In this document: positions 1 through 64,000 of the stretch, piece by piece
Position numbering within the stretch: the stretch's first letter is position 1
Layout: every line of letters starts with the position of its first letter
Assembly: GCA_009846005.1 (NCBI GenBank)
Contig: VXYL01000070.1
Coordinates: forward strand, 134,947 to 198,946
Direction: 5' to 3'
From: Gammaproteobacteria bacterium
GTDB lineage: Bacteria; Pseudomonadota; Gammaproteobacteria; Pseudomonadales; Azotimanducaceae
DNA: 64,000 bases
Translations under genes and position numbers: made by a program
Notes under the pieces: generated by a model
Databases searched by the model: none
Seen by the model: the letters and a program-made list of their open reading frames with translations, nothing else
Told to the model about the DNA's origin: nothing

Positions 1-551
1 TTGACGTAGAGCAGCGCATCGATGCCGGTGTTGCCCGTGACCAGAATGCCACCGGCGTCGATTCCTTCCGCCAGCAGGTGACCCCGCGCTTGCTCGGTCG
101 GTGCGTAGTGCCGATCACTAAGGCGGTCCGTCAGCCGGCGGTTCATCTCCTCCGGCCAAGGCATGGCAGGGTCGCCGCTACGCAACCCCGCTTCGACATG
201 CCCCACGGGCACCTTCGCGTAGAACCCCGCAAGTGCCGCCGCCAACGTGGTCGTCGTGTCGCCTTGAACCAGCAAACGGTCTGGTTGGAAGTCGGCAAGC
301 ACCGGCGCCATGCCGGTCAACACCGCTTGCGTGATGTGGGTCAGGTCTTGCCCGGGCACCATCACGCCCAGGTCGTAGTCGGGATGCAAATCGAAGATCG
401 ACAGCACCGAGTCCAGCATCTCCCGGTGCTGGGCCGTTGCGCAGATGCGATGCTCGATGCCTTCGGCGGCATCCAGCGCACGCGCAACCATCGCCATCTT
501 GATGGCTTCCGGGCGCGTGCCGACAACCGACAGGATTCGCTTTCTAGCCAA
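1..551 (-). CDS. wecB: UDP-N-acetylglucosamine 2-epimerase (partial, C-terminus beyond window)
   Basis: Non-hydrolysing UDP-GlcNAc 2-epimerase, which interconverts UDP-GlcNAc and UDP-ManNAc for cell-surface polysaccharide synthesis in the cytoplasm. About 183 N-terminal codons are visible. Family signatures seen are SVVGTRPEAIKMA near residue 8, QGDTTTTLAAALAGFY near 95, HVEAGLRSGD near 116, an EEMNRR motif and VTGNTGIDAL at the window edge. The start is placed at TTG 551, just before the conserved RILSVVGTRPEA segment; an in-frame GTG at 587 would overlap the upstream ABC ATPase gene. It follows an ABC polysaccharide exporter on the same strand, consistent with an O-antigen or capsule locus continuing to the left. 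Confidence 0.9.
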   Translation of the reverse strand, partial: MARKRILSVVGTRPEAIKMAMVARALDAAEGIEHRICATAQHREMLDSVLSIFDLHPDYDLGVMVPGQDLTHITQAVLTGMAPVLADFQPDRLLVQGDTTTTLAAALAGFYAKVPVGHVEAGLRSGDPAMPWPEEMNRRLTDRLSDRHYAPTEQARGHLLAEGIDAGGILVTGNTGIDALLYV

Positions 552-591
552 GGTCGTTATCCCGGTGTTGGTGCCCGGCGGCGGCACCCCG

Positions 592-1335
592 TCAGTAGTC
601 CCCGAGTACTTCGCCAATCGGCCCGGTGGCCTTGACCTTGCCGGCATCGAGCAGCACGCCCTTCGTGCAGACGCGTTTCAGCAAGTTGGCGTTCTGCGAG
701 GCCAGCACGAGAATGCCCGCACGGTCGACGAATTCCTCGAGCCGTTCCCGGGCCTTCTCCACGAAATGGCGGTCGCCGACGCTCAACCACTCGTCCATTA
801 GCAGGATTTCCGGCTCGAAGCATGTGCAGACCGCAAACCCCAGGCGAAAGCGCATGCCTGAAGAATAGGTATGCGCGGGCATCGCCAAGTAGTCGCCGAG
901 CTCGGTGAACTCCGCGATCTCCGCCGTGCGTTCCTGGACCTCCTCCGGGGCGAGACCAAGCAGCAAGCCCCGGGTCATGATGTTCTCGTACCCGGTGGCG
1001 TCCTCGTCGATGCCCAACGAAACGTTGAGGAGGGACGCGGTTCGCCCATGTCGCCAAACCCGGCCCTGAACGGGCTCGTAGACGCCAGCCATTACGCGCA
1101 GCAGTGTGGTCTTCCCGGCACCGTTGTGGCCGATGATGCCTACCCGGTCGCCGTGTTCGAGGGAAAGGCTTACGTCGTCCAAGGCGCGTACGCTGAGCCG
1201 GTTGCCCGCATCTCGACCGACGCGGCCGCCGGTACCGTGGTAGATGAACTGGTTCTTGATGGACCGCAGATTCGCGTTGTAGATGGGGAAGTCGACCGTG
1301 ACCGACTGCACGGTGATGTTCGCGTCGGTGTTCAT
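592..1335 (-). CDS. ABC transporter ATP-binding protein, polysaccharide export (Wzt/KpsT type)
   Basis: Cytoplasmic ATPase of an ABC-2 exporter for O-antigen or capsule-type polysaccharide. The protein is 247 aa. Walker A GHNGAGKTT lies at residues 70-78, the signature YSSGM near 157-161, and Walker B with catalytic Glu (ILLMDEW) near 177-183. Length fits KpsT-like ATPases without the C-terminal carbohydrate-binding domain of long Wzt proteins. The start ATG overlaps the permease stop by 4 bp (ATGA), so the two are translationally coupled. Oddity: the switch (H-loop) position reads LASQN, Gln in place of the usual His. An upstream in-frame extension to 1425 lies inside the permease gene and is rejected. 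Confidence 0.9.
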   Translation of the reverse strand: MNTDANITVQSVTVDFPIYNANLRSIKNQFIYHGTGGRVGRDAGNRLSVRALDDVSLSLEHGDRVGIIGHNGAGKTTLLRVMAGVYEPVQGRVWRHGRTASLLNVSLGIDEDATGYENIMTRGLLLGLAPEEVQERTAEIAEFTELGDYLAMPAHTYSSGMRFRLGFAVCTCFEPEILLMDEWLSVGDRHFVEKARERLEEFVDRAGILVLASQNANLLKRVCTKGVLLDAGKVKATGPIGEVLGDY

Positions 1336-2150
1336 ATCCAGTAGGCGATCCGCCATCGGTACCGGACGTAGACGACGAACGTCATGATGACGCCGAGCAG
1401 CGTCATGCCGATCATCGCCACCCACGACACTACGCTCGGCACTTCACCGAGCAATGGCGCCCGGACAACTTCAAGGACGTGGAAGAACGGGTTGAGGTTC
1501 ATGGGAAGCACAGCCCGATGCGGCAGCAACTCCGGCATCCAAATGATGGGCGTCACGAAGAATGCGATTCGCACGATGCTCGCGATGATCGGCGGCACGT
1601 CACGGAACCTGGCTGCGAACGCGCCCAACAGCATGCCGACCCAGACCCCGTTCAGGCAGAGCAGCACCATGCCAGGTATGGCCAACAGGCCCGTCCATCC
1701 CGGCCAGACCGAGAACACCATCGCCACAACCACGAAGATCACGACGTTGTGGAAGAAGATGATCAGGTTTCGCCAGACCACGCGATAGACATGGACCGAC
1801 AATGGCAGCCGGGCCTGTTGGATGATGTTGCTGGCGTTTACGAACGCCGTGCAGCCGTCCGTAATCAGGCCGTTGACCAGTGTCCAGATGACGAAGCCGA
1901 GGGTCAGGTAGGGGACGTAGTTCGTCGCCTGTACCTTGAAGAGCCCGCCGTATAGGGTACCCAGCACGCCGACCAGCAGACCCATGCTGATGGTGATCCA
2001 GAACGGGCCGAGGGTGGACCGTCGATAACGCCGGCGAATGTCCTGCCATCCCAACCGGCCCCACAGATGTGTCACGCGAGCCCCTTCCACAAGATCGAAG
2101 AGCGCGAGCGCAACCTGGGATGGGCGCGGTGTCGACGCGATTTCAGTCAT
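1332..2150 (-). CDS. ABC transporter permease, polysaccharide export (Wzm/KpsM type)
   Basis: Inner-membrane permease of an ABC-2 polysaccharide exporter, partner of the ATPase that follows it. About 272 aa from ATG 2150 (MTEIASTPRPSQ). The N-terminal cytoplasmic segment contains WQDIRRRYRRSTLGPFW, typical of this family, followed by about six hydrophobic segments (GLLVGVLGTLYGGLF, YLTLGFVIWTLVNGL, NVVIFVVVAMVF, LLAIPGMVLLCLNGVWVGMLLG and two more). ATG 2150 is preferred over a longer in-frame start at 2219, which would add a hydrophilic non-conserved leader. The 4-bp overlap with the ATPase gene supports a stoichiometric operon. Confidence 0.9.
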   Translation of the reverse strand: MTEIASTPRPSQVALALFDLVEGARVTHLWGRLGWQDIRRRYRRSTLGPFWITISMGLLVGVLGTLYGGLFKVQATNYVPYLTLGFVIWTLVNGLITDGCTAFVNASNIIQQARLPLSVHVYRVVWRNLIIFFHNVVIFVVVAMVFSVWPGWTGLLAIPGMVLLCLNGVWVGMLLGAFAARFRDVPPIIASIVRIAFFVTPIIWMPELLPHRAVLPMNLNPFFHVLEVVRAPLLGEVPSVVSWVAMIGMTLLGVIMTFVVYVRYRWRIAYWI

Positions 2151-2411
2151 GGATTCTCGGCAGCGGGAATTGTCGACGAAAACACTCCCATGGGAGTCCA
2201 ACCGCAAGGGGTTGATCATCCATGTGGGCTGCGACGGTCCTTATCTGGCGTTCACGCGCATTATCGCATGAGCGTCCCGACGGCCTTCGTCAAAAAGGCG
2301 CAAATCCAGTACGTTCTGATCCAAGGGCGGGCGCCGCGACTCACGCGAAGCGCGTCGCAACAGGTCACGATTTCTGGTACAACCCCGCCCGATCATTCCC
2401 GAGGATCCTGA

Positions 2412-2681
2412 GTGAGCGAACAGGCGAGGCGCACGAAGACCGTGTTCGACGCCGTCACCGCGTTGCACGATGCCGGAACCACGCCGTTCAGGCCCGGCGA
2501 TGTGACCGCCCACCTACGTGCTAGCGGCACGCCAATCGGGGCGTGGGAGATCCGTGGGGAGTTGACCAACTTGGAACGGCTCGGCTTGATCGCGCTCGAC
2601 GAGAGCACGGCGATGTGGCGAGTCGTCAATGGCGCGTCCTTTTCGGTCCAGGAAGCGAAGTTGGCCCGGGGAAATGGCTAG
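2412..2681 (+). CDS. small hypothetical protein, winged-helix-like
   Basis: An 89-aa protein of unknown function starting at GTG with a GAGG sequence just upstream. The order of segments (TVFDAVTALHDAGTTPFRPGDVTAHLRASG, then GAWEIRGELTNLERLGLI, then a wing-like ALDESTAMWRVV) resembles a small winged-helix DNA-binding fold in which a 'separate rows by gene copy' helix pair precedes a beta-wing, but no family is recognised. It stands alone, divergent from the polysaccharide export operon and about 100 bp upstream of xseB on the same strand. It could regulate a neighbour; that is speculation from its fold-like pattern only. Confidence 0.55.
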   Translation: MSEQARRTKTVFDAVTALHDAGTTPFRPGDVTAHLRASGTPIGAWEIRGELTNLERLGLIALDESTAMWRVVNGASFSVQEAKLARGNG

Positions 2682-2781
2682 TGCACAAGTAGGCGAGGCG
2701 TCTATGCGCGATTCGCGGCTATGATCCAAGGCGCAACCCAACGGTAGACTCAGGTACCGCTAGAGGAGTTTAGGTGGCGCA

Positions 2782-3051
2782 ATGGCAGATCCGGCAAGCC
2801 AAGCCAGGGCACGTTCAGAGGAGCAGGACCCCATCGACTTCGAGGCCGCCTTGGCCGAACTCGAAGCGTTGGTGGGTCGGATGGAGACCGGGTCGTTGAG
2901 TCTCGAGGAGTCGCTCGCTGCGTTCGAGCGCGGCATCAAGCTCACCCGCGAATGCCAGTCCGCGTTGAAGTCGGCGGAACTGCGCATCAAGGCTCTGACC
3001 CAGGAAGGCGACGAACTGGACCTGTCTGGAGACGACGGCGACCGTAGCTAG
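2782..3051 (+). CDS. xseB: Exodeoxyribonuclease VII small subunit
   Basis: Small subunit of exonuclease VII, which with XseA degrades single-stranded DNA in the cytoplasm. The protein is 89 aa, normal for the family. The conserved core is DFEAALAELEALVGRMETGSL followed by SLEESLAAFERGIKLTRECQSAL, the helical hairpin that binds XseA. ATG 2782 lies downstream of a purine-rich GAGGAG. In many proteobacteria xseB heads an xseB-ispA-dxs operon; here it is instead followed immediately by a convergent pgpA, so ispA and dxs must lie elsewhere. Confidence 0.93.
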   Translation: MADPASQARARSEEQDPIDFEAALAELEALVGRMETGSLSLEESLAAFERGIKLTRECQSALKSAELRIKALTQEGDELDLSGDDGDRS

Positions 3052-3053
3052 CG

Positions 3054-3551
3054 TCAAGCCATCGAGTACCAAACGGCGAACACCAGGACGGCCGTCACCA
3101 AACCAGCGATCAGGTCGTCCGCCATGACGCCGAGTCCGCCGGCAACACGCGCGTCGACGCGGGAGATCGGCCACGGCTTCGCGATATCGGCGAGGCGAAA
3201 CAGTGCAAACGCCCCGGCCGCCCACGGTAGCGACTTCGGTACCAACAAAAGGGCGAACCACACACCCACCACCTCGTCGAGGACGATGGCGGGATCGTCG
3301 TCGAGGCCGAGGCGTCTGACCGCCCGGTCGACGATCAACGTACCGGCCACGAATGCCACCAAGGCCGTCACGGCACGCGTGGCGAAATCGAGGTCGGCGA
3401 AGACGAACCACCATACCGCAGTGCCCAGAACCGAACCGACGGTGCCCGGCGCGATCGGCGCGAGCCCGCAGCCAAACCCCGTCGCGAGTAACGCCCAAGG
3501 GTCGCGCAGTTGGCGCCAAGAGAGCGCCGACCGACCGACTCGTTCGCTCAT
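3054..3551 (-). CDS. pgpA: Phosphatidylglycerophosphatase A
   Basis: Inner-membrane phosphatase that removes phosphate from phosphatidylglycerophosphate to give phosphatidylglycerol. The protein is 165 aa, as expected. Signature segments are LATGFGCGLAPIAPGTVGS near residue 21, the acidic DDDPAIVLDEVVGVW, and the DIAKPWPI and GGLGVMADDLIAG motifs toward the C-terminus; several hydrophobic segments alternate with these. It follows thiL by 17 bp on the same strand, the common proteobacterial order nusB-thiL-pgpA. Confidence 0.93.
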   Translation of the reverse strand: MSERVGRSALSWRQLRDPWALLATGFGCGLAPIAPGTVGSVLGTAVWWFVFADLDFATRAVTALVAFVAGTLIVDRAVRRLGLDDDPAIVLDEVVGVWFALLLVPKSLPWAAGAFALFRLADIAKPWPISRVDARVAGGLGVMADDLIAGLVTAVLVFAVWYSMA

Positions 3552-3568
3552 GGACGGCGCTCAGGGGA

Positions 3569-4534
3569 TCAGAAATGTCGGTAGCCCGGTCGCACTTCGA
3601 CCGGAATGCCGTCCTGGAACCAGGTTGCTCCTGGATGCGCGTCATTTCGAAGGATCGCGACCGGCGTGATCACCCCATGCCGCAGTGCAATCGCTTCGAC
3701 CGCGCCTTTCGTTTCGGGTGGTGCAGCGAACACCAGCTCGTAGTCATCCCCCGATGCAATGGCGTCCATCGCTGTCGCCCCCGGATAGAGCGGGACATCG
3801 TTCAAGTCGACCTCGCAGCTGACCCCGCTAGCGCGACAAAGATGATCGAGATCCGACGACAGACCGTCCGAGATGTCGATAGCCGCACTGGCGATGCCCC
3901 TCAGCGCGATCCCCAGTTCCAAGCGCGGCTGCGGCATCCAATAGCGTCCGAGCGGCGAATCGTCCTTGCGGGTGCCCGGGCGTCCCTCGGGCGCGAGGGT
4001 CAGTGACCACTCGGCGATGTTCTCGTCGCCTAGGGCCAGTCCTGCACCGCCCAGAAACCCTGTGACGTAGACCCGATCACCGTGTTGCGCGCCGGCGCGC
4101 GTAATCGCGGCACCGTTTGGCGCGTGTCCATGCACGGTGACCGTGATGCTCTCGGCACCGCGCGCAATGTTCCCACCGACGATGGCAATGCCGAAGCCGG
4201 CCGCAGCCCGGGCCAGTCCACTCGCGTAGCGTTCCGCCCAGTCTGCGGTCAAGCTCTCGGCAGTCAGCGACACCGTGGCAAAGGCAGGCTTCGCGCCCAT
4301 GGCGGCGAGATCCGAGGTTGCCACGGCGAGGCTCCGATAGCCGATCGCATCCGCACATGAGCCGTCGGGGTAGTGGCGTCCGGCCACCAAGGTGTCCGTG
4401 GACACCACCAGTTGATGGCCACTCGGAGTATCGAGCACCGCCGCATCGTCACCGGGGCCGACGACCACGCCACGCCCGTGGGTCACATCGCCTAAGCGGG
4501 CAACGATCCTGTCGATGAGTTCGAATTCGTTCAC
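3569..4534 (-). CDS. thiL: Thiamine-monophosphate kinase
   Basis: ATP-dependent kinase converting thiamine phosphate to thiamine pyrophosphate, the last step of thiamine biosynthesis. The protein is 321 aa. Seen are the N-terminal EFELIDRIVARLGD, the metal/ATP motif VVGPGDDAAVL, VVSTDTLVAGRHY, the family hallmark YRSLAVATSDLAAMGAKP, GGNIARG and DISDGLSSDLDHLC. It lies between nusB and pgpA on the same strand with short gaps, a conserved gammaproteobacterial arrangement. TPP made here would serve the TPP-dependent lyase at 21.8-23.5 kb among others. Confidence 0.95.
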   Translation of the reverse strand: MNEFELIDRIVARLGDVTHGRGVVVGPGDDAAVLDTPSGHQLVVSTDTLVAGRHYPDGSCADAIGYRSLAVATSDLAAMGAKPAFATVSLTAESLTADWAERYASGLARAAAGFGIAIVGGNIARGAESITVTVHGHAPNGAAITRAGAQHGDRVYVTGFLGGAGLALGDENIAEWSLTLAPEGRPGTRKDDSPLGRYWMPQPRLELGIALRGIASAAIDISDGLSSDLDHLCRASGVSCEVDLNDVPLYPGATAMDAIASGDDYELVFAAPPETKGAVEAIALRHGVITPVAILRNDAHPGATWFQDGIPVEVRPGYRHF

Positions 4535-4590
4535 ATCGGGTCTATGGCACAGGGGTTCGAGTCATCCTTCTGGATGGGCGGGATACCGCC

Positions 4591-5055
4591 CTACGTCGGC
4601 GACACTCCTTGGCGTGCTGTCTCGAGTTCCGTGCTCCGGACATCGCGCGCGACCCGGTCCAAGACGCCGTTGATATAGCGGAAGCTGTCCTGGGCGCCGA
4701 ATCGCTTCGCCATTTCCACCCACTCGTCGATGACGACCCGCGCCGGAACATCAAGCCGGGCTTGCATCTCGTAGCTTCCCGCCCGGAGGATCGCCCGTTC
4801 GACGTGGTCGAGTCGGTCGATACGGCGGTCCAGATACGGCTCGAACAGGGTGTCCAACTCGGCGACGCCCGAGAGCACGCCCCGGAGGCAGTCGAGGAAG
4901 TAGCCTTCGTCGGCGTCCTTGAGGTGCTTGGATCCGTCGAATTGTTCCGCGATGTCCGCGAGGTCGCCATCGGTCATCTGCCACGCATACACCGCCTGCA
5001 TAAGGGCGCGCCGGGCGCGGCGCCGCGCCCAGACATTGATCGACGACTTGCCCAT
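4591..5055 (-). CDS. nusB: Transcription antitermination protein NusB
   Basis: RNA-binding antitermination factor that with NusE (S10) binds boxA during rRNA transcription. The protein is 154 aa. It shows the all-helical NusB pattern: ARRRARRALMQAVYAWQMT, the DEGYFLDCLRGVLSGVAELD segment, LDHVERAILRAGSYEM and VPARVVIDEWVEMAKRFGAQDSFRYINGVLD. Its start is 8 bp from the ribD stop. In many genomes ribE, ribBA and ribH separate ribD from nusB; none is present here. Confidence 0.95.
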   Translation of the reverse strand: MGKSSINVWARRRARRALMQAVYAWQMTDGDLADIAEQFDGSKHLKDADEGYFLDCLRGVLSGVAELDTLFEPYLDRRIDRLDHVERAILRAGSYEMQARLDVPARVVIDEWVEMAKRFGAQDSFRYINGVLDRVARDVRSTELETARQGVSPT

Positions 5056-5062
5056 GGCAGAT

Positions 5063-6142
5063 TTACAGTTCGCGGGCGAGAACCACCCGGAGATCAGCCC
5101 CCACGGCCTTGATGTCGCGGATTGTACCCCGCACCGCGCTCGCCAACCGCTCTATGGTCAGGTCCGCCATCGGCCGAGCTTCGTTTCCGAGTAATTTGGG
5201 TGCGAGGTAGATCACCGCCTCATCCCACAGGTCGTCACGCAGGAACGTCCCGGCAACTGTCGCACCCGCCTCCACCAGTACCTCGTTACAGCCCTCTCCT
5301 GCCAGCCACGAGAGCAACTCGGCGAGATCGACCGTAGCGCCAGCCTGCCGGACGATTTCAGCGTGCGGATGGCAAGCCGGCGCTCGCCCCCCTGTGACGA
5401 TCACGACGCGGGCGCCGGCGTTGAAAATCCGGGCAGCGGCGGGCGTGCGGCCCCTAGTGTCCGCCACCGCAATCATCGGCTGGCGGATGCCACCGCCGCC
5501 GTCAAACGCGGCGTCGCGCACGTTGAGCCGAGGATCGTCGGAAAGCACCGTGCCGATACCGGTGACGATGGCACAACTCCGGGCGCGCCAGGCCTGAACG
5601 TCTGCGCGCGCTTCGGCAGAGGTGATCCATTGACTCTCCCCGCTTGCCATGGCCGTGCGGCCGTCGAGGGAAACGGCAAGCTTTATGCGTACCAGCGGTC
5701 GGCCAACCGTTAAGCGCTTGACGAACCCCGCATTGATCTGGAACGCCTCCGGCAACTCAACCGAGTCGACCACGATGCCCGCTGCGCGCAACGCCCGGTA
5801 ACCCTTGCCTGCAACCCGGGGGTCCGGATCCTGCATCGCACCGACGACCCGGCGGACGCGGCCTCGAATGAGTGCCTCCGTGCACGGCGGTTGCAGCCCG
5901 GTGTGGCAACACGGCTCCAGGGACACATAGACCGTCGCGCCCTCGACGTCGTTACCGGCGTCGGCGATGGCATTGACCTCGGCGTGGGCCTCGCCACTGC
6001 GGACATGCCAGCCTCGTCCGATCACCCGACCGTCCCGGACGATTACGCAGCCCACGCGGGGGTTCGGCGTCGTGCTGTGCAGACCCCTTTCCGCGAGCTC
6101 GACGGCGCGGCGGAGGAATAGGCGATCGAGTTCGCCGATCAC
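5063..6142 (-). CDS. ribD: Bifunctional diaminohydroxyphosphoribosylaminopyrimidine deaminase / 5-amino-6-(5-phosphoribosylamino)uracil reductase
   Basis: Second and third steps of riboflavin synthesis. The protein is 359 aa. The N-terminal zinc deaminase has HAEVNAI at residue 52 and [11 protein letters not shown] at 77-87 supplying zinc ligands; the C-terminal RibD_C reductase shows [23 protein letters not shown] and [18 protein letters not shown]. The start ATG overlaps the nrdR stop by 4 bp (ATGA), so it is coupled to nrdR. The linkage nrdR-ribD-nusB is typical of gammaproteobacteria, but the usual ribE/ribBA/ribH are missing between ribD and nusB. Confidence 0.95.
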
Positions 6143-6603
6143 AGACCTTCGAGCTCGACCTTGAGTCGCGCGATCTCCTCCGAGAACTCGCTGATGTCCT
6201 GAAAGTCGCGGTACACCGACGCGAAGCGCACGTACGCCACCTGGTCCACCTTCTTGAGTTCCGTCATGACCGCCTCGCCGACCACGCGCGAGGGCAGTTC
6301 ACGTTCGCCGGTCTCACGCAGATCGTGCTGGATGCGGTTGATCATGGTCTCGCGCTGCTCGGTCGAAACCGGGCGCTTTTCCAGTGCCCGGTCGAGTCCG
6401 GCGCGGAGCTTTTCCTCGTTGAACGGTTCCCGGGCACCGTCGCTCTTGATGACGCGGGGCATCACCAATTCGGCGCTCTCGAAGGTCGTGAAACGCTCCG
6501 CGCAGGTCAGGCACTCCCGACGACGCCGAACCTGGTCGCCCCCCGACACCAGCCGGGAGTCGATGACCTTGGTGTCCACCGCGCTGCAGAACGGGCAATG
6601 CAT
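6139..6603 (-). CDS. nrdR: Transcriptional repressor NrdR
   Basis: Zinc-ribbon and ATP-cone repressor of ribonucleotide reductase genes. The protein is 154 aa from ATG 6603 (MHCPFC). The zinc ribbon uses CPFC at residues 3-6 and CLTC about 28 residues later, followed by AERFTTFE; the ATP-cone spans [22 protein letters not shown] to [17 protein letters not shown]. An in-frame extension upstream to 6771 is non-conserved and runs into a degraded fic remnant, so it was not used. First gene of a nrdR-ribD-nusB-thiL-pgpA run. Confidence 0.95.
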
Positions 6604-6652
6604 GGCCGGATTGTACCCGGCCACCGGGGGGAGGCTTGCCGGGCAAAGACCG

Positions 6653-6925
6653 TCAGGCGAGTGGCTCCGTACCCGACTCGAGAATACGGAGGTAGTCGCG
6701 ATAGGCGTACGTTCTTCCCCAACGACGACCCGTGACTTAATGGAGGACGCCGAGTCTCTCCAAGTGTTCAACCGAACCGTGCAACCGCCGGTCGGGAAAT
6801 TCCGAGCCGCTCGGCCGCTCGGGGGATGGACACGAACGGCCGTTCTTGGACGAGTTGGTGGACACGCAATGCCGACCCAGCGGGACGTCCCAAACTCTCA
6901 ATCCGTCGCCGGTCCGCTCGAACAG
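6653..6925 (-). pseudogene. remnant of a Fic-family protein (C-terminal wHTH part)
   Basis: Reading the minus strand in changing frames recovers a Fic-family C-terminus: a first piece [20 protein letters not shown] continuing through [17 protein letters not shown], then after a frame change [12 protein letters not shown], a TAA stop, and [20 protein letters not shown] ending GTEPLA and TGA at 6653. This order (helix, [10 protein letters not shown] helix-turn-helix, EHLERLGVL, wing, YLxIL, GTEP) is that of many stand-alone Fic proteins. At least two lesions are present and no Fic HPFxxGNGR motif was found to the right. An intact but different fic gene lies at 38.4 kb. Confidence 0.6.
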
Positions 6926-7011
6926 TACGCAACAGGCGCACTTCGCTTCAACCGACCGAAAAAGGAACGGTTGCGTGCTTTACGTTCAAGGAAAAGAACG
7001 GATATCTCAAC

Positions 7012-8433
7012 CTACGTTCTTTTCTTGGCGGCAGGCTCCGGGGCATGGGCGTCAACGGGCAAGGCGTTGATCACTCCCAAAGCCTGGGCCAAAGAAGCCA
7101 CGGGATGTGCCTCGATCCCCTCGAGAGCTTCCCGCGGGCGGTTCGCCCGGGGCAGGATCGCGTGAGTGAAGCCGTGCTTCCGGGCTTCCCGGAGGCGGTC
7201 CTGGCCGTTGGGCACGGGACGGACCTCGCCGGTCAGACCCAATTCGCCGAACACCACCAGGTTCCGCGGCAGCGCACGGTTCTTGAAGCTCGACATGGCC
7301 GCTGCAATAAGCGCCAGGTCCGCTCCGGTCTCGCCGATGCGCACGCCGCCGACAACGTTGGCGAACACATCCTGGTCCGCCAACGACAACCCGCAGTGGC
7401 GGTGCAGCACGGCGAGATGCATGGCGAGGCGCTGGGCATCGAGGCCGACAGCGACACGTTTCGGATAGCCGCCCTGGACGTCGTCGACAAGGGCCTGGAT
7501 CTCCACAAGCAGGGGACGCGTGCCCTCCCAGGTCACGGTCACAACGCTGCCGGGCGCCATTTCCCTGGGTCGCTGCAAGAAAATGGCCGAAGGGTTGGAT
7601 ACCTCCTTCATGCCGGCGTCGGTCATCGCGAACACGCCGAGTTCGTTCACCGCGCCGAAACGGTTCTTCAAGCCGCGCAGGGTCCGGTACCGGCTTCCAG
7701 GCGGCGCGTCGAGCATCATGAAGCAGTCGATCATGTGTTCGAGCACCTTGGGGCCGGCGAGATTGCCTTCCTTGGTGACATGCCCGACGAGAACGACGGC
7801 GACGCCGGTCTGCTTTGCTAGACGGACAAGCTGCGCGGCAGACTCGCGAACCTGCGTGACGCTGCCGGGCAGGCTCTCCGATGTCTGCACCTGCATGACC
7901 TGGATGGAGTCGACGATCACCAGTGCCGGCCGTTCGGCTCCTACGAGTTCAGCGACCCGTTCCACCGTTACCTCCGAGGCAACCGTGAGGTCATCCCCAG
8001 CGAGTTCAAGGCGTCGGGCGCGATCGGCGATCTGCTCCAGGGACTCCTCGCCGCTGACGTAGAGAACCCGCGCGTCGCCGCCGAGCGCGGTCGAGACCTG
8101 CAACAGCAGCGTACTCTTGCCGGCGCCGGGGTCGCCGCCCATCAATGCCACGGAGCCGGGCACGAAACCGCCCCCGAGAACGCGGTCTAGCTCCGCGAAC
8201 CCCGACGCAATGCGCTCGTGGCCGGCGGTGCTGACCTCGGCCAACCGAGCCGAGCGCGGCGGTTCGCCCGAGTAGCCTGCCGCGCTCTGACCTCGAGACG
8301 CAGTCTGGCGCGTGTTCGGCAGGATGAACTCGCGCAGCGTGTTCCACTCGCCGCACGCCGCGCACTGCCCCTGCCACTTGGTGTGTTCGGCGCCGCAGTC
8401 GGCGCAAACGAAGGCGACCTTGGCCTTGGCCAT
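7012..8433 (-). CDS. radA: DNA repair protein RadA (Sms)
   Basis: RecA-like branch-migration ATPase in recombinational repair. The protein is 473 aa. It has the N-terminal Cys4 zinc finger (CADC, CAAC within residues 10-30), Walker A GGDPGAGKST near 100, the RadA-specific KNRFG motif within LRGLKNRFGAVNELGVF, and a C-terminal Lon-protease-like domain (VNELGVF to QALGVINALP). Its ATG overlaps the dnaB stop by one base (TAATG). It closes an rpsF-rpsR-rplI-dnaB-radA run on the minus strand. Confidence 0.96.
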   Translation of the reverse strand: MAKAKVAFVCADCGAEHTKWQGQCAACGEWNTLREFILPNTRQTASRGQSAAGYSGEPPRSARLAEVSTAGHERIASGFAELDRVLGGGFVPGSVALMGGDPGAGKSTLLLQVSTALGGDARVLYVSGEESLEQIADRARRLELAGDDLTVASEVTVERVAELVGAERPALVIVDSIQVMQVQTSESLPGSVTQVRESAAQLVRLAKQTGVAVVLVGHVTKEGNLAGPKVLEHMIDCFMMLDAPPGSRYRTLRGLKNRFGAVNELGVFAMTDAGMKEVSNPSAIFLQRPREMAPGSVVTVTWEGTRPLLVEIQALVDDVQGGYPKRVAVGLDAQRLAMHLAVLHRHCGLSLADQDVFANVVGGVRIGETGADLALIAAAMSSFKNRALPRNLVVFGELGLTGEVRPVPNGQDRLREARKHGFTHAILPRANRPREALEGIEAHPVASLAQALGVINALPVDAHAPEPAAKKRT

Positions 8434-9869
8434 TACCGCGGTTCGTCGTCTGGGTAGTCGCCTCTCGGCGGCGGCATACGGTCGAATTCGTAAACGTCGC
8501 TTTCTATGTGTGGGACGAATTTGGTGAGGTTTCGTTCGAAATTGAGCTTGAATCTCCCAATGGGACCATTGCGCTGTTTGCCAATGATTATCTCGGTTAC
8601 TACCGAGTCTTCGTCATCCTCCTCACCGTCGGTGGCTGGTTCGCGGTGAAGGAAAAGGATCACGTCGGCGTCCTGTTCGATCGCACCGGATTCGCGCAGG
8701 TCAGACAGAATTGGCTGCTTGTTGGACCTGTTGGCGGGACTGCGATTCAGCTGGGCGCATGCGATGACGGGACACTTCATTTCCTTGGCGATCGCTTTGA
8801 GGGAACGGGAGATTTCCGAGATTTCGTTCGTGCGGTTCTCCTGCTGTCGGGATGAGTGCATGAGCTGAAGGTAGTCCACCATGATCAACTTCAAGCCTCC
8901 CGCTTCGCGCTTAACGCGTCGCACGCGTGCGCGCAGGTCGTTTGGGGACAGGGACGCGGAGTCATCGATGTAGAGCGGTTTGTCCCGAAGTTGCATCCGC
9001 GCGCTGTCGAACCGGGGCCAATCATCATCTTGGAGGCGTCCCGTTCGCAGGCGATTCTGATTGATCGAGCCGAGCGACGATAGCATCCGCAGGACTAGCT
9101 GGTGGGCGGGCTGTTCCATCGAGAAGATCAGCACCGCACCCGGCGAGCCGTCGGCGATCACGGCATGCTCAGCGACATTCACCATTAGCGCTGTTTTCCC
9201 CATCGACGGTCGCGCCGCAATGATGATCAGTTCGGAGTCCTGAAAACCGGCCGTCTTGCGATCAAGATCCCCAAATCCAGACGCCAGCCCGGTAATCTCG
9301 CCGCGCGTCTTCGAGAGCACGTGTACTCGCTCGACGGTCTCGTCCACGAGCGACGAAATGCCCTGCGGACCCGATTCGTTGAGCCGGTCCTCGCCGATCT
9401 CGAATACGCGCTGCTCCGCCTCGTCGAGCACTTCCGCGCTGGACCGTCCCTCCGGCAGGAAGGCGATGTCGGTGATCTCGTTGGCGGCGTGGATCAGTCG
9501 CCTGAGCGTCGAGCGCTCCTTGACGATCTCCGCGTAGGTTTCGAGGTTCGACGTGCCAAGCGTGGCGTCCACGAGTTCCGTCAGATAGGGATTGCCGCCG
9601 ACCCGGTCGAGAATCGCCCGCGTCGAGAGCGCCCCGGACAGCGTCACGATGTCCAACGGCTTGTTGGTGTTCGCAAGCTCCGCCATCACCCCGAAGATGA
9701 TTCGGTGCTGCGGCAGGTAGAAGTCGGCGGCACTCAGCTTGTCCGCGACCTTGTCCCAAGCGTGTTCGTCGAGCATGAGGCCGCCAAGCAGCGACTGCTC
9801 GGCCTCGTTGGAGTGGGGCGGCACCTTCAGGCGGGCGGGTGCCGGAGCAACCTCTGCGGGTTCAGCCAT
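8433..9869 (-). CDS. dnaB: Replicative DNA helicase DnaB
   Basis: Hexameric replicative helicase that unwinds DNA at the fork. The protein is 478 aa. The N-terminal domain begins KVPPHSNEAEQSLLGGLMLD; the RecA-like domain carries Walker A ARPSMGKTAL near residue 218, IFSMEQP, the Walker B segment LKLIMVDYLQLM, and LSDLRESGAIEQDADVILFLHR with the arginine-finger region KQRNGPIG. No intein is present. It lies 165 bp downstream of rplI, the usual proteobacterial position, and is coupled to radA. Confidence 0.97.
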   Translation of the reverse strand: MAEPAEVAPAPARLKVPPHSNEAEQSLLGGLMLDEHAWDKVADKLSAADFYLPQHRIIFGVMAELANTNKPLDIVTLSGALSTRAILDRVGGNPYLTELVDATLGTSNLETYAEIVKERSTLRRLIHAANEITDIAFLPEGRSSAEVLDEAEQRVFEIGEDRLNESGPQGISSLVDETVERVHVLSKTRGEITGLASGFGDLDRKTAGFQDSELIIIAARPSMGKTALMVNVAEHAVIADGSPGAVLIFSMEQPAHQLVLRMLSSLGSINQNRLRTGRLQDDDWPRFDSARMQLRDKPLYIDDSASLSPNDLRARVRRVKREAGGLKLIMVDYLQLMHSSRQQENRTNEISEISRSLKAIAKEMKCPVIACAQLNRSPANRSNKQPILSDLRESGAIEQDADVILFLHREPATDGEEDDEDSVVTEIIIGKQRNGPIGRFKLNFERNLTKFVPHIESDVYEFDRMPPPRGDYPDDEPR

Positions 9870-10034
9870 CGCTTGTCCAATCCTTGGTCACGATGCGACC
9901 AAGACTCGTCCTCTCGACGGTCAACGTCAAGACAATGACTCGGTTGAAAACCGGTTAATTGATCAGCCGTTTGGAGCTGGAGATCCTGGGGATAGCGTCG
10001 TTGGATGAGGCGGTCCATGACCGCTTCGGGTGGC

Positions 10035-10481
10035 CTACTCCGCGACGACCTCGACCTGGATCGATTGCGTCACGTCGGCGTGGAACTGGACATCGACCTC
10101 GAACTCGCCGACGTCGCGGATGACGCCGTCCGGCATTCTCACTTCGCTCTTCGCCACGGGCAGGACGGCGTCCGTCAGCGCCCGGGATATCTCCGTCGGG
10201 CCGACGGAGCCGTACAGCCGCCCCTCTTCGCTGGCTCGGGCAACGATCGTCACGCGCGCCTCGATGAGCTTCTCTGCCCGTTCGTGGGCGTCGGTGAGGC
10301 GCGCGTTGGCCGCCCGCTCGAGTTCCGCGCGACGTTCCTCGAATACCGCCCGGTTGTCCGCCGTGGCTCGAACGGCCTTGCCGGTCGGAATGAGGTAGTT
10401 GCGGGCGAAACCGTTCTTGACCGAGACCTCCTGGCCCAAGTCGCCGATGTTGGTGACGCGTTCTAGCAGAATGACGTTCAT
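10035..10481 (-). CDS. rplI: 50S ribosomal protein L9
   Basis: Large-subunit ribosomal protein of 148 aa. MNVILLERVTNIGDLGQEVSVKNGFARNYL (given here as the recognisable N-terminal L9 domain ending in RNYLIPTGKA) is diagnostic, followed by the long connecting helix (FEERRAELERAANARL) and a C-terminal domain with GRLYGSVGPTEISRAL. ATG 10481 is just 2 bp after the rpsR stop. The reading frame stays open upstream through rpsR and rpsF, but that extension is out of frame with those genes and is not coding. Confidence 0.97.
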   Translation of the reverse strand: MNVILLERVTNIGDLGQEVSVKNGFARNYLIPTGKAVRATADNRAVFEERRAELERAANARLTDAHERAEKLIEARVTIVARASEEGRLYGSVGPTEISRALTDAVLPVAKSEVRMPDGVIRDVGEFEVDVQFHADVTQSIQVEVVAE

Positions 10482-10483
10482 GG

Positions 10484-10711
10484 CTACTTGTGCTGGTCCG
10501 TGTAGGGAAGCAGCGCCAGGTAGCGCGCGCGCTTGATCGCGGTGGCCAACTGGCGCTGGTACTTGGCGCTGGTACCGGTGATCCGGCTCGGGACGATCTT
10601 TCCCGTCTCCGTAATGTACTGCTTCAAGAGGTCGAGATCCTTGTAGTCGATCTCCTTGATGCCCTCGGCGGTGAACCGGCAGTAGCGCTTGCGTCCGAAT
10701 CTGCGTGCCAT
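10484..10711 (-). CDS. rpsR: 30S ribosomal protein S18
   Basis: Small-subunit ribosomal protein of 75 aa, which pairs with S6 on the ribosome platform. The S18 core [39 protein letters not shown] and the basic [20 protein letters not shown] are present at normal length. It sits between rpsF (3-bp gap) and rplI (2-bp gap), a compact ribosomal operon. The primosomal gene priB found between rpsF and rpsR in enterobacteria is absent. Confidence 0.97.
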
Positions 10712-10714
10712 CGT

Positions 10715-11188
10715 CTATTCCGCCTCCGCGGTCTCTTCCGCCTTTTCGGGCTCCGCGACGGTCTCGCGCCCTCCGCCTTCCTCGAGTTCCTCTTGCCGCC
10801 GCGCCACACGGGCACGCACTTCCTCGTCCCGCCGACGGTCGCGCTCGCGTTCCTTTTCCTGCTCGCGCAACTCCTCTTCGTAGATCTTCGAGGTGCTGGT
10901 GTCGGCGCTCGGGCGGCGGACGACGAGGTTGCGAATCACGGCGTCGTTGAATCGGAACGCGCTCTCGAGTTCGGCCAACGTCTCGTTGGTCACCTCGATG
11001 TTCATCAGGACGTAGTGGGCCTTGTGGATCTTCGCCACCGGATAAGCCAGTTGACGACGCCCCCAATCCTCGACGCGGTGGACTTGGCCGTTGCCCCGGG
11101 TGATCAACGACCGGTACCGATCGATCATGCCGGGCACCTGATCGGAATGATCGCGGTGCACCATGATCACGACTTCGTAGTGTCTCAT
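10715..11188 (-). CDS. rpsF: 30S ribosomal protein S6
   Basis: Small-subunit ribosomal protein that binds S18. The protein is 157 aa from ATG 11188 ([11 protein letters not shown]), preceded by an AAAGGAGA ribosome-binding site. The S6 fold is clear in [38 protein letters not shown] and [12 protein letters not shown]. The C-terminal tail from about residue 110 is long, charged and repetitive ([20 protein letters not shown], then an acidic [17 protein letters not shown]), longer than in E. coli before processing. An in-frame upstream extension to 11272 is rejected because of the strong RBS. Confidence 0.96.
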
Positions 11189-11333
11189 TAGATCTCCTTT
11201 CGGTTTTCGCCTCCGCGCCGCGTTAGCCGCCCGCGTGAGGCAAGGAGCCGATGTCATGCGTTGGTTGACCAACGCGCGCTACGAATTGTAGGTGCGTCAC
11301 GACCCGGGAGCAACCTTGGGCATGCCCTGCGGC

Positions 11334-11358
11334 GGGCGGCCACAAGGGCCGCCCCTAC
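11334..11358 (-). repeat. 25-nt palindromic repeat, type A, single copy
   Basis: One copy of a dispersed 25-nt element whose plus orientation begins GTAGGGGC and forms a stem of 8 bp or more around a TTGT-type loop. It lies between rpsF and the dioxygenase gene, and its GTAG end abuts the stop region of the dioxygenase. See the finding on inverted doublets for the whole family. Confidence 0.75.
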
Positions 11359-12161
11359 GCGTTGTTCTTCGTGCCGGGGAAGGCAGACAGCATGCGCCGC
11401 GTTCGCTCGTTCAGCACGCCGTAGAAGGCCCTGGTTTCGGGATCCGGGTGGTCCCGCCATAGCGTTGCCGGAATCGCCGAATCGTTCGCCAGCGGCGGGC
11501 GGTCGCGGTGTCCGTAGTAGATCTGCACGGTCTTGCGCTCGACCTCGGTCTCTCGGGTGGTCGCGGTATGCAGGATCGCCGCGTTGCACAGTGCGCAGGT
11601 TCCGGCGGGCCCCTGCAAGTCGTAGACGCCACGGCGCAGCTGGGTGTCCCGTGCGGCGAGGATCGGCTCATCAACGGATTCCGGCGACAGGGAGAAACAG
11701 TGCGTGTCCTCGTCGACATCGGTCAGATAGACCATGAGTTGCAGGTAGTCGATGCGCAGCGGATGCTCCAACCAGTGAGCCCGGTCCCGGTGCCATTGCT
11801 GGTGCATCTGTCCCGTATACGATGACATGCGCCGCAATCCGATCTCGCCGAAGCAGGCCGGACCGCCGAGCAGCGATTCGACAATAGGCAGTAGCTTGGG
11901 GTGGCGGATCAAGCCGTCGAAGTCGGGTGTGGTCACCAACGCGTCGTAGTTGGCCTGCTGGTGGTGGCCGTAGGGATGCCAGAAGTAGGCGTAGCGGCGA
12001 CGGTCCTCGTCGAACAGGTCCAGCCATTGAGCGGTTTCCGCCGGATCGAGAACGCGGCCTAGATCGACGAACCCCTGCTGTGCGAAAGCGCCGTGGTGGT
12101 CCGTGACATTGCCCTTCGTGTGTCCGTCAGCCGCCGTCGGGTTCCGCGCCAGCGTCATCAC
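11355..12161 (-). CDS. Phytanoyl-CoA dioxygenase (PhyH) family protein
   Basis: Probable Fe(II)/2-oxoglutarate-dependent oxygenase of about 268 aa; substrate unknown. PhyH-like features are the N-terminal HGAFAQQGFVDLGRVLDP, the metal-binding HxD in QWHRDRAHW near residue 123, and a distal His in AAILHTATTRETEVERKTVQIYYGHR with the Arg/Lys region that would bind 2-oxoglutarate. The start is uncertain: ATG 12161 or 12158 overlaps the 3' end of mlaA by about 35 bp, but no other suitable start is seen upstream of the conserved helix. It is one of four PhyH-like genes in the window. Confidence 0.82.
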   Translation of the reverse strand: MMTLARNPTAADGHTKGNVTDHHGAFAQQGFVDLGRVLDPAETAQWLDLFDEDRRRYAYFWHPYGHHQQANYDALVTTPDFDGLIRHPKLLPIVESLLGGPACFGEIGLRRMSSYTGQMHQQWHRDRAHWLEHPLRIDYLQLMVYLTDVDEDTHCFSLSPESVDEPILAARDTQLRRGVYDLQGPAGTCALCNAAILHTATTRETEVERKTVQIYYGHRDRPPLANDSAIPATLWRDHPDPETRAFYGVLNERTRRMLSAFPGTKNNA

Positions 12162-12837
12162 CGTTCCCCTCCGGCGACGTCACGACGACGTCCGCCACCT
12201 CCCGTTCACGCCTGGCGAGATAGCTCTCCCGCAAAGCTACGTACGGATCCTCCGGCAGGTTCAACTCGCCGAGCCAATCGCTTCGCGAGTCGACCACGCC
12301 GAGCAAACCCAACCCGTAACGGACCTCGTCCTCGTCGATGTAGAGCCGTGTCCCGGTCGCGAGGTCCACGCCGCGACCCACGCCGTCGCGCATGGTGGAC
12401 GGGCCGAACACGGGCAGCACGACATACGCGCCCTGGCCTACGCCCCAGCGCCCCAGGGTCTGCCCGAAGTCCTCGTCGTGGCGCGCCAGACCCATGGCCG
12501 AGGCGGGATCGAACAGACCTGCGACACCGATCGTGGAGTTGACCACGAAACGCGCGGCATCCGACACGGCCAAGTCGAGCTTACCCTGGAGGCATTGGTT
12601 CAGCGCGGTGCGCGGCTCACGGAGATTGTTGACCACATTGCGAACCCCCTTGCGGGCGAACCCGGGAACGACCGTCACGTAGACCCTCGCCAAGGGTTTG
12701 ATGAACGCGGTGTCGATGCCGTAGTTGAGAGCCAGTATCTTGCGATTGAGCCCCTCCAGGGGATCATCCTCCCCAGCCGCCATCGCACCTGCGAGGCATG
12801 CGCTCGCGAGAAGCGAGCCAAACAGTGCTCGTCTCAT
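12127..12837 (-). CDS. mlaA: MlaA (VacJ) family outer-membrane lipid-asymmetry lipoprotein
   Basis: Component of the Mla system that removes mislocalised phospholipids from the outer leaflet of the outer membrane. The protein is 236 aa with an N-terminal export signal (MRRALFGSLLASACLAGAMA); Cys14 could be the lipidation site though the lipobox is not ideal. MlaA motifs are EDDPLEGLNRKILALNYGID, VPGFARKGVRNVVNNLREP, FVVNSTIGVAGLFDPAS, HDEDFGQTLGRWGVGQGAYVVLPVFGPST and VDSRSDWLGEL. The rest of Mla (mlaFEDCB) is not in the window. Its 3' end overlaps the dioxygenase gene. Confidence 0.92.
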   Translation of the reverse strand: MRRALFGSLLASACLAGAMAAGEDDPLEGLNRKILALNYGIDTAFIKPLARVYVTVVPGFARKGVRNVVNNLREPRTALNQCLQGKLDLAVSDAARFVVNSTIGVAGLFDPASAMGLARHDEDFGQTLGRWGVGQGAYVVLPVFGPSTMRDGVGRGVDLATGTRLYIDEDEVRYGLGLLGVVDSRSDWLGELNLPEDPYVALRESYLARREREVADVVVTSPEGNGDDAGAEPDGG

Positions 12838-12998
12838 CCCACTCGTCCTGCGAAAACGGGGTTACCGCATGGAGGACTATATCGCATCCGTGGCCTGCAC
12901 GAAGAACCCAACCAAGGACCGCCAGGCCATGGCGACGAGCCCCACCAGCGTCATCGAAACCGGGCGACGGGCGGGCGAGGACAGGCCGCCCCTACGGA

Positions 12999-13790
12999 TC
13001 ATTCAGAGCGTCGGCGAACGGCTTCGAACAGCAACACGCCGAGGGCCACCGAGACATTGAGGCTCGGCATGGTGCTCGTCATGGGGATGCGCACCAGATG
13101 GTCGCAGCGCTCGCGGGTCAGCCGGCGCAGACCGCGGCCCTCGCCGCCCACGACAATAGCCGCCGCCCCCCGATAGTCGACCTCCGTGTAGGTCATGGCC
13201 GCCTCGTCCTCGACCCCGCCGCTTAGCCAGACGCCCTGCGCCTGGAGCCACCCCAAACGACGCGCTAGGTTGGCCACTTCCACGACAAAGAGGCGCTCCA
13301 TGGCTCCGCTCGCCGCTTTGGCCGCGGCGGTGGACAGCGGCGCCGACCCATGCCGGGGAATCAGTACGGCATCCGCCCCGGCCGCCTCGGCGGTGCGCAG
13401 ACAGGCCCCTAGGTTGCGCGGATCTTCGATGCCATCCAGGACGACGAGCAATGGATCCTCGAACGACGGCCAACGCGCCTCGAGGTCCGGCTCGGTGGAC
13501 GGCGCGAACGCGTGTCGCTCCGCGGCAACGCCCTGGTGGTTGACCACACCCCCGCTGTCCGAGCGTCCCGACGTTGCTCGCTTGAGATAGCGGTCTAGCG
13601 CCTGCCTGGGTACGCGCTCGATGCGAACGCCCGCCGCTCGCGCGGTCGCGGTCAACTGGGAGACCTGTCGGTTGCGCGGTCCATCGGCAATGACCAGGCG
13701 GCGGACGTCCTGCGGCGACACGTCGAGCAACGCCTGCACGCCGTGAATGCCGAATGTCCAATCAACGTCGGGATGTTGCGTGTCCGGCAC
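12999..13790 (-). CDS. rlmB: 23S rRNA (guanosine(2251)-2'-O)-methyltransferase RlmB
   Basis: SPOUT-class methyltransferase that methylates G2251 in the 23S rRNA P loop. The protein is 263 aa from GTG 13790, which has GAGGAAGG upstream and sits just before DWTFGIHGVQALLDV. The N-terminal substrate domain is followed by SPOUT motifs LLVVLDGIEDPRNLGACLRTAEAAGADAVLIP, the IVVGGEGRGLRRLTRERCDHLVRIPM segment and SLNVSVALGVLLFEAVRR. It overlaps the end of rnr by 29 bp, the conserved rnr-rlmB pairing. The open frame extends to 14111 but only as antisense-like sequence inside rnr. Confidence 0.94.
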   Translation of the reverse strand: MPDTQHPDVDWTFGIHGVQALLDVSPQDVRRLVIADGPRNRQVSQLTATARAAGVRIERVPRQALDRYLKRATSGRSDSGGVVNHQGVAAERHAFAPSTEPDLEARWPSFEDPLLVVLDGIEDPRNLGACLRTAEAAGADAVLIPRHGSAPLSTAAAKAASGAMERLFVVEVANLARRLGWLQAQGVWLSGGVEDEAAMTYTEVDYRGAAAIVVGGEGRGLRRLTRERCDHLVRIPMTSTMPSLNVSVALGVLLFEAVRRRSE

Positions 13791-15759
13791 GTCGCCTTCC
13801 TCGTCGACGCTGACGCCCAACCCCGGACGCCAACCTGAGATCGATGCGTCCAGTGGCCACTGACACCTCTTCAACAACAATCTCCAAACGGTCGGCCAGC
13901 GCAAACCTTGCCCCGGACCGCTCCGCCACGAGCGCCATCGCCTCGGGGGCGTAGTGGTAGTAGTCGCGTCCGAGTTTCGAGATGTGCAAAAGGCCTTGTA
14001 CGAACAAGCCATCGAGTTCGACGAACAAACCGAACTCCACGACCGAGGCGACGGTTCCCGAGAATGTCTCGCCGATATGCCCCTCGACGTAGACGCACTT
14101 GAGCCACGCATCGACCGCCCGCTCGGCGTCCTCCGCTCGCCGCTCGGTCATCGAGATGTGCGCTGCCGCCGCCTGCAGATCGTCAAGGGACGGGCGTTCG
14201 CCCTTGAGCATCCGATGGATGAGCAGGTCCGCGTAGCGGCGGATGGGCGAGGTGAAGTGGGCGTAGGTGGACAAGGCCAGGCCGAAGTGGCCGAGCCGGC
14301 GCGGTTCGTAGCGGGCCTGCGCCAGCGAACGCAACACGAGGGTTTCCCAGATCCACGACGGCCACGAGGATTTCCCGCGCGCACGGGCGACGACCCTCGA
14401 CAACACCGCTGGCGTCGGGGATTGGGCTGGTAGCCGTTCGCCAACAAGCCGCAGCGCCAGCGCGAGCGCTTCGATCTTCTCGGATGCCGGCGGTTCATGG
14501 ACGCGATACACCGGTGGCGGCGCGCGGCCCGCGGCGTTCTTGGCGGACTCGAGAAGGCTGGCCGCCGCCACGTTGGCGGCAATCATCGCCTCCTCGATCA
14601 AGCGATGCGCGTCGTTGCGCTCGACCGGGGTGATGGCCGTCGGCATGCCCTCGTCGTCCAGTTCGATGGATGTTTCCCGGGTGTCGAGATCGAGGGCACC
14701 GCGTTCGTCGCGGCGGGACTTCAATGCACGGTAGACATGGTGCAAAGCACCGAGGGACGCCCCGACATTGGCTTCGACCTGCAGGTCCCCACCTTCGAGA
14801 AAGCGCCCCACGTCGGTGTAGGTCAATCGCGCATGGGAACGAATGACCGCCTCGTAGAACTCGTGTCCGGACACGCGGCCTTCGCGGGTTACCCGCATAT
14901 CGCACACCATCGCCAGCCGGTCCTCGCGGGGCACGAGCGAACAGATCCCGTTCGACAGTTTCTCCGGCAGCATCGGGACGACGCGGTCTGGCAGATAAAC
15001 GCTATTGCCCCGCGCCCGGGCCTCCCGGTCCAATGCCGAACCGGTCTTGACGTAGTGGGCCACGTCCGCAATGGCGACGACGAGACGCCAGCCGTTCCGA
15101 CGTGGGACCGCAAACACCGCGTCGTCAAAGTCTCGCGCGTCCGCGCCGTCGATCGTCACCAGGGGCATGCCCCGGAGATCCCTCCGGGATTCGGCGACGG
15201 TCCGAGGTACGGATGCAGGCACCTCCAGGCGGTCTATTTCCGCCGGCCAAATCGCGGGGATGCGGTAGGCGGCCAACATCGCGGCAGCGGCTCGGGCCGA
15301 CTCGCCCCCGGCTTCGACAAGGCGTTTGACGCTTCCGGTCACCCCCGCGAACGTCGTGTCGAGAATGTCCACTTCAATCACCGCTCCCGGCGGAGCGTGG
15401 GGTTCGTCCACGAGGTCGATGCGCTGCGGGTACTCCGGATCCAAGGACTCGACGAACCAGGATCCTGGTCTGCCGTCCAGCCGTCCGACCACGGAGGACG
15501 GCGGCTTCGACACCGACTCTTCGCCCGCAGCGGTCAGCCGGTATCGCCCTTGCCTCGACAGCGCGACGTCGCCGCTGGCGACAAGCCCGTCGACAACCCG
15601 GCGCAATGTCCGCGATGCCGGACCCCGGGGCAGGCGCAGGTGCCGAATCAGCTCCGACCAACTCGCCTCGCCGATGGCACCGATCGCATCGCGGACCGCA
15701 CCGGGCGCCAACCGGATACCCGACTTGGACCTCTGACGGTCAAAGCGGCCCTTGGGCAT
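13762..15759 (-). CDS. rnr: Ribonuclease R
   Basis: Processive 3'-5' exoribonuclease of the RNase II/R family. About 665 aa from ATG 15759 (MPKGRFDRQRS). An N-terminal winged helix (WSELIRHLRLPRGPASRTLRRVVDGL) and cold-shock domains precede the RNB domain with DGADARDFDDAVF carrying the catalytic aspartates and HFTSPIRRYADLLIHRMLKG; a C-terminal S1 domain (FSGTVASVVEFGLFVELDGLFVQGLLHIS) follows, then a short basic tail. It is coupled to rlmB downstream. Confidence 0.96.
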   Translation of the reverse strand: MPKGRFDRQRSKSGIRLAPGAVRDAIGAIGEASWSELIRHLRLPRGPASRTLRRVVDGLVASGDVALSRQGRYRLTAAGEESVSKPPSSVVGRLDGRPGSWFVESLDPEYPQRIDLVDEPHAPPGAVIEVDILDTTFAGVTGSVKRLVEAGGESARAAAAMLAAYRIPAIWPAEIDRLEVPASVPRTVAESRRDLRGMPLVTIDGADARDFDDAVFAVPRRNGWRLVVAIADVAHYVKTGSALDREARARGNSVYLPDRVVPMLPEKLSNGICSLVPREDRLAMVCDMRVTREGRVSGHEFYEAVIRSHARLTYTDVGRFLEGGDLQVEANVGASLGALHHVYRALKSRRDERGALDLDTRETSIELDDEGMPTAITPVERNDAHRLIEEAMIAANVAAASLLESAKNAAGRAPPPVYRVHEPPASEKIEALALALRLVGERLPAQSPTPAVLSRVVARARGKSSWPSWIWETLVLRSLAQARYEPRRLGHFGLALSTYAHFTSPIRRYADLLIHRMLKGERPSLDDLQAAAAHISMTERRAEDAERAVDAWLKCVYVEGHIGETFSGTVASVVEFGLFVELDGLFVQGLLHISKLGRDYYHYAPEAMALVAERSGARFALADRLEIVVEEVSVATGRIDLRLASGVGRQRRRGRRRAGHATSRR

Positions 15760-15979
15760 GGCGGCGATCTCTGCACAACAACAAGACGGCAGCGTAAGCG
15801 ACCGGTGGCGCGAGTGCCATGAACAATCGGTTGGCGCTTCGAAACGGCTCCCGCCGACCCCGGAGGCACGCATCGCCGAGGTGGAGGTTGCGGCGATCCG
15901 AACACCCTTGAATCGCCTGCACCCGTGCCGCTCGGTGAGTGTTCAACCGCCGCCCGCTGTAGTAAAGTCGCGCGCCCAC

Positions 15980-16066
15980 GCCGAGGTGGTGAAATTGGTA
16001 GACACGCTAGCTTCAGGTGCTAGTGGGGGTAACCCCGTGGAGGTTCAAGTCCTCTCCTCGGCACCA
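15980..16066 (+). tRNA. tRNA-Leu (anticodon CAG)
   Basis: An 87-nt class II tRNA. The acceptor arms GCCGAGG and CCTCGGC pair perfectly, followed by A and an encoded CCA. The anticodon stem CTAGC/GCTAG encloses loop TTCAGGT, giving anticodon CAG that reads CUG codons. A variable-arm hairpin (TGGGGGTAACCCCG) and a T arm with GGTTCAAGTCC are visible, as expected for leucine. It lies between the divergent rnr gene and a convergent TauD-like gene. Confidence 0.96.
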
Positions 16067-16102
16067 AACGTTGGTGAGTTACACCAGACCGGCCAAGGGA
16101 CC

Positions 16103-16127
16103 GCAGGGGACGGGCTTGTCCCGTCCC
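16103..16127 (+). repeat. 25-nt palindromic repeat, type B
   Basis: Copy of the dispersed palindrome with arms GGGGACGGG and CCCGTCCC around CTTGT, 36 bp after the tRNA-Leu. A degenerate inverted partner (GGGCGCACGCCCTTGCGGG and following bases to about 16177) follows at the spacing seen in the intact doublets, so this is probably an eroded doublet. Confidence 0.7.
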
Positions 16128-16183
16128 GCCAGTTCCCGGCACATAGTCAGCGGGCGCACGCCCTTGCGGGCGCGTTAGGTGGC

Positions 16184-16999
16184 CTACACCGGACGGTCGC
16201 CCTTCACCGTGACGCGCATGCCGCTGCGGGTCTCCGGATAGTAGTCCCACATTGCCAAGTGCTGTACGCACCGGTTGTCCCACATGGCAACCGAATTCTC
16301 CCGCCAGCGGAAACGGCACTGGAATTGCGGCTTGGCGATGTGGGCGTAGAGGAAGGCCAAGATCGCGTCGCCTTCGTCCTTGGGCACCCCGCATAGCTCC
16401 GTGGTGAAGACCGAATTGACGAAGATGCCTTTGCGCCCGGTGCGCGGATGCGTCCGGACTACGGGGTGTTCGGCGCGCGGGTAGACCCGGTCGCTGTCGT
16501 CGCGACCGATGCGCCGATTCCGGTCCCGGTAGTTCGGGCCGCCATCGTGAATCGCAGTGAGGCCGGCCAGGTACGTCTGCATGGCGCCGGAAAGCGCTTC
16601 GTAGGCGGCGTACATGCTCGAGAACAAGGTATCGCCGCCACCGTCGGGAGGCAGCGTGTGCAGACGGAGGATCGACAGCATCGGCGGTTCATCGTCGCAG
16701 CTCACATCGGAATGCCACTTGTCGCCCGCCGTGCGCTTCGTGTTCGCATCGGCGTGGACTTTCAACACCTCGGGATGGCCCGGCGCCCCCGGTGGCGCAC
16801 TCGGGTGGACGTGGAGCGGGCCGAAGCGTTCGCCCAGCGCTTTGTGCTGATCGAGGTCGAGCTGCTGGTCCCGGAAGAACAGCACCTGGCGGTTCAGCAG
16901 CGCTGTCTCGACTTGGGCGAACTCGGAATCGTCCAAGCGCGCGAGATCGACACCGAGCACCTCGGCACCGATCACGGGGGTCAGAGGATCCACCTTCAT
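16184..16999 (-). CDS. TauD/TfdA family Fe(II)/2-oxoglutarate dioxygenase
   Basis: Probable 2-oxoglutarate-dependent dioxygenase of 271 aa related to taurine and 2,4-D dioxygenases. N-terminal LTPVIGAEVLGVDL, the iron-binding HxD in DKWHSDVSCDDEPPM near residue 94, and the distal His/Arg in WDNRCVQHLAMWDYYPETRSGMRVTVKG are all present, so it is likely active. The true substrate cannot be told from sequence; sulfonates, phenoxyacetates and small betaines are known for the family. It is monocistronic, convergent with tRNA-Leu and divergent from the D-aminoacylase-like gene. Confidence 0.88.
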   Translation of the reverse strand: MKVDPLTPVIGAEVLGVDLARLDDSEFAQVETALLNRQVLFFRDQQLDLDQHKALGERFGPLHVHPSAPPGAPGHPEVLKVHADANTKRTAGDKWHSDVSCDDEPPMLSILRLHTLPPDGGGDTLFSSMYAAYEALSGAMQTYLAGLTAIHDGGPNYRDRNRRIGRDDSDRVYPRAEHPVVRTHPRTGRKGIFVNSVFTTELCGVPKDEGDAILAFLYAHIAKPQFQCRFRWRENSVAMWDNRCVQHLAMWDYYPETRSGMRVTVKGDRPV

Positions 17000-17104
17000 G
17001 CTGCGATTATAGGCACGATGGCCGAACCGCCCTCAATGGCACCCCTCCACGTGCTGGTCTATGATCGCGCGGTCAAGTAACAAACAGTGGGTGGGGGGAA
17101 CACC

Positions 17105-18760
17105 ATGAGTCATGACCTCGTTATCCGGGGCGGCAGCGTCGTCGACGGAACCGGCACCGAGCCTTACCAAGCCGATGTCGCAGTCGACGGCGATACGATC
17201 GTCGAGATCGGCAAGGTCGCCGGCAATGGCAAGCGGGAAATCGACGCGGCAGGCTTGAACGTCTCGCCCGGCTTCATCGATCTGCACACGCACTTGGATG
17301 CGCAGATCGGCTGGGACCGCGACGTCACGTCGGTAAGCTGGCACGGCGTCACCACGGCGCTGTTCGGGAACTGCGGCGTCACCTTCGCACCCTGCAAGTC
17401 CACGGACCGCGAATTCCTCGCCGGGATGATGGAGACCGTCGAGGACATTCCCAAGCAGGCGATCCTGCACGGCCTGCCTTGGAACTGGGAGTCGTACGGC
17501 GGTTATCTCGACGCCCTGGACCAGCTCGGTCCGGCGATCAACATATGCGGCTTGGTCGGGCACTGCGCGACGCGGTTCTACGTGATGGGCGAACGCGCGG
17601 TGGAGGAACCCGCCACGGAGGACGAGATCCGGCAGATCGCCGAGTTGGCGGGCCAGTCGGTGAAGGAGGGCGCGGTCGGCTTCTCGACCAACCGCCTGCC
17701 CCAGCACCGCCTGCCCGACGGCCGTTCCATTCCGGGCACCTTCGCGGATCGCGCCGAGTTGCGAGCCGTAGCGAAAGAGGTCGGCGCACACGGCGGGATC
17801 ATGCAGACCGTCTCGGACTTCCGCGAATTCGACGAGGAGTGCGACCTCATCGCGGACGAGGCACGCATGGCACGGGGAGCGCTGTTTAGCTGCGCGGCGG
17901 AAATCGGCACCGAGCGGCTCGACAAGCGGGTGTCGGCGATGCGGGCCGAGGGCCTGAATGTCACGTCGGTGACCGTGCCGCGCAGCGGCGGCGGTGTTGG
18001 CGGTTTGTCGACCAACAACTTCTTCCGCACGCCGGCCTGGAACGAGTTGCGGCAACTCGACCTCGACGGACGCGTCAAGGCGATCCGGGATCCCGAAACG
18101 CGGCAACGCCTGGTCGACGAGGTGAAGGCGCAGGGCGAGGGCGTCATCAATGCGATGCGGCGCTGGTTCTACATGGGCGACCAGGCACGGCCCTGCTACA
18201 CCCAAGACCTGTCGGACAACCTGCCGGCGATGGCGGAAGCCGCCGGCGAACATCCGGTCGAAACCTGGCTCCGACTGACCGACGAGACTGACGGCAAGGC
18301 ACTGTTCCACATGCGCGGCTTCAACGTGAACCTCGATCACCTGGAGAAGCTGATCACCACCGACTGGGCGATGCCGGGGCTTGGCGATGCGGGAGCGCAC
18401 GTCAGCCAGATGATCGACTCGGGCTGGTCGACGTTCATCCTGTCGCACTGGCATCGCGACTCGGGCGTCTACTCCATCCAGGAAGCCGTGCGCCGCATTA
18501 GCGCCGTTCCGGCCCATGTGCTCGGACTTGACGACCGCGGCACGTTGGCCGTCGGCAAACGGGCGGACATCAACGTGTTCGACATCGACCGGCTCGAAGA
18601 GCGCATGCCGGAGATCGTCCACGACTTCCCGTTCGGCGCGCCGCGGTTCATCCAGCGGGCGGCGGGCTACCACGCGACCGTGTGCAACGGCAGCGTGATT
18701 CTGACCGACGACGAGCTGACCGGCGAGTACGCCGGAAGAGTCTTGCGCAGCGGCGCGTAG
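17105..18760 (+). CDS. D-aminoacylase / N-acyl-D-amino-acid deacylase family amidohydrolase
   Basis: Cytoplasmic metal-dependent amidohydrolase of 551 aa. ATG 17105 follows a GGGGGGA-type ribosome-binding site. It starts with the composite beta-sandwich segment DLVIRGGSVVDGTGTEPYQADVAVDG, then the metal motif GFIDLHTHLDAQIGWDRD near residue 60, GNCGVTFAP, and the late DAGAHVSQMIDSGW aspartate. The C-terminus DRGTLAVGKRADINVFD and TVCNGSVILTDDELTGEYAGRVLR is typical of this subgroup. The substrate may be an N-acyl-D-amino acid or a related amide; no transporter gene is adjacent. Confidence 0.88.
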   Translation: MSHDLVIRGGSVVDGTGTEPYQADVAVDGDTIVEIGKVAGNGKREIDAAGLNVSPGFIDLHTHLDAQIGWDRDVTSVSWHGVTTALFGNCGVTFAPCKSTDREFLAGMMETVEDIPKQAILHGLPWNWESYGGYLDALDQLGPAINICGLVGHCATRFYVMGERAVEEPATEDEIRQIAELAGQSVKEGAVGFSTNRLPQHRLPDGRSIPGTFADRAELRAVAKEVGAHGGIMQTVSDFREFDEECDLIADEARMARGALFSCAAEIGTERLDKRVSAMRAEGLNVTSVTVPRSGGGVGGLSTNNFFRTPAWNELRQLDLDGRVKAIRDPETRQRLVDEVKAQGEGVINAMRRWFYMGDQARPCYTQDLSDNLPAMAEAAGEHPVETWLRLTDETDGKALFHMRGFNVNLDHLEKLITTDWAMPGLGDAGAHVSQMIDSGWSTFILSHWHRDSGVYSIQEAVRRISAVPAHVLGLDDRGTLAVGKRADINVFDIDRLEERMPEIVHDFPFGAPRFIQRAAGYHATVCNGSVILTDDELTGEYAGRVLRSGA

Positions 18761-18777
18761 CAATGCGACATTTGGTG

Positions 18778-18808
18778 CGGGCCTAGTCGTCGGAGACGGC
18801 GAGGCCCG
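18778..18808 (+). terminator. GC-rich hairpin between two amidohydrolase genes
   Basis: CGGGCCT and AGGCCCG pair across 17 nt, and the inner sequence (CGTC GGAGA GGCG) can extend the fold. No T-tract follows, so a Rho-independent terminator is uncertain; it may be a transcript-stabilising or attenuating structure. Confidence 0.3.
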
Positions 18809-18834
18809 AGCCGCTCAACGTCTTGGAGAGTAGT

Positions 18835-19941
18835 ATGACGAGACGTAGGTTAACCGTCGGCCGCCCGATGTTGCTTTGCACCGGGCTGCTACTGTTTGGA
18901 GTTGCCGCCGCCGGCACCGATGACAACGACACGACCAACGCCAGCCAGTCCGCCGCGCTCTTCCACGACGTTCACTTCCACCTGCTGAACTACGTGCAGC
19001 GCGGCATAACCGCGAAGCAGTACTTCAAGATTGTCGGCGACCGCGTCGGGCGGGTCGCCATGTTCGGCATCCCGTTGCAGCAGAAGTGGGACTACTTCAT
19101 CTCGGGCGACCGGGCGCCGAACTACTACCTGCTCTCGGACGCGGCGCTCTACTACTACTCGTTCGTCGACGCCGTCATCGCCATGGAATACCGATCCCTG
19201 GACGAGGCGCAGCAGGCGCGCGTCGATCCGATGATCACGGGCTTCAATCCCACCGATATGTACGCCGCCGACCACATTCGACGGGTTCTGCTCACCTTCC
19301 CGGGGGTGTTCTCGGGGATCGGCGAGTTCAGCGTCCACAAGGAGTTCGTGTCGTCGAAGATTGCCGGCCATGCCGCGAGCCTGCGCAACCCGGCGCTCGG
19401 CCGCATCCTCGAGGCCGTGGCCGAAATCGGCCTGGTCGCAATCCTGCACTGCGACATCGACACCGTGCGCGCCGGCGAACGCCCGACCCACTACGACAGC
19501 CTGCTCAACGTGCTTTCCGCGCACCCGGGCGCCTCGGTGATCTGGGCGCATACCGGATTGGGACGTTTCGTAGGTCCGGCCGACGAACACGTCGCGCTGC
19601 TCGAGGAAATGCTCACCGACGCGAGATACGACCATGTGGTGATGGACATCTCCTGGGACGAGGTTGCCAAGTACATCGTTGCTACTGCGGACACCGCCGC
19701 CGTCTGGGCAGCACTGCTCGAGAAGCATCCGACGCGATTCCTGTTCGGCACCGACTCCGTCGCGCCGTTGAACTGGGACCGCTACGCCAAGACCTACGTG
19801 GACTACGAGCCCCTATGGCAGCGCCTGAGCGCCGGAACCCGGGCTCGGGTCGAACGCCTCAACTACGAACGGGTCTTTGACGCCGCCATTCCCAAGGTGA
19901 GAGCCTGGGAACGGGATCAACTCGCCGCCATGTCCCCCTGA
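18835..19941 (+). CDS. exported amidohydrolase-family TIM-barrel protein
   Basis: A 368-aa predicted periplasmic metal-dependent hydrolase. ATG 18835 follows GGAGAG; residues 1-28 form a Sec signal (RRRLTVGRPMLLCTGLLLFGVAAAG). Metal-ligand-like motifs of the amidohydrolase superfamily follow: HDVHFHLLNYV (HxH), IGEFSVHKEF, VAILHCDID, VIWAHTGLGRF and FLFGTDSVAP with the late Asp. The substrate is not recognisable; related proteins include amidohydrolase-2 lactonases and decarboxylases. Its last 25 bp overlap the end of the convergent symporter gene. Confidence 0.8.
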   Translation: MTRRRLTVGRPMLLCTGLLLFGVAAAGTDDNDTTNASQSAALFHDVHFHLLNYVQRGITAKQYFKIVGDRVGRVAMFGIPLQQKWDYFISGDRAPNYYLLSDAALYYYSFVDAVIAMEYRSLDEAQQARVDPMITGFNPTDMYAADHIRRVLLTFPGVFSGIGEFSVHKEFVSSKIAGHAASLRNPALGRILEAVAEIGLVAILHCDIDTVRAGERPTHYDSLLNVLSAHPGASVIWAHTGLGRFVGPADEHVALLEEMLTDARYDHVVMDISWDEVAKYIVATADTAAVWAALLEKHPTRFLFGTDSVAPLNWDRYAKTYVDYEPLWQRLSAGTRARVERLNYERVFDAAIPKVRAWERDQLAAMSP

Positions 19942-21386
19942 CGCCTGCGCAGGGTCGAGAACCAGAGGATCAGCATCGGCGCGAACCACGGCACGACGCG
20001 CTCGAACGGATCCCCCGGCATGTGCGCCGCCTGGGACAGGAACGACTCGGTGGGCGGGGCCGAGCCCACGCTGAAGAACAGCACCGTGATGCCAAATCCG
20101 GACAGCATCGCGGCCAGCGCCGGACCCGCGTGGACTACATGGCCCATCACCCGGAACAGCATGATCGGGCCGAACGCCGCGCCCAGTGCCGACCAGGCGA
20201 ACAACACCCGGTTGAATATCGTATCCGGCATGCTGAGGGCGAGGGCCACGGCCAAGGCGGCCACCGCGAACATCGCGGCCCGTGACGCCCACGCCTCGTG
20301 TCCGGGGAAATGCCGGTTGATTCCCATGTCGTGAGCAACGGCGCCGGCCGCGGCCAGCAGCAGCGAGTCCACCGTGGACATGACGGCCGACAGGGTCGCC
20401 GCTGTCGCGATGCCGGCGAGAACGAGCGGCAGGAAGTCGCTGGCCGCCCGGTAGAAGAGCGCTTCCACGTTGCCGATGTCGGGCACCAGCACCCGGCCAG
20501 ACAGACCCAGCGCGACCATGCCCGTGAACACCACGAGACCCCACCCGAAGACGATCCCGAACGCCTGCCGCCGTTCCGCCTCGCCTTTGACCGCCATCAA
20601 CCGGGCCAGGAGGTGCGGCTGTCCGAGGGCGCCAAGGGACATGCCGACCAGACCGACGGTGAAGCCGACCAGCACGAATCCCGCGTGCCCGCCGCTGAAG
20701 CTCAGGTAGTCCGCCGGGATCGTCGCCGACAGCGCGGTCCAGACTTCCACCGGACCGCCCGCGGCAACGAGCGCGGCGATGGGGACGCCCACCGACACGA
20801 TCATCATGATCGCCGCCTGCACGGTGTCGGTGACGGAAACTGCCCAAAATCCGCCGACCAGGGAATAGAACACCACGATCAGCGCGCCGATGATGATCGC
20901 GGACGTCGTGTTGACCGCGAAGTGTTCGGTCAGTGCGTTGCCCGCCGCGTCGAGCTGGGCGGCGACATAGAAGACGAAGCAGAAGAACACCAAGGTGCCG
21001 GCCGCGACGGTGGCTACGCGCTTCCAGTCCCCGTGGCCGTCCTGCACCAAGAAGTCCGTCAAGGTGACCTGTTGATGCTCGATCGACTCTTCCCGCACGC
21101 GTTGCCCGAAGTAGAGCCACACCACGGCGTAGGCGCCGAGAATCCCGGGAATCATCCACAGCGCACTCAAGCCGACGGCGTAGACGAATCCCGAGAAGCC
21201 GAGGATGACCCACGCCGACGAAGTGCTCGCCGCGTAGGAGAGGCCGGCGACGAAGGGGCCGAGACCCCGCCCACCCAGGAAAAAGTCCGCCTCGCTGCGA
21301 TTTCTCGATGCCGCCCAAAGGCCGATCAGGATCATCATCACCTTGTAGGCGACCAAGGTGACGAGGATGACCGTGGCTTCGCTCAC
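19917..21386 (-). CDS. sodium:solute symporter (SSS family, PutP-like)
   Basis: Inner-membrane Na+-coupled solute transporter of 489 aa with about 13 hydrophobic segments. SSS motifs are DFFLGGRGLGPFVAGLSYAASTSSAWVILGF near the N-terminus, DFLPLVLAGIATAATLSAVMSTVDSLLLAAAGAVAHD (core helix 8 with sodium-site serines) and FAWSALGAAFGPIMLFRVM. It is PutP/proline-like in overall pattern, but substrate assignment from sequence is unsafe. It is the third gene of an operon with the lyase (21802-23457) and VOC protein, which suggests it imports a compound feeding that pathway. Confidence 0.88.
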   Translation of the reverse strand: MSEATVILVTLVAYKVMMILIGLWAASRNRSEADFFLGGRGLGPFVAGLSYAASTSSAWVILGFSGFVYAVGLSALWMIPGILGAYAVVWLYFGQRVREESIEHQQVTLTDFLVQDGHGDWKRVATVAAGTLVFFCFVFYVAAQLDAAGNALTEHFAVNTTSAIIIGALIVVFYSLVGGFWAVSVTDTVQAAIMMIVSVGVPIAALVAAGGPVEVWTALSATIPADYLSFSGGHAGFVLVGFTVGLVGMSLGALGQPHLLARLMAVKGEAERRQAFGIVFGWGLVVFTGMVALGLSGRVLVPDIGNVEALFYRAASDFLPLVLAGIATAATLSAVMSTVDSLLLAAAGAVAHDMGINRHFPGHEAWASRAAMFAVAALAVALALSMPDTIFNRVLFAWSALGAAFGPIMLFRVMGHVVHAGPALAAMLSGFGITVLFFSVGSAPPTESFLSQAAHMPGDPFERVVPWFAPMLILWFSTLRRRQGDMAAS

Positions 21387-21404
21387 GCGCGTGCCTCCAG
21401 GCGT

Positions 21405-21791
21405 CTAACCCAACGGTTGGTGGAAGTAGTAGCAGAGTCCGTCAGGTGCGACGACGAAGAACACCTGGTACTTGCCGTCGTCGCGCTCGTCCACGCGCCA
21501 GCTCCCGGTCTCCACCCCGTTCGCCTCCAACTCGTCGCGGGCGCGCTGGATGTCGGTCACGAGGATGGCAGCACCGTCGTTGCTCGCGTCGCCGCCGTTG
21601 ATCGCGAATCCGATCTTTACGCCGTCCCGTTCGAGGATGACCGTCGGCACCGGGTCGTCCCGACGTTCTACCTCGTTGAGACCGAACCGCTCCCCGTACC
21701 AAGCGGCAGCGCGGTCGATGTCCTCCACCGGCAAGGCGAGGACATCGTCCTGGTACGGGAAGGCCGCGTCAAAGAGCTTGGACTCGCCCAT
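21405..21791 (-). CDS. VOC (glyoxalase/bleomycin-resistance) family protein
   Basis: A 128-aa single-domain vicinal-oxygen-chelate protein. The beta-alpha-beta-beta-beta repeats are visible: DDVLALPVEDIDRAAAWYGERFGLNEVER, VPTVILERDGVKIGFAI, then AAILVTDIQRARDELEANGVE and GKYQVFFVVAPDGLCYYFHQPLG. Family members are metal-dependent lyases, isomerases or dioxygenases, or binding proteins. It lies 10 bp after the TPP-dependent lyase gene and 18 bp before the symporter, so it probably processes a substrate or product of that operon. Confidence 0.82.
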   Translation of the reverse strand: MGESKLFDAAFPYQDDVLALPVEDIDRAAAWYGERFGLNEVERRDDPVPTVILERDGVKIGFAINGGDASNDGAAILVTDIQRARDELEANGVETGSWRVDERDDGKYQVFFVVAPDGLCYYFHQPLG

Positions 21792-21801
21792 GACGGCGGC
21801 G

Positions 21802-23457
21802 CTAGGTCGTCAGCCAGCCGAACTGCTGCGGCTTGCGGCCGGCTCTCGGGTTGAGCGGCACGTTGATCAGGGTCGGGCCGTTGTAGGCCATCGCCTCGTC
21901 CAGCGCAGCCCGCAGATCCTTCGGGTCTTCGACATAGAAGCCCTTGCCACCCAACGCCTCGAGCATGCCCTCGTAACGGGCGCCGTAGGTCAGGTTGCCC
22001 GGAGGCAGCGTCTGGCCCTCCTTGAGCGGATGCACGCCGCCGCCGATGCCGCCGTTGTTGAGCACGATCATCTTCACCGGCAGGTTGTAGCGAACCATGG
22101 TCTCGAGTTCCATGCCGGTGAACCCGAATGCCGAGTCGCCCTGGACGGAGACGATCGGCTTGTCCGGGTTGGTGACCGCCGCCGCGACCGCGAAGCCGAG
22201 GCCTACGCCCATGGTGCCGTAGGTGCCCGCATCCAGACGATGACGCGCCAAGCGGTTTGGCATCTGCGTGCGGCCGATGTCCATGGTGTTGGCCCCCTCG
22301 CCGATGATGATGGCGTCGTGGGGCAGCCAGTCGACGATGTCCTTGAAGGCCCGGTAGTAGTTCGTGGGCACCGAATCGTCGTCCATCATCGGCTGCACGG
22401 CTTCCATGTTGGCCTGGGCCTTCTCCTGGAGGACGGCGCGCCATGGCGTCTCCGAGGGATAGAACCACTGGCGGTTGTCGAGCGCCCGGTTCAACTGGCC
22501 AACCACGGCCTTGCCGTCGCCAACCAGGGCGACCTCGGCCGGTACGTTGGCGCCGATCTCCTCCGGCTCGATGTCGAGCTGGATGATGCGTACATCCTTG
22601 TTGAATCGCGGCGGCAGGCCGTAGTGCATGATCCAGTTGAGGCGAGCACCCATCAGGAAAACCAGATCGGCTTCCCGCAACGCCGTACTTCGAGCGGCGC
22701 CGACGGAAAGTGGATCGTCGTCGGGCATGGTTCCCTTGCCCATCGGGGAATTCAGGAACGGCAACTGGGTACGCTCGATGAACTCGCGGATCTCGTCTTC
22801 CGCCCGCGACCAGGCCATGCCCTTGCCGACCACCACCAAGGGTCGTTCGGCGGATTCCAGCGCCGACAGCGCGGCTTCCACGGCATCGGGATCGGCCTGC
22901 GTGCGCGGCGGTTCCGGCACGGCCGCCGCCTCGATGACCTCGTCCTCGTCGCATTCGCCGCGGATGATGTCGTCGGGAAAGTCGAGGTACACCGGTCCCG
23001 GGCGACCGTAGAGCGAGTGGCGCACCGCCTGGTTGACGTAGTACGGGATGCGATGCACGTGCTCGATGGCATGCGCGTACTTGCAGTACGGTGCCGCGAG
23101 TTCGACCTGGCGCTCCTCCTGGAAGCCGCCCATCCCGTTCTGGTAGACCGGCGATGCGCCGCCGATCAGGATCATCGGCCAGCAGTTCTGCTTGGCGTTG
23201 GCGAGACCCGCAAAGGCGTGGATGACGCCGGGGCCGGATACGGTCAGGCAGCCTTGCGGCCGGCCGGTCAGGTAGCCCGCCGCATGCGCGGCATAGCTCG
23301 CCGCCTGCTCGTTGCGCATGCCGACGTAGGTGATGCCCGCCCGCTGCGCTTCTGCCGCGAAGCCCTGCACCGGAAATCCGACGATACCGAAGAGGTAGTC
23401 GACCCCCTGCTCCTTGAGACTGCGCGCCATCAACTGCGCGCCGTTGACTGCTGCCAT
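21802..23457 (-). CDS. TPP-dependent 2-hydroxyacyl-CoA lyase / oxalyl-CoA decarboxylase family enzyme
   Basis: Thiamine-diphosphate enzyme of 551 aa. The N-terminal catalytic Glu lies in VGMRNEQAASYAAHAAGYLTG, followed by VSGPGVIHAFAGLANAKQNCWPMILIGGASP and GGFQEERQVELA, a run closely matching the pattern of human HACL1. The TPP/Mg motif GDSAFGFTGMELETMVRYNLPVKMIVLNNGG lies near residue 455. HACL enzymes split 2-hydroxyacyl-CoA to formyl-CoA and an aldehyde; oxalyl-CoA decarboxylases also give formyl-CoA. First gene of an operon with a VOC protein and an SSS symporter. Given the PhyH-like and CaiB-like genes nearby, the HACL reaction is favoured but unproven. Confidence 0.85.
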   Translation of the reverse strand: MAAVNGAQLMARSLKEQGVDYLFGIVGFPVQGFAAEAQRAGITYVGMRNEQAASYAAHAAGYLTGRPQGCLTVSGPGVIHAFAGLANAKQNCWPMILIGGASPVYQNGMGGFQEERQVELAAPYCKYAHAIEHVHRIPYYVNQAVRHSLYGRPGPVYLDFPDDIIRGECDEDEVIEAAAVPEPPRTQADPDAVEAALSALESAERPLVVVGKGMAWSRAEDEIREFIERTQLPFLNSPMGKGTMPDDDPLSVGAARSTALREADLVFLMGARLNWIMHYGLPPRFNKDVRIIQLDIEPEEIGANVPAEVALVGDGKAVVGQLNRALDNRQWFYPSETPWRAVLQEKAQANMEAVQPMMDDDSVPTNYYRAFKDIVDWLPHDAIIIGEGANTMDIGRTQMPNRLARHRLDAGTYGTMGVGLGFAVAAAVTNPDKPIVSVQGDSAFGFTGMELETMVRYNLPVKMIVLNNGGIGGGVHPLKEGQTLPPGNLTYGARYEGMLEALGGKGFYVEDPKDLRAALDEAMAYNGPTLINVPLNPRAGRKPQQFGWLTT

Positions 23458-23535
23458 GTGGTTCCCCCACTCCTGTTCGAGTCAAGCCGCCTAACGTATC
23501 TCGCCGGAGTTCGTGAAGCAAACTCGATGCGCGCC

Positions 23536-23613
23536 GTAGGGGCGACCCTTGCGGTCGCCCGTCCCGGAGTCTCGGTCGTCTCGGCGACGGGACGGGACAA
23601 GCCCGTCCCCTAC
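23536..23613. repeat. palindromic repeat doublet (inverted pair)
   Basis: Two 25-nt palindromes in opposite orientation: a plus copy at 23536-23560 (GTAGGGGCGACCC, loop TTGC, GGTCGCCC) and a minus copy at 23589-23613 (GGGACGGG, ACAAG, CCCGTCCCCTAC), with a 28-nt spacer. It lies between the divergent lyase and phosphatase genes, so it is upstream of both. Confidence 0.8.
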
Positions 23614-23691
23614 GACCGTCTCCCCCGCATTCCGCAGCCAGGTCGCCGATGCCGCTTGGTATACTGCGCGGTTGCTCGACTCGGAGCCGCC

Positions 23692-24213
23692 GTGACCATC
23701 TACGTTTCCAGCCTTGCCGACATGCCCGGGCTTGTCCGGCGGTTCGGCGTGCGCGACCTCGTGTCGATCATCCAGCCGAATGCTCAACCCCCGACACCAC
23801 CGGAAGTCAAGCCTGAACGGCACTACCGGTGTCCGGTCGACGACATCGTCGAACCCCGACCCGGCGAAGTAATGCCACAGGCCGATCACATCGAAAATCT
23901 GATCACGTTCCTCCGGACATGGAACGGCGAAGCGCCTCTCCTGACCCACTGCCATGCCGGGATCAGCCGATCCTCCGCCGTGGCGCTGATCGCGCACGTC
24001 CTGCAGACCGGCGATCCGGCCGAGTCCGTGAAGGCGCTGCGCGAGGCTTCTTCCTACGCGTCGCCGAACCGGCGCATCGTCGCGTTGGCCGACTCGATCA
24101 TGGGTTTCGACGGCGCCCTCGTGCATGCACGCGAAAACATGGGCGCACCGATCTGGCAAACGGATCCCGACTACGTCAAGGAACCGGGCCGCTTCACAGC
24201 GCTGGACGTGTAG
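23692..24213 (+). CDS. dual-specificity / tyrosine phosphatase-like protein
   Basis: A 173-aa protein from GTG 23692 with the cysteine-phosphatase P-loop HCHAGISRSSA (CX5R: Cys, Arg) near residue 84. It opens TIYVSSLADMPGLVRRFGVRDLVSI, like the small proteobacterial PTP-like proteins, and has a conserved VDDI that may supply the general acid Asp. The substrate may be a protein, nucleotide or sugar phosphate. It is followed 17 bp later by a macro-domain gene and then a gamma-glutamylcyclotransferase-like gene, forming a three-gene cassette on the plus strand. Confidence 0.8.
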   Translation: MTIYVSSLADMPGLVRRFGVRDLVSIIQPNAQPPTPPEVKPERHYRCPVDDIVEPRPGEVMPQADHIENLITFLRTWNGEAPLLTHCHAGISRSSAVALIAHVLQTGDPAESVKALREASSYASPNRRIVALADSIMGFDGALVHARENMGAPIWQTDPDYVKEPGRFTALDV

Positions 24214-24230
24214 GACGACCGGCCGGACGC

Positions 24231-24776
24231 GTGGCCGCCTTTCCGGACTTCATCGGCGGCCGGGTGGCGGTCAAGGTCGGCGACATCACCCGCGAGGACG
24301 TCGACGCCCTCGTCAACGCCGCCAATGGCTCCCTGATGGGGGGCGGCGGTGTGGACGGCGCGATTCACCGGGCGGGCGGCCCGGCGATTCTCGACGAATG
24401 CAAGGCCATCAGATCCTCCCGCTACCCGAAAGGACTTCCTACGGGTGAAGCCGTTTTGACAACCGCCGGACGGATGACGGCTCGGCACGTCATCCACACC
24501 GTGGGTCCGGTCTACGGCAGCGTCGACGCCGAAGCGAAACTCGCGAAGTGCTACCGAAACTGCCTCGCTGTCGCCGTGGATCACGGACTTGCGACGATCG
24601 CCTTTCCAGCGATCTCCACGGGCGTCTACGGCTATCCACGCGAAGAGGCGGCCATCGTGTCGTCCCGGGCAATCCAGGTGCACCTCGACGAGAGTCCTCG
24701 AATCGAGCAGGTCCGACTGGTGTTCTTCGCCGCCGAAGACGCGGCCGCGTTTCTCCGTCACCACGTCTTCAGCTAG
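24231..24776 (+). CDS. macro-domain protein (O-acetyl-ADP-ribose deacetylase-like)
   Basis: A 181-aa macrodomain starting at GTG 24231. Hallmarks: VKVGDITREDVDALVNAANGSLMGGGGVDGAIHRAGG near residue 12, HVIHTVGP, and FPAISTGVYGYPREEAA. These are the ADP-ribose-binding loops of MacroD-type enzymes that deacetylate O-acetyl-ADP-ribose or remove ADP-ribose from proteins. The catalytic Asn and Asp positions (NAAN, GGVDGAIH) are present, so activity is likely. It sits inside a compact cassette with a phosphatase-like and a cyclotransferase-like gene. Confidence 0.88.
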   Translation: MAAFPDFIGGRVAVKVGDITREDVDALVNAANGSLMGGGGVDGAIHRAGGPAILDECKAIRSSRYPKGLPTGEAVLTTAGRMTARHVIHTVGPVYGSVDAEAKLAKCYRNCLAVAVDHGLATIAFPAISTGVYGYPREEAAIVSSRAIQVHLDESPRIEQVRLVFFAAEDAAAFLRHHVFS

Positions 24777-24780
24777 GCCC

Positions 24781-25272
24781 GTGGCCAAGCAAGGCCAACC
24801 GACCCAGGGCACGTATCTCTACTTCGCCTACGGCTCGAACATGTCCAGCGAACGCCTGCGCGGGCGAACCCCCTCGGCAATCTCACTCGGCAGAGCCCGG
24901 CTGCCCGGGTACGCGTTGCGCTGGCACAAGCTCGGCCGCGATGGTTCGGGCAAGTGCGACATCGAGCCGACGGACGTACCCGGCATAGCGGTCTGGGGCG
25001 TGCTATACCGAATCGACAGCGCCGAAAGGGACGGTCTCAACGCGGTGGAAGGTCTAGGCGTCGGCTACGACGAACACATGGTACGGGTGGTAACAGACAC
25101 CGTCGTCCGCGAAGCCGTCACCTACAAGGCGAGGCCCGACAAGATCGACGCCGCGTTGCGTCCTCTGGATTGGTACAAGGCACACGTGCTGCGCGGCGCT
25201 ACCGAACACGGATTGCCGGCGGAGTACGTGCTGCGGATCGCCGCCGTGCCTGTTCGCTATCCGCAGGAGTGA
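24781..25272 (+). CDS. gamma-glutamylcyclotransferase-like protein
   Basis: A 163-aa protein from GTG 24781. The YFAYGSNMSSERLRGRTP motif is the substrate-binding YGSN loop of gamma-glutamylcyclotransferases, followed by GVLYRIDSAERDGLNAVEG with a conserved acidic residue, and a YKARP strand. Family members release 5-oxoproline from gamma-glutamyl amines or peptides; several close relatives are uncharacterised. It is the last gene of the phosphatase/macro-domain cassette, 4 bp after the macro gene. Confidence 0.78.
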   Translation: MAKQGQPTQGTYLYFAYGSNMSSERLRGRTPSAISLGRARLPGYALRWHKLGRDGSGKCDIEPTDVPGIAVWGVLYRIDSAERDGLNAVEGLGVGYDEHMVRVVTDTVVREAVTYKARPDKIDAALRPLDWYKAHVLRGATEHGLPAEYVLRIAAVPVRYPQE

Positions 25273-25391
25273 GCGCCGGCCTTACCGAGAAAAGCAAACC
25301 GGTACTTTAGAATGTCATGACAATCTAAAGCACTACCTCAGATCTGCAGCGTGTGACGGGCTTGCTAGCCCGGCCGAGACTTCCCGTTCCG

Positions 25392-26438
25392 CTATTGCCG
25401 TTCACTACCACGTACCGCCTCCCGCTTCGCCCGAACTTTCTCCCCGTACGCCGCGTAGCGTTCCCAGGCCATGAGCCCGTCGTGGGCGAAGTAGTCGTAC
25501 TTCGGGCGTAGGGCCACCCGGCCTTTCGCCGGCTCGGTGTCGAACAGGCTGCAGTACTTCTCCGCCGGCTGATCGTGGCCGGTTCCCGGCGGCGCGTCGA
25601 GTTGGCGATCGTCCATGATGCGGTCGTTCTTGCCGAACGGGAACGGACCGTAGACATCCATCAGGCCGGCGAACCGGACCGGGTTCCGGTCCAGGGCTTC
25701 CTGGGTCACGGTCTCGCGGAACGGCTCCTGGGGCTGGAAACGGGGCCGCATGTATTCACACTGCAGCGTCATGCGCACGCCGGGTGTGGTCTTCGGGTAC
25801 GAGCCGTGCCAGGTGTGGTTGCCCCAGATCACCATGGATCCCGCTTGAGCCTCCACCGCATGCGCCTTGTCCGCCCAGTACTTGCTCTCCGGCGGCGTCG
25901 CCTGACGACGCCAGCGGTGGCTTCCCGGGAGGAACGAGATGGCGCCGTCGTCCTTCGTGTAGTCGGTGAGCATCAGGTGCACATTGGCGTTGATGTTGAT
26001 CGGGGGCAGCGCGTCCCGGGTCGGATCCAGGTAGTCGCCGTGAATTCCCGTGCGCCGTTCGCCGGGGCCTTTCACCCACGCGTTGACGAGGCTCAGGATG
26101 CAGTTCGTGCCGAGCAGGTATTGCACGAGCCCGAGGCCGGCGGGGTTGTAGGTGACCTTCTCGAAGATCGGGTCTTCCCAGATCAGGAACCGAAGCTGGT
26201 CGTTGACGTTGTCCCAGCGGTCGATGTGCGCATCCAACGATCCGAAGCGGTCGGCGACGACGCGCTCCACCGCCCCCTTGACCTCCAGGTGAAACTCCGG
26301 CGGCCCGACCTTCTCCGGCGGCACCACGGTGAACCCGAACGCCTCGAGTTCCGCGACGTTGGACTCCAAGCCGAGTTGCTTGAGCTCCCCGTAGAGCAGC
26401 GGCAGAGCGCCGGCGGACTCCCAGTTCTCTATCTCCAT
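25392..26438 (-). CDS. Phytanoyl-CoA dioxygenase (PhyH) family protein
   Basis: Probable Fe(II)/2-oxoglutarate oxygenase of 348 aa from ATG 26438 (MEIENWESAGALPLLYGELK). The metal site is suggested by GIHGDYLDP (HxD) with partner His in NHTWHGSYPKTTPGVRMTLQCEYMRP near residue 240, where Arg would bind 2-oxoglutarate. ISFLPGSHRWRR is a PhyH-typical loop. It is divergent from an aldo-keto reductase gene with a 109-bp shared upstream region, so the two may be co-regulated. Substrate unknown. Confidence 0.84.
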   Translation of the reverse strand: MEIENWESAGALPLLYGELKQLGLESNVAELEAFGFTVVPPEKVGPPEFHLEVKGAVERVVADRFGSLDAHIDRWDNVNDQLRFLIWEDPIFEKVTYNPAGLGLVQYLLGTNCILSLVNAWVKGPGERRTGIHGDYLDPTRDALPPININANVHLMLTDYTKDDGAISFLPGSHRWRRQATPPESKYWADKAHAVEAQAGSMVIWGNHTWHGSYPKTTPGVRMTLQCEYMRPRFQPQEPFRETVTQEALDRNPVRFAGLMDVYGPFPFGKNDRIMDDRQLDAPPGTGHDQPAEKYCSLFDTEPAKGRVALRPKYDYFAHDGLMAWERYAAYGEKVRAKREAVRGSERQ

Positions 26439-26547
26439 GCGCTTCCCTCCGAACCGCAGAGCGGCAGTTTGTCCGATGCGGCGCGTTGGCGACAAGACCA
26501 ACGCTTCCACGCTTAGAATGGTTCGTGTCGCAACGAGGAGGGAAGCC

Positions 26548-27555
26548 ATGGCAATCGAGCTGCGATTGTTCGGTCGAACCGGCGTGCAGGTCAGCAATCT
26601 GTGTCTGGGAACCATGCTGTTCGGCACCCGAACCACGCGGGAAGAGTCCTACGCCATCGTCGACCGCGCCATCGACGCGGGCATCAACTTCTTCGATTCC
26701 GCCAACGTCTACGGGCGAGGACGGAGCGAGGAAGTCACCGGCGAAGCGCTGAAACGCAACGGCAAGCGCGACCGTATCGTGCTCGCGACCAAGTTCCACG
26801 GCGGCATGTCGGACGACCCCAACGACAGGGGCGCGAGTCGACGGCATATCGTTGCGGCCTGCGAGGCGAGCCTCAAACGGCTGAACACCGACTACATCGA
26901 TCTCTACCAGATCCACCGGCCGCGATCGGATACCGCCATCGACGAAACGCTGCGGGCGCTGGACGACCTCGTCCATCAGGGCAAAGTCCGCTACCTCGGC
27001 ACCTCGACGTTCGCGGCCTGGCAGTTCGTCGAGTCGTTGTGGGCGTCGGAGAAGTACGGTCTCAACCGGTTCGTCTGCGAACAGCAGCCCTACAACCTGC
27101 TCGACCGGCGCGTCGAGCGGGAGCTCATGCCCATGGCAAGGACCTACGGCGTCGCCACGATCCCCTGGAGCCCGCTCGCCGGGGGATTGCTCACCTGCAA
27201 GTACCGGCGCGGCGAGGAACCGCCGGAAGGAACGCGTTTCGCGACCGCTAACAGGGTCCAGTCGCGTCGCTTCAACGAGCGGGTCTTCGACATCGTCGAC
27301 GGGCTCGAACCCCTGGCCCGCGCCCACGACGCCACCGTGTCGCAGATCGCTCTCGCGTGGGTGATGGCGCAACCCGGGGTGACCAGCCCGATCGTCGGCC
27401 CGCGCACGATGGAGCAACTCGAGGACAACCTGGCGGCGGCGGAGGTGGAACTCACCGATGACGACCGTCAGGCGATCGACCGTCTGATTCCGCCCGGTAC
27501 CAACGTGGCACCGTACTACGAGGCGGACTTCGGTCCGCACCGGTTTCGGGTGTAG
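26548..27555 (+). CDS. aldo/keto reductase
   Basis: NADP(H)-dependent oxidoreductase of 335 aa; ATG 26548 follows GGAGGGAAG. The AKR catalytic tetrad is visible: Asp and Tyr in FFDSANVYGRGRSEEVTGEAL, Lys in IVLATKFHGGM, His in LYQIHRPRSDTAIDETL. The C-terminal cofactor segment is GVTSPIVGPRTMEQLEDNLAA. It resembles the YghZ/Gpr-like and L-glyceraldehyde-3-phosphate reductase group. It is divergent from a PhyH-family gene; the pair could hydroxylate then reduce a common substrate, but that is inference. Confidence 0.92.
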   Translation: MAIELRLFGRTGVQVSNLCLGTMLFGTRTTREESYAIVDRAIDAGINFFDSANVYGRGRSEEVTGEALKRNGKRDRIVLATKFHGGMSDDPNDRGASRRHIVAACEASLKRLNTDYIDLYQIHRPRSDTAIDETLRALDDLVHQGKVRYLGTSTFAAWQFVESLWASEKYGLNRFVCEQQPYNLLDRRVERELMPMARTYGVATIPWSPLAGGLLTCKYRRGEEPPEGTRFATANRVQSRRFNERVFDIVDGLEPLARAHDATVSQIALAWVMAQPGVTSPIVGPRTMEQLEDNLAAAEVELTDDDRQAIDRLIPPGTNVAPYYEADFGPHRFRV

Positions 27556-27579
27556 GGACGAGGCCATCGGGAACGCCTC

Positions 27580-27653
27580 GTAGGGGACGGGCTAGTCCCG
27601 TCCCGGGCGCGAGCAGCCCATGGCCTGCGGGCGACCACAAGGGTCGCCCCTAC
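27580..27653. repeat. palindromic repeat doublet (inverted pair)
   Basis: Plus copy of type B at 27580-27604 (loop CTAGT) and minus copy of type A at 27629-27653, separated by 24 nt. It lies between the aldo-keto reductase stop and the MFS transporter start, both on the plus strand. Confidence 0.8.
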
Positions 27654-27698
27654 GGAGTTCTGCGGCGTAGACTGACCGTTCGGCATGTCGAGGGTTCA

Positions 27699-29315
27699 AT
27701 GATGTCCGATCCTGCGCAAGACGACGCCCCAAAGGTAGGCGGTCGCTACGCCAGCTACGTCACGGTCGTCTTGGTGATCGTCTACGTCTTCAATTTCATC
27801 GACCGCCAGATCGTCACGATCCTCGCCGAGGAGATCAAGGCCGACCTCGGCATATCCGATGCCCAGATCGGCTTCCTCTACGGGACGGCGTTCGCGGTGT
27901 TCTATGCGATCTTCGGCATTCCCTTAGGCAGGCTCGCCGACACCTGGACGCGCAAGAATCTCATCGCCATCGGGATCGGGTTCTGGAGCTTGATGACGGC
28001 GTTATCGGGCACCGCGCGCAGCTTCGCGTCGCTGGCGGCCTACCGGGTCGGTGTCGGCATCGGCGAGGCCAGTGCGACGCCGGCGGCTTTTTCGATGCTG
28101 TCCGACTACTTTCGGCCGGCGATGCGCGCCACGGTACTCGCGATTTACTCGAGCGGCATCTACATCGGCGCTGGGATCGGCATCTTCCTCGGGGGCTGGA
28201 TCGTAGGTTCGTGGGAGTCCGCCTATCCGGATCCGTCGCTCGCACCACTCGGCCTGAAGGGCTGGCAGGCCGCCTATATCGCCGTCGGGCTGCCGGGCCT
28301 CGTGATGGCGGTGTGGGTGGCGACGCTGCGCGAACCCGTTCGAGGCTTGAGCGAAGGATTGGTTACGCCTGCGCATCCGCATCCTTTTCGGACGACGTTC
28401 CAGGAGTTGATGGCTGTCCTGCCGCCGTTCACGGTCTGGACCTTGGCTCGCGAGAAAGCCGACTCGCGGGTCATTGCACGCAACCTGCTTGGGGCAGCGG
28501 TGATCGCCCTTGTTGCCTGGGGGCTGATCGAACTCACTTCGGATCCCGAACAGTGGATCGCACTGGGCATCGGCACCTACGCGGCGTTCTCGTGGATCCA
28601 GGCGTTAGGCCTTCGGGACCCGGCGACGTTCGCGATGATGTTCTCCTGCCGGGCGTTCGTGTACGCGGCCGTGGGATTTCCTACCATCGCCCTGGTCGCC
28701 TACGCCTTCGGCGGCTGGGCGCCACCGTTCTTCATCCGGGTCTACGGCATCAGTCCGATGGAAGCGGGGCTCGTGTTGGGCCTGTCCTTCGCCCTCGGCG
28801 GCTGGCTCGGCACGACGCTCGGCGGCATCGTCGCCGACCGGCTGAAGCCCCGGACCGGCAATGCCCGGGTCTACGTAGGCCTCTTCTCGGTCGTCGGTAT
28901 CGTGCCCACGGCGCTGGTCCTATTGCTGACCGACCACCTGATCACGGCCTACGTCTTCAACTTCATCGTCAGCGTATTCGCCTCGTGCTGGATCGGCGCC
29001 GCCGCAAGCACGGTGAACGACCTCGTCATGCCGAGAATGCGCGCCATCGCGTCGGCGTTCTACGTGTTGATGGCGACGGTCGGCCTAGCCGTCGGACCGT
29101 ATACGGTGGGCGAAGTGAGCGATGTGCTGACCGGCAAGGGGATGGTGCCCAGCGAAGCGCTGCGTTGGAGCCTGTTGCTGTCGCTATCGTTCCTGGCGAT
29201 ACCGGGGATCCTGCTCTTGCTTCTGCGCGGGGAGTTGATCCCGGCGGAAGCGAGCCGACTCGAACGAGCACGCGCGGCCGGGGAGCCGGTAGGCGGAGAG
29301 GGATCGCAACCGTAA
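27699..29315 (+). CDS. MFS transporter (spinster-like)
   Basis: Inner-membrane major-facilitator transporter of 538 aa with about 12 hydrophobic segments and a long central loop. The N-terminal half shows FNFIDRQIVTILAEEIKADLGISDAQIGFLYGTAFAVFYAIFGIPLGRLADTWTRKN, the pattern of the spinster-like/hexuronate group, and VGIGEASATPAAFSMLSDYFRP. The C-terminal half has FALGGWLGTTLGGIVADRLKP. The substrate is unknown; sphingolipid-like, sugar-acid and organic-acid substrates are reported for relatives. Tandem ATG codons at 27699 and 27702 both fit as the start. Confidence 0.88.
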   Translation: MMSDPAQDDAPKVGGRYASYVTVVLVIVYVFNFIDRQIVTILAEEIKADLGISDAQIGFLYGTAFAVFYAIFGIPLGRLADTWTRKNLIAIGIGFWSLMTALSGTARSFASLAAYRVGVGIGEASATPAAFSMLSDYFRPAMRATVLAIYSSGIYIGAGIGIFLGGWIVGSWESAYPDPSLAPLGLKGWQAAYIAVGLPGLVMAVWVATLREPVRGLSEGLVTPAHPHPFRTTFQELMAVLPPFTVWTLAREKADSRVIARNLLGAAVIALVAWGLIELTSDPEQWIALGIGTYAAFSWIQALGLRDPATFAMMFSCRAFVYAAVGFPTIALVAYAFGGWAPPFFIRVYGISPMEAGLVLGLSFALGGWLGTTLGGIVADRLKPRTGNARVYVGLFSVVGIVPTALVLLLTDHLITAYVFNFIVSVFASCWIGAAASTVNDLVMPRMRAIASAFYVLMATVGLAVGPYTVGEVSDVLTGKGMVPSEALRWSLLLSLSFLAIPGILLLLLRGELIPAEASRLERARAAGEPVGGEGSQP

Positions 29316-29407
29316 GGGGGCCTTGAGGCGACGCGGGATCGGACCTCCGCCGTGAATCGCTTGGAGATTTCACCTGTCGAAGAGCCTTGAAAACGCTGTG
29401 GCGTGGA

Positions 29408-30121
29408 TCACCCGCTGCGTCGGCGTTTCTTCAGTTCGGCGATCTCCGCTTCGAGGCGTTGCCGACGAGCGGCCTCCGCATCGGCCCGTGCGGCCTCCGC
29501 ATCCGCCCGTGCGGCCTCCGCATCCGCCCTAACGACCTCCTCGCCGGGCGTGCGCAGGTCGCGTCCGGTTTCCGGGTTGTAGAAACGCAGTTCGGGGCCC
29601 TTGAGCCATAGGTAGAGCCCGAGGGTCTCGCTCCACAAGCCGGTCTCGCCGTTCGGGAGCGTCCGCGTCAACATCGGTCGGTAGACCGTACCCACCAACG
29701 AGAAACCCTTGAGCGGCGGCTTCACGTATTCCGCGCGGGGATCGTAGAGGAAGTATTCCGACACGCCCCATTGTGCGTACCGCAGCTTCTTGCGGTCATC
29801 CTCCTCATGGGTGGTCTTCGACGTCATCTCCAACACGAAGGAGGGCGACTCCTCCTCCCAGAGTTTGAAGATGTCCCGATAGCGGTCTTCGACGCCGAAA
29901 GCGATGAAGATATCCGGCGACAGGTGCCTTCTCGGGTTTCCCGGCTCGTCGTATACGAGCATGTTCACGCCCACGTAGACGCCGGGTTGCGGATCGAAGT
30001 ACGCCATCAGCGCATGGGCGGCATCCGCCAAGCGCCTGTAGTGCAAGGGTGTCTCCGCCACCGGCCTGCCGTCCGAGGTCGGATACTCAATGCCGTCGTC
30101 GAAGGCAATCGCTTCGCCCAT
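29408..30121 (-). CDS. Uma2 family endonuclease-like protein (DUF820)
   Basis: A 237-aa protein from ATG 30121 with the PD-(D/E)XK-like fold of Uma2/DUF820: LSPDIFIAFGVEDRYRDIFKLWEEESPSFVLEMTSKTTHEEDDRKKLRYAQWGVSEYFLYDP contains the PD, E and K-type acidic/basic residues. Role unknown; the family is often multicopy in cyanobacteria and other genomes. The C-terminus (about residue 200 on) carries three ADAEAAR heptad repeats followed by RRQRLEAEIAELKKRRR, a predicted coiled coil encoded by tandem 21-bp units. Stands alone between the MFS gene and a TauD-like gene. Confidence 0.85.
   Translation of the reverse strand: MGEAIAFDDGIEYPTSDGRPVAETPLHYRRLADAAHALMAYFDPQPGVYVGVNMLVYDEPGNPRRHLSPDIFIAFGVEDRYRDIFKLWEEESPSFVLEMTSKTTHEEDDRKKLRYAQWGVSEYFLYDPRAEYVKPPLKGFSLVGTVYRPMLTRTLPNGETGLWSETLGLYLWLKGPELRFYNPETGRDLRTPGEEVVRADAEAARADAEAARADAEAARRQRLEAEIAELKKRRRSG
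29469..29531 (-). repeat. three tandem 21-bp repeats in the Uma2 gene
   Basis: Three near-identical 21-bp units (each reading GCGGCCTCCGCATC-GCCCGT on the plus strand) encode the heptad ADAEAAR. Units 2 and 3 differ at one or two positions. This in-frame minisatellite may vary in copy number between strains and would lengthen or shorten the coiled-coil tail. Confidence 0.85.
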
Positions 30122-30546
30122 GGATCGACCTCCTCCCGTGCCGCGTCCGCCGCTCGGATCCCGGATTATCCTTCGCTTGCTCGTCGGCCAGCCCGGGCAG
30201 TTCGCGAGTGCCGGCAACGTAGCACACGCCTCGTCCAACCCTCAATCGGCGATCAAGTCCGCCTGATTCCCCGTGTTTCCGCATCGGCGTTGCTCATGTG
30301 TCGACAACGCCGATTGTCGCCGTTGGGATCGTCGGGCACTGACCGTCATCGCCGATGCGAGCCGTGCGAAAAGGATGAAACTGCCGTAGGAAATCGACCG
30401 GACCCCGTAGCAAGGGGCGAGGCTATCGCGCCCGTTAGGGCGCGCCCTCGCCCGCGTTCGCGACAGAAAGTCCTCGGTTCGAACGAAGCGGGACGGGACA
30501 AGCCCGTCCCCTACGGCCTCGTCGGTCTGAGGCTGAGCCTCGCTGG
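30122..30546. other. 425-bp intergenic region with palindromes, no gene seen
   Basis: No convincing coding frame on either strand. It contains a large GC-rich palindrome around 30410-30453 (arms GGGGCGAGG and CCTCGCCC, with an inner GCGCCC/GGGCGC pair) and the 25-nt repeat at 30490-30514. The left end holds the likely Uma2 promoter and the right end is the 3' flank of the TauD-like gene. Confidence 0.5.
30490..30514 (-). repeat. 25-nt palindromic repeat, type B, single copy
   Basis: Minus-oriented copy (GGGACGGG, ACAAG, CCCGTCCCCTAC) in the 425-bp gap before the TauD-like gene. A related longer palindrome at about 30410-30453 occupies the position where a doublet partner would lie. Confidence 0.75.
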
Positions 30547-31362
30547 CTACTCCGGCGTGCCGCCCTTGACGACGATGCGGTGCATGATCCGCGTCTCGTC
30601 GTAGTCGCGGACGGCGTAGTGCATCACCGAGCGGTTGTCCCAGAGCACCAGGTCGTTCAACTCCCAATGATGCCGGTAGACGAACTCCGGGCGTGTGCAG
30701 TGGGCGAGTAACCTGAACAGGAGCAGTTCGCTCTCGTCTTCCGGTATGTCGAGGATGTACTTGGTGAAGTTTCCGTTGACGTAGAGCGCCTTGCGGCCCG
30801 TCTCGTCGTGGGTGCGTACCACCGGATGCACCGAGTCCTCGACATCGGGTCCGAACACCTTGCCGGTATGAAACGCCTTCTTGTCGGCGATTTGGGCCCG
30901 GAGATCCTCGCCCAGGCTCTCGTATGCGAGGTGCTGATTCGCAAAGGCGGTGTCGCCGCCGGTCGACGGCAGACGCTGTGCGTGCAACCCCGTGATGATC
31001 GGCGGCGTCGGGTGCCAGGTCATGTCGGAATGCCAACCGCCACCGAAGGGATGCACGCCCCCGAAGAAGGTGAACTGCTTGGCGGCTTTGCTGCCGATGA
31101 ACTGCACATGGTCGGTGTCGCGATGCTTGGTGGCCGGATGGGTCAGAAGGTCGCCCCAACGGCGACCGAATGCCTCGAGTTCCAAAGCCGAGAGCACCTG
31201 GTCCGGCAACACGAGCAAGTGGTGCTCGAGAAGCAACTCGCGCAGTTCGGCAATCACGTCGGCACCGCCGTGCCTCGCTAGATCGATACCTTCAACCCGG
31301 ACACCCATTGCGACGCTGGCACGGGTCGTGTCCACGCCGAGTTGTTGCGCTGCTTCCGCCAT
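30547..31362 (-). CDS. TauD/TfdA family Fe(II)/2-oxoglutarate dioxygenase
   Basis: A 271-aa dioxygenase of the TauD family from ATG 31362 with a purine-rich GGGAGCGGGAA upstream. The iron site HxD is in FGGGWHSDMTWHPTPPI near residue 110, with distal His and 2-oxoglutarate Arg in WDNRSVMHYAVRDYDETRIMHRIVVKG. N-terminal ASVAMGVRVEGIDLARHGG matches the family start. Compared with the copy at 16.2 kb it is clearly diverged, so the two probably act on different substrates. Confidence 0.88.
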   Translation of the reverse strand: MAEAAQQLGVDTTRASVAMGVRVEGIDLARHGGADVIAELRELLLEHHLLVLPDQVLSALELEAFGRRWGDLLTHPATKHRDTDHVQFIGSKAAKQFTFFGGVHPFGGGWHSDMTWHPTPPIITGLHAQRLPSTGGDTAFANQHLAYESLGEDLRAQIADKKAFHTGKVFGPDVEDSVHPVVRTHDETGRKALYVNGNFTKYILDIPEDESELLLFRLLAHCTRPEFVYRHHWELNDLVLWDNRSVMHYAVRDYDETRIMHRIVVKGGTPE

Positions 31363-31606
31363 TTCCCGCTCCCCGTTGGCCCTAACCACTGATCGTCATG
31401 TATAGAGGTGATCTTCGTCAAGGCACCGACGATGCGCCCCGCAAATCATTGGCCTGTGGCATCGCGGGCGGTTACTTCCGGTGCGGCCACAACGCGTTGT
31501 ATGGCCTGCCTACATCCACGACCTCACAATGGAGGTTGCTGCGAAACGGGGGAAGTTGAACAATTCAAGATCGATGGCACGTAGCCAAGTCTTGAAGCAG
31601 CGAGTC

Positions 31607-31783
31607 CTACTGACGACTTCGGTTGACCATCTCGTTCATACGGACCCGAATGTCGGCAACGAGACGCACCGCATGCTCGTTGTCGAGGAAGAACTCCAAG
31701 TCTACTAGCCAAGTCAACACACTGTCGAGTGCGTCGTATTCCTCTCTGTCGGCGGGGTCAATTAGGTCTTCGGGTCGGGTCAT
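31607..31783 (-). CDS. small acidic hypothetical protein (58 aa)
   Basis: A 58-aa reading frame starting at ATG 31783 (MTRPEDLIDPADREEYDALD) with GGAG about 8 nt upstream and ending at 31607. The protein is acidic at the N-terminus and has a central SVLTWLVDLEFFLDNEHAVRL amphipathic stretch, a helical pattern that could mediate protein-protein contact. Codon third positions follow the genome's GC preference less strongly than in neighbours. No family recognised. It lies between a TauD-like gene and an exported hypothetical gene. Confidence 0.5.
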   Translation of the reverse strand: MTRPEDLIDPADREEYDALDSVLTWLVDLEFFLDNEHAVRLVADIRVRMNEMVNRSRQ

Positions 31784-31876
31784 GGGAATTACTCCAATTT
31801 GACAAGCGTTGTGGTGCCGGTCTAATCCCGGCAGTGTTGACCATCGACCACGCGCTCGATCAGTGCTTGCACGGCT

Positions 31877-32398
31877 TCATCGCCTGAGACTGCCACCTGC
31901 TTCGACCAGACAGTCTTGCTCCTTCTTCAGGGAGGCCACCGAGTCCGTGCTGACCTCGACCAGCGCCTTCCAGCGCTTCTCGGCCAGCACGCGAGCTTTC
32001 TTGGGCTCCTTTCGCAACATCTCAGCGAACCCCTCGTAGTCTATGTCGTCGATCGCTTTGCGGAACCGAAAGAGCTGGTCCTTGGTCTCGTCGATGTAGT
32101 CGTCGATGCACTTGCGCTGCTCGTCGTTCAGCCCGCGAATGTCGCGCTGCCTTTTCGACGAGGCGATCATGGTGACGAAGGCTTCGGAGTACTCGGCCTT
32201 GTCAACCATAAGGAACTTGGCGAACTTCTCCTCGATGGGCTCTTTCTTGTCGGGTGCGGCTGCTGCGACCAGTGCCATGACGCACAGCAGGCATGTGGCG
32301 GTGAGCACAAGATCGATGTCACCGACCCGGGCGAGTACCACCAAGCCGCTAGGAGTCCTGAAATGCGAAACGAGAGTGTGTGCGCCGATAGTCGACAT
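31877..32398 (-). CDS. putative exported hypothetical protein
   Basis: About 173 aa from ATG 32398; the start is uncertain. A hydrophobic stretch VLTATCLLCVMALVAAAAPDKKE near residue 30 looks like a Sec signal, so a shorter start inside this region (for example the GTG just before LTATC) is possible. The mature part is charged and helical (FAKFLMVDKAEYSEAFVTMIAS, DDYIDETKDQLFRFRKAIDDID). No known family. Isolated on the minus strand upstream of the divergent sigma-factor fusion gene. Confidence 0.55.
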   Translation of the reverse strand: MSTIGAHTLVSHFRTPSGLVVLARVGDIDLVLTATCLLCVMALVAAAAPDKKEPIEEKFAKFLMVDKAEYSEAFVTMIASSKRQRDIRGLNDEQRKCIDDYIDETKDQLFRFRKAIDDIDYEGFAEMLRKEPKKARVLAEKRWKALVEVSTDSVASLKKEQDCLVEAGGSLRR

Positions 32399-32723
32399 GC
32401 TACTGTCGTGTAGTCCCCGTGCCCCAACAATCAATAAACGTATTGGACAGCGACTTTCCTCCCTGCCAACGGATCCGGGTTCAACGAGAAGCCCGACCGG
32501 GCCAGATATCTCCAACGCGCTCGCCATCGACTTGAGCTAGTCGCCGCATCGGAGCCTGTTGCCCATGTCCCGGTCGTCGGCGGCGCGATCCCTTGCTTGG
32601 TCATCTGCTCGACTCCGCGTTCGCACTGCATCGTCGGATCACGCCGGACCGGAGAAGGCACGCATGTATCCAATTCGTCCCTCGATGGGTCTCTAGTCGT
32701 ACGACGTAGGACCGGGAAACACC

Positions 32724-34775
32724 ATGCACACGGGAAGTCCCCCCTTCGCCGCGACCGACGCGCTGAAGTCGGACATCCAAGCTGCCCAAGCAGGGGAACC
32801 GGAGGCCACGCGCAATCTCGTTCTCCGATTCCAGGATGTGGCCGCGGGCTATGCGTTTTCGTTGCTCGGCGACTATCACCTAGCCGAGGACGCGGCGCAG
32901 GAGTCGCTGGTGGCGATGGTCCGAAGCCTCGGGCAGCTGCGGGAACCGGCGGCCTTCGTCGGTTGGCTGCGCACCATCGTGTTCAAGCACTGCGATCGCA
33001 TCCGGCGGCGACGACACCTCGAGCTTGTGTTTCCGGAGGCCGAAAGCCTGATCGACGACCGCGAAACGCCGGACGAGGCCAGGGCCGTCGACGAGATCGG
33101 CACCCGTGTCCGGCATGCCGTGGCAGCGCTGCCCGCGGCCCAACGCGAGGCGGTCACGCTGTACTACATGAGCGACATGTCGGGACCCGACGTCGCGGCG
33201 TTCCTCGGACTTCCGGTTACGACGATCAAGAAACGGCTGCACGACGCCAGATCGGCACTCAAGAGGAGAACGGAAAAGATGACCGAGGACTTCCTGCACG
33301 AGCATCGTCCTTCCCGAGACGACGCATTCAGCGAACGCGTGCTACGCCTGGCGGCACCCAACCGCACCAAAGACGGGGAAGCGATCTACAGCCTGTTCGA
33401 GGCCGAGGACCATCCGAGCCGAAGCGAGTGGCGGGCGGGGCGGCTGTCGGACAGTCACGCCGACTGGCGGGTGTCGCGCGCGGCGTTCGTTCGCGAAAAC
33501 GGAGCGGAGAGGCTGGTGGGGGCCGTGAACGCCTACGACCTTACGTTGCGCATCGGATCGGCGGATGTCCGGGCATGCGGCTTCAACGGCGACGTGCTGG
33601 ACCCCGACCTGGGAAACCGCGACGACGTCTTGGCGTCGGCGTACAGGGACGCGGCCCGCGCCATGCGCGAGGCTGGCTACGACATGGCGGTGACCTTCGA
33701 CGACGAAGCGTTCTGGCTGGACAACGGCTTCGCGCTCGGCTGGCGCGCCCTGGAGTGGCGCGTGGCGACCAGCGATCTGCCGAGCCGGCCGACTCCCCAT
33801 CTTGAGCGAGTCGAGGCCGCGCACCGGGATGACCTAGCGGCCGCGTTCAACGACAGCCACGCAACGCTCACCGGTACCGTGCGTCGTCCGACCTATCGTC
33901 GAAACAAGCACCCGGGCTTGTTCATCGCTCACGCTTGGAACGGGCAGGGAGACAAAGGCGGACCCGCCGACGGCTATGTCAGCGTGAGCCCAGATCGTCG
34001 ATTCACGTTGCCTATCGTCGACGTGTCTCGACTCGATGCCGGCGATCCAGATGCGCTGCTCGAAGCGCCCGACTGGCCGCACGATGTCCAGCTCGCCGAC
34101 CCGATGCTCGATGTCCTCGACGCCGGTCGCCGCTGGCGTCTTCGGTCGGACCCGACGCGCCTCGTCGTGATACGTCTGGGTAATGACCTCGAATGCGTCA
34201 TCGCCAGCGACGCTACCCTCTGGGTGGATGAAGTCGCTGGCGAAGCGGAAACCTGCCTCGCCGTGATCCGCGCCATCGCCGACGCCTGGGAGTGCGACGA
34301 GGTGCTGTTCGACCGGCTGCACTACAAGAGCCAGGTCGGCAAGAAGCTGCGTCAGATGGGCTCCTGCCGCCTGGCGACCGGGACGCGGCTCGGAAAGGCG
34401 CGGTGGTACGTGGTGCGGATCGTCGATCTGGCGTCGGTGCTCGGCAAGCTTGGCCCGATCTTGCACGCACGGTTAACGGCTTCGGCCCTAGCGGAGTGGC
34501 GCGGCTCACTGACCGTCGTCCTTCTGGACCAGGCAGCGACCGAACGCGTGACCATCGACTTCGGAGACGAGGGAGTAACGGTTGACGACGCACCCACGGT
34601 GCAATCGGACCATGCGATCGTTGGCGATCAAGCCATCGCCCAGCTATTGCTCGGCTGCGAAACCGCCGACGAGATCGTGGCCGTTAACGGCATCGACGTG
34701 CGCGGGGATGCAAGGCGTTTGCTATCCATCCTGTTCCCGGCGCAGTACCCGCAGATGGAGAACCAAGCGTTGTAG
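32724..34775 (+). CDS. ECF sigma factor fused to GNAT-like and SCP2/Eis-like domains
   Basis: A 683-aa protein. Residues about 15-95 are sigma-70 region 2 (AQAGEPEATRNLVLRFQDVAAGYAFSLLGDYHLAEDAAQESLVAMVRSL with the WLRTIVFKHCDRIRRRR end), and about 120-185 region 4 (LPAAQREAVTLYYMSDMSGPDVAAFLGLPVTTIKKRLHDARSALKRR). After about 205 an acetyltransferase-like part begins (VRENGAERLVGAVNAYDLTLRIGSADVRACGFNGDVLDP, then MREAGYDMAVTFDDEAFWLDNGFALGW), similar in order to Eis-type GNATs, and the last 100 aa resemble an SCP2-like lid (LTVVLLDQAATERVTIDFGDEGVTV to RRLLSILFPAQYP). No anti-sigma gene is adjacent; the fused domains may be a sensor. Confidence 0.82.
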   Translation: MHTGSPPFAATDALKSDIQAAQAGEPEATRNLVLRFQDVAAGYAFSLLGDYHLAEDAAQESLVAMVRSLGQLREPAAFVGWLRTIVFKHCDRIRRRRHLELVFPEAESLIDDRETPDEARAVDEIGTRVRHAVAALPAAQREAVTLYYMSDMSGPDVAAFLGLPVTTIKKRLHDARSALKRRTEKMTEDFLHEHRPSRDDAFSERVLRLAAPNRTKDGEAIYSLFEAEDHPSRSEWRAGRLSDSHADWRVSRAAFVRENGAERLVGAVNAYDLTLRIGSADVRACGFNGDVLDPDLGNRDDVLASAYRDAARAMREAGYDMAVTFDDEAFWLDNGFALGWRALEWRVATSDLPSRPTPHLERVEAAHRDDLAAAFNDSHATLTGTVRRPTYRRNKHPGLFIAHAWNGQGDKGGPADGYVSVSPDRRFTLPIVDVSRLDAGDPDALLEAPDWPHDVQLADPMLDVLDAGRRWRLRSDPTRLVVIRLGNDLECVIASDATLWVDEVAGEAETCLAVIRAIADAWECDEVLFDRLHYKSQVGKKLRQMGSCRLATGTRLGKARWYVVRIVDLASVLGKLGPILHARLTASALAEWRGSLTVVLLDQAATERVTIDFGDEGVTVDDAPTVQSDHAIVGDQAIAQLLLGCETADEIVAVNGIDVRGDARRLLSILFPAQYPQMENQAL

Positions 34776-34783
34776 CCCTCGCC

Positions 34784-34857
34784 GTAGGGGACGGGCTTGT
34801 CCCGTCCCGCGCCGAGCATCGTTGCATCCTGCGGGCGACCACAAGGGTCGCCCCTAC
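34784..34857. repeat. palindromic repeat doublet (inverted pair)
   Basis: Canonical doublet: plus type B at 34784-34808 and minus type A at 34833-34857 with a 24-nt spacer. It fills the gap between the sigma-fusion stop and the convergent aldolase stop, where both transcripts could form the hairpins. Confidence 0.85.
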
Positions 34858-34872
34858 GGGACGGTCGAATCC

Positions 34873-35625
34873 TCAGACGCCTTTCAACGCGTTCGCCTTG
34901 AAAGCGCTCGCACCGGCGGCCACCCAAGGTCCGGTCGACGTGAAGAAACACCTGACGCCGATCTCGGCGAAGTGCTGGACGTTGTCGTTCATGCACAGCG
35001 TACCGGCGGTCCGGCCGGCGGCGACGATGCGCCGCAGCGAGTCCTCGATCTTCTCCTGCACGTCGGGGTGACCGACATTGCCGATGTGGCCCATCGACGC
35101 CGCAAAGTCCGACGGCGCGACGAAAAACACGCCGATGCCGTCGACTTCTAGGATCTCGTCGAGGTTCCGCCACGCCTCGATGTCCTCGATGAGTGCGATC
35201 AGCAGGGTCCCGTCGTTGGCACGGGCGAGATAGTCCCCGACGCCGTAGCCTTGACGGCTCGTGAACAGACCGCGCTTGCCTAGCGGCGGAAACTTGCCGC
35301 CCGCAACGACGTTCTCGGCATCGGCGCGGGTGTCGACATGGGGAACGACGATGCCCTGCGCCCCTCGATCCAAAGTGCGGTAGACGAGGGCCTGGTCGTT
35401 GCGGTTGACGCGGACCAGCGAGGTCATTCCCCAGATGTCGCAGGCCCGCGTGAGGTTGCCGAGATCGGCGGCGTCGACGCCACCGTGCTCGCCTTCGAGC
35501 CAGATGCCATCGAAACCGACGGGACCTAGGGCGTCGATATCGTCCGCATGGGTGACGCCGCCAACGATGAACGCGGGTTCACCGGCTTCGAGTTTGCGGC
35601 GGACCCGGTTGGGGCGTAGTTCCAT
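34873..35625 (-). CDS. HpcH/HpaI family aldolase
   Basis: Class II, metal-dependent pyruvate aldolase family protein of 250 aa, related to 2-keto-3-deoxy-L-rhamnonate and 4-hydroxy-2-oxo-heptanedioate aldolases. Seen: FDGIWLEGEHGGVDAADL (conserved Glu), TSLVRVNRNDQALVYRTLDRGAQGIVVPHVDT (substrate Arg), LIALIEDIEAWRNLDEIL and a metal-site Asp in FFVAPSDFAASMG. It cleaves or forms pyruvate-derived 4-hydroxy-2-oxo acids; the natural substrate is not obvious. Single gene, convergent with the sigma fusion. Confidence 0.88.
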   Translation of the reverse strand: MELRPNRVRRKLEAGEPAFIVGGVTHADDIDALGPVGFDGIWLEGEHGGVDAADLGNLTRACDIWGMTSLVRVNRNDQALVYRTLDRGAQGIVVPHVDTRADAENVVAGGKFPPLGKRGLFTSRQGYGVGDYLARANDGTLLIALIEDIEAWRNLDEILEVDGIGVFFVAPSDFAASMGHIGNVGHPDVQEKIEDSLRRIVAAGRTAGTLCMNDNVQHFAEIGVRCFFTSTGPWVAAGASAFKANALKGV

Positions 35626-35663
35626 GGGATTCCTTTTGTCGTAGACGGCTCGGGGACGTCAGG

Positions 35664-36764
35664 CTACCACTTGATCCAGCGACCGTGGGCGTTGCGAAGT
35701 ACGGACAGCAACTGGGTTGAACGGCCGCCTTCCAGGCGGGTGACCACAAGGGTCTCGCCCTCCGACGAGACGTGGAACAACGGACGCGATTGGGCTGCCG
35801 CGCGCAGCAGCCCTGCGAAGGACTCCCGCGCCTGCACGGAAAACTGGTTCAGGGCGTGGCAATGGAACAAGCAAAGCGCGGCATCGGCGGGGGCCTCGGC
35901 GACGAGGTCCGGCAGCCACTCGAGCGCATCCCCCGCCTCCACGCGCGGCGGTTGCTTGAGCCACACCTCCCGCGCGCTCGCGAGCAGTGCGGCTCGATCG
36001 GCATGCTCGGGCCAGATCAATGCTTCGAGCCATCGGTATTGCTCGTCGTCAACGAGATCGATCGGATTGAGATCCACGCCGACGGCAAAGGACACGTCGG
36101 GAAAGCTCGACGGCAACGGCGGCATCTCGCCCCGGCTTTCGCACGCGATACGCACGGGGGATCGACCGGAACCGAAGGCGGCGCCGTTGGAATAGCGGTA
36201 GTCGAACCGGTTCCACAGCAGGTTGAGTCCCGCCCCGGCACCGATGTCGATCAGGGCGAGATTCCGACCCGTCTCCCGGGCGATGACGCAGAACGCCGGC
36301 ATTAGGTGCGAACAGCGGCCCACCTCGTTGGTCTGCACGTTCCGCGCTCGAACGAGTTCCGCGATCCGGTGCGCGTGTCGCCGGCAGAACGCGTCGAACT
36401 CGTGGACCAAGTCCGCAGCGGGTGCTGCACCCTCGGCTACGCGTCGGTAATGATGCCCAAGCGGCGTATCCGGCGTGTCGGCGGCAACGTGCTTGACGGC
36501 GGCAAACAGCAAATTCGGGATCGGTTGCCCGGGTTGACATTCGCGGGCCAGGGCGAGCAAAGGCTCGCGAACGGCGACGTGTCGGGAGATCACGGCGTAC
36601 GTCGGCGAATTGACGCTCATGCCGGAACCCCCCGGCGCACATTCGAGGTCGGCAAACGCGATGAACCGCGCCGCCAGCGCGGAGTCCGTGCGCCGTTGCC
36701 GGTTCAGGTCGACGTGACCGCGGCCCGGGATCCCGGCGTCCGTCGCGGCACTCGCGTTCGTCAA
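35664..36764 (-). CDS. DUF2332 family protein
   Basis: A 366-aa protein of unknown function. TTG 36764 is chosen as start because it overlaps the carboxylase stop in a TTGA tetranucleotide and because the family's N-terminal helix (ALAARFIAFADLECAPGGS) lies upstream of the first ATG. DUF2332 features are HLMPAFCVIA, NLALIDIGAGAGLNLLWNRFDYRY, VGVDLNPIDLVDDEQYRWLEALIWPEH and ALCLFHCHALNQFS; the IGAGAGLNL stretch resembles a methyltransferase-type nucleotide site. Translationally coupled to an acyl-CoA carboxylase beta subunit, so possibly involved in its pathway. Confidence 0.8.
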   Translation of the reverse strand: MTNASAATDAGIPGRGHVDLNRQRRTDSALAARFIAFADLECAPGGSGMSVNSPTYAVISRHVAVREPLLALARECQPGQPIPNLLFAAVKHVAADTPDTPLGHHYRRVAEGAAPAADLVHEFDAFCRRHAHRIAELVRARNVQTNEVGRCSHLMPAFCVIARETGRNLALIDIGAGAGLNLLWNRFDYRYSNGAAFGSGRSPVRIACESRGEMPPLPSSFPDVSFAVGVDLNPIDLVDDEQYRWLEALIWPEHADRAALLASAREVWLKQPPRVEAGDALEWLPDLVAEAPADAALCLFHCHALNQFSVQARESFAGLLRAAAQSRPLFHVSSEGETLVVTRLEGGRSTQLLSVLRNAHGRWIKW

Positions 36765-38311
36765 GGCATGTACGGCGTCGGACTCGGGCCCAACTGCGTC
36801 TCGAGCATGGGCTGGGCCATCTGCACGAACTCCGAGACCATCGGCCTGCTTTCCCGCGGATCGATGATTTCCTCGATGTTGAACGCTTCCGCCGTGCGGA
36901 AGGGGGACGACAGCGCCTCGAGCTTCGCCTCGATCTCGGCCTGCTTGGCCTCCGGATCGTCGGATTCGGCGATAACCCGGCGATAGGCCGCCGAGACGCC
37001 GCCCGAGATGTGCATCGAGCCCCAGTGGCCGGAGGGCCAGGCGACGCGTTTGAACATGCCGCTCGGGCGGTCGTGGCACTGCCCGGCAACACCGTACAAC
37101 TGGCGGATGATGATGGTGATCCAAGGCATTCGCGTGCGCAGTGTCGCGCACAGCATCTTGGCACCGGCGCGCACGATGCCCTGGCGCTGCTGTTCCGGGC
37201 CCACCATGAAACCCGGCTCGTCCGCGAAGTAGATCATCGGCAGGTGGAAGGTGTCGCAAAGCTGCAGGAAGCGGATGACCTTGACGCCTGCGGACACATC
37301 CATGGAGCCGCCGATCCGTTTCGGATTGTTGATCATCACGCCGACCGGGTAGCCGTCGACGCGGGCCAGGCCGACGATGCGCGAGCGACCGTAGAACGGC
37401 GTGATCTCGAAGAACGACTCCTTATCGACCACGGCATCGATGATCTTGTAGGCGTCGTAGATGCGGCGCTTTTCCCGCGGAACGGCCGACAGCAGGTACT
37501 CGTCCCGGCGATTCGGATCGTCCCCGGTATCGACTCGGGGCGGCATTTGCCAGACGTTGTCCGGCAGGTAGCTCAAGAAACGCTTCACCATGTCGAAGGC
37601 TTCGGCCTCGGTATCGGCGAGGTTGTCGATCACCCCGCTGCCGTAGACCTGTGTGCGTTCGTCGCCCAAGTCCTCCTTGCTGATGTCGATGCCGAGCGCC
37701 GCCTTGACCACCGGTGGACCCCCCGGAAAGACCTGGCTGGTGCCCTTGACCATGACGTTGAAGTGGGCGAGGCAGGCGTCGACGGCTGGCAGCCCCGCAA
37801 CGGAACCGAGTACCGCCGCCACGACCGGCACCTGGCAGAGCAGGTTCTCGACCCCGGGTGTCACGGGATTGGTAGGGATGTAGGTGCGCCCGATCTGCTC
37901 GAAGGTCTTGACGCTGCCGCCCGTGGCGTCGAGCAGTCGGATGAACGGCAGCTTCCAATCCAACGCCATCTTCTGGGCATGGCCGCCCTTGTTGCCGATG
38001 CCGCCGTCCGATGCGCCGCCGCGAACTGTGAAGTCACCCGCCGTCAGCACCGCTTTGCGGCCGTTCAGGTCGCCGAGGCCGATGATCATGTTGGAGGGGC
38101 GAACATGGACGAGTTTGTCGTTCTCGTAGGTTGCCGCTCCGGCGAATTGCCCGATCTCCTGGAACGATCCTCCGTCGGTTATGAGATCGATGCGCTCCCG
38201 AACCGTCAGCTTGCCGCGCCGGCGCTGCTCGGCGATGCCGGCGTCGCCGCCCATCTCCTCGGCGAACGCCCGCCGGCGTTTCATTTCCTCGATCTCCGGC
38301 TGCCAGACCAT
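36761..38311 (-). CDS. acyl-CoA carboxylase beta subunit (carboxyltransferase)
   Basis: Carboxyltransferase of the PccB/MccB/AccD-like family, 516 aa from ATG 38311 (MVWQPEIEEMKRRR). It transfers carboxyl from carboxybiotin to an acyl-CoA. Seen: GKLTVRERIDLITDGGSFQEIGQFAG, the N-terminal crotonase half with GDFTVRGGASDGGIGNKGGHAQKMAL, FVTGTSQVFPGGPPVVKAALG-like segment (VMVKGTSQVFPGGPP), and the C-terminal half with IIRQLYGVAGQCHDRPSGMFKRVAWPSGHWGSMHISGGV. No alpha/biotin-carrier subunit lies in the window, so a partner must be elsewhere or the enzyme acts differently. Confidence 0.88.
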   Translation of the reverse strand: MVWQPEIEEMKRRRAFAEEMGGDAGIAEQRRRGKLTVRERIDLITDGGSFQEIGQFAGAATYENDKLVHVRPSNMIIGLGDLNGRKAVLTAGDFTVRGGASDGGIGNKGGHAQKMALDWKLPFIRLLDATGGSVKTFEQIGRTYIPTNPVTPGVENLLCQVPVVAAVLGSVAGLPAVDACLAHFNVMVKGTSQVFPGGPPVVKAALGIDISKEDLGDERTQVYGSGVIDNLADTEAEAFDMVKRFLSYLPDNVWQMPPRVDTGDDPNRRDEYLLSAVPREKRRIYDAYKIIDAVVDKESFFEITPFYGRSRIVGLARVDGYPVGVMINNPKRIGGSMDVSAGVKVIRFLQLCDTFHLPMIYFADEPGFMVGPEQQRQGIVRAGAKMLCATLRTRMPWITIIIRQLYGVAGQCHDRPSGMFKRVAWPSGHWGSMHISGGVSAAYRRVIAESDDPEAKQAEIEAKLEALSSPFRTAEAFNIEEIIDPRESRPMVSEFVQMAQPMLETQLGPSPTPYMP

Positions 38312-38388
38312 CACTCGTCCTCCCCAAACCAAGACCGCGCACTTTAACGCATGGAACAAAGACCTCGCGCCACACTGCCGGTCACAAT

Positions 38389-38465
38389 TGGATGGAAACG
38401 GATGGACAAACGGATGGATTGGGCGCATGCTCTAATGGATGGAAACGGATGACCAAATGGATGGG
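38389..38465 (+). repeat. direct repeats around the fic start codon
   Basis: Two near-identical stretches of about 30 nt, TGGATGGAAACGGATG... starting at 38390 and again at 38437, 47 bp apart; each contains ATGGAAACGGATG. The second copy carries the fic start ATG at 38439, the first is out of frame with it. They could be a small duplication or a repeated operator for the Fic locus. Confidence 0.7.
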
Positions 38466-39515
38466 CGGTTTCGACCATCCGAACCTCGCCTTGACAACGA
38501 GCTGCTCCGACTCGTCGCCGAGATCGACGAATTCAAAGGCGCGTGGCAGGCGATCGGACGTCTCGCGCCGGATCGGCTGGCCGGCCTTCGCCGCGTCGCC
38601 ACGATTGAGAGTGTCGGTTCGTCCACCCGTATCGAAGGCGCGACGCTTGGCGACGGGGAAGTCGAGCGTTTGCTCGCCAACATCGAGGCCCGGTCCTTCG
38701 CGACCCGGGACGAACAGGAGGTCGTGGGCTACGCGGATGCCATGCAGACGGTTTTCGCCAATTGGGAATCCATCGAGCTAACGGAAAACCACATCAAGCA
38801 AGTCCATCTCGAACTGCTGCGCTACTCCACGAAGGACGAGCGCCATCGCGGCGAATACAAGACGCACCCCAACCATGTCGAAGCATTCGACGCGGACGGA
38901 AGGAGTCTAGGTGTCGTGTTCGAGACGGCGACACCATTCGAAACCCCCATGCGGATGGCCGACCTCGTTGGCTGGGCGCGCCAGAAACTCGACCGGCAGG
39001 ATCTTCACCCGCTACTAGCGATCGGGGTGTTCGTTGCCACCTTGCTCGCCATCCATCCTTTCCAGGACGGCAACGGGCGGCTGTCCCGGATCCTCACAAC
39101 CCTGCTATTGCTCCGCAGCGGCTATGCATACGTGCCCTACAGTTCGCTGGAGAGCGTGATTGAACGGAACAAGGACGGCTACTACCTCGCTCTCCGCCAG
39201 ACCCAACGCTCGCTTGGAACCGCCACACCGGACTGGCAACCCTGGCTTTCGTGTTTCCTGACGGCATTGCAGCAGCAAAAGGACCTCCTAAGTCGGAAGA
39301 TCGATCGCGAGCGGCTTCTCCTAGGCAATCTTCCCGACCTTTCCGCCCGGATCCTCGAGATAGCCCGAGAACGCGGCCGAGTCACTGTCGCCGATGCCGC
39401 CAAGGCCACCGGCACAAGTCGCAATACTGTCAAGGACCACGTCCGAGGCCTCATGACGGCGGGCCACCTCACAAGGCACGGGGCCGGGCGGGGAACGTGG
39501 TATGCGCCAGGCTGA
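38439..39515 (+). CDS. Fic family protein
   Basis: Probable AMP-transferase (adenylylating toxin/regulator) of 358 aa. The Fic core HPFQDGNGRLSRIL near residue 205 has the catalytic His and the GNGR loop. An inhibitory helix motif SSTRIEG is present near residue 60, N-terminal to the core, as in self-inhibited (class II) Fic proteins. The C-terminus has an HTH (RVTVADAAKATGTSRNTVKDHVRGLMTAGHL), typical of chromosomal Fic-wHTH proteins. It starts inside a pair of direct repeats and is followed by a RelE-like toxin and Xre antitoxin, a local cluster of toxin-like genes. Confidence 0.92.
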   Translation: METDDQMDGRFRPSEPRLDNELLRLVAEIDEFKGAWQAIGRLAPDRLAGLRRVATIESVGSSTRIEGATLGDGEVERLLANIEARSFATRDEQEVVGYADAMQTVFANWESIELTENHIKQVHLELLRYSTKDERHRGEYKTHPNHVEAFDADGRSLGVVFETATPFETPMRMADLVGWARQKLDRQDLHPLLAIGVFVATLLAIHPFQDGNGRLSRILTTLLLLRSGYAYVPYSSLESVIERNKDGYYLALRQTQRSLGTATPDWQPWLSCFLTALQQQKDLLSRKIDRERLLLGNLPDLSARILEIARERGRVTVADAAKATGTSRNTVKDHVRGLMTAGHLTRHGAGRGTWYAPG

Positions 39516-39595
39516 CCGTCTTGCGGAATCCCGTAGCATCGCACCCGACGGGCTTCTTCTTTACGGTACGCGGCTAGCGTATAGTTTTCCGATTC

Positions 39596-39916
39596 GTGCT
39601 GTTCATCGAGACATCGACATTCACGAGGTTGCTGCCAGAACATCTCGACGACGACGGCTACGCCGCCTTGCAAGCGTTCCTGAGCGTTCACCCGGAGGCA
39701 GGCGACGTGATCCGCGGCACCGGCGGGGTCCGCAAGATCCGCTGGACGATGCCGAGTCGCGGGAAACGCGGCGGCAGCCGAGTCATCTACTACTGGCTGG
39801 CGAAGGAAGACCACATCTACCTGCTCACCCTGTACGCCAAGGGTGCCAAGGCAGACCTGACATCAACCGAGCGCGAGGCGTGGCGCAAAGCCGTCACGGC
39901 AATCGACAATGACTGA
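39596..39916 (+). CDS. RelE/HigB-like toxin
   Basis: A 106-aa RelE-superfamily protein starting at GTG 39596. It has the RelE fold order: N-terminal ETSTFTRLLPEHLDDDGYAALQAFLSVHPEAGDVIRGTGGVRKIRW, then a basic MPSRGKRGGSRVIYYWL strand typical of RelE/HigB mRNA-interferase cores, then KEDHIYLLTLYAKGAKADLTSTER. It overlaps the antitoxin start by 8 bp, the usual toxin-first arrangement of HigBA-type systems. Confidence 0.85.
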   Translation: MLFIETSTFTRLLPEHLDDDGYAALQAFLSVHPEAGDVIRGTGGVRKIRWTMPSRGKRGGSRVIYYWLAKEDHIYLLTLYAKGAKADLTSTEREAWRKAVTAIDND

Positions 39917-40223
39917 ACGCAACATCGCCGCCGAAGTTCTGGACGGTCTACACGAGATCCACGAGCACCGTGCCGGCAGGCGTACGCTTAGGACCGTCCA
40001 CGTCGAAGCGCGGCCCCTTCCCACACTCACCCCGGAGGCGATCCGCGACATCCGCAACCACCTCGACGTCTCTAGGGCAGTCTTTGCGCACATGATCCGG
40101 GTTCCCGTCCGAACCGTGGAGCGTTGGGAACAAGGCAGATCAAGCCCTCCCGAATCGATCGCAGCCTTGATTCTCATGGCGCAGAAGTACCCAGACACGT
40201 TCGAGCGCTTGGCCGCCTTGTAG
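39909..40223 (+). CDS. Xre-family antitoxin (HigA/NadS-like)
   Basis: A 104-aa HTH protein that pairs with the upstream RelE-like toxin. The helix-turn-helix lies at about residues 45-85: TPEAIRDIRNHLDVSRAVFAHMIRVPVRTVERWEQGRSSPPESIAAL, the NadS-type arrangement in which the HTH doubles as operator-binding autorepressor. Start overlaps the toxin stop (ATGACTGA region), supporting translational coupling. Confidence 0.85.
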   Translation: MTERNIAAEVLDGLHEIHEHRAGRRTLRTVHVEARPLPTLTPEAIRDIRNHLDVSRAVFAHMIRVPVRTVERWEQGRSSPPESIAALILMAQKYPDTFERLAAL

Positions 40224-40249
40224 CTACCTTTTGCGCTCGGGGTAGGACC

Positions 40250-41083
40250 GTGGGCTACGATCCGACATTCCCGCGGAAACACTACGATCGTGTGGCCGAC
40301 AAGGAGTGGACCCGCCTGTCACGCAACCGGCGGGGCGAGCTCAACTATCTCGTGCACATGGACGTGCTGCGGAAGCACATCACCGCCGACATGGATGTAC
40401 TGGAGATCGGGGCCGGGGCCGGCATCTACACCAAGGAACTGGTCCACATGGCGCGGCGGCTCGTTGTATCGGATCTCTCCGAGGTGCAACTCGCCCTAAA
40501 CCAAGACCATATGCGCGATCTCGGCGTTCTCGACCAGGTGGACGAATACCGGGTCTTGGATCTTGCGGACTTGAGCGCACTCGACGCGGCATCGTTCGAC
40601 GCCGTGGTGTCCGTGGGCGGTCCCTCGAGTTACCTGCTCGACAAGGAGTCTGCCGGTGTGCGCCAAATCCTGCGGGTCTTGAAACCTGGCGGCATCGCGG
40701 TGGTCGGCGTCATGTCGCTGATCAATACCCTGGTGCTTTTCATGGGCATGCTACCCGCGGAGAAGGCAGCCAATGGGATCGACAACCTGCGCTGGATGCT
40801 CGAGACCGGATTCCAGGACCGGGAACATAGCCATCAGACCGAACACTACTGCCACATGATGACGAGTGCGGATGTGGACGCCCTCCTGGCGAACGAGGAA
40901 GTCGACGTCGTGGAGAAGCGTGCCGCAGGCGTGTTGGGCATGGCGGGAGAAGACGCGCTCAACGCAGTCCGCGAGGACGAAGAACTGTGGGCGCTCGTCG
41001 TCGAGAGGGAACTCGCTTGGTCGAAACTGCCGGGCACTCTGGACCTCGGGGACAACATCGTCTATGTGATTCGCAAACGCTGA
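40250..41083 (+). CDS. class I SAM-dependent methyltransferase
   Basis: A 277-aa methyltransferase from GTG 40250, preceded by GGGGTAGGA. SAM-binding motif I is VLEIGAGAGIYTKEL near residue 50, motif II acidic loop LVVSDLSEVQLALNQ, and post-I YRVLDLADLSALDAASFDAVVSVGGPSSYL with ILRVLKPGGIAVVGVMS. Substrate unknown; the C-terminal domain (LRWMLETGFQDREHSHQTEHYCHM) may select it. It follows the antitoxin with a 26-bp gap but the SD suggests separate translation. Confidence 0.85.
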   Translation: MGYDPTFPRKHYDRVADKEWTRLSRNRRGELNYLVHMDVLRKHITADMDVLEIGAGAGIYTKELVHMARRLVVSDLSEVQLALNQDHMRDLGVLDQVDEYRVLDLADLSALDAASFDAVVSVGGPSSYLLDKESAGVRQILRVLKPGGIAVVGVMSLINTLVLFMGMLPAEKAANGIDNLRWMLETGFQDREHSHQTEHYCHMMTSADVDALLANEEVDVVEKRAAGVLGMAGEDALNAVREDEELWALVVERELAWSKLPGTLDLGDNIVYVIRKR

Positions 41084-41346
41084 CTCGGTTGTGCTCACCG
41101 CGCACAGGCTGCGCAAGGACGGTTGGGAGAGGCCGTGAGCTGGAACGGAAACACGGCATGTCGGTCGTGGGACCGGGCATGGTGGACCTGCGCGACCCGT
41201 TGAAGGTGATGGACCGGGTGCAATTCGGGTACGACGTCACCGGTCCCGACATGCCGGCCATCGGCTAAGGGTGGCGTAGGGGACAGGCTTGTCCCGTCCC
41301 GCCAGACCTTGGCTCACGCCGGCACGGGCGATGACAAGCATCGCCC
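41084..41346. other. intergenic with short ORF remnant and repeat doublet
   Basis: A short open stretch, MSVVGPGMVDLRDPLKVMDR and on to YDVTGPDMPAIG ending at 41268, may be the fossil C-terminus of a lost gene (no start or RBS). The palindromic doublet follows. No other gene is seen. Confidence 0.35.
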
Positions 41347-41350
41347 CTAC
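41276..41350. repeat. palindromic repeat doublet (inverted pair)
   Basis: Plus copy at 41276-41300 (GTAGGGGACAGG, CTTGT, CCCGTCCC, one stem mismatch) and a minus copy at 41326-41350 (GGGCGATGACAAGCATCGCCCCTAC) with a 25-nt spacer. The minus copy overlaps the last codons of the CaiB-like gene by 4 bp. Confidence 0.8.
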
Positions 41351-42606
41351 GAGGTAGGGGTCCGCACGACGCCGTCGGCGATCAAGGCGTTGACCTCCTC
41401 CTCCGACAAGCCGGTTTCGGCGAGGACCTCACGCGAGTGCTTGCCCAGCGCTGGGGATGCCGATGTCGTCGACAACGGTGTCTCGCTGAACCTGACCGGA
41501 GGCGCGACGACGGTCATGCCGCCGACCTCTTCGTGTTCCAAGCGCGTCAGGTAGCCGTTCTCCCAAACGTGGGAATCCTCGAAGATCTCGTCCTTCAACC
41601 GGTATTCGCCGGCGGGCAGGCCGGCGGCGTCGAATTTCGCGAGCCAACTCGACGTGGTTGCCTCGGCTAGTCGGGCAGCAGAACGACGCCGCATCCGGCT
41701 TGTGTGCGCCGCAATGTCGTCGATCTTGAAGTTCGGATCCGTCAACGCCGGGTCTTCGATGCCGAGGAGCTTGGCGACTCTTACTTGGAGTCCGCGGCCA
41801 CCGGCCGCGATGACGATGTAGCCGTCCTTGGTCTCGAAGAAACCGTAGTAGGGCGGGCTGATCGATGGCTTCAGGGTCTCGCGTTCACTTAGCACGTCGG
41901 CCAGGGTTCGACCCTCTGCGAAGGCCGCCTTCAAGTGGTCGACGAAACCCTTGCGCCAACCGTCCACGGCGTCGACGTGGTGGATCGAGTTGTTCTGGAT
42001 CACGAGCGCGGCCTGTAGAAGCGACACGTCGAGCTTCTGGCCTACGCCCGTTCGCTCCCGGTTGTAGAGCGCCGTGGCGATGCCCCAGGCCATCAACAGC
42101 GCCGCCGTGTAGTCCACGAACGGATCGGCCGGCGGCCTCGGGCCCGATTCCGTCATCGGCGTCATGCCCGTGTATGCCTGCAGAAGGATGTCCATGCCCG
42201 GCTTGCCTGCCAACGGCCCCTGCGGGCCGAAAGCGGTGTTCTGGGCGTAGACGATGCGCGGGTTGGTTCGGGAGACCGTAGCGTAGTCGAGGCCGAGCTT
42301 CTCGCCTTGGCCAGGACGGAAGTTGACGATCGTGACATCGGCCTTGTGCAGCAAGCCCTGGACGATCCGGGTGATTCGAGGATCCGAAAGCTGCAGCGCG
42401 ATGCTGCGCTTGCCGCGGTTCTTGTTGAGGTACTGGCGCGCCTCGGTGGGCGAGAAGCGGGTGCCGTTGCGCCTCGCGTCGTCGCCCACCAGTGGCTCGA
42501 CCTTGATGACGTCGGCACCGCCATCGGCGAGTAGCTGGCCGCAGTACGGCGCGGCGATGAAGCGGCCGAGTTCGACGACCTTGAGTCCGGTATAGGGTCC
42601 TTGCAC
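41347..42606 (-). CDS. CaiB/BaiF CoA-transferase family protein
   Basis: Class III CoA transferase of 419 aa that moves CoA between carboxylic acids. Seen: LKVVELGRFIAAPYCGQLLADGGADVIKVEPLVGDDAR at the start, NKNRGKRSIALQL, and the catalytic-Asp region AFGPQGPLAGKPGMDILLQAYTGMTPMT. The C-terminal domain has GGRGLQVRVAKLLGIEDP. Substrate not determined; formyl-CoA, carnitine, bile-acid and succinate CoA transferases belong here. Downstream end of a four-gene minus-strand cluster with an LLM oxidoreductase, an SDR and a second CaiB-like gene. Confidence 0.9.
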   Translation of the reverse strand: MQGPYTGLKVVELGRFIAAPYCGQLLADGGADVIKVEPLVGDDARRNGTRFSPTEARQYLNKNRGKRSIALQLSDPRITRIVQGLLHKADVTIVNFRPGQGEKLGLDYATVSRTNPRIVYAQNTAFGPQGPLAGKPGMDILLQAYTGMTPMTESGPRPPADPFVDYTAALLMAWGIATALYNRERTGVGQKLDVSLLQAALVIQNNSIHHVDAVDGWRKGFVDHLKAAFAEGRTLADVLSERETLKPSISPPYYGFFETKDGYIVIAAGGRGLQVRVAKLLGIEDPALTDPNFKIDDIAAHTSRMRRRSAARLAEATTSSWLAKFDAAGLPAGEYRLKDEIFEDSHVWENGYLTRLEHEEVGGMTVVAPPVRFSETPLSTTSASPALGKHSREVLAETGLSEEEVNALIADGVVRTPTS

Positions 42607-42635
42607 GCTTGCTCCTCAAGGGGTTTGATCGGCGC

Positions 42636-42660
42636 GGGACGCCACAAGGGCGTCCCCTAC
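42636..42660 (-). repeat. 25-nt palindromic repeat, single copy
   Basis: Minus-oriented variant (GGGACGCC, ACAAG, GGCGTCCCCTAC) in the 50-bp gap between CaiB-like and LLM oxidoreductase genes; its GTAG end overlaps the LLM stop region. Confidence 0.7.
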
Positions 42661-43493
42661 GGGAGGTTTTTGGCGTGGCTGTCCAGTAGCGGCAGGACGA
42701 CGTCCGCGCCAGCGGACGGCACCGACAGGATGGCACGGTCGATGCCAGCTTCCCGGTAGAGATCGAGCACGGCGGCATCTGACGGCGCGCCGAACACGTT
42801 GATGGACAGGGTGGCGATGTCGCGTTCCGCGGCGTCGGCCACGGCGCGCAGTCGAGCGACGCCTTCGTGGGGATCGAATCCGCCCCGGGCACGCGGCAGC
42901 CAGCCGTCGCCGTAGTCGACCACGCGACGCAGGGTGTGGATCGACTCGCCGCCGATGAGGATCGGCGGATTCGGTTTCTGTACCGGCTTCGGGTAGGACC
43001 ATACCGGGTCGAAATCGGTGAACTCGCCGTGGAACTCGGGTTCTTCTTCGGCCCACAAGGTTTTCATCGCCTTGGCGCGCTCGCTCATCACCCGGAACCG
43101 GGTGGCGAACTCGGTGCCATGGTTCTCCATTTCCTCCGCGTTCCACCCCGCGCCGATACCGACGTCGACGCGCCCGTTGGAGAGCAGGTCGAGGCTGGCG
43201 ATCTCCTTGGCGGTGACGATGGGGTCGTGTTCCGGCAGCAGGCAGATGCCCGTGCCCACGCGTAGGGTTGTCGTCGCCGCGGCCGCGGCCGTCAAGGCCA
43301 CGAAGGGATCCAAGGTGTGCCAGTACTCCCTCGGCAGGTTCGCACCGCCTGGCCATGGGCTCCGGCGGCTGGTGGGAATGTGGGTGTGCTCGGGGACGAA
43401 CAGCGATTCGAAGCCCCTCGTTTCCACCTCCCCGGCCAGGTCGTCGATGCGGATCGCGTAGTCGGTGGCGAACATACAGATGCCGATTTTCAC
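42657..43493 (-). CDS. LLM-class (F420/FMN-dependent) oxidoreductase
   Basis: Luciferase-like TIM-barrel oxidoreductase of 278 aa. Seen: GFESLFVPEHTHIPTSRRSPWPGG, TTTLRVGTGICLLPEHDPIVTAKEIASLDLLSNGRVDVGIGAGWNAEEMENHGTEFATRF and PKPVQKPNPPILIGGES. These match the TIGR03619-type F420-dependent subgroup often annotated in actinobacteria and uncultured proteobacteria; whether this organism makes F420 cannot be judged here, and FMN is an alternative. Lies in the acyl-CoA cluster between two CoA-transferase genes and an SDR gene. Confidence 0.88.
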   Translation of the reverse strand: MKIGICMFATDYAIRIDDLAGEVETRGFESLFVPEHTHIPTSRRSPWPGGANLPREYWHTLDPFVALTAAAAATTTLRVGTGICLLPEHDPIVTAKEIASLDLLSNGRVDVGIGAGWNAEEMENHGTEFATRFRVMSERAKAMKTLWAEEEPEFHGEFTDFDPVWSYPKPVQKPNPPILIGGESIHTLRRVVDYGDGWLPRARGGFDPHEGVARLRAVADAAERDIATLSINVFGAPSDAAVLDLYREAGIDRAILSVPSAGADVVLPLLDSHAKNLP

Positions 43494-43527
43494 GGTTGAC
43501 TGGCTCCTTGTTGGTTGATCGCGGAAC

Positions 43528-43552
43528 GGGCGACGACAAGCGTCGCCCCTAC
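43528..43552 (-). repeat. 25-nt palindromic repeat, single copy
   Basis: Minus-oriented type A variant (GGGCGACG, ACAAG, CGTCGCCCCTAC) in the gap between the LLM oxidoreductase and SDR genes, suggesting that this spacing is not needed for translational coupling. Confidence 0.7.
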
Positions 43553-43571
43553 GGTGAAACCGTCCGTTCCT

Positions 43572-44384
43572 TCAATGTTCCATCACCGCGCCGCCGTCCT
43601 GGTTGATGGACTGGCCGTGGATCCACGACGCGGCCTCGGTGCAGAGATAGGCGACGAACTCGCCGACCTCATCGTCGCTGCCCCAGCGGTTGACGGGATC
43701 GCCGGGGCGCCTGCGCTCGGGGCGGTCGTCGGGCCTGACGTCGTCCATCCGCGACGTGTCCACCGCGCCCGGGCATACGCAGTTCACGTTGACGCCCCGC
43801 GGTCCGAACTCCCGGGCCATGGACTGGGTCATGCCGATCATGGCGAAGTTGGCGGCGTTGTAGGCCAGCGTGTTGGCACTGCCGCGTTTGCCCGCGATCG
43901 ACGCGATGTTGACGATCTTGCCGCCTTCGTCCTGGCGGTAGATGTGCCGGATGACCGCCTGGGTGCACAGGAAGGTGCCTCGGACCTTGACGTCGACCAC
44001 GCGCTGGAAGAGATCGGGATCGAGGGTCTCGACGGTGGTGCGATCCGCACCCCGGGCGATGGCGGCGTTGTTGATGAGGATGTCGATGCGGCCGAGTTCG
44101 TTGACGATCCGGTCCACGGCTTCGTTGACCTGCCCCAGGTCGGCGACGTCGAACACCAACGGCAACGCGCGCCGTCCGCAATCGCGAATCTGATCGGCGA
44201 CACTCTCGACGTCGCGCCACCCGAGGGCCTTTTCGTCATCCGGAAACGTTGCCGGATCGCGGCCCGTACCGCTGATCGCCACGTCCGCGCCGAGACGCGC
44301 CAGCGCCACCGCGGCGGCCCGGCCGATGCCGCGCAGTCTTCCCGCGCCTGTAACCAGGGCTACCTTGCCTTCGAGTTCCGCCAC
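43572..44384 (-). CDS. short-chain dehydrogenase/reductase (catalytic Lys replaced)
   Basis: NAD(P)-dependent SDR-fold protein of 270 aa. Seen: ALVTGAGRLRGIGRAAAVAL (cofactor TGxxxGxG), NNAAIA, KIVNIASIAGKR with catalytic Ser, and the YxxxK-type motif reading AYNAANFAMIG. The catalytic Lys is Asn here, so either the protein is not a classical SDR oxidoreductase or the residue is compensated. It is 2 bp from the upstream CaiB-like gene, so in the same operon; the context suggests a 3-hydroxyacyl-CoA-type step. Confidence 0.85.
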   Translation of the reverse strand: MAELEGKVALVTGAGRLRGIGRAAAVALARLGADVAISGTGRDPATFPDDEKALGWRDVESVADQIRDCGRRALPLVFDVADLGQVNEAVDRIVNELGRIDILINNAAIARGADRTTVETLDPDLFQRVVDVKVRGTFLCTQAVIRHIYRQDEGGKIVNIASIAGKRGSANTLAYNAANFAMIGMTQSMAREFGPRGVNVNCVCPGAVDTSRMDDVRPDDRPERRRPGDPVNRWGSDDEVGEFVAYLCTEAASWIHGQSINQDGGAVMEH

Positions 44385-44386
44385 GA

Positions 44387-45574
44387 TCAGGCCTCCGTTC
44401 CAACGACGCCGGCTTCGACAAGACCGTCGATCTCCGGGCCGGCGAGGCCCAGATCGGACGCGAGCACCTCCCGGGAATTCGCGCCCAAGAGCGGTGCCGC
44501 CTTGATCGGCACCTCGCTTTCGGACAGCCGCGCCGGCCAGCCGAGCAGCTTGATCGGGCCGACTGTGGGATGTTCGAGTTCGTGCACGAAGCCGCGCTCG
44601 ACAAGGTGCGGATTCCGGTACAGGTCGCTGGTATCGAGCACCGCGCTGGCCGGTACGCCACCTTCCGCGAGTTCCCGCATCGCGTCGTACTTGCCCCGCT
44701 CAATCGTCCACTTGGCGATTTCGGCCTTGATCGCATCGCGGTTACGATAGCGGTCCCGGGGATCCTGGTAACGCGGGTCGTCGAACAGATCCTGGCGCCC
44801 GATCACCCGGCACAGCGCCTCCCACATGCGGCCCGTCACCGCCATGATGTAGACGTAGTCGTTCGCGCCGTCGCCCTTGCAAGGGTAGAGGCTCATGTTC
44901 GGCGTCGCACCATTGCCCGAGCGACCCACGGCCCGCTCCCCATAGCGGCCGCTGGCGGTGGCGGTGCGCAGGTAGTAGGTCATCGCCTCCTGCATGGAAA
45001 TCTCGATGAGCTGACCCTTGCCGGTGTTCAGCCTCTGCACGTAGGCGGAGACGATGGCGAGCGCCATCTGCACGCCCGTGCCGGCATCGCCGGTCGTTGG
45101 TCCAGGTCGCATCGGCGGTCCCTCGGCCTCGCCGGTGATCGAGAACGCACCCGCCGCCGACTGCGCCACCATGTCGAAACACTTGTAGTGCGACCACGGC
45201 CCGGATGTGCCGAAGCCCTTGATGCGACCGTAGATGATGTCGGACCTGACGGCCTTGCAGGCGGCGTAGTCGATGCCGAGTTTCTCGACGACGCCGGGGC
45301 CGTAGTTCTCCACGAAGACGTCGTAGTTCGGCAGCATGTCGAACAGCAGTTGCCGCCCGCGCGGCTTTGACAAGTCGAGGACGACACTGCGCTTGTTGGA
45401 GTTCCAGACCATGAAGTACTCGCTGCTGCCGCCGATGCCGCGACCGGGGTCGCCGTGACCGGGACGCTCCACCTTGACCACGTCGGCACCAAGCCAAGCC
45501 AAAGCCTGGGTGCAGGACGTTCCCGCTTCGTACTGCGTCATGTCCAAGACGCGCAATCCGTCAAGTGCTGGCAT
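44387..45574 (-). CDS. CaiB/BaiF CoA-transferase family protein
   Basis: Class III CoA transferase of 395 aa, paralogue of the copy at 41.3 kb. Seen: LRVLDMTQYEAGTSCTQALAWLGADVVKVERPGHGDPGR, NSNKRSVVLDLSKPRG, and the catalytic region SGPWSHYKCFDMVAQSAAGAFSITGEAEGPPMRPGPTTGDAGTG with the nucleophilic Asp before MVAQ. First gene of the CaiB-SDR-LLM-CaiB cluster. The two CoA-transferases could act on consecutive acids, or one may have changed substrate. Confidence 0.9.
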   Translation of the reverse strand: MPALDGLRVLDMTQYEAGTSCTQALAWLGADVVKVERPGHGDPGRGIGGSSEYFMVWNSNKRSVVLDLSKPRGRQLLFDMLPNYDVFVENYGPGVVEKLGIDYAACKAVRSDIIYGRIKGFGTSGPWSHYKCFDMVAQSAAGAFSITGEAEGPPMRPGPTTGDAGTGVQMALAIVSAYVQRLNTGKGQLIEISMQEAMTYYLRTATASGRYGERAVGRSGNGATPNMSLYPCKGDGANDYVYIMAVTGRMWEALCRVIGRQDLFDDPRYQDPRDRYRNRDAIKAEIAKWTIERGKYDAMRELAEGGVPASAVLDTSDLYRNPHLVERGFVHELEHPTVGPIKLLGWPARLSESEVPIKAAPLLGANSREVLASDLGLAGPEIDGLVEAGVVGTEA

Positions 45575-45592
45575 CCGCTGCTCCTTGTCGTT

Positions 45593-46063
45593 CTACAGGT
45601 GGTTCGCGAGGTCGTCCGCGATCTGGGCCGGCGTTACCCTGGGTTCGTAGCGGGCCACTACCCGCCCTTCGCCGTCGACGAGGAACTTGGTGAAGTTCCA
45701 GGCGATGTCGGGGTTGCCGTCGGATCGGGGCTGCTCGGACTTCAGGAAATCGTAGAGGCCGCAGGCGCCGTCGCCGTTCACCGCGATCTTGGCGAACATC
45801 TGGAAGTTGGCATCGTAGGTTGAGCGCGCGAATTCCAAGATCTCTTCGTTCGTGCCGGGTTCCTGACGACCGAACTGGTTGCAGGGGAATCCGAGCACCT
45901 TGACCGCACCGTTTTCTTCAAGGGTACGCAGACCTGCGTACTGGCGCGTCATCCCTCACTGACTTGCCAGGTTGACCACGAGACACGCGGCGCCCTTGTA
46001 CTTCTCGAAGCCGAGCGCTTCACCCGTGATGGTGTCCATGGTGAACTCGTGGAAACGCGCCAT
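45593..46063 (-). CDS. glutathione peroxidase, probable selenoprotein with in-frame UGA
   Basis: Glutathione-peroxidase-family protein of 156 residues if TGA at 45956-45958 is read as selenocysteine. ATG 46063 (MARFHEFTMDTITGEALGFE) lies 9 nt after GAGGGGGG. The peroxidatic Cys/Sec position in the pattern NxASxxG reads NLASQ-TGA-GMTRQYAGL. Downstream follow LGFPCNQFGRQEPG (the GPx signature with conserved Gln) and AWNFTKFLVDGEGRVVARY (Trp, Asn). Without recoding, translation would stop at 40 aa or restart at ATG 45952 with no catalytic residue. A SECIS-like hairpin lies 15-32 nt after the TGA. Nonsense mutation is the alternative. Confidence 0.85.
45924..45941 (-). promoter_or_regulatory. SECIS-like hairpin after in-frame UGA
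   Basis: On the coding strand GTACGCAG pairs perfectly with CTGCGTAC. The apical GCAGGTCTGC is identical to the apex of the E. coli fdhF SECIS (remembered, not searched). It begins 15 nt after the TGA codon, a distance within the range known for bacterial SECIS elements. Confidence 0.75.
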
Positions 46064-46225
46064 CTCGTCCATCCCCCCTCTGCTATTCTTCCTCAACGTC
46101 GGGAAACGTTGTCACTTGAATCGATTCTGATGCCGTCATGGTGTCTTTCGCTTGTCAGCCGAGTTACTACTCGCTGGCATTGGATAGCCGGTCGATTATT
46201 GCGAAGTGGAGTGGGTTAGCAAGTC

Positions 46226-47287
46226 ATGAGTGCCACCGAACTCACCCTGGACGAGAAACGACGCTTCCTCGCCGACGGCTTCATCGTCATCCGCGAAGCG
46301 GTACCCAGGGAACTGACCTTCCGGGCGCGACGCGCCGTCAACATGCATGCCGCACGGCAAGGCGTTCGCCGGCCCTACCACGACCTGGCCGGGGACAGCC
46401 CGCTTCCCGACCTCGTCAACAAGAGCCGCTTGGGCGAGATCATGCGCAACACCATGGGCCCCTACGATCCGCCGCAAACCGCGTTCGCCGCGGTTCTCTA
46501 TCCCCAGGCCGAGACCAAGGCGCCGAACTACGGCTGGCAACCCCACGTCGACGGGATGTGGTACTCGCCGGAACTGCCGTCGGCGGACGAGGTCGATTCC
46601 TGGGAAGCACCGCGAACGCACCACTTCGGCAAGGGTAACGCCACCGAGATGGGCGCCAACAAGACACCGTTCTTCCAGGATCCCGGGTGCACCTTGGCAC
46701 TCGGCAGCTTCACGGCGTTCGTCGGCGTCGCGCTCAACGATCAGACGGAGTTCGGCCGCGGCAACCTCTGCCTCCTCAAGGGCGCCCACGAGGACGTCGA
46801 GGCGTTCTTCCGCATGCAGCGCGATGCCGGGGGGAATGTCGGTCCGGAGGGTCCCGGATGGCCGCGGCTGGCACCGCGCAAGGACGGTGGCGTGTCGCTG
46901 ACTCCCATGCCACAGCCCGTGCGCGAGAAGTTCATCGCCGATGCGGAGGTCATCGATGGAGTCGCCTGGCCGGAACCAACGCCGATCCTGCTCGACGAGG
47001 GCGATGCCGTGATCGCCTTGCACGCCTGTCCCCACGGGGGAAGCGTCAATGCCGGGGCCGACCCGCGCATGAACATCTACTTCCGGCTACGCCACGAACG
47101 ACCCGGCGGCGCGACGGTCCTAGGCGACAGCGACCACCCGGACCGGGGCTGGGAGGGTGAGTTCCTCGACTACGCCGACGACTACGATCCGTGGCGGGTC
47201 GCGGTCGACGCCATGTGCGATCACTGGAGCGAATGGGACGGCATGGCGGACGTGGTGGCCCAAGCTCGCGGCGACGCCGAGGAGTAG
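46226..47287 (+). CDS. Phytanoyl-CoA dioxygenase (PhyH) family protein
   Basis: Fe(II)/2-oxoglutarate oxygenase of 353 aa. N-terminal LTLDEKRRFLADGFIVIREAVPRE is typical; the HxD metal motif is in WQPHVDGMWYSPE, and distal His/Arg in ALHACPHGGSVNAGADPRMNIYFRLRHERP. The paralogue at 53.7 kb shares the same architecture (a long insert with EGPGWPRL and a final DHPDRGWEGEFLDYADD), so these two form a distinct subgroup from the 11.4 and 25.4 kb copies. It diverges from the peroxidase gene across a 162-bp region. Confidence 0.86.
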   Translation: MSATELTLDEKRRFLADGFIVIREAVPRELTFRARRAVNMHAARQGVRRPYHDLAGDSPLPDLVNKSRLGEIMRNTMGPYDPPQTAFAAVLYPQAETKAPNYGWQPHVDGMWYSPELPSADEVDSWEAPRTHHFGKGNATEMGANKTPFFQDPGCTLALGSFTAFVGVALNDQTEFGRGNLCLLKGAHEDVEAFFRMQRDAGGNVGPEGPGWPRLAPRKDGGVSLTPMPQPVREKFIADAEVIDGVAWPEPTPILLDEGDAVIALHACPHGGSVNAGADPRMNIYFRLRHERPGGATVLGDSDHPDRGWEGEFLDYADDYDPWRVAVDAMCDHWSEWDGMADVVAQARGDAEE

Positions 47288-47301
47288 TGCTGACTGGCCG
47301 G

Positions 47302-47715
47302 CTACCCTTCGCCTTCGCGAACCGGGATTACCTCTACGCCGTCGAAGCGCGCAGCGACACGTCGATCGAACGTATACAGGGCAGCATCGGCTCGTAGGCA
47401 GGCCGCGATGATCATCAGGTCAGAGAAGTCCGCGGCCCCGGTGTGATAGTGCGTTGCTGACCAAAGGACGTCGCGCGCCTCCTCCAATACGATCTCATCC
47501 GTCACGTGCATTTCCAGCAACGTCCGCTCTATCTGGTCGCGCGAAAATCCGTAGGACCGTTCGAGCACTCGTACGAGTTCGACAAGTACCTCACGACAGA
47601 CGTAGGCGGGGTTCTCCGCCGTCAGCGACTCCGCGACATTCCGCACGGCTTCGGACTGCTCCGGGTGATCCGCGACTAGGTATCGCACCAAGGCGGCGGT
47701 ATCGAGAGCGATCAT
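47302..47715 (-). CDS. vapC: PIN-domain toxin (VapC family)
   Basis: A 137-aa PIN-domain ribonuclease. Acidic residues of the active site are visible: Asp5 in MIALDTAALVRYL, Glu in REVLVELVRVLE, and Asp in ADFSDLMIIAACLRADAALYTFDRRVA. It overlaps the AbrB-like antitoxin gene by 4 bp (ATGA) and is on the same strand, the antitoxin-first order of VapBC systems. The target RNA is not predictable. Confidence 0.9.
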   Translation of the reverse strand: MIALDTAALVRYLVADHPEQSEAVRNVAESLTAENPAYVCREVLVELVRVLERSYGFSRDQIERTLLEMHVTDEIVLEEARDVLWSATHYHTGAADFSDLMIIAACLRADAALYTFDRRVAARFDGVEVIPVREGEG

Positions 47716-47942
47716 GTGCGTCCACCATGCTCGACGGCCCGCTCCATGTCGGATAAGCCGATGGGTGGCCCCTCATACTTCAACGTCCCGAACAGCCGAC
47801 CGATGGGTCGCACACGGAAAATCCGCACTTCGAGCGGCAGAATCACGTAGCGAACCCGGTCCCCGGGCGACACCCCCAATGCTTCACGGACCGGTTTAGG
47901 GAGTGTTGTCTGCCCTTTCGATGTAAGAACTGACTCATTCAT
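47712..47942 (-). CDS. vapB: AbrB/MazE-family antitoxin (VapB)
   Basis: A 76-aa swapped-hairpin DNA-binding protein. The AbrB-like core SVLTSKGQTTLPKPVREALGVSPGDRVRYVIL occupies the first 40 residues; the C-terminal half (PIGRLFGTLKYEGPPIGLSDMERAVEHGG) resembles the toxin-binding part of VapB proteins. It is translationally coupled to vapC and probably represses the operon. Confidence 0.9.
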   Translation of the reverse strand: MNESVLTSKGQTTLPKPVREALGVSPGDRVRYVILPLEVRIFRVRPIGRLFGTLKYEGPPIGLSDMERAVEHGGRT

Positions 47943-48089
47943 CCTTGGAAAACTCGCCTAGTTCCTTACTCCAGGAGACAATTCCACACCAAAATCGATT
48001 TGGCAAGGACACGGTGACGGGGCCATATTGCTCGCGCCGGCCAGCTAATGAAGTACCCTTCGGGGCCAGCGAACACGAGCCAAACAACC

Positions 48090-49199
48090 ATGAGCAATGG
48101 TCTCGCGATCAGTCTCTTCCACGGCAACTGGTTTCTGCGCAACGAACCTAGGCTGAATCTGAGCGACAAGGAACAGGCGTTCATCGGCGCGGCACTCGGT
48201 CAAACGCCGAAGCGCTGGGATGGCGAACCCGACGAGTCGCGCATGGTCGATTTGCTCGCCGACGATGGCGACCTTCTCGACAGGATCGGTTCCCGCCTAC
48301 TCAACGTCGCCATCGGCATGCGCGGCTGCGGGGCGACGGTCAGGTTGCTCCTCGAGCGCGGTACCAAGTTGGATGTCGACAAGTCCGCCTACAACGTCCT
48401 TCACGAGGCGGCCTGGGCCGGCGCGACGGACACCCTCAAGGCGGTGTTCGAATCGGGTGCGTCGGATGCGACACCGGTATCAGTGAAGAAACCGCATACC
48501 GGCTGGCCCGACAACGTGTCGCTCATGTATTGGGTGGCGTGGGGCGGCTATCCCGATCTCGCGAGACTGCTCATCGCCCACGGTGTCGGCATCCATCATG
48601 AACTCCCGATCAAGGGCAATGGCGAACGGGGCACCACGTCACTGCACGAAGCGGTTGCGCCTGGCCCATGGACGGACGACAACGCCCTGCGTTCGAACCG
48701 GGGAAAACGCGAGGTGGCCCAAATCCTCATCGATGACGGCGCCAACTACGATGCCTATGCCGCCTGCGGGCTCGGCGATGTCGACCGGTTGCAGGCGCTC
48801 ATCGATGCCGATGCGAAGGCCTCAAGGGCGGTCGACGGGTACGGAATGACACCCCTGCACTGGGCGGCGCGGGCGGGCGCCGTTGAGTGTGGAAGGGTCC
48901 TCCTGGCGCATGGCGCGGATATCGACGCCGTGAACAAGACGCGCAGGGCGCCGCTGCAATTGGCCGCGGAAGCCAACCAGGCCGAGATCATCCGCCTGTT
49001 CGCCCGGCACGGTGCAGACCTGAACACCCAGGACCGAAAGGGCCGAACGCCGCTGCACCGCGCGACCTATGAAGGCCAAGTCGCGGCTGCCGAGGCCCTG
49101 CTTGAGGCTGGCACCGACCCCACGGTGGTGAACAAGAGCGGCAAGAACGCCTTCGAAATAGCCCGCAAGGACGCCAGGCACTTAAAGGAGTGTGCGTGA
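48090..49199 (+). CDS. ankyrin-repeat protein
   Basis: A 369-aa protein with five to seven ankyrin repeats. Clear units include YNVLHEAAWAGATDTLKAVFESGA, TTSLHEAVAPG, MTPLHWAARAGAVECGRVLLAHGADIDAVN, RAPLQLAAEANQAEIIRLFARHGADLNTQD and RTPLHRATYEGQVAAAEALLEAGTDPTVVN. There is no signal peptide or membrane segment, so it is probably cytoplasmic. Ankyrin proteins are common in host-associated bacteria, but a role cannot be assigned. ATG 48090 is chosen over an upstream in-frame ATG at 48048. Confidence 0.85.
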   Translation: MSNGLAISLFHGNWFLRNEPRLNLSDKEQAFIGAALGQTPKRWDGEPDESRMVDLLADDGDLLDRIGSRLLNVAIGMRGCGATVRLLLERGTKLDVDKSAYNVLHEAAWAGATDTLKAVFESGASDATPVSVKKPHTGWPDNVSLMYWVAWGGYPDLARLLIAHGVGIHHELPIKGNGERGTTSLHEAVAPGPWTDDNALRSNRGKREVAQILIDDGANYDAYAACGLGDVDRLQALIDADAKASRAVDGYGMTPLHWAARAGAVECGRVLLAHGADIDAVNKTRRAPLQLAAEANQAEIIRLFARHGADLNTQDRKGRTPLHRATYEGQVAAAEALLEAGTDPTVVNKSGKNAFEIARKDARHLKECA

Positions 49200-49236
49200 G
49201 CCCGAAGCCCTCTGTGAGCTCGCGCCGCCGAAACAC

Positions 49237-49261
49237 GTAGGGGACGGGCTTGTCCCGTCCC
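49237..49261 (+). repeat. 25-nt palindromic repeat, type B
   Basis: Plus-oriented copy 37 bp after the ankyrin gene (GTAGGGGACGGG, CTTGT, CCCGTCCC). The expected inverted partner about 25 nt further is only a degraded GC-rich stretch (49287-49335). Confidence 0.75.
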
Positions 49262-49338
49262 ATGCCCAGGGTGGCGAGTGGTATATGGATACGGCATGCG
49301 GGCGGGGGAGCGACCGTGGGGCGCGATAGCCCCCCGGC

Positions 49339-50895
49339 TTACGGGGATCGCCCGGCCGATCTGTCCTCGGCGTTTCGGTGAGCCCGAAGCTGGGCCTCCG
49401 CCTTGGCCTTCTCGGTGGGTGATTCGATCGCCTTGAGGAGTTGCTCGGCGGCATCAGTGTCGAATACCCGCAATCGGCTCGCCATCATGGATCGCAGAGC
49501 CCGGTCGCGCACGGTCCCGGACGGATACTCCATGGCGGCATCCATCGCCGCTGGAAACTCCCTTGCGGACCAGATGGCGAACACTCGTGCCACCAACGGC
49601 GCGGTTTCCGCTTCGCTGCCGAGTGTTGTGGCCCAGCGCACAGCTTCCGATGGCTCTCCCCTTTGCACGAGCACCTGAGCAGCCCGGATTCGCAACGAGG
49701 TGTCGTCGACCTGCTCGGCAAGCTGCTTCGCCAGTTCGGGGTCCGACTCCTGGATGCTGGCCAACACCCAGCCAAGGGTGTTGCTTCGAATTGGGTCCTC
49801 CAGGTCCATCGTCCACGCGACGGCCCACTCCGGATCTTCACGTGCCAAACGGCGACCAACGCCCAACGAATAGCGTTGCCGATTGCGCAGATCCAGCTCT
49901 TCGAAGGCCGCAAGCGCAATGTCCAACTGGCCTTGCCCGAGGATCACAGAGAACACGCTAATCTGGGCGGCGAGCCGAGCCTGCCCTTCCGGCAGGATCG
50001 CCACCAGGGACTCCGCCTCCGCCAAGTCGGACCTCGCGAGGGCCGCGAAGGCCGATCCTGCTAGGCTCGCCAGCTCGCGCTCGTCTTGCGTTAGCAGCCA
50101 GTCCACCGCCGCGCGGGCGTCGGTGTCAGCCCAAGCGTCCATCACTTGGCCGAGCCAAAAGCCCCGCAAGTCCTCGTTCCCCTCCCAGTCGAGTAGTGCC
50201 GCCAGCGCGCCAATCGGATCCTTGGCCGCCCAAGCCCCCGATACGGAAACAACCTCACCGTACCGAGCCCTGCCGTCCGTGACCGCGGCGATTCGAGCCA
50301 ACGCCTCCTCGTAAGGTTCGTCGGCGCGAGGCGGAGCAACGTGTTCGATCGCGACGAGGCCTGGCTGGGTGCCAAGCCGTTCGGCAATCGACGTACGCTC
50401 TGAGGCTGTCAGATCCAGGTCGAGAATGGCCCTGGCGGCGTCCTGCTTGATGGACCTCGAGAGACTTGACGCCCGCGCCACCGCCACCTCGAGGTCCACG
50501 TGTGCCCAGGCGCGGAATACCGCCTCCAGGACAAGGGGCTTGGCCTGGCTGCGCAGGGCGTGTTCGACGGCTGCACCGGGGTCAAGGGACGCGAAGCGCA
50601 CGTAGAGAATGCGGGCCGCGTCGTCTCTCTGCGGCACCCTAGGCTCCGCGGCCAGCCCCGCGAGCAACGCTTCGATCCGCTGCCGGTCAGCTTCCGCGAC
50701 GAAACGGTAGAGCGCCGCATTGCGCTCGAATCGGTTCCCGATCGCCATGATCGGAGCCAGAGCACTTCCGGTCGGCGTTTCGGATGCGTCCGGGTTCGTT
50801 TCCGCCGCGGCGACCGACAGTCGAGCGCCAATGCATCCCATCGACACGAGGGCGTAGACGGCAACGATGATGATCGCTCGTCGCCCCAGCATCAA
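49339..50895 (-). CDS. exported helical-repeat protein, tandem paralogue 1
   Basis: A 518-aa predicted periplasmic or secreted protein of unknown function. It has an N-terminal signal (MMLGRRAIIIVAVYALVSMGCIG, possibly a lipoprotein Cys, not a perfect lipobox). The rest is made of repeated helical hairpins of about 35 aa, such as ARILYVRFASLDPGAAVEHALRSQAKPLVLEAVFRAWAHVDLEVAVARA. Overlaps the upstream paralogue's stop by 4 bp. The pair clearly arose by duplication: both carry IDRNAALYRFVA-like and ILYVRFA-DP-AA-HALRS segments. Confidence 0.72.
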   Translation of the reverse strand: MMLGRRAIIIVAVYALVSMGCIGARLSVAAAETNPDASETPTGSALAPIMAIGNRFERNAALYRFVAEADRQRIEALLAGLAAEPRVPQRDDAARILYVRFASLDPGAAVEHALRSQAKPLVLEAVFRAWAHVDLEVAVARASSLSRSIKQDAARAILDLDLTASERTSIAERLGTQPGLVAIEHVAPPRADEPYEEALARIAAVTDGRARYGEVVSVSGAWAAKDPIGALAALLDWEGNEDLRGFWLGQVMDAWADTDARAAVDWLLTQDERELASLAGSAFAALARSDLAEAESLVAILPEGQARLAAQISVFSVILGQGQLDIALAAFEELDLRNRQRYSLGVGRRLAREDPEWAVAWTMDLEDPIRSNTLGWVLASIQESDPELAKQLAEQVDDTSLRIRAAQVLVQRGEPSEAVRWATTLGSEAETAPLVARVFAIWSAREFPAAMDAAMEYPSGTVRDRALRSMMASRLRVFDTDAAEQLLKAIESPTEKAKAEAQLRAHRNAEDRSAGRSP

Positions 50896-52682
50896 GAAGC
50901 TTCCTCCTCATCCTCCGGCGGCAGGTACCTGCGGTAGCGCTCCGCCCTGCGTTGCCTCGGATCGATGTCGGTGAAGTGCGCATACAGGATCTGCGCGGCG
51001 GCAATTTGCTGGTTGGGCGTTTTGATGGAGTCGAACAGGCGTTCCGCCAAGGACACGTCGTGGCCCACGACGCTTGGCATCATGGCTGCGGCGGCGCGGT
51101 CGCGAGTCGGACCGCCGCGCGATTCCAACAGGGCCCGGACGGCACCGTCGGGATCCGTGCGAACCCAAGTGTTGAACACCTGCACGACGAGTCTCTCTCG
51201 CTCCGTCTCCGGTTGGAAGTCTCGCGCCCAAGCCAATGCCTGCAGGGCGTCGCGGTGTACCTGTTGCCCGACGAGATGGGGCGCGGCTGCAGCCCGCAAG
51301 GCGGGGTCGTCAATGGATTCAAGCAGTCGCATGGCCTCGCCGACATCTTGGAGTGACACGAGACCGAGGAGGTTCGAGACTTCGCGTGCACGAATACGTC
51401 GATCAACGGAAAGCGCCCACTCAAGGGCGCGCTGCGGCGACCGCTGGCTGATCAGGTTCTGGCGCAGCGCCATCGTGTTTTGGGCTTGCTCCTCGATGCC
51501 GAGCGACTCGAACAAACGCAGGGCTCGGTCCAAATCCGTGCGTGCGAGCGTCCACAACACGCCGCCCGCTGCCCCTGCGCGTAGCGCGTCCGGAAGGTCC
51601 GCAAGGCGCGCGATCGCTTCGCCAGGGTTGTATTCGGCCAGTGTGGTCAGGACGGCAGGAACGTAGACTTGCATGTCTGCGTCATTCAGGCCCAACGACC
51701 ACGAAAGCGCCGCCTGCGCATCGTTCTTGGCCCACTCCGAAACGATGCGGGATCGAAGAATCCGCCGGATCGGCAGGTGCGGAGCAAAGCCCCCTCCCGA
51801 CACGCTCACCTGATAGACATCGTCGGTGTCCCACGATTCAACGGCCGCCAATGCGGCAACAGGATCCTTCAACACCCAATCGAGCGCGATTTGATCGACG
51901 AGGATCTGGCGTACCAGGGCGTCTTCCACGCCAATCGCGCGGTTCCACGCATCCGCGTATGACTCGCCTTCGCGCTTGGCGTAGCTTCGTGCTTCGATCT
52001 GGGCGAGAAGGTACGCGTTTGGCGTGAGCTGGGCCTTTCCCGTCATGAGTTGAACCCCGCGCTGCAGGTTGCGGTCGGGTCCACTCTCGTCCAAACGCGC
52101 CACCATGGCGCGCAACTCAGCACGCGGCAGGTCAAGTTCAAGCAAGGCCCGGGACGCCACTGCCCTGGCAGAAGGGTGCAGCGTGCCCGCGCGTGCCGCA
52201 GCGGCATCGGGCTCGAGTTGCCCCCAGGTCCGAAAGATCGCCGCCACCCACGAAGCCTTGGTCGAGCTCCGCAGCGCGTGTTGAAGGGCCGCTTCGGGAT
52301 CCAGCACCGCGAAACGGATGTAGAGCACGCGCGCAACGTCGGAGCGGTGTCGCGTCGCCGGTAGCGTCTCGACCTCCGCTAGCCACTGCTCGAGGTGCCC
52401 CTGCGTTGCATCCGCAGTCAGGGCGTATAGCGCCGCGTTGCGGGAGAAGTCGTCTTCAATCCAGGCGATGTCGGCCAACGTCGCCGTGTCGCGTTCGAGG
52501 ACGGGAACCCGGGCGGCCTCCGACCGCGATGGCGTCGCCGCCAACTCCTCATCGAGGGATCGAAGTTCGCCGGGGCTCAAGAAAAACCAAGCGACCACGA
52601 GCACCATGCCCACCGCAACCAGGGCAAGCCATAATCGCCTTCGCTTCCGCGATGCTTGCCTTGATTCGCTAGCCTTGGGCAT
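50892..52682 (-). CDS. membrane-anchored helical-repeat protein, tandem paralogue 2
   Basis: A 596-aa protein of unknown function. One N-terminal transmembrane helix (LWLALVAVGMVLVVAWFFL, residues 17-35) places the rest in the periplasm. The body is helical repeats of the HEAT/TPR-like kind, e.g. ARVLYIRFAVLDPEAALQHALRSSTKASWVAAIFRTWGQLEPDAAAARA, parallel to the downstream paralogue. The two genes overlap by 4 bp (ATGA) and share sequence pattern over their whole length, so they are duplicates that may form a periplasmic complex. Confidence 0.72.
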   Translation of the reverse strand: MPKASESRQASRKRRRLWLALVAVGMVLVVAWFFLSPGELRSLDEELAATPSRSEAARVPVLERDTATLADIAWIEDDFSRNAALYALTADATQGHLEQWLAEVETLPATRHRSDVARVLYIRFAVLDPEAALQHALRSSTKASWVAAIFRTWGQLEPDAAAARAGTLHPSARAVASRALLELDLPRAELRAMVARLDESGPDRNLQRGVQLMTGKAQLTPNAYLLAQIEARSYAKREGESYADAWNRAIGVEDALVRQILVDQIALDWVLKDPVAALAAVESWDTDDVYQVSVSGGGFAPHLPIRRILRSRIVSEWAKNDAQAALSWSLGLNDADMQVYVPAVLTTLAEYNPGEAIARLADLPDALRAGAAGGVLWTLARTDLDRALRLFESLGIEEQAQNTMALRQNLISQRSPQRALEWALSVDRRIRAREVSNLLGLVSLQDVGEAMRLLESIDDPALRAAAAPHLVGQQVHRDALQALAWARDFQPETERERLVVQVFNTWVRTDPDGAVRALLESRGGPTRDRAAAAMMPSVVGHDVSLAERLFDSIKTPNQQIAAAQILYAHFTDIDPRQRRAERYRRYLPPEDEEEAS

Positions 52683-52797
52683 CGGGATACCGGCCGCGCA
52701 GGAACGAGTGGACGACGCCAGAATAGCATCGGGCGTCGGGCTAGGCGTAGTCGTCGCCGCAAAACACGGGGTCCGGCACCTGTATCATTCGGCGGCC

Positions 52798-53643
52798 ATG
52801 GAAACGCCGGTGATCGACGCCCAGGTCCACGCCTACGAGCGCGACCGTCCCGAGCGGCCGTGGGTCGGTTTTCTCCACGGACCACCGGAAGTGACTGGCG
52901 ATCAGATGGTCGCCGCAATGGACGAGGTGGGCGTCGATGGCGCGATCCTCGTCTCGCCCTACAGCATGTACCGCTACGACGCGAGCTACGCATTGGAGGT
53001 CCGCGCCAGGCATCCCGGACGATTCGGCCTGGTCAAGCCGTTCGACCCCGGTGCCGACGATGTCGCGGAACAAGTGGAGGACTGGGCGCGCCTCGACGGG
53101 GTAGTCGGTGCGCGGATCATGCTGCCGGACCCGTTTGCGGTGGAAGCCGACGACCCGGGTCTCAACCGGATACTTGCAGCGGGCGCCAAGACCGGATTGG
53201 CGGTAAACGTCCTGTGCTGGGGCAATGCGCCCCTGCTTGGCGGCTTGGCGGAACGCAATCCCGACACGCGAATCGTGCTCGACCACCTCGGACTGCGCCA
53301 GCCGTTCCAGCCGCCCGCGCCACCCGAACCCTTCGCCGATTTGCCCAGGGTGCTGGCACTCGCCCGATACGACAACGTCGCGATCAAGATCACCGGTGCC
53401 TGCACCCTGTCACGCGAACCGTTTCCCTTCGTCGACATCTGGGATCCCCTGCAACGCATCTTCGACACGTTCGGCATCGAGCGCTGTCTGTGGGGAACGG
53501 ATTGGACGCGGGCGGTGGCGCTAGTGAGCTACGCCGAGGGCGTGAACGCGTTCCGTGACACGAGCCGTCTCAGCGACTCCGACCGGGCCGCACTCATGGG
53601 CGGCAACGCGGTACGTCTATACGGATGGCAACCGACGCGGTAG
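52798..53643 (+). CDS. amidohydrolase-2 family metal-dependent hydrolase
   Basis: A 281-aa cytoplasmic TIM-barrel hydrolase from ATG 52798 (METPVIDAQVHAYER). The HxH-type start motif is degraded to QVHAY; other metal-site motifs are DHLGLRQPF, LWGTDWTR with late Asp. The order resembles 2-pyrone-4,6-dicarboxylate lactonase and L-fuconolactonase-like proteins. Substrate unknown. It is followed 63 bp later by a PhyH-like dioxygenase on the same strand. Confidence 0.85.
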   Translation: METPVIDAQVHAYERDRPERPWVGFLHGPPEVTGDQMVAAMDEVGVDGAILVSPYSMYRYDASYALEVRARHPGRFGLVKPFDPGADDVAEQVEDWARLDGVVGARIMLPDPFAVEADDPGLNRILAAGAKTGLAVNVLCWGNAPLLGGLAERNPDTRIVLDHLGLRQPFQPPAPPEPFADLPRVLALARYDNVAIKITGACTLSREPFPFVDIWDPLQRIFDTFGIERCLWGTDWTRAVALVSYAEGVNAFRDTSRLSDSDRAALMGGNAVRLYGWQPTR

Positions 53644-53706
53644 GACCCGATGAGGGAATTGACGATCGACTAGAATTGACGACAAGAGGGGGCAAGGGAG
53701 GAAAAC

Positions 53707-54819
53707 ATGACCCATTCGCTGACGCTGGAACAGAAACAAACGCTCTACGACGACGGCTACATCGTTCTGAAGAACGCCGTGTCGCAGGAACTCGTCGACG
53801 CCGCCATCGACCGCATCCGAAATCCCGAAGAGGGTGTCTACGCCGGCGGCACCAAGGAACTCACGGACCTCGTGAACGCCTCCACGGTCACGCCCATCCT
53901 TCACGAGGCGATGGGCTACTTCGATCCGCCCATCGTCTGCCAGGTAGGCGCGAACCGGGTGCGCAAACCCGGAGACCACTTCAACAACCTGGGCTACCGG
54001 GACAAGGACCAGCCCTACTACGGGGCGGAATCTCACATGGACGGGCTGTGCACCATCGGCGTGCCGCAGGACGTCCAAACAGGCACGCCGGATGAAATCT
54101 ACAACCACTACATCACGTCGGGTCCCAAGGGCGATATCGGGCGCAGTCCCGAGGTGATGGGCCACAACAGCGTGCCGTTGTTCGAAGATCCCGATATGAC
54201 CTTGGGAATGGGTAGCTTCACGGCGTTCGCGTTTGTTTGCCTAAGCGACCAGACCCGGGAAGGTTGCGGCCAGACCGCGCTTTTGCGAGGCGCTCATCAC
54301 GTCACCGAGAAGTTCTTCCAGTGGCAACGCTCCGTCAACGACTGCATCGGCCCCGAAGGCCCGGGCTGGCCCCGTCTCAACTACAACGCCACGAACCGCT
54401 GCGGACACGTCTACCTTCCGGAATCCGTCCGCGAGCAGTTCCTCGACGACACCTCCGAGGAAACCCCCGACGGCGTGCGCTGGCCGAGGCCCACGCAGGT
54501 GCTGATGGAACCGGGCGACGCGTGCATCACTCTCTTCCACATTCCGCATTCCGGTACCCGCAACGAAGGCACCGAAACCCGCATGAACATCATCTTCCGG
54601 ATCCGCAACAAGAAGCGGCAGCCGGACAAGATGGTCAACGGCATCTCGGACCACCCGGACAGGGGCCAGCGCGGCGAATGGCTGGAATACGAGGACGGTA
54701 ACAATCCCTGGGAACGTTCCAAGGACGCCCTGTGCGACATGTGGGACGAATGGGAGGGCATGAAATCGGTGGTCGAAGAGCGTCGAGGATCAACGATTGA
54801 CCGAGACTCGGTCTCGTGA
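53707..54819 (+). CDS. Phytanoyl-CoA dioxygenase (PhyH) family protein
   Basis: Probable Fe(II)/2-oxoglutarate oxygenase of 370 aa. ATG 53707 has a strong AAGGAGG. N-terminal LTLEQKQTLYDDGYIVLKNAVSQELV, HxD in ESHMDGLCT, and distal motif LFHIPHSGTRNEGTETRMNIIFRIRN. It is a paralogue of the 46.2-kb gene: both have EGPGWPRL, a GDS/GISDHPDRG motif and a Glu/Asp-rich C-terminal tail. Possibly in an operon with the preceding amidohydrolase. Confidence 0.87.
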   Translation: MTHSLTLEQKQTLYDDGYIVLKNAVSQELVDAAIDRIRNPEEGVYAGGTKELTDLVNASTVTPILHEAMGYFDPPIVCQVGANRVRKPGDHFNNLGYRDKDQPYYGAESHMDGLCTIGVPQDVQTGTPDEIYNHYITSGPKGDIGRSPEVMGHNSVPLFEDPDMTLGMGSFTAFAFVCLSDQTREGCGQTALLRGAHHVTEKFFQWQRSVNDCIGPEGPGWPRLNYNATNRCGHVYLPESVREQFLDDTSEETPDGVRWPRPTQVLMEPGDACITLFHIPHSGTRNEGTETRMNIIFRIRNKKRQPDKMVNGISDHPDRGQRGEWLEYEDGNNPWERSKDALCDMWDEWEGMKSVVEERRGSTIDRDSVS

Positions 54820-55557
54820 GTGAGCCGCTGGTCGGCGTCCAGCTTGCGTCGGGCGAACGAAGCAACTGCAAAAGAAGAGCTGAGGACGTTGGTACAAGTG
54901 GAAAGGTTGGCCATCTATTGCGCTGACATCGGTTCGATCAAGGCAAAGCCCACGAAGTTCGGCTGGGCTGGAGTGCATGACAATCAACGCCCTGAGGGAA
55001 GTTGCATCCACGACCTCGTAGACGAAATCGCCACGAGCCTACAAGCAGGACATAAGGTGGCGCTCGGATTCGAGTGTCCTCTTTGGGTCCCCGTGTCGGA
55101 TGGACCGTTCGATTTGACGTCTGCACGCGCCGTGGATGGAAACAAGCCCTGGTCGGCAGGAGCCGGGGCATGCGCGCTCGCAACCGGACTCACGGAGAGC
55201 GCATGGATTCTCTCGAGGGTGCGGCAATGCCTTGCCGAAGGAGAAGCCGCGACTACGCGAGCGTATCTGGACTGGCATGAGTTCGAGGACTCGAAGGCCG
55301 GGTTATTCGTCTGGGAAGCGTTCGTAACGGGCGAGGCGAAGTCCAAATGCCAAGACAAGGCGAAGCGCCACATCGACGACGCGCGGAAAGCATGTGACGA
55401 GTTTATCGAGCGGTTGCCCGATCCGACGACAGAATGCGTAGAGGAGCCCACGGGACCCATCCACTCCCTGATAGGTGGTGTCCTATTGTGGGCGGGGTGG
55501 AGCGACGACCCGGCGCTGCTACGTACCGGGTGCCTCGTGGTGCGACCGGACGCGTAA
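54820..55557 (+). CDS. hypothetical protein, RNase H-fold (DUF429)-like
   Basis: A protein of about 245 aa whose function is not recognised. Motifs such as CADIGSIKAKPTKFGWAG near the start (Asp), VALGFECPLW (acidic in a hydrophobic strand) and NKPWSAGAGACALATGL resemble the DUF429/RNase H-like predicted nuclease pattern, but this is a weak comparison. The start could be GTG 54820 or GTG 54898 (ERLAIYCADIGS), the latter with GAGG upstream and preferred by content. It converges with the Nmad3 gene. Lower GC at some third positions suggests recent acquisition. Confidence 0.6.
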   Translation: MSRWSASSLRRANEATAKEELRTLVQVERLAIYCADIGSIKAKPTKFGWAGVHDNQRPEGSCIHDLVDEIATSLQAGHKVALGFECPLWVPVSDGPFDLTSARAVDGNKPWSAGAGACALATGLTESAWILSRVRQCLAEGEAATTRAYLDWHEFEDSKAGLFVWEAFVTGEAKSKCQDKAKRHIDDARKACDEFIERLPDPTTECVEEPTGPIHSLIGGVLLWAGWSDDPALLRTGCLVVRPDA

Positions 55558-55641
55558 GGTCTGCGTCCCGTTGCCCCAACGGCCGATGGGCGACCTGCAC
55601 GCGTGGCAGGATTCTACTCGCCACCTGCCTCGAAGATGCTA

Positions 55642-56976
55642 CTAGCCCGCCAATGCGAGGAGCGAGTGGTACGTGCCCTCTCGGTCCTGGTCGATCCGGG
55701 ACGGCGGATACGGTAGGGAGTCGGCATAGTGCTGCGCCACGGTCGCGCCGCGTCGTCGGAAGCCGTGATACCCCTCGACCAACCGGCAACCGATGTCGAC
55801 GGGAAGCGGCTGGCGGCGGGACCGGAACCTGCTGGCGAACCGGGTCACGGGCGTGTGTCTGCGGACCCCGTCGATCATTTCCACCAATACAGGAAAGTCC
55901 GAGCCGCCCCGGTTGTCGATCAGAAGGGGTGCAGAGTCGTATGCGAGCGGCATCTCCCTCGGTTGCCAAGTCGCTTCCACGAACGAACCGTGGTGAATCA
56001 TCTTGACCGGCGGCGTGACGTGGACGAGCCGAACCTCGGCGTCACCGCCCTGCGCAAACGCCAGCCTGCACCCGTTCAACTCCTCCATCCTGCGCGGGTT
56101 CATCAGGTTCCGCCGATGGCAACCCGTGCAGCCGAAGCTGCCGAACTCCCATAACGGATCGGTGCGCGGATCGTTGTGGCGCTTCGGCTGACGCAGCATG
56201 ACGACAACCACGGGGTCGTTCAACATATCCGTTTCCGGCGGCTCCCGCGAGATCAATGCGAGAACGCTCCGAAGCCACTGAATGGCTTGGGGAGACTCTG
56301 TGGCGTCGGCGACGAACTCCTGCCCCCGCGCCGCCGTGCGAAGAACGCTGCTGGACTCCCATCTGGTCCGGTTGCGGTGATAGCTGAGTCCGGTGTCCGA
56401 GAGCCAGGAGGGTACCGCCCAGTGGCTCACCGGGCCGTCCACAAGCGACAGTCGCAGGCCGGGATCATCCGTTGCGGCGGTATCGCCCGGTCCCGTGTAG
56501 ATCGTATTGTTAGCGTTCCATTGGCCGATCGTATGCGGATGGCGACGCCGGAAGCCGGCGGGCTGATCCGCGAGCGTTGGCGTCATCCCAGGTTTGGTCA
56601 CGTCCGCGACCTCGAGGTAGCCGTAGATACGGTGATGGGGCTCGCCGCCGTCGGGCCGGGAGAACAGACCGAAGAAGAGGAACACGTCGCCGATACCGAC
56701 TCCCTGGTTAGCGAGGTGGCTTTGCGCCGCACCGGTCTGGCCGAAGGCGCAGCGGCCCGACTCGAACACGGGATCGTCGTGGCAGAGATCCGCTGCGGTG
56801 AGCCGACCTCGGGTTGCTCGCTCGACGATTTGGCCGAGGCCGAGGTCGCCGTAGGTCGTTTCGGACCGGGGGTTCCGAACGGGAATGGGGATGCTGATGG
56901 GGCGGCCGTCGATAATCGGCGAGGGTGCTCCGCCGGACGCGCTGTCGAACCCCTTGCGGCTGAAGACGATTTTCAT
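55642..56976 (-). CDS. Nmad3 (nucleotide modification associated domain 3) protein
   Basis: A 444-aa protein from ATG 56976. The start MKIVFSRKGFDSASGGAPSPI followed by DGRPISIPIP is the hallmark of the Nmad3 family proposed in modified-nucleotide systems of phages and defence islands. A central CTGCHRRNLMN might bind metal. Its partner in such systems is usually a base-modifying enzyme; none is seen adjacent, but the convergent RNase H-like gene is next to it. Frame extends upstream to 57087 but without conserved residues, so ATG 56976 is used. Confidence 0.78.
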   Translation of the reverse strand: MKIVFSRKGFDSASGGAPSPIIDGRPISIPIPVRNPRSETTYGDLGLGQIVERATRGRLTAADLCHDDPVFESGRCAFGQTGAAQSHLANQGVGIGDVFLFFGLFSRPDGGEPHHRIYGYLEVADVTKPGMTPTLADQPAGFRRRHPHTIGQWNANNTIYTGPGDTAATDDPGLRLSLVDGPVSHWAVPSWLSDTGLSYHRNRTRWESSSVLRTAARGQEFVADATESPQAIQWLRSVLALISREPPETDMLNDPVVVVMLRQPKRHNDPRTDPLWEFGSFGCTGCHRRNLMNPRRMEELNGCRLAFAQGGDAEVRLVHVTPPVKMIHHGSFVEATWQPREMPLAYDSAPLLIDNRGGSDFPVLVEMIDGVRRHTPVTRFASRFRSRRQPLPVDIGCRLVEGYHGFRRRGATVAQHYADSLPYPPSRIDQDREGTYHSLLALAG

Positions 56977-57418
56977 AGCCGGGCATCGTACCATGGAGGC
57001 GAACCGACGTTGAAGGCGAGCTCCCGAAGGGAACGGCAACTGAACAAAACCGCACCGTCGCAGCGCCTGCCGGCCCGCTAGTCGCATGACGGGAGTCCAG
57101 GCTTCGCGACGGCAGGACCAAGTTGGCGAGACTCGGGATCGCGGCGACGGTCACGCTCGTCACAATCGCAGAGAGGATGCCCAAGCGTCGGCAAGTCATA
57201 GAGGATGGGCTGGTCCGTGCCCTAGGCATTCCAAGGCATTGACGACGGCGCTGCGACGCGGGCGGCGTGTCGAAACCAACTCTGAGTGTCGACAAACGGC
57301 CTCAAACTTGCACTTGATCGTGAGGCGACGGCGTCCTGAGGCGTCGTATGGAAGCGTGGTACGTTTTGCTCCGTGCGGCGATCATTGGGGGAAGCCGTTG
57401 TGCCAATCGCACTCTGCA
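56977..57418. other. 440-bp gene-poor stretch
   Basis: No convincing gene on either strand. On the plus strand the frame that becomes coding at about 57419 is open upstream but looks random in composition. The Nmad3 promoter must lie at the left end. Confidence 0.4.
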
Positions 57419-57859
57419 TTGAGGGACACACATGAACATCCGGCGGAGATACAGGCTCGAAACGAAGGCATTGAAACCGTCATCGACTCCGATGGCACGT
57501 TGACGAACGAGTGGGCGTCCCTCAACTGTCGAGTCGTCGACAACGCCTTGGACATGCCCATAGGTTTGGTTCTCCACGTGCAGGATGGCAAGGGAGCCAT
57601 GAAATACGAGGCTCTTCCTCTTTACACAAACCATGGTGAACCCTTGGACTCACCCAATGCTGATGGATGGGGTCCGCGCTACTACGATGCCGCGGAATCC
57701 TTGTGGCGGGACTGGAACACGACGCTCCCACCGTGGATGCGGGCGAAGCGCTGGTTGTCCAGATGGATCGACGTTCTGTGGTGGCTGGTAGGCATAGCTA
57801 CCGGATTCGGCTTGTCTGTCGTTCTCCAGTCGATGTCCAAGGCCGGCGGTGCCGGGTGA
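57419..57859 (+). CDS. small hypothetical protein with C-terminal membrane segment
   Basis: A reading frame of about 146 aa from TTG 57419 (start doubtful). The body reads GTLTNEWASLNCRVVDNALDMPIGLVLHVQDGKGAMKYEALPLYTNHG, followed by RWIDVLWWLVGIATGFGLSVVL, one transmembrane helix near the C-terminus. It may be a tail-anchored protein. No family recognised. The region has fewer GC3 codons than the housekeeping part of the window, as do its neighbours. Confidence 0.4.
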   Translation: MRDTHEHPAEIQARNEGIETVIDSDGTLTNEWASLNCRVVDNALDMPIGLVLHVQDGKGAMKYEALPLYTNHGEPLDSPNADGWGPRYYDAAESLWRDWNTTLPPWMRAKRWLSRWIDVLWWLVGIATGFGLSVVLQSMSKAGGAG

Positions 57860-57868
57860 CGGGGGTCA

Positions 57869-58330
57869 TGCTGCAGGAGCTTTCCGGGCACACGGTCTAC
57901 CTCAGGTTGTGCAAGACACCGGCGCCGATTCCCACATCACTTGACCGGCTGGTCGGGGAAGGCAAGCTCATCTCGTATCCCAACGATGTTGTCGCTGGAC
58001 CTGGATCGTCGTGGACACATGCGAGTGCGTCAAAGCACAGGTTCCACGTTCGGCCACGACACCACCAGTTCTCGTATCGGACACAACAGAAGCGCGAAGT
58101 GCGTCTTGATGCTGGCCGTCGAATGGGCTTGGGACAACCGGGATGCGCTCGCCAGGTGCGGCTATGCCGAGATCGGCTACAAGATTGATCACGAGGGCCA
58201 TATCTTCGCGGTATACGCGGGCAAGTTCACGTTCAAGAAAAAGCCCTATCCCCTGTCCTTCGACAGAGACAAGCTTCACCGCTACGAGTTCCTCTGCTGC
58301 GGACGCGAGGTACTCTCGCGCCCTAGGTGA
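57869..58330 (+). pseudogene. hypothetical gene, possibly frameshifted
   Basis: Two plus-strand frames read well in succession. The first gives MLQELSGHTVYLRLCKTPAP and GEGKLISYPNDVVAGPG from 57869; the second gives CVLMLAVEWAWDNRDALARC, IGYKIDHEGHIFAVYAGKF and HRYEFLCCGREV to the stop at 58330. Both have coding-like third positions, suggesting one gene broken by a frameshift between about 58015 and 58115, or two overlapping small genes (the second could start at ATG 57941). Function unknown. Confidence 0.35.
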
Positions 58331-58479
58331 GCACGGTCAACCGCGCGGGAGTTAACTGAAATCGACTGACGCGATTCCCCGGCCCTCTTCCGGATCACCC
58401 ATGCAGGACTGCTGAACCGACCGACGGCCCGAATCCGCCACCCTTGGCTACCGGCGATGCTCCGTACAACGGCGGACGC

Positions 58480-58806
58480 TCACCTGAACACGCCACGTAC
58501 GGAACCCTTGGACGCGGTTACTTCGAAGTAGACGTCGGCCTCTGCCAACGCGACGGTGAGCTGTCGCAATTCACGTAGGTCGAAGCGTATGAGCACCGGA
58601 ATTTCCTGTTTGCTCGAAGGTCGCTGGCCGTTCTTGCTGACGGGCTTACCGACCAAAATCTGCCGCGAGGTCAGCCCTGTGGCCCTGTTGGGCGCCTTGA
58701 CGATTTGACCAGTCCCTTAAGAGCCGACACCTTCTTGATCGATGGGTTGTCCGCGATCGCGACTTGGTAAGCTCGCTCACGATCCGTGTCACCGTTCCCC
58801 CGTACA
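58480..58806 (-). pseudogene. decayed hypothetical gene
   Basis: On the minus strand GDTDRERAYQVAIADNPSIKKVSALKGL is followed, after a frame change near 58710, by TGQIVKAPNRATGLTSRQIL, then KNGQRPSSKQEIPVLIRFDL and AEADVYFEVTASKGSVRGVFR to the stop at 58480. No start codon is present in either piece (a TGA precedes the first). It reads as a broken gene of unknown family. A flanking 150-bp stretch (58331-58479) holds nothing recognisable. Confidence 0.4.
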
Positions 58807-58995
58807 CGGCAGTCTCACTCCCTCATCTGTAAGGAGTTCCCATACAGCCCTCCCACGTGCTAGCTCGCGGGTCCGTGTTGTCGATCACGTCATTCGCCCG
58901 GACGAAGCGCGGCGATTTGGGAGTTCCGAGCGGCTCCAACAATCCAATCGACTCGACCCGTTTTCTTGCTACTCCGGAATCGATACGGCTCGTCT

Positions 58996-59211
58996 CTATG
59001 GATGTCGCGAGTCGGCCTGCACATCTCGCCACTCTCCACACCAGTCCCCCGGCGAGGTGCGGGGATGTGCCTGCAAGGTGAAACGATCTGCGAGCGGGGT
59101 TGGTGGGTAGCGATGGCAAAGGCCGGTGTTCTTTCGCCGACCCGATCCGTCGCCTTCGGGGGTGTGTTGCCAATACCGGCACGTTTGGCAGGACGGAGGG
59201 TTGTTCTTCAT
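58996..59211 (-). CDS. small Cys-rich (zinc-finger-like) protein
   Basis: A 71-aa protein from ATG 59211 with four conserved-looking cysteines: CQTCRYWQH near residue 7, GLCHRYPP and DWCGEWRDV. The pattern CxxCRYW...G-CHRYPP...DWCGEW is that of small zinc-binding proteins common in phages and mobile islands; function unknown. The frame is open upstream to 59289. No clear RBS is seen. Confidence 0.55.
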   Translation of the reverse strand: MKNNPPSCQTCRYWQHTPEGDGSGRRKNTGLCHRYPPTPLADRFTLQAHPRTSPGDWCGEWRDVQADSRHP

Positions 59212-59663
59212 ATCTTGGGCCAAGTGTACTGCTTGGGAATATCTTGCTAGCTGTTGTATGGGAGGGCAACCGGGGGCGGAGGCGGGCAACGTCCAACGGT
59301 GCCCCGGTTGACCTAGCGCGTGACCGTTTCGACGACTGCCTGGAATATACCCGGGGCGAGGACATCGACGGCAACACAGCGACTGTCTGCCAACCGGCTC
59401 TCGACCCGGGGGTTCGACCGAGGCCCAAGCGTGCAGTAGAGTCCGCGCCTTCCTTTGGGAAGGCAGGTTACGAACAGATGGGGCAACTCAGCCCGCGCAG
59501 GGAAGTCGAGGGGGCATGGCCGACAGTCGTCGAGATACTTCGGCTCAAAGGCCTGGACGATGCGCTTCGGGTTCTTTAACAAGCGGACATCGAACTGGAT
59601 GAGACGGGCGACGACGGCTGGGGCAACGCGATCTGGACCGCGTACCTGCGTATTCCTCCGGCC
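59212..59663. other. region upstream of the Abi gene with interrupted frame
   Basis: From ATG 59478 a plus frame (MGQLSPRREVEGAWPTVVEIL, then KGLDDALRVL) runs into TAA 59577-59579 and then continues in frame into the Abi gene (QADIELDETGDDGWGNAIW, then TAYLRIPPAMFVRI). It may be the original 5' end of that gene. On the minus strand a frame 59313-59696 is open but overlaps this and was rejected. Nothing else is seen. Confidence 0.35.
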
Positions 59664-60731
59664 ATGTTCGTCCGAATTGAAGGGAAGCGCGAACAAGTGG
59701 AGGATCTGATCCGGGCGAACCTGGAAACAGTGCTCGGGGCGGAAGCCGGGTTTCTGGTCAACGTCGAGATTGCCCTCTTGAGGCCATCGCGACCGGGTTC
59801 AACGATTCCCGACGGAAGGATCAGCAGGCGAACTCAAGCGGCTATTCTCGACGAGATGCGGGCGCGGGGAACGGTCTGGAACGGCGCGCTCGACGACATG
59901 GAATTCCTCGGCCGGATATTCGACTTGAAGTCGATGCCGTCGCACGACTCCAGGTTCGACACCGCCGAGGGGGACATCTGGCAGCACCGTTTCAACAATG
60001 ACGACTGGCCCCAAGACTGGGTCTTCACGGACGAGCGCTTCGGGCTCTACGACTTGGAACAGGGGACATTTCTGAAGTTCGTTGCCGAGGTGTTGCACCC
60101 CGGGGTCCGGATCGACGCAACTGAGCAGGCGCAGCTCGCGATCGCCTTCAATGACCACCTGGGGAATGGTGGCTGGCAACTTGTCGAGGACATGGTTCTC
60201 GACGGTCGCCCAACGTACGTTGCGGAAAGAAAGGTCCATGGGCTCGGAAACTCGGTTCGACGGATCAAGGCGGTCGCTGCGTCTCTCGGCTCCGGCAACC
60301 TATACGAGGATCTCCGACGTCTCGAGCACATCGGAGACACAGAGCCCGGAGAGGCGATTGGATTGGCGAAGGAGATAGTAGAGAGTTGCTGCAAGCTCAT
60401 CCTTGACGACAGGAACGTGCCATACCCGGAGACCGCCGACATTCCGAAGCTCTTGAAGTTGCTTCGCGGTGAGATCGAGATCATGCCCCAAGGCATCCGT
60501 GAGACCGCAAAAGCCTCGAACGAAATACGCGACGTGCTGACGAGCCTCGGGAAAATAGCCCATGCACTCGGCCCTATACGCAACGCCTACGGGAAGGGCC
60601 ACGGGAGGGGACGGAACTTCAAGGGTCTAGAACCGCGCCATGCGCGGCTAGCCATCGGTGCCGCAAGCACGTTCGTGGATTTCGTGCTCGATCGCCATCG
60701 AGACCTCGCAACAAGACAAAGACAAAACTGA
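59664..60731 (+). CDS. AbiJ-type / Abi_C-domain abortive-infection protein
   Basis: A 355-aa protein related to abortive-infection effectors. Residues about 50-190 match the AbiJ N-terminal domain pattern: RRTQAAILDEMRARGTVWNGALDDMEFLGRIFDLKSMPSHDSRF, then EGDIWQHRFNNDDWPQDWVFTDERFGLYD, LHPGVR and GGWQLVED. Residues about 215-350 form the Abi_C domain: LAKEIVESCCKLILDD, RNAYGKGHGRGRNF and RHARLAIGAASTFVDFVLDRHRD. Abi_C proteins are HEPN-type RNases; the RNAYGKGH motif fits Rx4-6H. ATG 59664 is the first start after an in-frame TAA; the gene may have been longer. Confidence 0.8.
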   Translation: MFVRIEGKREQVEDLIRANLETVLGAEAGFLVNVEIALLRPSRPGSTIPDGRISRRTQAAILDEMRARGTVWNGALDDMEFLGRIFDLKSMPSHDSRFDTAEGDIWQHRFNNDDWPQDWVFTDERFGLYDLEQGTFLKFVAEVLHPGVRIDATEQAQLAIAFNDHLGNGGWQLVEDMVLDGRPTYVAERKVHGLGNSVRRIKAVAASLGSGNLYEDLRRLEHIGDTEPGEAIGLAKEIVESCCKLILDDRNVPYPETADIPKLLKLLRGEIEIMPQGIRETAKASNEIRDVLTSLGKIAHALGPIRNAYGKGHGRGRNFKGLEPRHARLAIGAASTFVDFVLDRHRDLATRQRQN

Positions 60732-61042
60732 ACGTGTATGGGCCACCCGCCCGTCCGCTTGACGCTGTGGACAGTGACTAGAAGCGGAGAACGGGCGATT
60801 GTCCGGAAATCCGAACGGATGCCGAGTCGAGTCGTTCCGCACGGCTAGTGCTGGACGGTCGAGGGAACCGTTGCCGCGTCCGGATAGGTGTAGAAGTAGA
60901 CTGCTGCGAGCCTGCGGGATCGACTCCAACTCGGTCACCGGACGCAGTTTGCCGTTACTCATCGTGGCATCGTGGCACACTTGGATATTCCGCTGAACAG
61001 AGAAAGCGGGGTTCGGTGGAATGGGCAGGAGGTTTCAAGCGA
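60732..61042. other. 311-bp gap before HEPN gene, no gene seen
   Basis: No convincing coding frame. It has GC-rich inverted segments near 60785-60830 (TTGTCCGGAAATCCGAACGG) and a good SD (GGAGG) at the right end for the HEPN gene; a promoter for the HEPN/HNH/membrane-protein run would be expected here. Confidence 0.35.
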
Positions 61043-61768
61043 ATGAAGGACAGCGAAGCCAAGACGGAGGTGCTGCTCGAGCGGCATCGCGAGGTCTGGG
61101 ATCACAGCCAGCCGTTTCTCGATCAGCGCAACGGCGGACTTGCTCTTCGCACGTACCGTGCCGTAACTTGGCTTCACCGGGCACGCGATGAACCGGGGGA
61201 CCACTTCGCGGCGTTCCTGTTGTATTGGGTCGCCTTCAACGCACTCTATGGAGCGCTACCGGCCGAACCCGATGCCAGAGAGAGAAAAGCCTGGCGGTCG
61301 TACTTCGAGCGGCTATTAGCCAACGACCGGGCGAGGCGGTCGATTCACGACGTGCTGCGCCGGCTGGAGCGGCCCATCGCCGTCCTCATGACCGACGAAC
61401 TCGCATATCCGCCGACATTGAGACCTGGCAGCGGGTTCGCCGATGGGCTCGATCGGGGGGCGGGTCGGGTACGCCAAGCGCTGAAGAGCACGACTGGCAC
61501 GGACTTCGTTTTGCTGGAGGTCTTCAGTCGCCTCTACAACGTACGGAACTGGTTGATACACGGGCGGATCGCTTGGAAGAGTCGAATCATGGGGGACTGC
61601 GTAACGGCTGGCACGGACGTGATGACCCGTCTGATCCCCGCGTTGGTCGAAGTCATGCTCGGAGAGGCGTGGCCGGACGAATGGGAGGAACCCCGGTATT
61701 CCCCCGATGTGTACGAAGGAACAACGACGCCAAAGGAGATTCCGGCTATCGGCGGAGGCTTGGAATAG
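61043..61768 (+). CDS. HEPN-domain protein
   Basis: A 241-aa protein with a C-terminal HEPN-type motif RNWLIH at 168-173 in the helix LLEVFSRLYNVRNWLIHGRIAWKSR (Rx4H), the catalytic motif of HEPN ribonucleases. The N-terminal helix ends FAAFLLYWVAFNALYGALP, as in other stand-alone HEPN proteins of defence loci. ATG 61043 follows GGAGG. It lies 80 bp before the HNH gene on the same strand and 311 bp after the Abi gene. Confidence 0.75.
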   Translation: MKDSEAKTEVLLERHREVWDHSQPFLDQRNGGLALRTYRAVTWLHRARDEPGDHFAAFLLYWVAFNALYGALPAEPDARERKAWRSYFERLLANDRARRSIHDVLRRLERPIAVLMTDELAYPPTLRPGSGFADGLDRGAGRVRQALKSTTGTDFVLLEVFSRLYNVRNWLIHGRIAWKSRIMGDCVTAGTDVMTRLIPALVEVMLGEAWPDEWEEPRYSPDVYEGTTTPKEIPAIGGGLE

Positions 61769-61848
61769 GGGCGTCGCGTTAGAAATCCCGGGCTTCTCCG
61801 GGGGTGTACAAAGACCACGGTTCGTCGAATCTGCGTAGGGAAAAGCGT

Positions 61849-62691
61849 ATGAAGATCGGTGCTCTCGTTAAGAGATTCATTCCGGGTATCGTCCACCATT
61901 GCGAAACTGGGGACCACGCGGAACTGGACAGGCTGTTCGACCCGCGCTACGCCAAGCGCGTCCTGGGGATAAACTACCCCTTCTTTCGCGAAGCCGAGAT
62001 GGTCCCCGCATCAGAGAACAGGCGGTACTGGAAGGACTCATACGTCGTGTGCGGTCTGGCGGTTAGAACGACGAGTCAATGGTTCGAGAGCAACCGCGAC
62101 CCCTTCGAGCAGTACCTGCTGGACAAGGGAATCGCCACCGAAGCCGACCTTGCGGATCTCGGGAACGTATCGTCACGGCAGGGCAGCGACGATGCGAAGC
62201 GAAGTCCGGCGGGACGGGCAAACACGCGCTACAAGGGCAACGCGATCGGGAACGCGCAGAACTACCTAGTGCGGAACATACTGAGCAACCTGGGCGAGGA
62301 GTCCTTCGGGGAGTCAGCCTGGGAGAAGACCAAGGAGCGTTTCGGCCAGCGGTGCGTCTATTGCGGAACCGGGGAAGAGCTGGTCATGGACCACGCCGTG
62401 CCGATCAACCGCACCTCTCTTGGCGAGCACCGCCTCGGGAATCTCGTTCCGAGTTGCCGTAAGTGCAACTCGCGGAAGTCGGACGACGGGTACCGCGAGT
62501 TCCTTGGCGACGATAGCGATCGGATCGAAGCGATTGAACGCCATATGGAAGAGGAGGAATACGTGCCGCTCGGCGACAACTGCGTCGTGCGCATGATTCT
62601 GGATCTGGCCCACGAGGAAGTTGCCAAGGTTGCGGATAGGTATGTCGTGGTACTCAACTCGGTGCTCGAGGGCCGCTCAGGTTCGACGTGA
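61849..62691 (+). CDS. HNH endonuclease-domain protein
   Basis: A 280-aa protein with a C-terminal HNH nuclease: CVYCGTGEELVMDHAVPINR (residues 169-188; DH at 181-182), LGNLVPSCRKCNSRKSDD (Asn198, CRKC 203-206), giving the zinc/cysteine pairs and the His-Asn-type active site. The N-terminal 165 aa (IPGIVHHCETGDHAELDRLF to TKERFGQR) are unlike common HNH toxins and may sense a target. The stop overlaps the start of a membrane protein gene in GTGA, so both are made together. Confidence 0.85.
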   Translation: MKIGALVKRFIPGIVHHCETGDHAELDRLFDPRYAKRVLGINYPFFREAEMVPASENRRYWKDSYVVCGLAVRTTSQWFESNRDPFEQYLLDKGIATEADLADLGNVSSRQGSDDAKRSPAGRANTRYKGNAIGNAQNYLVRNILSNLGEESFGESAWEKTKERFGQRCVYCGTGEELVMDHAVPINRTSLGEHRLGNLVPSCRKCNSRKSDDGYREFLGDDSDRIEAIERHMEEEEYVPLGDNCVVRMILDLAHEEVAKVADRYVVVLNSVLEGRSGST

Positions 62692-64000
62692 ACCAATCTT
62701 CGTTACCGCGCCCCATGCCCGTCCGGTGGACGTTCGAGGAACTGCAACCAGCGCATGTCGCGGCAGGTCTCGGCGCAGCTGACCGTGAGTTCCTGTCGGT
62801 CTGCCTCGGCATCTTCGACGATGCCGCGTTGATGAATCAGCTGAAGCTCGCCGCCAAGAAAGGGATCAAGTTCGCCAAGGCGGGCGGGATACCCCTCCCG
62901 GACCTCGATACGGAGGTGCGGCACGCCGCGGACCGGTGGCGCGACCAACAGCTGACCTGCAACCACCTCCGGGCAGTTCTCTGGATCAGGCTCCAGAGCG
63001 CCTTTGCCATCGACCCGAATGCCACCCGATCCGTGCGCGGATGCGAACGACTCGCGGACGACCTGGTCGCCGCCGCCTTGAGGGTTCCCCCAGACGGTCT
63101 GTCAAAAAAAGTGCGAAGGGGGATCTCGACATCGTTCCGCTGCGCACGGGAAAAGCTCCAGGGGAACTCGAGCAGCTCGCGAGACCTCCCCGAGAACGAC
63201 GAAGTGCCAACAACCCTCGGAACCCTCGCTGCCCCCTTGTTAGTGGAGATGGTCGGAAACGCGTTGGGCGAGAAATCCAAGATGCCGCAAGAGGATAGGG
63301 ACCGCTTCGTCGCCGAGACCGCCGCGAGACTCAGTGAGGACGAGAGACAGGTGTTTCTGGGTGAGCTCAGTGGCCCGGACTTTGATCGCGCGCTGAGGAA
63401 TTGGATTGCCGCTGGCGGCGTCTACGGCGCAGTCGGCGGAGCCGTGGCTGTATCCGGGTTTGCCCCCTACATCCTAGCCGCACAGGCCTCGGCATTCGTT
63501 CCGTTCGTCAGCGGCCCTGCTTTGGTCTCCCTTCTCTCCGTTCTAACCAACCCCCTAATCATCTTGGCAGTGGTCGGCGGGTTCGGCTACCACTGGGCAC
63601 AATCTGCCAATAAACAAGCCGCCGCCAAGGTAGCGTTGCACGTGATCTCGCTCCTCGCCTGCGACGGGATCGGGCGTTCTCGCGTTTCCCTTGAGGAACT
63701 GGTGGCGAGCTTCGCCAAGATACCCGATCTCCCGGAGGACGTCTTCGGGAGCCCGCGGGAACGGAGAAGCTGCCTAGCGCGTTGGCGTGAACTCGACTCG
63801 GTTTCCCAACCTGCTCCCAGAAGCAAACGTCCTGTCGTCGCCGACGACTGGGAGAGTACCGGTGTCAACCGCGCCAGCGTGGGTGTCGCTGCCGTATCAG
63901 TGGGCGACCTCCTCTACTCCCTTGCGGCCATCGACCCCGATGTGGTTGCCGCCGCAGACTTCTCCAGCAGCGGCGAAATCGAGGACTCCTTCGACTTCGC
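62688..64000 (+). CDS. two-pass membrane protein coupled to HNH nuclease (partial)
   Basis: The frame is open from GTG 62688 (overlapping the HNH stop by 4 bp) to the window end, at least 437 codons; the C-terminus is missing. Residues about 237-285 and 288-302 are hydrophobic (WIAAGGVYGAVGGAVAVSGFAPYILAAQ and NPLIILAVVGGFGYHWA, shown in part), giving two membrane segments between a soluble N-terminal domain with basic helices and a C-terminal soluble part (KVALHVISLLACDGIG, LEELVASFAKIPD). No family is recognised. Codon A7 at 63104-63110 is a possible frameshift site. It is probably a partner of the HNH protein in a defence-type module. Confidence 0.75.
   Translation, partial: MNQSSLPRPMPVRWTFEELQPAHVAAGLGAADREFLSVCLGIFDDAALMNQLKLAAKKGIKFAKAGGIPLPDLDTEVRHAADRWRDQQLTCNHLRAVLWIRLQSAFAIDPNATRSVRGCERLADDLVAAALRVPPDGLSKKVRRGISTSFRCAREKLQGNSSSSRDLPENDEVPTTLGTLAAPLLVEMVGNALGEKSKMPQEDRDRFVAETAARLSEDERQVFLGELSGPDFDRALRNWIAAGGVYGAVGGAVAVSGFAPYILAAQASAFVPFVSGPALVSLLSVLTNPLIILAVVGGFGYHWAQSANKQAAAKVALHVISLLACDGIGRSRVSLEELVASFAKIPDLPEDVFGSPRERRSCLARWRELDSVSQPAPRSKRPVVADDWESTGVNRASVGVAAVSVGDLLYSLAAIDPDVVAAADFSSSGEIEDSFDF

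Follow-up and report, generated by a model that had tools for sequence, protein, structure and literature searches.

A glutathione peroxidase gene with an in-frame TGA, very probably read as selenocysteine, and the Sec/Cys forms of its relatives

The glutathione peroxidase locus

The minus strand of the window, i.e., the whole 64,000-nucleotide stretch of DNA analysed here, carries a glutathione peroxidase (GPx) reading frame whose sole internal stop is a TGA at codon 36 (Table 1). A preliminary description, made from the letters alone, had called this frame complete apart from that TGA, and both our reading and the Pfam search bear this out, PF00255 (GSHPx) matching with 118 bits (cut-off 27) over profile positions 1 to 108 of 108. 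It had also placed the TGA exactly at the peroxidatic Cys/Sec position, which the aligned relatives confirm for codon 36, and had counted random lesions elsewhere in the gene among relatives against its reading; a second stop is absent from the frame 46063 to 45593.

Table 1. Features of the GPx locus (positions in the window)
Feature	Position	Strand	Basis
Sec-containing glutathione peroxidase CDS (predicted), 156 aa, U36	45593..46063	minus	frame reading, Pfam, relatives
In-frame TGA, predicted Sec at peroxidatic position; UxxT motif U36-G-M-T39	45956..45958	minus	reading, alignment
SECIS hairpin (predicted) GTACGCA-GGTC-TGCGTAC, within CDS	45924..45941	minus	folding, relatives' comparison
Alternative in-frame ATG start for GPx	46072	minus	reading
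Purine-rich GAGGGGGG, possible ribosome-binding site upstream of GPx start	46073..46080	minus	inference from sequence
CoA-transferase-like ORF, begins 18 nt past GPx stop	44387..45574	minus	ORF list

Residue 36, Q67, W122, and N123, which we take to be the GPx catalytic tetrad (Sec/Cys, Gln, Trp, Asn), are invariant in the alignments (A1, 19 sequences; A3, 40 sequences) and also align to GPX4. Moreover, a GPX4-type protein is the top solved-structure match of the sequence (E 7.6e-39), and the AlphaFold model is confident, with a mean pLDDT of 92.3. In the alignment of relatives, the protein is conserved on both sides of the TGA, including the 35 codons that precede it, and a start codon lies 34 or 35 codons 5' of the TGA in 29 of 30 loci, the remaining one (L038) having it at 39.

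The ORF that follows, which we assume to be CoA-transferase-like, is possibly cotranscribed with GPx, and a homolog of it lies in the fetched flank of 17 of the 37 TGA loci examined, our own locus counted. Elsewhere in the window, Rfam at gathering thresholds finds one tRNA, which ARAGORN assigns to tRNA-Leu, and two ORFs (46226-47287 and 53707-54819) are alike, resembling phytanoyl-CoA dioxygenases by eye.

The hairpin downstream of the TGA

The TGA is followed by a 7-bp stem closed by a GGTC tetraloop, the stem beginning 14 nt after the TGA. The preliminary description was right about a perfect stem but gave the spacing as 15 nt, and seven pairs is the realistic length since an eighth would leave a 2-nt loop. 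Its statement that the apex equals that of Escherichia coli fdhF holds true against the K-12 sequence, GCAGGTCTGC being identical in both. The hairpin agrees with the definition of bacterial SECIS elements given in a passage of PMC1088965, as it lies just 3' of the UGA and has a small apical loop with a G. The apex GCAGGTCTGC occurs once in the window, with 0.13 occurrences expected from shuffles. Perfect 7-bp stems follow 24 of the 1,369 TGA triplets of the window, counting both strands, any frame, 3- to 6-nt loops, and stem starts 6 to 23 nt downstream. The folding energy of the hairpin region is not significant either (z −0.60; 58 of 200 shuffles equally stable), nor is that of a 43-nt piece (z −1.58; 12 of 200), for which the best fold is a different structure. 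Since stems occur by chance and the folding energy is unremarkable, the case for the hairpin rests on comparison with relatives. In the genome to which the window belongs, a TGA followed by GCAGGTCTGC within 8 to 26 nt is found in two places, the GPx gene and an ORF on contig C80 that looks cytochrome b-like by eye; at the latter the TGA is out of frame, and we discarded it as chance because the reversed control pattern occurs in three places.

Among the relatives, standard pairing across the seven stem positions is seen in 875 of 917 cells of TGA loci versus 276 of 623 cells of Cys loci. The 131 TGA loci contain 11 hairpin variants, with the exact apex in 80 of them and a second apex type, GCC-GGGT-TGC with an unpaired top, in 34 (L040, L069, L072, and 31 more). 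Codon usage across the hairpin is constrained: for codons 41 to 46 the mean share of the top codon is 0.85, compared to 0.52 over 51 conserved codons elsewhere. This share reaches 0.94 to 1.0 at codons 41, 42, and 46, and codons 43 to 45 (0.70, 0.73, and 0.74) fall within the range of the conserved codons elsewhere (up to 0.76), which reflects the two apex types.

Among 111 distinct sequences, pair 22-31 is GC in 98, AU in 12, and the intermediate GU in 1, and the AU form alters two residues of the protein (QYAGLR to QYTGLC). This is the only one of the seven stem pairs with a two-sided change, and it represents few events because the sequences concerned are partly close relatives. The top pair is unpaired in 30 of the 111 sequences and another pair in 6. 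Sliding the 3' partner by −2 even gives a higher covariation score (0.149 versus 0.109) and more two-sided cells (30 versus 12), since the hairpin is nearly palindromic, and the numbers of pairs and of pair types that show change are no higher than in shuffles (398 of 500 as high). Hence, covariation alone would be modest evidence for the hairpin, and the codon constraint argues for it more strongly.

Selenocysteine machinery and the distribution of TGA and Cys forms

The assembly (4.96 Mb, 106 contigs, 97% complete) was searched for the sel genes, a check suggested beforehand. It turned up selB (377 bits, curated cut-off 242), selD (246 bits, curated cut-off 125), and tRNA-Sec (selC; 69.5 bits, over its curated cut-off, anticodon tca). 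A 454-aa ORF directly precedes selB and overlaps its start; from its place and sequence features, it is SelA-like. As selB itself terminates in TGA, this codon also serves as an ordinary stop in this genome. The tRNA-Sec (L010:42-135) is located right where contig C92 begins and selB (L003:1498-3476) right where C6 ends, and the two may be neighbours that the assembly has separated; the end of C6 and the start of C92 were compared for a shared stretch of more than 10 bases and none was found, so a selA-selB-selC array is not established.

A second TGA gene of this genome is SelW-like (L277:1495-1716, G000 contig C81), with one in-frame TGA in a CTSU (CxxU) motif and a possible hairpin 15 nt after it whose folding energy is not significant. 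In a family sample, 36 of 38 SelW-like matches, across 36 of 61 genomes, contain one TGA. FdhA was considered as a further selenoprotein of the genome and rejected, its frame having no stop and VCHSPT at what is presumably the Sec/Cys site, i.e., the Cys form. A passage of PMC1794560 gives FdhA as the only selenoprotein of those Sec-decoding Alphaproteobacteria, Betaproteobacteria, and Pseudomonadales that were known in 2006.

At E ≤ 0.001, 153 of the 200 genomes of the family sample have a GPx match, and the match contains one TGA in 123 of these 153; 23 others have an open frame, 2 are fragments beginning after codon 36, and 5 come without a detailed listing of their matches. In the phylum sample, for which the threshold was stricter than in the family sample (E ≤ 1e-30), 117 of 398 genomes have a match, and TGA is found only in our own genome, no stop being present within the GPx match of the 116 others. 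Among public genome contigs, 8 of the best 80 of at least 592 relatives carry the TGA, and the nearest titled record among the matches listed, the Gammaproteobacteria MAG IRC1_bin_7, has it as well. Four of the TGA loci among those best 80 (L079 to L082) bear the titles Acidimicrobiales/Acidimicrobiaceae (three) and Deltaproteobacteria (one), and their hairpin is the same or nearly the same as in the gene under study, which could reflect either transfer between phyla or misbinned contigs.

Of 222 loci, which were selected as relatives of the query and include duplicates (e.g., L053, L075, and L242), all but L243 and L244 span codon 36. In these 220 the codon is TGA in 131 and TGT or TGC in 89, and nothing else. 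Whether relatives carry Sec or Cys at this site had been proposed as a check, and they divide accordingly into those with TGA and the same or a similar hairpin and those with TGT/TGC and no conserved hairpin. At E ≤ 1e-62, selB is found in 159 of the 200 family genomes, in 100 of the 123 TGA genomes versus 20 of the 23 open-frame ones; since selB is widespread in the family, it does not separate the two groups. Of the 23 TGA genomes in which selB was not found at this threshold, many are incomplete drafts, although G104, for one, reaches 96% completeness.

Decoding of codon 36, Sec/Cys history, and known systems

Altogether, these results argue with high confidence that the gene encodes a GPx-family selenoprotein with Sec at codon 36. 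The preliminary description had reached the same view, a probable bacterial selenoprotein rather than a broken gene, which now gains support from the TGA and hairpin of relatives and from the Sec genes. A TGA lies one base from TGT or TGC and Cys homologs are common, which would fit a Cys-type GPx inactivated by a nonsense mutation or misread in sequencing. Such a broken gene is nonetheless hardly conceivable here: of the 153 family genomes with a match, 123 contain one TGA in it, so that the codon recurs in many other assemblies, it falls on codon 36 in all 131 TGA loci read, the frame has no second stop, the protein is conserved on both sides of the TGA, and the genome has Sec machinery genes.

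It is also very improbable that translation starts 3' of the TGA, at an ATG at 45952, and yields only a 119-aa peroxidase-like protein devoid of the active-site residue. This ORF appears in the mechanical ORF list, but the 35 codons 5' of the TGA are conserved as protein among relatives, and 29 of 30 loci start 34 or 35 codons before it. Equally improbable, in our view, is that UGA encodes Cys, Trp, or some other standard amino acid through a reassigned code or leaky read-through, under which the frame would likewise be open: selB of this genome ends in TGA, the single TGA falls on the redox residue, the apex matches fdhF, and a tRNA-Sec with a tca anticodon is present.

We therefore retain Sec at codon 36 and propose the following model. 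Bacteria ordinarily decode UGA through SelB and a SECIS within the reading frame. When the ribosome meets the UGA at codon 36, the mRNA hairpin just downstream would recruit SelB with Sec-tRNA(UCA), and Sec would be inserted rather than translation terminated, giving a 156-residue enzyme. The selenol of residue 36 would then reduce hydroperoxides, the chemistry expected of the family. A GPX4-like cycle, with one selenol that an external thiol or a Cys such as Cys101 reduces, seems more likely than a 36-79 disulfide cycle, because TGA relatives lack a Cys at residue 79 and GPX4 also has Ala there.

Residue 79, presumably the canonical resolving Cys position of Cys-type GPx, is Ala in 122, Val in 8, and Ser in 1 of the 131 TGA loci, in which residue 101 is Cys in 99, Ala in 23, Ser in 5, Asn in 2, Met in 1, and His in 1. 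Of the 89 Cys loci, 73 have Cys79, 16 have Ala or Val in its place, and 53 have His101. The 16 loci without Cys79 amount to 13 distinct sequences (L053 to L065), 12 of which have Cys101, and their hairpins are eroded, least so in L053, which keeps most of the hairpin sequence. After masking of residue 36, a quick tree was built from 125 of 242 distinct rows (82 of 127 Sec, all 13 Cys loci without Cys79, and 30 of 102 other Cys). One branch (SH-aLRT 96) separates the Sec sequences and these 13 from the ordinary Cys-GPx. On this tree seven changes of the Sec/Cys label are needed, only two of which are forced by well-supported branches alone, and no direction of change follows from the topology. 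The direction from Sec to Cys is favoured by what is left of the hairpin and by the lack of Cys79 in the 13 sequences, which suggests repeated Sec-to-Cys reversion within the Sec clade. As selB is found in 12 of these 13 genomes, in most of them the reversion did not follow selB loss. Of the 5 of these genomes that are in the SelW sample, G007 and G040 have a TGA SelW-like gene, and no SelW-like match was found there in G014, G019, and G058.

A more speculative and, on balance, doubtful reading is that the family has a distinct Sec-GPx lineage in which Cys79 is gone and its resolving role has passed to Cys101, which replaces the usual His; several branches would then have returned to Cys while keeping the rewired chemistry and mostly the Sec machinery. 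If true, giving up Sec would be decided gene by gene and not result from SelB loss. Annotation in which every TGA counts as a stop would leave this gene cut short or in two pieces. Within the family, a single enzyme occurs in many natural Sec/Cys pairs whose SECIS elements are eroding, in genomes most of which still possess selB, and this makes it well suited to asking why Sec is retained or abandoned.

Animal GPX4 is a Sec enzyme whose SECIS lies in the 3' UTR. It shares with the gene under study an Ala at the canonical resolving-Cys position, but has His at position 101 instead of Cys101, and here the predicted SECIS lies inside the reading frame. Bacterial Cys-type GPx have the family, Gln67, Trp122, and Asn123 in common with this gene and differ by a TGT/TGC codon 36, mostly Cys79 (73 of 89, these 89 including the 16 rows of in-clade relatives without Cys79), His101 (53 of 89), and no conserved hairpin. 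The SECIS of E. coli fdhF has the same apex, GCAGGTCTGC, with different stems below, and its apex starts 15 nt after the TGA, compared to 18 nt in the GPx gene.

Bacterial Sec-GPx have been in print since 2005. A passage of PMC1088965 describes five of them, each with UXXT and a bacterial SECIS element; the Sec-containing Gpx of Treponema denticola appears in a passage of PMC1794560, a table in PMC2398784 lists 40 in its GPx row, and PMC9312934 and PMC13188914 have entries as well. A figure legend of PMC1794560 also mentions structures resembling SECIS elements at the Cys codons of FdhA and HesB-like genes. Compared by description, the Sec-GPx from the Sargasso Sea, T. denticola, and the Global Ocean Sampling share with our gene, in the passages concerned (PMC1088965, PMC1794560, PMC2398784), the family, the peroxidatic Sec, UxxT, and a SECIS directly 3' of the UGA. 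The gene is thus a well-supported further case of an already known kind of bacterial Sec-GPx, to which the family-wide Sec/Cys history is a useful addition; unlike in the published cases, the Sec machinery genes are found here in the same genome, and TGA prevails in the sampled family.
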